DNA from: a virus
DNA length: 22,335 nucleotides
Virus record (IMG/VR): IMGVR_UViG_3300006790_000124
Location: 1 to 22,335 of that record
Direction: 5' to 3' (one strand)
This document shows, piece after piece, positions 1 to 22,335 of this stretch. Numbering within the stretch: the first letter of the stretch is position 1; every line of letters begins with the position of its first letter. The notes beneath the pieces were generated by a model, which was not told where the DNA came from, made no database searches, and was given only the letters and a program-made list of their open reading frames with translations. A program made the position numbers and the translations under genes.

Positions 1-1
1 A

Positions 2-1864
2 GATCTAAAAGTAAAGTTCAATGAAGGATTTAAAAATGTATTAATAACAGGAGAAGAAGGTTATGCTGCAAGTATAATTAATAACAGACCAGTGATAGAA
101 GTACTAGATCCTAAGAAGACTTATATTATAAGATCTGGTTATTCTAATAAGTGGGAAGATGCAGATGTAATTATCTCTTATGATTATATCTCTCCCGGAG
201 CTGCAGTAGATCAATACTATGAAAATTTAAAGTCTACAGATGTAAAGAAGTTAGACGATGATGCAGCTAAAAAATATGGCACTAATAGTGAAGACGAACT
301 TACTTTAGATATAGATGAATATGGAGTTCATGCAGCTAGAGAAGAGATGTTTAATGACTTTCTAGACCTTCCAGGAGAAGATAATACTATACATAGTAGA
401 CATAGTGAATTAGTAGATCAATATGGAAATGTACGACGAATTAGACTGTACTGGAAAAGCTACAAAGAAATCAAAAAGATTAGATACTTTGATGACTTTG
501 GAAATGAACAATTTAGAATTGCAAATGAATTTGAGCAACCTAATAAAGAATTGGGTGAAGAAGCGAAATCCTACTGGGTTAGTGAATGGTGGGAAGGTGT
601 TCAAATTATGGGAGAAATCTACCCCTACATTAGACCAAGACAGATTCAATATAATAAGTTCGCAGATCCTGGATATAATCACCCTGGAATCGTAGGTCAA
701 ATATATAATACTGGTGAAATGAAGACCGTTTCTATGATGGATCTTGCTAGACCTTATCAGTTACTATATGATGCTACTATGCATAGATTAACAGACGCAC
801 TAAGTAAGTTCTTTGGTGCTATGCCTGTAGTTGATTATGCTTGGATACCAGAAGGATGGAACGTAAAGAAATGGCTATACTTTGCTAGAAAAGCGGGGAT
901 TGCAGTAAGAGATAGTTTTAAAGAAGGTAATAAAGGAGCCGCCACTGGAAAAATAGCCGCCAGTGTAGGTAATACTTCTAGTACTATCAATCAGCCACTT
1001 GGAGATTACATACAACAACAAATTAATATTCTTAACTATATAGAACTTCAAATGGGGAGAATCATTGGTATTCCACCTCAGCGATTAGGAGATATAGCTA
1101 ATAGAGAAACAGTAGGAGGAATAGAGAGAGCAGTGACTCAATCTTCTTTTGCTACTAATGAATTATTTAAGATTCATGATAATGTCAAGAAACGAGTATT
1201 AACTCTATTACTTGAGACCTCTAAGATAGCTATGAAAGATAATCCCCAGAAGTTCCAACATATAGGAGATGATTACTTAGCTCAGATGTTTGAGATAGGA
1301 GATGAAATCATGGAAGAAGAATATGGTATTGTACTTAGTAATGAAAATGATATTACTAAAATGGAGCAAGTATTAGAGCAATTAGCTCATGCTGCTATTC
1401 AAAATCAAACACTTAAATTTTCTCACGTATTTCAATTATTTAATTCTAGTTCTTTAGCAGAAAAGCAAAAGATCATTGAGATAGGAGAAGAAGAAATGAT
1501 GCAACGTCAAGAACAGATGCAACAACAAGCTATTCAGCAACAGCAAGCAGAACTTCAAGCTAAGCAGCAAGAAGAAGCTATGAAAGCTGAAATGGATATG
1601 TTAAAGCACAGAGAAAATTTACAGATGGAAAAGTATAAAGTAGATCAACAAGAAGCTACTAAACGTTTCCAAATGGGTCAAGACATTAATAAAACTAACA
1701 GTGAAATAGAGCAAGAGTACAATAAGCTTGACAATGACTTAATGTTAGAGATGCGTAAGTTAGATGAAGAAATGAGATCTAACAAGGCTAATGAGAAGCT
1801 AGAAGAAAAGAAAATAGCTGCCCAGAAAGCCGCAGCAGCCGCTAAGCCCAAAACGTCAACTTAG
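2..1864 (+). CDS. Portal protein, 5' end missing (crAss-like type)
   Basis: This is a head portal protein, the dodecameric ring at the capsid vertex through which DNA is packaged and ejected. The reading frame is open from base 2, so the gene begins before the window. The GTG at 92 is an internal Val codon, not a start: the frame before it encodes protein-like sequence ending ASIINNRPVIEV that runs straight on. About 620 residues are visible. The middle region (about bases 790-1220) contains GWNVKKWLYFARK, IIGIPPQRLGDIANRETVGG and a long helical stretch, the arrangement I associate with portals of Bacteroidota podoviruses. The last 130 residues are a Gln/Glu/Lys/Met-rich coiled coil (from about base 1480) ending in an Ala-rich tail, also typical of crAss-like portals. 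The gene ends in TAG, with an in-frame TAA two codons later. The following scaffold and capsid genes support the call. Family assignment is by pattern recognition only. Confidence 0.75.
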   Translation, partial: DLKVKFNEGFKNVLITGEEGYAASIINNRPVIEVLDPKKTYIIRSGYSNKWEDADVIISYDYISPGAAVDQYYENLKSTDVKKLDDDAAKKYGTNSEDELTLDIDEYGVHAAREEMFNDFLDLPGEDNTIHSRHSELVDQYGNVRRIRLYWKSYKEIKKIRYFDDFGNEQFRIANEFEQPNKELGEEAKSYWVSEWWEGVQIMGEIYPYIRPRQIQYNKFADPGYNHPGIVGQIYNTGEMKTVSMMDLARPYQLLYDATMHRLTDALSKFFGAMPVVDYAWIPEGWNVKKWLYFARKAGIAVRDSFKEGNKGAATGKIAASVGNTSSTINQPLGDYIQQQINILNYIELQMGRIIGIPPQRLGDIANRETVGGIERAVTQSSFATNELFKIHDNVKKRVLTLLLETSKIAMKDNPQKFQHIGDDYLAQMFEIGDEIMEEEYGIVLSNENDITKMEQVLEQLAHAAIQNQTLKFSHVFQLFNSSSLAEKQKIIEIGEEEMMQRQEQMQQQAIQQQQAELQAKQQEEAMKAEMDMLKHRENLQMEKYKVDQQEATKRFQMGQDINKTNSEIEQEYNKLDNDLMLEMRKLDEEMRSNKANEKLEEKKIAAQKAAAAAKPKTST

Positions 1865-1900
1865 AGATAATCGAGCTTTATTCTGATTACTATTTAAAAT

Positions 1901-1908
1901 TATATTTG
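1901..1908 (+). promoter_or_regulatory. Possible Bacteroidota -7 promoter element
   Basis: TATATTTG matches the Bacteroidota primary sigma factor -7 consensus TAnnTTTG exactly. It lies in the 48-base gap between the portal and scaffold-like genes. A convincing TTG-type -33 element is not visible at the expected distance, and transcription would start at or next to the ATG at 1913, giving a nearly leaderless message. The same octamer also occurs inside a gene at 11879-11886, so chance is a real possibility. Confidence 0.22.
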
Positions 1909-1912
1909 TGAT

Positions 1913-2962
1913 ATGGACGATTTAATGTTTTCGTTTGAGGATTTAAATCTAGAGGGAGGAGAAGAACTAAATGTAGAAACTACGCCTCCTATTGAAGAAG
2001 AAGTAGAAAAGAAAGTAGAAACTGATACTACTGATACTACTGATACTAGTAGTGTAGAAGTACCAGAAAATCTAGACACTACTACAATCAATGAAGAAGG
2101 AGATAATGATGCCTTAGCCTCTATGGTAAATTACCTTAAAGAGCAGGGTGTTCTTTATATGGAAGAAGATAAAGAAGTAAAGATTACTTCTCTAGAAGAT
2201 TTCAAAGACCTAATTAAAAGCTCTAATGAAAAGGCTAGATATGCTAATTTAACAGAGTCTCAACAACGTTATCAAGACGCTCTAGAAAATGGAGTGCCTA
2301 TGAAAGATTACGAAAAAGTAGAAAAAGAGATTCAGGCATTTAGTAATATTAAGCCAGAAAATTTAGAAGAAGAACAGACTAGATATCAAGTAATTGCTCT
2401 TGATCTTATGGAGTCTGGAGTAGAAAGAGAAAAAGCTCTAAAGCTAGCTGAGTATGCATTACAAGACGAAGCTGGTAGTAAAGTAGAAGCTAAGAAAGCC
2501 TTGGATAATTTAATTCAAGTAAAGACAGAAAAATATAAAACTCTGTTAGAAAGTTCTAAAGCTCAGCAAATAACTGAGATCAATGATATTGAAAAAGCTA
2601 TCAATGATAAAACAGAGTTAATGGGTATGTCACTTAATGACGTATCTAAGAAAAAGCTTTTTGACCAAATGACTATGAAGGTAGGGTACACTGATTCAGG
2701 AACTCCGCTAAATAAATTTCAGGCATGGCAAAAAGAAAATCCTATTGAAGCTAGTGTTATGCTAAACTACTTCTTTATGATAACAGATGGTGGAAAAGAC
2801 TTTAGTCAGTTTACTAAACAGGCTACAAGTAAATCTACCAAAGAGCTAGAATCTAAACTAAGACAATTAAGTTTTGACAAAGATGGTAGCGTAATTATCA
2901 ATGAAGGTAACAGTGGAAAGAGTAACAGTAGTGGAGAAGGTACTTTAACTATAAACATTTAA
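1913..2962 (+). CDS. Probable capsid scaffolding protein
   Basis: A 349-residue, strongly acidic and mostly helical protein lies between portal and major capsid protein, the classic place for a scaffolding protein that guides procapsid assembly. The first 65 residues are rich in Asp, Glu and Thr, with a short TDT repeat (residues 37-46), and look disordered. Residues 66-110 (with ALASMVNYLKEQGVL followed by SLEDFKDLI) resemble the helical start of scaffolds from Bacteroidota phages. A long charged helical region follows, and the tail is Ser/Gly-rich (about 330-345). No protease catalytic motif is evident, so nothing shows whether it is cleaved during maturation. The start is the first ATG in frame after the portal stop and has no Shine-Dalgarno sequence. 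The role is inferred from position and composition. A minor head protein is the alternative. Confidence 0.55.
   Translation: MDDLMFSFEDLNLEGGEELNVETTPPIEEEVEKKVETDTTDTTDTSSVEVPENLDTTTINEEGDNDALASMVNYLKEQGVLYMEEDKEVKITSLEDFKDLIKSSNEKARYANLTESQQRYQDALENGVPMKDYEKVEKEIQAFSNIKPENLEEEQTRYQVIALDLMESGVEREKALKLAEYALQDEAGSKVEAKKALDNLIQVKTEKYKTLLESSKAQQITEINDIEKAINDKTELMGMSLNDVSKKKLFDQMTMKVGYTDSGTPLNKFQAWQKENPIEASVMLNYFFMITDGGKDFSQFTKQATSKSTKELESKLRQLSFDKDGSVIINEGNSGKSNSSGEGTLTINI
2021..2050 (+). repeat. Short 9-base tandem repeat inside the scaffold-like gene
   Basis: About three in-frame copies of a GATACTACT unit encode the TDTTDTTDT stretch. The tract lies in the presumably disordered acidic N-terminal part of the scaffold-like protein. 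It may vary in length between isolates without breaking the frame. Confidence 0.6.
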
Positions 2963-2970
2963 TATAAACA

Positions 2971-4479
2971 ATGAAACTAAACAGATGGCAAGTTAAAGAG
3001 CTGAAGCAGTGGAATGGCCCGTTGTTTGACCCTCAGAATACTCTTAAGGCGCTATATAAAACACAGCCTGAGAAAATTCGTAAGTCGATGGTTAAACTTC
3101 AAGCGATCTACAATGGCCGCAGCTTGGAGAACAAACTAGAAGAGTACGGCATTAAATATGTCGATACTCTAAATGATTTTTACTACGAGATCATTGCTAG
3201 TTCTAAACGTAATGTACAACTTATTGAAGCTCGTTATCAAGGAGCTACAGTAACAGCATCAGATAACAATATCTGTGCTGGAGGTTCTACTGCAGTACTA
3301 GTATTTGGTGAAGACTACTTCAACTATGGAGAAGTTATCGTAGGTGAGAAAGTAGAGAAGTATCCTCTACGAGTTATTTCTGAGCCTCGTATTGAAGGTG
3401 ATAATGTATCTTACCTAGTAGAAGGATGGAACCTTCCTGATGGTATGCCTGGAAGTGAACTAGTAGCAGGAAAGAAATTCTCTCCTGAATTCGCTCCAGC
3501 AGCTCGAGGTCTATCGCGTGAGCAAGGTGGTATCAGACGTCCTAGCACTGCTAAGGTACGTAGTACACTATCTTCTCTTCGTATTGACCACAAAGTAGCT
3601 GGTGATATTGATGATTACGCAGTACTTATGGGCTTCCCAGTTCTAGATAAGCAAGGAAATGAAAAAGTTTTCCCTGTACTATCTAGCTACGAAGACTGGT
3701 TAGTAGAGCAAGAATTCTCTCACTACAAGTCTCATGCTATTAAGTATGGTACTACTTCTATGGACTACGATGGTGAGACTAAAATGATTGATCATAAGTC
3801 TGGTCGTAAGCTACAATTTGGCCCTGGTATCCGTCAACAGATGGAGCAGACTAATAAGGCTTACTACAACACTTTCAATCTTGCTTACCTAGAAGCAATT
3901 CTAGAGCAATTGTCTTACAACAAACTTCGTATTTCTGAGCGTGAGTTTACTATTCATACTGGTCAAGGTGGTGCTAAGCTTTTCCATAAAGCAGTACTTA
4001 ACAACGTATCAGGATGGAGCTACTCTGTAACTGATAATAACCCAGCTATTGTACAAAGCGTACAGAGTTCACTACACTCTAATGCTTTCACTGCTGGATT
4101 CCAGTTTGTAGAGTATCAAGCTGCTAACGGAATTAAAGTTAAGCTTGAAGTAGACGACTTCTACGATGATCCTAATCGTAATAAGATTCTTATGCCTGGA
4201 ACTCAAATTCCTGCTGAATCTTACCGTATGGATATTATGTGGATGGGATCTCAATCTGATCCTAATGTTCAGAAACTAGCTTATTCTAAATTCCAGAAAT
4301 TTGGTGGAGAACTACGTGGTTATGCTGCTGGTTTCCGTAATCCATTTACTGGAGAGATGAATAACGATCACATGAGTTATACTGAGGATTCTGCTACTAT
4401 GACTAAGTTTACACACTGTGGAGCAGTAGTATATGATCCTGAGCGTACAGCTAGCTTAATCCCTGACGTTTTAAGCTAA
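2971..4479 (+). CDS. Major capsid protein (crAss-like, HK97-fold expected)
   Basis: A 502-residue protein placed after portal and scaffold, with the size and sequence character of crAss-like major capsid proteins. The segment KFSPEFAPAARGLSREQGG followed by RPSTAKVRSTLSSLRIDHK (residues about 169-205) matches the pattern I remember from that family. The stretch from about residue 270 to 345 (HKSGRKLQFGPGIRQQMEQ, then the FTIHTGQGGAKLFHKA region) looks like the body of the capsid fold. It would form the icosahedral shell. The ATG follows the scaffold stop by eight bases in an A-rich leader. Codon use differs from the neighbours: 17 of 22 Arg codons are CGT and only two AGA, as expected for a very highly expressed gene. 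A strong terminator follows. The fold itself is inferred, not seen. Confidence 0.82.
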   Translation: MKLNRWQVKELKQWNGPLFDPQNTLKALYKTQPEKIRKSMVKLQAIYNGRSLENKLEEYGIKYVDTLNDFYYEIIASSKRNVQLIEARYQGATVTASDNNICAGGSTAVLVFGEDYFNYGEVIVGEKVEKYPLRVISEPRIEGDNVSYLVEGWNLPDGMPGSELVAGKKFSPEFAPAARGLSREQGGIRRPSTAKVRSTLSSLRIDHKVAGDIDDYAVLMGFPVLDKQGNEKVFPVLSSYEDWLVEQEFSHYKSHAIKYGTTSMDYDGETKMIDHKSGRKLQFGPGIRQQMEQTNKAYYNTFNLAYLEAILEQLSYNKLRISEREFTIHTGQGGAKLFHKAVLNNVSGWSYSVTDNNPAIVQSVQSSLHSNAFTAGFQFVEYQAANGIKVKLEVDDFYDDPNRNKILMPGTQIPAESYRMDIMWMGSQSDPNVQKLAYSKFQKFGGELRGYAAGFRNPFTGEMNNDHMSYTEDSATMTKFTHCGAVVYDPERTASLIPDVLS

Positions 4480-4496
4480 ACATTTGTTAGAGTAAG

Positions 4497-4524
4497 GAGG
4501 GGATAATCTCCCCTCTCTTTCTCT
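4497..4524 (+). terminator. Rho-independent terminator after the capsid gene
   Basis: A 7-base-pair stem, GAGGGGA (4497-4503) and TCCCCTC (4509-4515), encloses the loop TAATC and can be extended by a G-T pair. It is followed by a pyrimidine, T-rich tract (TCTTTCTC). In AT-rich DNA this GC-rich hairpin stands out, and it sits 18 bases after the capsid stop codon. It probably ends or reduces transcription so that capsid mRNA exceeds downstream message. The T tract is broken by C, so readthrough is likely. Confidence 0.75.
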
Positions 4525-4541
4525 ATTAATTATAAAATAAT

Positions 4542-5420
4542 ATGGCAAGAACAAGCACTAAGACTAAATCAATTCTATCTGACGAAAAAGTATTCGTTAG
4601 ATATATTCCTGACTTCACTAATGGAGTCACTGACAAAACTCACTCTCTATATGGGGGACTTAGCTCTAACGCCAGTATTGCAATTGTAGCGCCTATTCTC
4701 AAAGGAGGAGTACGGCATCTATTTACAGAAGAAGAACAAGAGCAATTAGAAGATCTAACTAAGTTGGATTTAAGTACTCATTCTGATTTCTGGAAAGAAT
4801 ATAGAACAGACGGAAATGGCGTTAACATTGGCCACTTTCCTATTTACCTAAAGAAAGAGGGAACTATGTTAGATAAATCTAATCCTCTTGACTACATTAA
4901 ATTACGAGTACTAGAGAGAAGTAACTTAGTTGCTCCTTCTCCTAGTGAAGTAAAAAACAGATCTAAAGAATATCGTTTTGTTCTTATTAATGAGAACAAC
5001 CAATTCAAGGAAGATATTGATAAAATGAAGTATGATAAAGACGCTATCAAGCTTCATGACAAGTATGAAAAGGATGCCGATGTACTTACGCATATTCTAA
5101 AAGAACTTAAGCGTAACCCCGGCCCATCACAAGACATTGAGTTCCTGCAAAAAGAAACTTGGAAAATAGCTAAGACTAACCCGAAGGAATTCTATGTTGT
5201 TGCAAGCGACGAGTACCTTCAAGAAAAAATCCTCTTAAGAAAATCTCTAGAAAGAGACTTAGTACAGAGAGTAAACGGACAGTACTTTGACGAGAAGAAT
5301 CAAGCTATCTCATTTGACAACGACAATAGTTTTGAAGGAGCTGCTAAATTTTTAGCTTCTGGAGCAGGACAGGAATACAAATTAATACTACAAAAGAAAC
5401 TAAAAGCTAAGAAAGACTAA
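4542..5420 (+). CDS. Conserved-looking virion-region protein, function unknown
   Basis: A 292-residue protein I do not recognise with confidence. It sits between the capsid gene and the connector candidate, a place where crAss-like and related phages keep conserved head or head-completion genes. The N-terminal 110 residues contain HSLYGGLSSNASIAIVAPIL and appear globular. From about residue 125 onward it is Lys/Glu-rich and largely helical, including KEYRFVLINENNQ and a Lys-rich C-terminus. No signal peptide or membrane segment is visible. It is the first gene after the terminator, and its stop overlaps the next start in TAATG, so it is probably translated together with the connector gene. 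A capsid-accessory or internal head protein is possible, but this is inference from position. Confidence 0.7.
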   Translation: MARTSTKTKSILSDEKVFVRYIPDFTNGVTDKTHSLYGGLSSNASIAIVAPILKGGVRHLFTEEEQEQLEDLTKLDLSTHSDFWKEYRTDGNGVNIGHFPIYLKKEGTMLDKSNPLDYIKLRVLERSNLVAPSPSEVKNRSKEYRFVLINENNQFKEDIDKMKYDKDAIKLHDKYEKDADVLTHILKELKRNPGPSQDIEFLQKETWKIAKTNPKEFYVVASDEYLQEKILLRKSLERDLVQRVNGQYFDEKNQAISFDNDNSFEGAAKFLASGAGQEYKLILQKKLKAKKD

Positions 5421-6091
5421 TGACACCAACAGAATTCAAACTAGAATTTCAGCAACGCTATGATGCTGCTTCTTTAGGAGGCCCTGATCTTAATGACTAT
5501 GAGATCTCAAGGTTTCTTACAGAAGCTATTAGACGCATGGTAGATGAAGCATATAAAGGCTATGAGAGTTCTGAGTATCATAGAAGACTACTTAATCCTC
5601 TTATTGAGGAAAGTACTGTAGCATTAGTACAAAGTCAAGTAGAAGAAGATTATTACAATAATATTTTTACATTTGACTTAACACTTCCTACAGATTTATA
5701 TTATATCTTACAGGAAAATGTAGTGTTAGAAAATAATAGCTGTAATAAGGTTATCGAGCTTACAACAGTAGACTTAGATAACCTTACTATAGCAATGAAA
5801 AATCCTTTTAAAAAGCCCAATAAAAGGAAAGTATTAAGAGCTGAATTAGGGGCTAGACAATTAAGACTATACAGCTCTGACATTATTAATACGTATAAGT
5901 TAAAATATATAAAACAGTATACGCCATTAATAGTTGCAACGCTCACTGGAGGCCAGACGATCGACGGAGAAACTGCTCAGAGTAATACTGAATTACCAGT
6001 TAATGTTCACTACGAAATAGTGAAACTCGGAGTACTCTTAGCTACTCAGGCCCTTAGAGAGAATAGCTTACAAACCCAAGTTAATATTTAA
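5420..6091 (+). CDS. Head-tail connector / adaptor candidate
   Basis: A 223-residue protein opening MTPTEFKLEFQQRYDAAS, then LNDYEISRFLTEAIRRMVDE (residues 25-44). This combination is a recurring signature of small connector-region proteins in Bacteroidota phages, usually placed soon after the capsid gene. Such proteins form a ring below the portal and link the head to the tail. The N-terminal third is helical, the middle is mixed alpha/beta (about residues 80-180), and the C-terminal helix (VHYEIVKLGVLLATQALREN) fits the family. The start overlaps the previous stop by one base (TAATG). A TAA TAA double stop closes the gene. The role is inferred from the family pattern and position. It could instead be another ring or stopper component. 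Confidence 0.6.
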   Translation: MTPTEFKLEFQQRYDAASLGGPDLNDYEISRFLTEAIRRMVDEAYKGYESSEYHRRLLNPLIEESTVALVQSQVEEDYYNNIFTFDLTLPTDLYYILQENVVLENNSCNKVIELTTVDLDNLTIAMKNPFKKPNKRKVLRAELGARQLRLYSSDIINTYKLKYIKQYTPLIVATLTGGQTIDGETAQSNTELPVNVHYEIVKLGVLLATQALRENSLQTQVNI

Positions 6092-6116
6092 TAATTACTA
6101 ATTTAAACTTAATAAA

Positions 6117-7433
6117 ATGAGTTCAATTTCATTGCCTTCTGAAAGACAGATTCGGCACTTTTTCGTAGCAGATGCTGTAGCTTCTGAGACTTCTATCACT
6201 GATATGCGTTCAACTGCTAGCATTGGAGAAGTACAAATTTTTGGAGAAAACGGACTAAACTCTGACACCTCTGGAGATTTCTACATTGCAAAAGTTAACC
6301 AGAAAGGAACACTTAGTATTTCTGATCTTATCACGCCAGGCGATATCACTTATACCGCTGGAGTTTCTCCAGTAACTAAAAAAGGGAAGTATCAAAGCTT
6401 TTCACTAAGTTCTGCTCCAGTAGTAGGCGAAAGCTATGTACTAGTAGGTAAGGTGCACTATGGCGTTTCTGAAGAAAACTTTATTACTTTCTGGGCTGAG
6501 CATACTGCTACTACAACTAATCCTGAAGATGTGCTTAACGCACTAGCACTTCAAATCAACAAACAATTAGCTCAAAGTATCAATACTGCTGCTAACAATC
6601 CAGCTACTGTTCAAGTATATGGTAATGCAGCTGTAGGTTCTGTAGAACTAACTGCCGGAGCTTCTGGTAGTGTTGATACTCTAACAGTTGATTCTGTTGA
6701 TATTCTAGGTGGAGCTGTAGCATTTAATACTTCTCTTGCTCAAACTGCAAGTGATGTAGCTGATGCTATTAACGCAAATCGTTCTAATCCTGATTATATT
6801 GCTGAAGCTAGTTCTGCTACTGTAAATATTTATCCTCTAATTCCCGGGGTAAGTACTCTTGCTGTAGCTTCTACTGCTACTACTATCACTACTTCTGACA
6901 CCAACCTTGGTGGAGTAAGTGCTGGTACTGCACCTGCTGCAGGTCAGGGTCAAAGCAATAAATACTTTGAAGTATCTGTTGTTAACAACTCTGGAGATGA
7001 AGCAATTTACATTCGTGAAAAAGATTGGATTCTAGACGATTACCGTCCAGGTCTACGTACTTTTGATCAAATGCTTTGGAACTTTGAAATGTATAGTGAG
7101 GATTCTACTGCCGATGCTAAAGCAACTAAGGCAGAAGTAGCTCCTGTATATGCAAAAGGTCAAGGATACCAAATGATCGAACTAGAGCGTTTCTTAGTAG
7201 GTCACCGTGCTGAGTTTGATCTTAAAGATAGTACTCTTGAATTTGGTCGTAGCTTTGATGCTTCTACTGCTTCTCAGTACTACATTTTAGATCTTCAGTA
7301 TTTTGATGTTTCACGTGACAGTGAAAAGAAAGCCAAAAAGCAACTGACTATTGTCTCTACTTCTAATACTGTTATCAATACTATTGGTAATGCTATCGAA
7401 GCACGAGGCGGTCAGACTTGGACTGATCTCTAA
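6117..7433 (+). CDS. Abundant virion structural protein (tail-tube or head-decoration candidate)
   Basis: A 438-residue protein without a signal peptide. Residues 1-130 and 278-438 look like one beta-rich domain, with HYGVSEENFITFW near 114 and ELERFLVGHRAEF near 355, then ASQYYILDLQYFDVS and QLTIVSTSNTVINTI near the C-terminus. Residues about 176-270 look like an inserted module: SVDTLTVDSVDILGGAVAF, then SLAQTASDVADAINA, then SATVNIYPLIPG. This is a common phage tail and appendage repeat. Codon use matches the capsid gene (9 of 12 Arg codons CGT), suggesting a product made in many copies. I cannot decide between a tail-tube-type protein and a capsid decoration protein. A crAss-like podovirus would favour decoration or a tail-barrel part. 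A 25-base A/T-rich gap precedes its ATG. Confidence 0.55.
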   Translation: MSSISLPSERQIRHFFVADAVASETSITDMRSTASIGEVQIFGENGLNSDTSGDFYIAKVNQKGTLSISDLITPGDITYTAGVSPVTKKGKYQSFSLSSAPVVGESYVLVGKVHYGVSEENFITFWAEHTATTTNPEDVLNALALQINKQLAQSINTAANNPATVQVYGNAAVGSVELTAGASGSVDTLTVDSVDILGGAVAFNTSLAQTASDVADAINANRSNPDYIAEASSATVNIYPLIPGVSTLAVASTATTITTSDTNLGGVSAGTAPAAGQGQSNKYFEVSVVNNSGDEAIYIREKDWILDDYRPGLRTFDQMLWNFEMYSEDSTADAKATKAEVAPVYAKGQGYQMIELERFLVGHRAEFDLKDSTLEFGRSFDASTASQYYILDLQYFDVSRDSEKKAKKQLTIVSTSNTVINTIGNAIEARGGQTWTDL

Positions 7434-7434
7434 A

Positions 7435-7887
7435 ATGAACATTACTAGTTCAACATTAACAAAGGATAGTATAACCCTGGTGGCGGATAAGTCCTTCACT
7501 GGGGTTACTGTTCTTTTCGATAGGTTACAGACTAGCACCTATTCAACATCTCAAAGCGCAAATACAGAAATAACTATTACAAAAGAAGATCTAGGACTTG
7601 ACTCATTAAACAATAATTATTTTGAGTTAACCGTATCAGATGATTCTAATGACACAGACTCAATAGCTCTATATAATATTCAAATTATTAATAATTTAGA
7701 GTCCAAAGATTACGATGCTAGAGATCTAAAAAACCAGCTAGATAATTTAAACTTTTACTATAATATAATAGAAAGTCTTTCAGAAAGTGAAAATTATTAT
7801 CAAGCTAATGATTTATACTTTCAGTTTCAAGACTACCTCAAAGAACTGAAAAATGCAAATAACCTCATTCAAATTATCGGCGGATAA
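7435..7887 (+). CDS. Small virion-region protein, paralogue of next gene
   Basis: A 150-residue protein starting at the ATG one base after the preceding stop. A longer reading from a TTG at 7351 exists but would lie almost wholly inside the 438-residue gene, so the ATG is preferred. Residues 1-85 are beta-rich and Ig-like in pattern (SITLVADKSFTGVTVLFDRL, then TEITITKEDLGLDSLNNNYF). Residues 90-150 are helical and rich in Asn, Tyr and Leu. The next gene has the same order: short beta domain with TITISPSDIGETFFDGLYY, then helices. They look like diverged tandem duplicates. The 3' end overlaps the next gene by 35 bases. I infer a paired minor structural or connector role. The function is not known. 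Confidence 0.65.
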   Translation: MNITSSTLTKDSITLVADKSFTGVTVLFDRLQTSTYSTSQSANTEITITKEDLGLDSLNNNYFELTVSDDSNDTDSIALYNIQIINNLESKDYDARDLKNQLDNLNFYYNIIESLSESENYYQANDLYFQFQDYLKELKNANNLIQIIGG

Positions 7888-8419
7888 AAGCACACTAAAC
7901 GTTACGATAACAGATGCAGCCAGTTTAACTTCACTACTACTCTGGACTGATCAAACTTATAAAGACTTTACAAAAGCAAAAGACCTTAGTTCTAAACTTA
8001 CAGGTTCTGCTACAGAAACTATAACTATTTCTCCTAGTGATATAGGAGAAACATTCTTTGATGGATTATATTATTTAGAGTCTCAAGATGCTAATCAAAT
8101 CAGCATAGCTGCTTTAGCTGAGCTTAGAAAATATAAAGAGTGTGTAGTAAAAAAAGTATTAGCACTTGATCCTTGTGAAGATTGTGATAAAGATCTTCAA
8201 GAAATCTTAAATATAGATGTAACAATTAAAGCACTAGAATATGCTACTCAATTTCTTGCAACTAGTGCTATGCAAATTATGATTGATTTATTAGATAAAT
8301 ACTGTGCAGATAGCTGTAACACTTGTGGTAACAGAAATGCTAACGTATTAGATAATAACTCTAATGATCAATTTGATCCAGATACAATAATAGTAACAAT
8401 AGACGGAGGAACAGACTAA
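7853..8419 (+). CDS. Small virion-region protein with Cys clusters, paralogue of previous gene
   Basis: A 188-residue protein starting inside the 3' end of its paralogue. The beta-rich N-terminal domain (residues 1-80) aligns by pattern with the previous protein (TETITISPSDIGETFFDGLY against TEITITKEDLGLDSLNNNYF). The helical part (about 85-155) has six clustered Cys residues: DPCEDCDKD and DKYCADSCNTCGN, plus one in YKECVV. They are spaced like a metal-binding or disulfide cluster and are absent from the paralogue. The last 25 residues are Asn/Asp-rich. I recall similar small Cys-containing proteins between structural and fiber genes of Bacteroidota phages, but no function I can name. The stop overlaps the fiber start in TAATG. 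Confidence 0.65.
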   Translation: MQITSFKLSADKSTLNVTITDAASLTSLLLWTDQTYKDFTKAKDLSSKLTGSATETITISPSDIGETFFDGLYYLESQDANQISIAALAELRKYKECVVKKVLALDPCEDCDKDLQEILNIDVTIKALEYATQFLATSAMQIMIDLLDKYCADSCNTCGNRNANVLDNNSNDQFDPDTIIVTIDGGTD

Positions 8420-10989
8420 TGCCAGCAATTAATATAAGTGTTAAAACTATTCAACTTCGTAGAAACACTAATGCCTATTGGACTAGTAGTGGTATTACTC
8501 CTGATGCTGGTGAGCCTATCTATTCTACAGATACTAATGAACTTAGAATTGGAGATGGTTCAACTCCCTGGACAGGTCTAACTCCTATTACTGGTGGAGG
8601 AGGCGGAAGTGTTACTCAAGAAGAAGTAGAAGATTATGTAGGTGCTCTTATTACAGGAACAGCTTACGTAACAGCTACATATAATGACGTAGCAGGCTCT
8701 CTAACAGTAGATCTAGCTTCTGCCTATAAAACTATATTAGACAACACCAGTAACATCAATACAGGCGATGAAACAGGCTCTGGTATAGTTTCTAAAATAG
8801 ATACAGAGCTAGGACAAACTGATTGGAAAGCAAGTGTTAGTATTCCAACTGGTGGATCTACTGGTCAAGTATTAAAAAAAGTATCTAATGCTAATTATGA
8901 TTATTCTTGGCAAAATGATACTGATACAGATACTACTGCAGCTGCAGGTATATCTATAACAGATTCAGGTGCTTATTTTACAGGGACTGATGTAGAAGCT
9001 GCTCTTCAAGAAATAGGAGCAGGGGGTATTGGTGGTGGAGATACTATCACTGTAAATGATTATCAAGTAGAGACTCCTAGTGGAGCAATTAACGATGTTA
9101 ATACTACTTACACTACTCTACAAGGAAGTTACAAATCTGGAACGTTAATAGCTTATTTAAATAATCAACCTATAACAGTAGGAGAAGGATTAACAGAAGG
9201 TAATCCAAGTCTTGGTACTTTTGATATTAGTCCAGCTCCAGCTACTGGAGATACTCTATATGTCACATATGTAACTGTAGACGCAGGTACATTAGTTCAA
9301 GGAGAAACTAACACAGCCAGTAACTTAACTGGAGATGAAGGAATATTTGCTAGCAAAGTTTCTGCAGATCTTAGGTTTAAATCACTTACCGCAGGCAGTA
9401 ACATAACTCTTAGTAGTGATGCTAATAGTATAACAATTAGTGCCACAGGAGGTGGAGGTGGTGGAGGAACTGTTGATGTAGTCTCAAATGTTGCTCAAGA
9501 TACAATACTTGGTAGAGTGTCAGCTGGTTCAGGTGATAGCGAAGAGTTAACTGCTACTCAAGTAAGAACTTTATTAAATATAGAAGACGGAGCTACTGCT
9601 GATCAAAGTGATTCTGAAATTAAAACAGCTTATGAAAATAATGCTGATACTAATGCTTTTACAGATGCAGAGCAGACTACAGTAGGATATTTAACAGTTA
9701 CTCAGGCTGTAGATCTTGATACAATGGAAAGTAATATTACTACTAACAATGCTAAAGTTTCAGCTGATGGTAGTATAAATACTCATAGTGATGTAACTAT
9801 TGGAGCAGCAACTAGTAGTTCAAATGCTACTCTTAGAGTACTTGCAGATACAAATACAGACGGAACTTATACAGTAGTAGACTGGACTCCACCAACTGGA
9901 GGTAGCGGAGAAGTTAACACAGCAAGTAATTTAGGAGCAGGTACTGGAATATTTACTACTAAGTCAGGAGTAGATCTTCCATTTAAGTCTTTAGTAGGCG
10001 GCACTAATATTTCTTTAACTAATGATGCTAATACAATCACGATTACTAATGATATTGATACGTCACTTTATGCTTTATTAGCAGGAGCTGATTTTACTGG
10101 AGACATTACTACTACTGGAGATATGACAGTAAGTGCAGCTGGAAATGTTTCTGGAGTAATTGCTAACGCTGCTAATCTAGGGTTTGATAATTTTACATCA
10201 ACAGGAGAAACTGCTAAGTTTACTTTTGGAGACGATAATAACTCTATTGTCAATTCTTTTGGTAATGGTATGGGCATACGCTCTTATTGGACTATGTACT
10301 TTGATGGGTATCATCAAGGAGGAGTAGCTTCAGATGCAGATGATTATCCAAGTATATCTGGTGTAGGTTATCAATTTATTTTACGTGGATCTAATGCAGG
10401 CTCTAGAGGAATTAAACTATATCCTCCTAGTGGTTCATGGTCTGGTAACTATATAGAAGCAGTTGATTCAGGAGACACTGAAGTATTTACTATTGATAGT
10501 ACTGGTCTGTTTAATGGAACTGTAGCCTATGATAATACAAGCTCTGGTCTTGCAGCTACAACTACTCAAGCTGCTATTGATGAAGTAGAAGCCAGAGTAG
10601 ATGCTAATGACGCCAAAGTAACAGAAAACAATAAAGCTACTTATATATTAAATTTAAGTGACTATACTACTGATTTAACCACAGGAACTACTAAAGCATA
10701 TTTTAGAGTTCCTTATGCTTGTACACTTACAGCAGTAAGAGCAAGTGTATTAACTGCTCCAACTGGATCTGGAATTACAGTAGATATTAATGAAAATGGT
10801 ACTAGTATACTAAGTACTAAATTGACAATAGATGCTACTGAAAAAACAAGTACAACAGCCGCTACAGCTGCTGTAATTTCTGACAGTGCTTTAGCAGCAG
10901 ATGCTGAAATGACTTTTGATATAGACGCAATAGGATCTACTATAGCAGGCGCAGGATTACAAGTACAAGTTGATATAGAAAGAGTATGA
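8419..10989 (+). CDS. Modular phage fiber protein
   Basis: An 856-residue fiber, probably trimeric, that displays receptor-binding parts on the virion. Residues 8-58 (TIQLRRNTNAYWTSSGITPD, then ELRIGDGSTPWTGL) match the small N-terminal module seen in Mtd-type tropism proteins and many fibers. A module near 185-200 carries FTGTDVEAALQEIG. Residues 213-290 hold a known beta module (GTLIAYLNNQPITVGEG, then PAPATGDTLYVTYV). Residues about 355-425 hold a standard module with ILGRVSAGSGDSEELTATQV and EDGATADQSDSEIKTAYE. Two copies of a TASNL...FKSL...ITI repeat lie at about 298-345 and 497-543, with a third in the 1114-residue fiber. The final 110 residues form a beta-sandwich-like tip (YFRVPYACTLTAVRAS, then AIGSTIAGAGLQVQVD). 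Gly-rich linkers separate modules. It could be a head or tail fiber. Both neighbouring junctions overlap (TAATG, ATGA). Confidence 0.85.
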   Translation: MPAINISVKTIQLRRNTNAYWTSSGITPDAGEPIYSTDTNELRIGDGSTPWTGLTPITGGGGGSVTQEEVEDYVGALITGTAYVTATYNDVAGSLTVDLASAYKTILDNTSNINTGDETGSGIVSKIDTELGQTDWKASVSIPTGGSTGQVLKKVSNANYDYSWQNDTDTDTTAAAGISITDSGAYFTGTDVEAALQEIGAGGIGGGDTITVNDYQVETPSGAINDVNTTYTTLQGSYKSGTLIAYLNNQPITVGEGLTEGNPSLGTFDISPAPATGDTLYVTYVTVDAGTLVQGETNTASNLTGDEGIFASKVSADLRFKSLTAGSNITLSSDANSITISATGGGGGGGTVDVVSNVAQDTILGRVSAGSGDSEELTATQVRTLLNIEDGATADQSDSEIKTAYENNADTNAFTDAEQTTVGYLTVTQAVDLDTMESNITTNNAKVSADGSINTHSDVTIGAATSSSNATLRVLADTNTDGTYTVVDWTPPTGGSGEVNTASNLGAGTGIFTTKSGVDLPFKSLVGGTNISLTNDANTITITNDIDTSLYALLAGADFTGDITTTGDMTVSAAGNVSGVIANAANLGFDNFTSTGETAKFTFGDDNNSIVNSFGNGMGIRSYWTMYFDGYHQGGVASDADDYPSISGVGYQFILRGSNAGSRGIKLYPPSGSWSGNYIEAVDSGDTEVFTIDSTGLFNGTVAYDNTSSGLAATTTQAAIDEVEARVDANDAKVTENNKATYILNLSDYTTDLTTGTTKAYFRVPYACTLTAVRASVLTAPTGSGITVDINENGTSILSTKLTIDATEKTSTTAATAAVISDSALAADAEMTFDIDAIGSTIAGAGLQVQVDIERV

Positions 10990-12245
10990 TTATAGATGGC
11001 TACATAGCGTTTCCTCCTGCTGCAAGTGAAGATACAGGTAATGTAATTTGGTATGTACATGATGCTACTAAAGGACAAAACCAAACTGGAAGTGATAATG
11101 ATATTGACTATCCAGATATTGTAGACGAAAACGATTTTTTAATAGCGCAATACTATAAAGATATAGTTACTTCTTTTGATTCAGGGCCCGGGGGTTCTTG
11201 GGTAATACAAGGAGTAGGCGCAGCTGCTGGTACTGTTTCTGCTGATGTAGGAGGATTTGAATCTGGAGATAGAGTAGGTATGATAGCTACATTAGTAGCA
11301 GATGGCACAGAAACAGGTAGTATAACTATTACTCCTAATAATACAGCTAATGCCCTTATTATGCGTTATATGTACAAGCTTAAAGGAGTAGATCCTAATA
11401 ATCCTGTTATAGCTGTTACAGTAGCAGAAAATTCTGCAGATGCTGATCTTAGAGATATAAACACTATAGCTACAGGAAGTTCAGTAGATCAAACAGGCGC
11501 TATTGTAGATATGTATTTTTATTCAGAAAGTCAAGGTTGGGACTCTAGAGGAAGAACAGAGTATGACGGTGGTAGTACTTTTGCTGGTAACGATGGTGAA
11601 GTAAGAATATTTATGGATCAAATAGATAACTCTGGTTCAGATTCTAGTGTACTATATGATAAAGGAGGTACAGCAGCGTATGGAGCAGGAGTTGTATCTA
11701 TGTTATTACAGTCTGCTAAATTAGGAACAGACTGGTATCCTAATAAAGATAGAGTACAAGGAGAAAGTGCAGATAGTAAATGCTGGGCTATGACAAGTAA
11801 CAATGACAATAGTTTGCCTTCTATATGGCAAAATAATGACAGCTTTGTTCAAAGCGCTAAAGACATTACAGGAGATAATATATTTGGAGTTCAATACGCT
11901 CTAGAAATAGATGCCGGAAGTTCTGGTTCTACTAATAACATTAACTGGTTATTTGGTAATACAAGTGATACAGGAGTAACTATTACTAATTCAGATACCT
12001 GGGTAGTTAACTGGGCAGTAAGAAAAACAGCAGGCTCAGGAGCTATTAGAGTAGGATTAAATAACAACAATGATGTTATTGATTTTGAACCAGTAGGAAC
12101 AGAATGGATGTATGCTGAGCAGTACTTTGAAGGAGCCTCTACCACGGGAACAACATGGAGAATTACTCCTAATTTAGATGGTAACGTAGAACAACAAACA
12201 ATAGAAGTATTAATGTCTGTAAAGATATTAGTAGACGTAGCTTAA
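10986..12245 (+). CDS. Beta-rich appendage protein, possible lectin-like fiber partner
   Basis: A 419-residue protein that overlaps the fiber stop by four bases (ATGA), so it is probably made together with it. No signal peptide, catalytic motif or recognised family is visible. Residues 1-65 are acidic and Asp/Asn-rich. Residues about 70-250 and 280-419 each look like a beta-sandwich domain of the kind found in carbohydrate-binding modules (DTWVVNWAVRKTAGSGAIRV, then WMYAEQYFEGASTTGTTWRI in the second). The C-terminal strand pattern (IEVLMSVKILVDVA) suits a compact jelly-roll. I infer a fiber tip, fiber-attached lectin or accessory virion protein, because of the coupling and composition. The stop is a TAA TAA pair. 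Certain as a gene, speculative in function. Confidence 0.6.
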   Translation: MIIDGYIAFPPAASEDTGNVIWYVHDATKGQNQTGSDNDIDYPDIVDENDFLIAQYYKDIVTSFDSGPGGSWVIQGVGAAAGTVSADVGGFESGDRVGMIATLVADGTETGSITITPNNTANALIMRYMYKLKGVDPNNPVIAVTVAENSADADLRDINTIATGSSVDQTGAIVDMYFYSESQGWDSRGRTEYDGGSTFAGNDGEVRIFMDQIDNSGSDSSVLYDKGGTAAYGAGVVSMLLQSAKLGTDWYPNKDRVQGESADSKCWAMTSNNDNSLPSIWQNNDSFVQSAKDITGDNIFGVQYALEIDAGSSGSTNNINWLFGNTSDTGVTITNSDTWVVNWAVRKTAGSGAIRVGLNNNNDVIDFEPVGTEWMYAEQYFEGASTTGTTWRITPNLDGNVEQQTIEVLMSVKILVDVA

Positions 12246-12254
12246 TAAAATACA

Positions 12255-13664
12255 ATGAAAAAAATACTATTTATACTTACATTATTAATAACTATAAATA
12301 TATACTCTCAAGGAGATTTTAGAGTAAATAGTCTTAGATATATACCTCAAGCTAGTGCTCCTAGTAATCCTAAAGAAGGAACTAGATATCTTAATTCTAC
12401 AGATAATAGATTTTATCAATATGTAGGAGGACAGTGGGTACAGGAATCTAATTTAGTTCCTATTCAATCCACTCCTCCTAGTACACCACAAACAGGAGAT
12501 AGATATGTAGATACTGATAACTATGCTTTATATATTTATAATGGATCAGCTTGGGTATCTCTTAGTGGTAATATTGGAAAGAAAGTATTTACAGAAGTAG
12601 GAACTAATACTACTATTACAGATTCTGATTTTGAACTTACTGGAGATAATGAAAACGCTCAGCCTTGGATAGTTCCTACAGATACTATTAATATTACTAT
12701 TAATGATATTACAGCAGAGAATACACTGTTTATAAAGCCTCTTATTAACTCACAAGCTACTGTAACTGCAGGAGGTTCTCAGTTATTTTGGATAGCAAAT
12801 GAAGATAGATACATGAATGCTTTCATAGTTAATAATATGAACTCTGTAGGTATTAGTAAAAGAAGTGCTTCTCTATTAGCAGTAGAAGGAAATGTTAATG
12901 CTTATTTTGTAGATAATACTCCTCCAGGAACTGTAGGAAGTTTAGCTGCTAGTAATATACAATCTACTAGTGCAACGCTTACATGGACACATGCTACAGA
13001 CGACGAAGGAGTTAGTTATTATCAAGTAAGTACAGATAACATTACTTATAGTCCTATAGGCTATGTATTAACTTATGATTTACAAGGACTAACTGCTAGT
13101 ACTAGTACTACTGCGTATATACAGGCAGTAGATATTAATGGGAACGTAGGATCTCAAACTAATGTAAACTTTACTACTGCAGGTGGATTTAGTTTATTAA
13201 CAGCAGGCAATTCTAATCCAAATATTATCTCTACTGGATCTGGAAGTTTTGTAGCAGATGATACAGGTATATATGATTCAACTACAGGAGATCATTATGA
13301 TCCCGTTCAAATTAGTTCACAAACAGCAGTAGCAGAAAGTGTTAATAGTTCTACATATGTTAATGAACTTATAGGAACAGGATCTGTTTACTCTAGAGGT
13401 AGACTTAGATTTGGAGCAACTGCAGGTCAAGTATATGAATATGATTTCTTCTACAAAATGGTAGGAGGAGGAACTCATGGAGCACTTAGAATTAATGGAA
13501 ACTTTGTAGCCAATAACTTAAGTGCCACTGATTGGACACTTATTTCTGGAGAATATACAGAAGATGATACTTTCTTAGGAGTAGATGTATATGCTAGTAA
13601 TAGTAATAGTGCAGCTAATGGAGAAGGTATTCGTTGGAAAATGATAGTTAAATTAAAAGATTAA
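12255..13664 (+). CDS. Exported protein with fiber-type repeats, FN3 and CBM-like domain
   Basis: A 469-residue protein with a clear Sec signal peptide: Lys-Lys, a hydrophobic core (residues 4-16), and likely cleavage near NIYSQG (18-20), the usual flavobacterial form. Two tandem copies of a phage fiber-type module follow: PKEGTRYLNSTDNRFYQYVG with GGQWV (39-62) and PQTGDRYVDTDNYALYIYNG with SAWV (78-101). A beta region covers 105-215. An FN3 domain covers about 219-309 (SATLTWTHATDDEGVSYYQV, then STTAYIQAVDINGNVG). The C-terminal 150 residues look like a CBM_4_9-type jelly-roll (VYEYDFFYKMVGG, then ATDWTLISGEYTED). No lipobox and no type IX sorting domain are visible. It is coupled by TAATG to the toroid enzyme candidate. 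An exported glycan-binding partner of that enzyme is the simplest reading. A virion role would require the signal to be ignored or cleaved. Confidence 0.7.
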   Translation: MKKILFILTLLITINIYSQGDFRVNSLRYIPQASAPSNPKEGTRYLNSTDNRFYQYVGGQWVQESNLVPIQSTPPSTPQTGDRYVDTDNYALYIYNGSAWVSLSGNIGKKVFTEVGTNTTITDSDFELTGDNENAQPWIVPTDTINITINDITAENTLFIKPLINSQATVTAGGSQLFWIANEDRYMNAFIVNNMNSVGISKRSASLLAVEGNVNAYFVDNTPPGTVGSLAASNIQSTSATLTWTHATDDEGVSYYQVSTDNITYSPIGYVLTYDLQGLTASTSTTAYIQAVDINGNVGSQTNVNFTTAGGFSLLTAGNSNPNIISTGSGSFVADDTGIYDSTTGDHYDPVQISSQTAVAESVNSSTYVNELIGTGSVYSRGRLRFGATAGQVYEYDFFYKMVGGGTHGALRINGNFVANNLSATDWTLISGEYTEDDTFLGVDVYASNSNSAANGEGIRWKMIVKLKD

Positions 13665-15883
13665 TGAAGAAATTAATAGTATTAATAGCTTTAATATTTA
13701 CTACAACATTTAGTTATAGTCAAAGCCCTACTAAAACATATGAAGAGTGGAAAGCTTTAGCCGATGCTCATATGGCTGGTAATTTTAATTACTTAAGACA
13801 TAGTAATATGGCAGACTGGTTAGTAGCTCCTTATATGGCAGTAGATATTGCTGATATGTATTGGGAAGCATTTGCTTTAATTAATGGATTAACGCATATG
13901 TGGTTAGCTACTGGAGATAATGCTTATCTAGATCTAGTATTAGATATAGTAGAAAGAGATATAGACAATGCTGTTAATATGTCTACGGCTAATCCACCTC
14001 CCCAATCGTCTAATTATCAAGCTTGGGACTTTAATGCATTCTTAGCTAAACCTAACTGGTTTGGTTTTAGTGGTACAATTAATTTATCTACTTATGCAAA
14101 CGGAGTAATTAACGGAACTATTGACCCTTTAGTATATGGATATGGACGTAGAACTAATGCTAATGGTACATCTGCTGGTGTATATATTGCACTGGATGAA
14201 GGTATGTATAACAGAAATATCGCTAACCTAGCGAGAGTTATGAATCACAATATTGGAAGTATAGGCACACAAACTTCTAATAATGGACAAACATATCAAC
14301 AAAGATTAGATAAAATAGTAGCTCATTTAAGAGATCATGTATGGGCAAGAAACTTTGAAAATGTTAGTGTAGATAATAATCACTATGCAAGAGATGTGTA
14401 TCGCGTAAACACGCACATGAGTTCTCACCTTGCTATGGTAGCATTGTGCTTGTGGTCTATTGAAGGAGATCAAAAATATAGAACTTTTGTAGAACAATAT
14501 TTATGGGATTTTGATCAAATTCCTGCTGGATTTAAACAACCTCCTTATTTAACTTCCGGTCAAGGATTATTAGATAAACTAGAGTATCAATCCAATGGAG
14601 ATAGATATTGGTGGGTAGCTCCTTGGGATAAAAACGTAGGAGGAGCAGTTCTTCAAGATGAAGGACATGCTGTAGCAGAAGCTCAATTTTTACAAACTTG
14701 TTATGAAGAAGGTATTGGTCTAAACCCACCTAATGGAGAACCTGCTATAGATTTAATCTTTATGCAGCGTATGGCCAATGCTTTTCATTTAGGTTACCTA
14801 AAAGGATATAACTGTGGAGATGGAAGCAATGAACCTTCTCCTGCTTATAGATTAGATGGAACTGGATTCTCTTACGGTATGCAATCTGCCATAGTAGCTT
14901 ATGCAGAATATAATCCTAATATATTATGCTACTTAGAACAAAGAATTTCTGCTATTGATTTAGTAAGAATAGGTCAATTAGGAATGACTACTTATGTCAG
15001 TAGAGTACTAGGTGTTAATGGAGATGATGGGCCCGTATACACTAGAACAGGAGATGGAGTAGGAACAGATAACTTTCCTCCTAATGTTAATGCGAAAAGA
15101 GCTTCTCCTTATCAAATAGGCATAGGAGATGAATACATAGAATTAGGAGCTGACGTTACTGATGTAGAAGATGGAGCTAGTACTATAGCTACACCTACAA
15201 GTGGCAGTGTTCCTGTAGATGGAAGTAATATAGCTACAACTGCAGGCACTTACACACTAGTATATAGTTACACTGATGGAGGAGGTATTACTAGATCAGA
15301 TACTCTTATAGTAGAAGTCACTGATAATGTTAATAGTCCGCCTGTACTTACTATGGAATTTGTCTCTATTACTATTGAAGAAGGAGGAGTATACACTAGA
15401 CCTACTTATACAGTAACAGACGTAGAAGATGGTACTTCAACAACAGGAGCAGTAATTACAGGAGACACTGTAGATACTAGTACAGCAGGAGTATATAGTG
15501 AAATATATACAGTTACAGATAGTGCAGGTGCTCAAACTTCTCAAGTAGTAGTAGTTACTGTAGCAGAGACTGGAGTACTAACTCCTACTAATATAGTAGC
15601 AGATAGAGGAAGTAAAACTTACTATCTTAATGTAAGGGAAACTGATTTTCCTGGATATACTATATTTCCATTAGATGCTAATCCTGAAGTAGTAGTTACG
15701 TTTAGTAATTCTGATATAGTAGAACTACAACCTACAGATCAATTCACTTATCAAATATTAGCATTGGCTCCAGGAACTACAACTATGACAATTACTTCTG
15801 CAGTTGATTCTAATATATCAGTACAAATACCAGTAGTTGTAGTAAGACCTACAGGAATAGTTAATTTATTAATAGGACAATAA
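13664..15883 (+). CDS. Exported alpha/alpha-toroid polysaccharide-active enzyme candidate with Ig-like domains
   Basis: A 739-residue protein with a flavobacterial Sec signal peptide (residues 1 to about 20, ending FSYSQ). Residues 25-460 are mostly helical, with repeated helix pairs bearing aromatic and His/Asp residues, like the alpha/alpha-toroid of polysaccharide lyases and some glycoside hydrolases. Candidate active-site residues are in NNHYARD (238-244), THMSSH (250-255) and LQDEGHAVAEA (330-340). Then come two related Ig-like DUF5011-type domains (about 470-553 and 558-634, each with the TDVEDG motif and a TAGTYTLVYSYTDGGG or TAGVYSEIYTVTDSAG strand), and a BIG_2-like domain (about 640-729, ALAPGTTTMTITSAVDSNIS). 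The layout suggests a secreted or surface-held enzyme acting on capsule, exopolysaccharide or algal glycan. Catalysis, substrate and exact family are unproven. A non-catalytic toroid remains possible. No type IX sorting domain is visible. Confidence 0.65.
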   Translation: MKKLIVLIALIFTTTFSYSQSPTKTYEEWKALADAHMAGNFNYLRHSNMADWLVAPYMAVDIADMYWEAFALINGLTHMWLATGDNAYLDLVLDIVERDIDNAVNMSTANPPPQSSNYQAWDFNAFLAKPNWFGFSGTINLSTYANGVINGTIDPLVYGYGRRTNANGTSAGVYIALDEGMYNRNIANLARVMNHNIGSIGTQTSNNGQTYQQRLDKIVAHLRDHVWARNFENVSVDNNHYARDVYRVNTHMSSHLAMVALCLWSIEGDQKYRTFVEQYLWDFDQIPAGFKQPPYLTSGQGLLDKLEYQSNGDRYWWVAPWDKNVGGAVLQDEGHAVAEAQFLQTCYEEGIGLNPPNGEPAIDLIFMQRMANAFHLGYLKGYNCGDGSNEPSPAYRLDGTGFSYGMQSAIVAYAEYNPNILCYLEQRISAIDLVRIGQLGMTTYVSRVLGVNGDDGPVYTRTGDGVGTDNFPPNVNAKRASPYQIGIGDEYIELGADVTDVEDGASTIATPTSGSVPVDGSNIATTAGTYTLVYSYTDGGGITRSDTLIVEVTDNVNSPPVLTMEFVSITIEEGGVYTRPTYTVTDVEDGTSTTGAVITGDTVDTSTAGVYSEIYTVTDSAGAQTSQVVVVTVAETGVLTPTNIVADRGSKTYYLNVRETDFPGYTIFPLDANPEVVVTFSNSDIVELQPTDQFTYQILALAPGTTTMTITSAVDSNISVQIPVVVVRPTGIVNLLIGQ

Positions 15884-16269
15884 TGATCGGCTTAAGTATA
15901 GCTTTTGGACATAATGATTTTATAACCTGGATTAGTACAGTAGCCTGGTGCTTACTTGGTATACTAGGAACTAAGGTGTATTTTTATATAGTACGTACTA
16001 CTAATAGAGATAAACCGTTTAATCTCAAATTCTGGTGGAAAGATAACGCTGCAGACTTTATGGTAGGTTTTGTGTTATCTCTATTTCTATTAAGAGGAGG
16101 AGATGAAATTATCTACTATTTAGAATCTTCTGGTTATAAACTTCCTTTCAATATTCACGAGAATGCAGATGTAGTAGTATTATATAGCGCTATATCTGCT
16201 GCTTTCCAAGGATATTTACATAAGAAAAAGAAAGTAATCAAAGATAAATTAAAACTAAATGACAGATAA
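15883..16269 (+). CDS. Small membrane protein, holin candidate
   Basis: A 128-residue protein with hydrophobic segments at about 14-36 (ITWISTVAWCLLGILG and following), 58-72 (DFMVGFVLSLFLLRGG) and a weaker one at 96-112 (DVVVLYSAISAAFQGYL), then a Lys-rich tail (HKKKKVIKDKLK). Two to three membrane passes with a basic cytoplasmic tail fit a holin, which opens the inner membrane for lysis. No endolysin gene is recognisable beside it in the window, so the role rests on topology alone. It starts in a TAATG overlap with the toroid gene, and its last 11 bases overlap the next gene. An anchoring or superinfection-exclusion membrane protein is an alternative. Confidence 0.5.
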   Translation: MIGLSIAFGHNDFITWISTVAWCLLGILGTKVYFYIVRTTNRDKPFNLKFWWKDNAADFMVGFVLSLFLLRGGDEIIYYLESSGYKLPFNIHENADVVVLYSAISAAFQGYLHKKKKVIKDKLKLNDR

Positions 16270-16513
16270 AAAGAAAAAAGGATTACCCAAAGGATCAAAA
16301 AGAACCGGAAAACAAAGTAATAAGAAAGCATTTAGTACTAAAGGAAACGCTCCTTATAGAACAGATAAAAAGAATAAGAGAAATAAACAGAAAGAATTAA
16401 CTAAAAAAGAAAACGACTCTATTCTTAAAAAAAGAAAACCTAGTAAAATAAAATTAACTAATTCTATGGCTCCCAAAAGATCAGGGAAACGTACTAGAAC
16501 TTATAAAAAATAA
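16259..16513 (+). CDS. Extremely basic 84-residue protein, function unknown
   Basis: Of 84 residues, 26 are Lys and 7 Arg against about five acidic residues, so the net charge is near +28. There are no hydrophobic segments and no recognised domain. The sequence looks disordered, with clusters such as DKKKKGLPKGSKR and a C-terminal PKRSGKRTRTYKK. It overlaps the membrane protein gene by 11 bases and the next gene by TAATG. The conserved packing between two real genes and the coherent composition support a real product. A nucleic-acid-binding, DNA-condensing or ribosome-binding role would fit the charge, as would binding to acidic virion or membrane surfaces. None of these is shown by the sequence. 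Confidence 0.65.
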   Translation: MTDKKKKGLPKGSKRTGKQSNKKAFSTKGNAPYRTDKKNKRNKQKELTKKENDSILKKRKPSKIKLTNSMAPKRSGKRTRTYKK

Positions 16514-17697
16514 TGGCAAGTTCAGATAAAATACGAGTAATGTGTGGCATTGAGGATGCCCTCAATAAAGCTAAAAAAACAGGAGTATTAGATCTTCAGA
16601 ATATCTATTATTATAATTCTGTATTTGAACTTATTGAAATATCTAAAAGAGATAATGACTTTACGACATATGTAAATGATTTAAGAGATACACTAAACAT
16701 AATTACTTACGGAGATAACATAACTAATTTAGGAGATACTATTATAGTTATAGCAGATGATGTAGTTCCCAATGATGGTTCTGATCCTAATAACGATGTA
16801 GGTACAACAGATACAGGAAGTACAAATGACAACAATGGACAAGGAGATAGTTCTTCTACAGATGATACTGATGGTAATGGTAATAGTGATTCTCAAGATT
16901 TTGACGAGGATACAGGAGGATCTGGACAAACCCCTGAAGGTGGGGATAACGGAAGTGGTGGATCTCCTACTATTACTGCTCCCACTATTTCTGCTTTAAC
17001 TGTAAGTACTAGTAAAGGAACTCCTATATCTGGTTCAATGACTATCTATGATGTTTATACATTTAGTAAAGCAGACTTCTTAGGTATTTACTCAGATAAC
17101 AACGATCAAGATTTTTATCAATTAGTATTAGACACTACTACACTTGACAATGGCTTTCTCTTATATAATGGTGTAGCAGTAGCAGAAGGATCTGGTAATC
17201 TAACAGTACTAGCTTCTGATCTAGGAAACTTAGTATGGTACACTAATACTAATGTAGAGTATACTCACGATCTTAGTTTTAACTTAGCCGATAAAGTAGG
17301 TAATACAATTACTCTAGCAGCAGCTAATGCCACTCTTACTATTAGTAGAATTTTAGCAGGTGTTAATCAACCGCCTACTATGGGAGATCAAGCACTATAT
17401 GTCAATAACAGAACTACAACTATTATTACACTCGCTATGGTAACTAGTAGCCTAACTCCTCCATATAATGATCCAGAAGGAGATCTAATAGACGCTATAC
17501 GAATAGACGAAGTGTCTACAGCTAACACAGGAGAATTTCAATTTAATGGATCGCCTGTTACAGCTAATTTAATTATAACAAGAGAACAACTAGAAAGTAA
17601 TTTATTTACTCACGTAGGGCCTAACACAGACTCTATAACCACTGACTCTATTAACATCTCAGCTAGAGATGAAGGTAGTGGAGTATGGGTAAGCTAA
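16513..17697 (+). CDS. Appendage protein with acidic linker and cadherin-like domains
   Basis: A 394-residue protein in three parts. Residues 1-82 form a small helical domain (IEDALNKAKKTGV, then YYYNSVFELIEISKRDNDF) that could dock to the virion. Residues 84-152 are a low-complexity linker made almost only of Asp, Gly, Asn, Ser and Thr. Residues about 155-280 and 285-394 look like two cadherin-like or Ig-like beta repeats. Each has an Asp/Asn-rich acidic loop and an FxxNGxxV turn (FLLYNGVAVAEGSG and FQFNGSPVTANLIITREQL). The second repeat is clearly related to the 125-residue protein at 21453-21830 (shared DPEGD and a GSG-ending final strand). The acidic loops suggest calcium binding, which is inference. 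It starts by TAATG overlap with the basic gene. It has no signal peptide, so it is more likely a virion part than a secreted protein. Confidence 0.6.
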   Translation: MASSDKIRVMCGIEDALNKAKKTGVLDLQNIYYYNSVFELIEISKRDNDFTTYVNDLRDTLNIITYGDNITNLGDTIIVIADDVVPNDGSDPNNDVGTTDTGSTNDNNGQGDSSSTDDTDGNGNSDSQDFDEDTGGSGQTPEGGDNGSGGSPTITAPTISALTVSTSKGTPISGSMTIYDVYTFSKADFLGIYSDNNDQDFYQLVLDTTTLDNGFLLYNGVAVAEGSGNLTVLASDLGNLVWYTNTNVEYTHDLSFNLADKVGNTITLAAANATLTISRILAGVNQPPTMGDQALYVNNRTTTIITLAMVTSSLTPPYNDPEGDLIDAIRIDEVSTANTGEFQFNGSPVTANLIITREQLESNLFTHVGPNTDSITTDSINISARDEGSGVWVS

Positions 17698-17706
17698 TAT
17701 AGACAC

Positions 17707-20700
17707 ATGGCAATTTTTACAGTAACATCAGGTTCAGCATCCGACTTAGCAGTAGTAGCTGTCTCTCCCGTAATAAGTAATTGTACTACATATTATCAGT
17801 GGAATATTACAGCTAATGCAGGTGATAGTATTTCATTTAGTATTACTGGTAATCACTACGAGTCTAGATATATAAGAAATGGAACACAGACTAGCTTTAC
17901 TGACGGAGCAGCTACTACATACGATAACACTTTAAGTGTTGGATTCTTATTATTAAATTCTGGAACTACAGGAATATTTTCTTCTGCTACTATTAGAATA
18001 ACCAATACTACTACAAATAGATATTATGAAACTACAGTAACTAGAGAAGATGATTCTGCTAACTGTTATGAAGCTAGTGGAACAGTAACTAAGACTAGTG
18101 ATTTATTAAATGATGGAGAAACAGGCGTATCTTCATTTATAGAGTTCTCTGACATGGATCTAGTACCTACTGATGCTAGTACTAACCCGGTTCAAAGTAA
18201 TGGCGTATATGACGCTATAGAGGCTGTTAAAGACGCTGATCTAATTGCTTTTGATTCTTACCTTACTATTACTTCAAATAACGTACAAGCTGCCATAGAG
18301 GAGCTTAAAGATGAAGTAGATGGCTTTGCTCTTCCCGGTGGTATTATGTTACAGAGTGTATATGATACTAACGGAAATAACATAGTAGATAACGCAGAAG
18401 ATTCTCAATTGCTTGATGGATTAGATTCTACTCAGTTCTTAAGATCAGACGCATCCGATAGTAAGACTTTTGGTAATCTAGCATTTAATAACGATGTAGC
18501 TATAACTTTTGGCACAAGTGCAGACTATTTAGATATAAGATATGTAAACTCTAGTACAGAAACTCAGATGTCTATTGGAGCAGATTTATTATTACGCTCT
18601 ACAACTCAAGGAGATCTCATTACTATTACTAATGATGCTAGTAGTCCTATTGCTATCACAAGAGATGTCACTGTCCCTGATGAAGCATATGGTGCTGGAT
18701 GGAATGGAAGTTTAGAGGTTCCTACTAAGAATGCTGTATATGATCAAATTCAAGTTATAGCAGCTGGTGGTGAAGTTAATACTGCATCTAATTTAACAGG
18801 AGACGAAGGAGTATTTGCACAGAAATCAGCTCAGGATCTAGAATTTAAATCTTTAACTGCAGGTAGTGGAATAACCTTATCTAGTGATTCTAATCAAATA
18901 ACCATATCAGCTACTGGAGGAGGTGGAGCTGTAGATAGTGTATTTGGTAGAACAGGAGTAGTAACTGCAACAGCAGGAGACTACGATGGCTTATATGCAT
19001 CTCTAAGTACTACTGCTTCTAATGGAGATAATTACTTACATATAGGGAGAAATAATACGGTAGACTCTGCCCCTGCTCTTTATGTAAACCAACTAGGTAC
19101 AGGAGACATAGCTAGATTCTTTAAAGGCACAGCACTTACAGATGGATCTTCTGGTACTCAAGTAACTATTACTAATACTGGAGGAGTAACAGCAACTGGT
19201 ACATTTACAGGAGACGGTTCTGGGTTAACTAATGTAAACGCTACTACTTTAGATTCTTTAGACTCTACAAGCTTTCTTAGATCTGATACTGCAGATACTA
19301 AAACATCAGGAGATCTTACTTTCTCTGGAGGAGTCAAGGCTGTCTTTGGAGTAGATGGTGAACTCTATTCTAATTCTACTAGTGTATATCTAGACTTACA
19401 AGCGGCTAGTTCTGGTAATTTCTTTATTAGAGATCAAACTACTACTAGATTTACATTTGAAAGAACTACAGGTAACTTTACTGCAGAAGGTGCAATAGTC
19501 ACAGACGGTAATCAAGTACAGATTAAAGGAAACTCTCCTAGAGTCATGTGGCAAGAGAACGATGAAAGTTCTAAGCAATGGTTCATGCTTGCCGATGGTA
19601 CTAACCTAGATGTTAGAGAAGGAGATGTAGCTACTACTAGAATGCGTTTTGGTGCAGCTAATCAAAATATTTTATTCTACGGTAATGACACTGACTCAGC
19701 TAGTGCTTATTCTGGTGGTATCTTTATGGAGAACATTGGACTTAATACTACTAGTGGTTCTTGGATAGTACGTGGAGAAACTAATGATCTTAACTATACT
19801 GGACTATACTTCTCTGCAGGAGGAGATGGTCAACTTATTCTTAGAGATAATGCTGGTAATATTGATATTAGTCTACTAGCAGATGGTATTAGTTCCTTTA
19901 ATAACTCTATTGATATAAACAACGGAGCTAGCTTAACGTTTAATTCTGGAGGAGATATATTCTTAGCTAGTGATAGTAGCGTACTTAATCTAGGCGCTGG
20001 AAATGATATCCAGATGTATTACAATGGATCTAATGCTTTTATTGATTTTAATACTAGTACTGGAGATCTATATATAAGAGAAGGAACTACAGAGCGCTTC
20101 CGCTTTATGATGGATGAAGGTACTCTTAAATTTGGTCTGGGTAATATTCCAGATGCAGATAATTTAAATACTACAGAACTTAATACTATATCTACTTCAG
20201 CTAATTTTAGCGGTAGTACTAATTATCCTACTTCATTTGGTCAGACTCTTGTAGTAAGAGGTAATGACGGATCTGATGGTAATAGAAATATCTACTTACA
20301 TAAAGTAAATGGAGACACTCATGAATACTATCTAGGCTATCATGATTCTTCTACAGGAGCAGAATGGACTCAAATCTGGACTGATGATTATAATGGAGGA
20401 GGAGGAGCAGATAACTTAGGTAACCACACTGCTACTCAAGATCTCAACATGGGAGCCTTTGATATAGACTTCGATGACGGATCAAACGGTCTTGGTACTA
20501 TATCAACAGGAGGAACTGGAGATATGATTATTGATTCTAGAAATGCAGGAAGCACTGACGGAAGTATATCTCTAAGAGCAGCTCCAGGAATAGGACAACA
20601 AAGAATTATAATAGATGCAGGTGCAGCTAGTATCACTGCCCCAGACCTTAGTATAAGCGATATTAATACTGCAGGAGCACAATCTATTGCTACTAAGGAT

Positions 20701-21051
20701 TATGTAGACAGTGCAAGTTCTAGCCTTCCCTATGATTATTACTTTGCTGGAGGAATAAATCAATCTGGCACATCAGCCCCTACTGCAAGTTTTACACAAA
20801 CTGTAGGAATAGGATCTATGGTTTGGAGTAGGACTAGTGCTGGAGTATATAGATTAACTAGATCAAGTGGTACATTTACCACAGCTAGAACACAAGTAAT
20901 AGCACAGCTAGATCAAGGCCCCTCAAGCAAAGCAGGAGTCTATGTATCTGTAAACAGTACATATATTGAAATTACTACGGCTAGTATACTATCAGGCACA
21001 AATGCTGATAATATTTTAGACGGAAGTATTCACATAATAGAATTCCCATAA
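17707..21051 (+). CDS. Large modular phage fiber protein
   Basis: An 1114-residue fiber, the largest gene here. Residues 1-125 form a beta domain opening MAIFTVTSGSASDL, with Cys residues at 26, 120 and others. Residues 128-205 hold standard fiber modules (DLLNDGETGVSSF, then NPVQSNGVYDAIE and NNVQAAIEEL). Two LDxLDST-FLRSD modules lie near 237 and 516, with a VPTKNAVYDQI module near 340. A TASNL...FKSL...ITI repeat (about 357-403) is shared with the 856-residue fiber. Next is an SVFGRTGVVTATAGDYDGLY module (about 410). The long middle holds recurrent beta units such as IQMYYNGSNAFIDF and LYIREGTTERFRF. GAQSIATKDYVDSASSS precedes a C-terminal tip of about 105 residues (VYRLTRSSGTFTTARTQV). 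No intramolecular chaperone or enzyme motif is visible. It is probably a trimeric receptor-binding fiber. The stop overlaps the next start (TAATG). Confidence 0.87.
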   Translation: MAIFTVTSGSASDLAVVAVSPVISNCTTYYQWNITANAGDSISFSITGNHYESRYIRNGTQTSFTDGAATTYDNTLSVGFLLLNSGTTGIFSSATIRITNTTTNRYYETTVTREDDSANCYEASGTVTKTSDLLNDGETGVSSFIEFSDMDLVPTDASTNPVQSNGVYDAIEAVKDADLIAFDSYLTITSNNVQAAIEELKDEVDGFALPGGIMLQSVYDTNGNNIVDNAEDSQLLDGLDSTQFLRSDASDSKTFGNLAFNNDVAITFGTSADYLDIRYVNSSTETQMSIGADLLLRSTTQGDLITITNDASSPIAITRDVTVPDEAYGAGWNGSLEVPTKNAVYDQIQVIAAGGEVNTASNLTGDEGVFAQKSAQDLEFKSLTAGSGITLSSDSNQITISATGGGGAVDSVFGRTGVVTATAGDYDGLYASLSTTASNGDNYLHIGRNNTVDSAPALYVNQLGTGDIARFFKGTALTDGSSGTQVTITNTGGVTATGTFTGDGSGLTNVNATTLDSLDSTSFLRSDTADTKTSGDLTFSGGVKAVFGVDGELYSNSTSVYLDLQAASSGNFFIRDQTTTRFTFERTTGNFTAEGAIVTDGNQVQIKGNSPRVMWQENDESSKQWFMLADGTNLDVREGDVATTRMRFGAANQNILFYGNDTDSASAYSGGIFMENIGLNTTSGSWIVRGETNDLNYTGLYFSAGGDGQLILRDNAGNIDISLLADGISSFNNSIDINNGASLTFNSGGDIFLASDSSVLNLGAGNDIQMYYNGSNAFIDFNTSTGDLYIREGTTERFRFMMDEGTLKFGLGNIPDADNLNTTELNTISTSANFSGSTNYPTSFGQTLVVRGNDGSDGNRNIYLHKVNGDTHEYYLGYHDSSTGAEWTQIWTDDYNGGGGADNLGNHTATQDLNMGAFDIDFDDGSNGLGTISTGGTGDMIIDSRNAGSTDGSISLRAAPGIGQQRIIIDAGAASITAPDLSISDINTAGAQSIATKDYVDSASSSLPYDYYFAGGINQSGTSAPTASFTQTVGIGSMVWSRTSAGVYRLTRSSGTFTTARTQVIAQLDQGPSSKAGVYVSVNSTYIEITTASILSGTNADNILDGSIHIIEFP

Positions 21052-21422
21052 TGGCAACAATGACCGTAAACGTAACGACTAACGTTACAGGAGATAATAG
21101 ACCCTATGTAGATCATAGCAGAACTGTATATAATCTATGTCAGAAAACGTTATTTTTAGTCGTTCCTTGTCCAGTAGGACAATCAAGATATGTTACTATA
21201 GAAAGTAGTAACACAAGTTCAGGGACATATGTAAGTTCAGGTAGTCCCTATACTTTTACTATAACAGCAGATACTGAATACGAATTAACCATTAACGATG
21301 ACCCAGCTAAATCAGCAGGAGAAACTTCTTATCATATAGCAGAAGTGGCATTAACAAATACATCTGATCCCTTCTTCTCCTTAAGTAGTTTTCATTCTCA
21401 TACAGGTACAGCTGGATGTTAG
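21051..21422 (+). CDS. Small beta-rich appendage protein
   Basis: A 123-residue protein coupled by TAATG to the large fiber. It looks like a single beta-sandwich: RYVTIESSNTSSGTYVSSGS, then PYTFTITADTEYELTINDDP. It has four Cys residues, including a C-terminal GC, and a His-containing end (SSFHSHTGTAGC). No signal peptide is visible. Its tight link to the fiber gene suggests a fiber accessory, tip or assembly protein, but no family is recognised. It ends in TAG, with an in-frame TAA two codons later. Confidence 0.6.
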   Translation: MATMTVNVTTNVTGDNRPYVDHSRTVYNLCQKTLFLVVPCPVGQSRYVTIESSNTSSGTYVSSGSPYTFTITADTEYELTINDDPAKSAGETSYHIAEVALTNTSDPFFSLSSFHSHTGTAGC

Positions 21423-21452
21423 AGTTAAAAATAAAAAAGAAAAAGAAAAAAG

Positions 21453-21830
21453 ATGGCACTATTTACAGTTACTACGAATTCATACGTAAACCTTCCCCCA
21501 AGTCAAGTAGGAAATAATTCTGTTACTACCGACTATGGAGTAAGTTATGCATTTTCAGTAGCAGACTTTACTACTAATACAACTCCAGTATATGCAGATC
21601 CTGAAGGAGACTCTGCAGCTACTCTTAAAATTACTAGTCTTCCTGCTACTGGTACTTTAGAATTTAATTCTGTAGCAGTTGTAGTTAACGATACTATTGC
21701 TTTTACTGGTACTCCTAGTATTGCTAATGGTAATCTAATTTATATACCAGACAATGGAACTACTACTGCTTATTCAGATAACTTTAATTTTGAAATAGCT
21801 GACTCAGGTTCAGGAACCTTTGTTGGATAA
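21453..21830 (+). CDS. Small single-domain cadherin-like appendage protein
   Basis: A 125-residue protein that is essentially one cadherin-like beta domain. From about residue 45 to the end it follows the last domain of the 394-residue protein at 16513-17697: PVYADPEGDSAATLKITSLP against PPYNDPEGDLIDAIRIDEVS, then an EFN/QFN turn, then DSGSGTFVG against DEGSGVWVS. The first 14 residues (MALFTVTTNSYVNL) instead resemble the start of the 1114-residue fiber. It may thus combine a shared N-terminal strand with a shared domain. The 30-base leader is purine-rich and nearly all A and G. A TAA TAA pair ends the gene. A virion surface decoration or fiber-associated protein is likely by context only. 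Confidence 0.6.
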   Translation: MALFTVTTNSYVNLPPSQVGNNSVTTDYGVSYAFSVADFTTNTTPVYADPEGDSAATLKITSLPATGTLEFNSVAVVVNDTIAFTGTPSIANGNLIYIPDNGTTTAYSDNFNFEIADSGSGTFVG

Positions 21831-21842
21831 TAAATAAACGAC

Positions 21843-22335
21843 ATGACAATTACAATAACCAGAGAAAACAATCTATTAAAAATAACTAAAGGACAAGCTT
21901 CTTATTACTTGGCAGATCCTGTTAATGTATTAGTTAACGATGATTTTATTGAAATCTATAGTAATAACACTATAGGAGGAGAAGATAAAATATTAGTAAA
22001 TTTTGCTGATATTTCAGATAAACTAAATGCAACTAATGGAAGTGAATATCTTACAGCTGCAATTGCTGCAGGACTTTTTAGAAACGCAGGTACGACTGCG
22101 TTAACAACGGGTGAGCTAGAATCAGGTATAGAATTTACAGGCGGATTTGCAGGTAAACCACTTTCTAATAATTATGTTTGGGAAGCTGGATTAGGAATCA
22201 ATATTACTCAAGCTGATGTTGACGCAGAAATATTTAAAACATTTAGTTTAGATGCTGCCGTTCAAGCTCAAGTTGATACTCCTTACTGGACTGACCCAAC
22301 TCCTGCTGACCATACAGGTAAAGGTGTTTTTGGAG
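21843..22335 (+). CDS. Appendage-region protein, 3' end outside window
   Basis: An ATG 12 bases after the previous stop opens a frame that stays open to the window end, giving 164 residues. It starts MTITITRENNLLKITKGQAS, then a beta-rich stretch (NVLVNDDFIEIYSNN, then EDKILVNFADISDKLNA), a helical part (YLTAAIAAGLFRNAG) and a segment with VWEAGLGINITQADVDAEIF. No signal peptide, membrane segment or recognised family is visible. By position it is another structural or fiber-associated protein. Confidence 0.6.
   Translation, partial: MTITITRENNLLKITKGQASYYLADPVNVLVNDDFIEIYSNNTIGGEDKILVNFADISDKLNATNGSEYLTAAIAAGLFRNAGTTALTTGELESGIEFTGGFAGKPLSNNYVWEAGLGINITQADVDAEIFKTFSLDAAVQAQVDTPYWTDPTPADHTGKGVFG

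Follow-up and report, generated by a model that had tools for sequence, protein, structure and literature searches.

The window analysed here is a viral DNA fragment of 22,335 bases. A crAss-like portal protein and a major capsid protein (44% identity to cr106_1) are encoded upstream of two consecutive genes, A and B, which belong to the run of co-directional virion genes that follows portal and capsid. A sequence-only reading of this DNA had given the boundaries of both reading frames exactly (Table 1) and had placed them correctly among fibre genes. They are flanked by a fibre with an Mtd_N domain (starting at 8419) and a fibre-region ORF (10986) on one side and by a virion structural protein (16513) on the other. 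The virion structural family phrog_22884 was matched at 16513 and again at 21453; window positions 16513-17697 and 21453-21830 are paralogues that have this domain in common. In the Mtd_N fibre (window 8419-10989), the C-terminal 118 residues are 71% identical to a fibre of L041 and the remainder is far less similar, which points to mosaic exchange. The gene at window 6117-7433 is matched by two tandem copies in a relative (L003:5233-7234).

Table 1. Features of genes A, B and C (window coordinates)
Feature	Position	Strand	Basis or remark
Gene A, 469 aa: signal peptide, short fibre-type repeats, FN3, C-terminal beta-rich tip	12255..13664	+	
Signal peptide of A (MKKILFILTLLITINIYS)	12255..12308	+	sequence, rule-based test; predicted cut before Gln19
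Fibre-type repeats of A (residues 33-106; DUF2793-like, phrog_8309/38707/20787)	12351..12572	+	
FN3-like domain of A (residues 228-300)	12936..13154	+	E 2e-4, under Pfam gathering score
C-terminal tip of A (residues 317-469)	13203..13661	+	weak homology to other fibre tips
TAATG overlap, A stop / B start	13662..13666	+	
Gene B, 739 aa: signal peptide, (alpha/alpha)6-barrel carbohydrate enzyme (likely), Ig-like domains	13664..15883	+	
Signal peptide of B (MKKLIVLIALIFTTTFSYS)	13664..13720	+	sequence, rule-based test; predicted cut before Gln20
Catalytic domain of B (about residues 20-455)	13721..15028	+	fold model; family representative model
Family signature YRVNTHMSSHLA (R247, T250, H251, S254, H255 invariant in 26 sequences)	14399..14434	+	
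Family signature LQDEGHA (D332, H335 invariant)	14651..14671	+	26-sequence alignment
Bacterial surface Ig-like domain PF16403 (residues 568-631; better of two stretches)	15365..15556	+	
Gene C, 128 aa multi-span membrane protein, holin position; start overlaps B stop	15883..16269	+	

The repeats of A match PHROG virion families and share 40% identity with a tail fibre from a Synechococcus phage. The tip of A has weak matches in the tips of two other fibres, that of L062 and phi12:1 gp50 (28% identity, E 2e-4; phmmer 3.5e-4), the latter being a collagen-type fibre without a signal. Residues 1-61 of A align to residues 1-66 of phi19:1 gp101 (38%, E 2.6e-5), a modest likeness in which the signal itself is part of the aligned stretch. 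No similarity was detected between A and Ingeline gp33, and scans of viral contigs with back-translated peptides returned no direct relatives of A or B. The location among fibre genes and the fibre-type domains in A together correspond to the pattern of virion-associated fibre and depolymerase genes.

The stop codon of B and the start codon of C share the same one-base TAATG overlap as A and B, which makes the translational coupling proposed earlier, from A to B and from B to the membrane protein, plausible. Judged by position only, C is likely, if unproven, a holin. At the equivalent position of the crAss-like relative L005, a small membrane protein precedes spanin-like and lysozyme genes, and the order A, B, membrane protein recurs in L062 and Ingeline. 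C had no matches in PHROG. Homology of C to phi19:1 gp105 was considered and set aside as marginal (E 0.002; 0.17 in a second comparison).

The catalytic domain of B belongs to no Pfam family, and its relatives were found by alignment-based search. An alignment of 26 sequences is characterised by the motifs YRxxTHMxSHxA and DxxH, and B keeps every invariant residue. The first full-length model of B had poor confidence at the C-terminus, so a cellular representative of the family was folded as well. B was modelled as an (alpha/alpha)6 barrel whose nearest structures are those of GH76, GH105 and GH88 enzymes and of sugar epimerases, with GH76 4v1r (Z 20.2, rmsd 3.7, 298 aligned) and GH105 4xuv (Z 19.0) as top matches; the cellular representative (pLDDT 81, GH105 Z 20.9) gave the same fold. 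Judging from these models, B is likely a carbohydrate enzyme of this barrel type, and a hydrolase, a lyase or an epimerase would be alike compatible with the fold. The catalytic domain shares its fold with GH76, GH105 and GH88 enzymes, in a family outside Pfam. Its invariants in the 26-sequence alignment are Arg/Thr/His/Ser/His and Asp/His motifs, and this alignment shows no invariant Asp-Asp pair of the GH76 kind.

The flavobacterial relatives of B are lipoproteins; the family members at the Flavobacteriaceae loci L064-L079 are of this kind, and their catalytic part matches no Pfam family. At L064 and L070, the two loci whose neighbours were compared with Pfam, the relatives lie amid capsule/EPS genes, with Wzy, a flippase, a UDP-sugar dehydrogenase, glycosyltransferases and a sugar-phosphate transferase as neighbours, a setting which makes surface polysaccharide the candidate substrate. 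Capture from the host, one of the explanations offered in the sequence-only reading, is possible for B given that its closest cellular relatives are these lipoproteins, though identity is only about 25%. B reveals an unnamed enzyme family with members in capsule loci.

Both A and B start with a basic n-region and an uncharged hydrophobic core (mean Kyte-Doolittle value 3.4 in A and 3.7 in B), followed by Ser at position -1 and Gln at +1 of the predicted cleavage site. The N-termini read MKKILFILTLLITINIYS followed by QGDF in A and MKKLIVLIALIFTTTFSYS followed by QSPT in B. Most substrates of signal peptidase I in Bacteroidota acquire Gln as their new N-terminal residue, which is then cyclised to pyroglutamate (PMC5837995), and both proteins agree with this Q-rule of Sec/signal peptidase I substrates in n-region, core, -1 and +1 positions. 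A rule-based test that asked for a basic n-region, a hydrophobic core free of charges, small residues and a +1 Gln was passed by A and B only, two of the 18 ORFs in the window; the remaining ORFs of the fibre region failed. Among crAss-like relatives (47 loci), three of 496 distinct ORFs passed, all three consecutive in L024. There, at L024:2388-7722, these signal-plus-Gln proteins (762, 772 and 227 aa) are followed by a small membrane protein. Shuffled N-termini passed at a rate of 0.0021 per ORF, and shuffling of the first 40 residues gave 0.011 for A and 0.0026 for B; with rates this low, two adjacent signal matches are not chance. Hence, the Sec signals noticed earlier on both gene products are real by this test and of the Bacteroidota Q-rule type, and Sec export of A and B by the predicted signals is well supported at the sequence level.

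No lipobox Cys at +1, as in phage lipoproteins of the spanin or Llp type, is present in the sequences of A and B, and no T9SS or other sorting domain was detected in either (NCBIfam at E 0.5, Pfam at 0.1). Exported A and B should therefore be periplasmic until lysis. Periplasmic O-glycosylation as a reason for export was rejected, as the motif D[ST][AILVMT] was not enriched. A pair that is exported during infection to remodel or mask the host capsule, for instance for superinfection exclusion, with no role in the particle, would fit the lipoprotein relatives of B and their capsule/EPS loci where tested, and lambda Lom is a precedent for an exported protein among tail genes (PMC12309495). We regard this as very unlikely, as A and B have no evident route to the surface before lysis and equivalent proteins of other phages bear virion marks from mass spectrometry (MS).

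These marks concern two Cellulophaga phages. According to the notes in their GenBank records, phi19:1 gp101-104 (KC821607) and phi10:1 gp091-094 (KC821618) are structural by 'experimental MS/MS proteomics'; the evidence consists of these record notes and applies to equivalent cassette proteins, not to the enzyme family of B. The proteomics was reportedly published by Holmfeldt et al. in 2013. All eight proteins start with Sec signals, with Gln at +1 in seven of them and Lys in phi19:1 gp104, and the 14 other MS-marked or virion-annotated proteins checked in the two phages have no signal. These eight marks speak against the premise of the sequence-only reading that export would remove proteins from virions, which is thus not supported. 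No MS-marked protein belongs to B's own family, in which Ingeline gp34 is annotated as 'hypothetical protein'.

Co-purification of soluble periplasmic protein may be a source of such marks, and A and B could then be a free adhesin and a depolymerase that are released at lysis and clear capsule or debris for the progeny without joining the virion. The signal peptides, the glycan-active fold of B with its relatives in capsule loci, and phi10:1 gp095, a signal-bearing lyase that is not MS-marked, are consistent with this explanation, which we nevertheless consider unlikely. Four cassette proteins are marked in each of two phages and the signal-plus-Gln proteins outside the cassettes (phi19:1 22972-23331; phi10:1 23531-23845 and 52925-53215) are unmarked, a control weakened by the fact that small signal proteins are harder to detect. 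Moreover, A contains phage-fibre repeats, and there are signal-free versions of such pairs with a collagen-type tail fibre as the partner. The secreted glycan-degrading pair suggested earlier thus keeps its glycan-active part, with B supported by its fold and capsule/EPS relatives and A being fibre-like, but loses secretion during infection, for which no outer-membrane route was found.

If the signals stayed uncleaved and their hydrophobic part anchored the proteins in the virion or a membrane, with assembly in the cytoplasm as usual, the MS notes could in principle be reconciled with normal morphogenesis. This is very unlikely in our view, as nearly every cassette protein retains a small -1 residue and a +1 Gln (the exception seen is Lys in gp104), which is the signal peptidase I/Q-rule pattern (PMC5837995).

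In other phages, the signal of Ingeline gp33 and the next ~40 residues, which are shared with phi19:1 gp103, are found again at about 67-69% identity in front of differing C-terminal domains, as would be anticipated for a head that can be exchanged. At the other end of proteins, a C-terminal tail NQ[NK]LIYWR is found on unrelated enzymes with and without signal peptides in the Cellulophaga phages L052, L001, L054, L055 and L134. The tag NQxLIYWR was rejected as a general marker: matches at ORF ends were restricted to Cellulophaga isolates and other pattern matches were chance frames.

Five phages in which the gene starts can be read have a B-family enzyme beside a fibre gene. Signals are present on both genes in the window, L062 and Ingeline and on neither in phi12:1 and L059, so that the signal, whose conservation in related phages had been proposed as a check, is kept in some homologues and missing from others. 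With other enzyme families, pectate-lyase-like and others, both genes have signals in phi19:1, phi10:1, phi13:2 and L024, and neither in phi17:2, phi14:2 and L041. In total, 12 cassettes comprise seven with both signals, five with neither and none mixed, which would have a probability of 1/792 if the cassettes were independent, a value that overstates independence, as they include related phages and different enzyme families. Phi19:3 was left out of the count as its enzyme signal sits in another reading frame in the record; in this phage (L050:18088-18150, gp095) the signal-coding stretch is out of frame with the first ATG and the annotated gene starts downstream. The fibres of the gut crAss-like phage PhiCrAssBcn2 have no signals, nor do the fibre regions of L003 and L005, the closest crAss-like relatives in which these are readable. 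The both-or-neither pattern indicates that signals come and go with the cassette and not with the phage lineage.

The expected periplasmic location and the virion marks on the counterparts in other phages are most simply combined if both proteins are exported, held back and joined to virions when the cell lyses. We consider it somewhat probable that this route is taken by A as a fibre and by B as a polysaccharide depolymerase, with attachment to the virions of this phage inferred by analogy. The host Sec machinery would export A, as a tail-fibre component, and B, as an enzyme acting on surface polysaccharide; signal peptidase I would cut before Gln and host glutaminyl cyclase would cap the new N-terminus. 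Both proteins would remain periplasmic during the cytoplasmic assembly of heads and tails. Upon lysis, for which C is probably the holin, virions would meet the periplasmic pool, and A may dock on the tail by the short head behind its signal, carrying or accompanying B, which would act as a capsule depolymerase at the next infection.

More broadly, and with less confidence than we would give to an even chance, we suggest that crAss-like podoviruses and unrelated siphoviruses of Bacteroidota may route part of their fibre apparatus via Sec as an exchangeable module of signal and docking head, the particle being completed outside the cytoplasm at lysis. In the usual view, virions of tailed phages are assembled in the cytoplasm. 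No report of exported virion fibres in tailed phages was found in the open-licence literature, and Sec-routed fibre assembly would be a second assembly route, undescribed for tailed phages in the literature searched. If fibres are exported first, the make-up of a virion would depend on how the host secretes proteins and processes their signals, other virions could acquire released fibres, and many Bacteroidota phage genes regarded as 'secreted' would have to be re-read as encoding virion parts.

Virion-associated depolymerases and tail spikes in general resemble A and B in that a glycan-active enzyme lies beside fibre genes. They generally assemble in the cytoplasm, and we know of no Sec signals on them. 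Phage targets of DGRs are stated to lack signals (PMC6199706), and the lyases of Ingeline and Nekkels were noted as 'carrying signaling peptides' (PMC8776804). Proteins of Porphyromonas gingivalis phages are likewise predicted to obey the Bacteroidota Q-rule (PMC10367356), but these are of unknown function and were read as modifiers of the cell envelope, not as virion fibres. The cassettes of phi19:1 (KC821607 gp101-gp105) and phi10:1 (KC821618 gp091-gp096) are like the window in having consecutive signal-bearing fibre and enzyme genes with a small membrane protein last; they differ in belonging to Assiduviridae, in their pectate-lyase-like enzyme folds and in the Lys that replaces Gln in gp104. 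Ingeline gp33-gp35 (Duneviridae) shares with the window a signal-bearing fibre, a signal-bearing enzyme of the B family and a membrane protein, the first two genes overlapping at start and stop, whereas its enzyme lacks the Ig-like domains of B and ends in a C-terminal NQKLIYWRY tag, and its membrane protein is from a family other than that of C.
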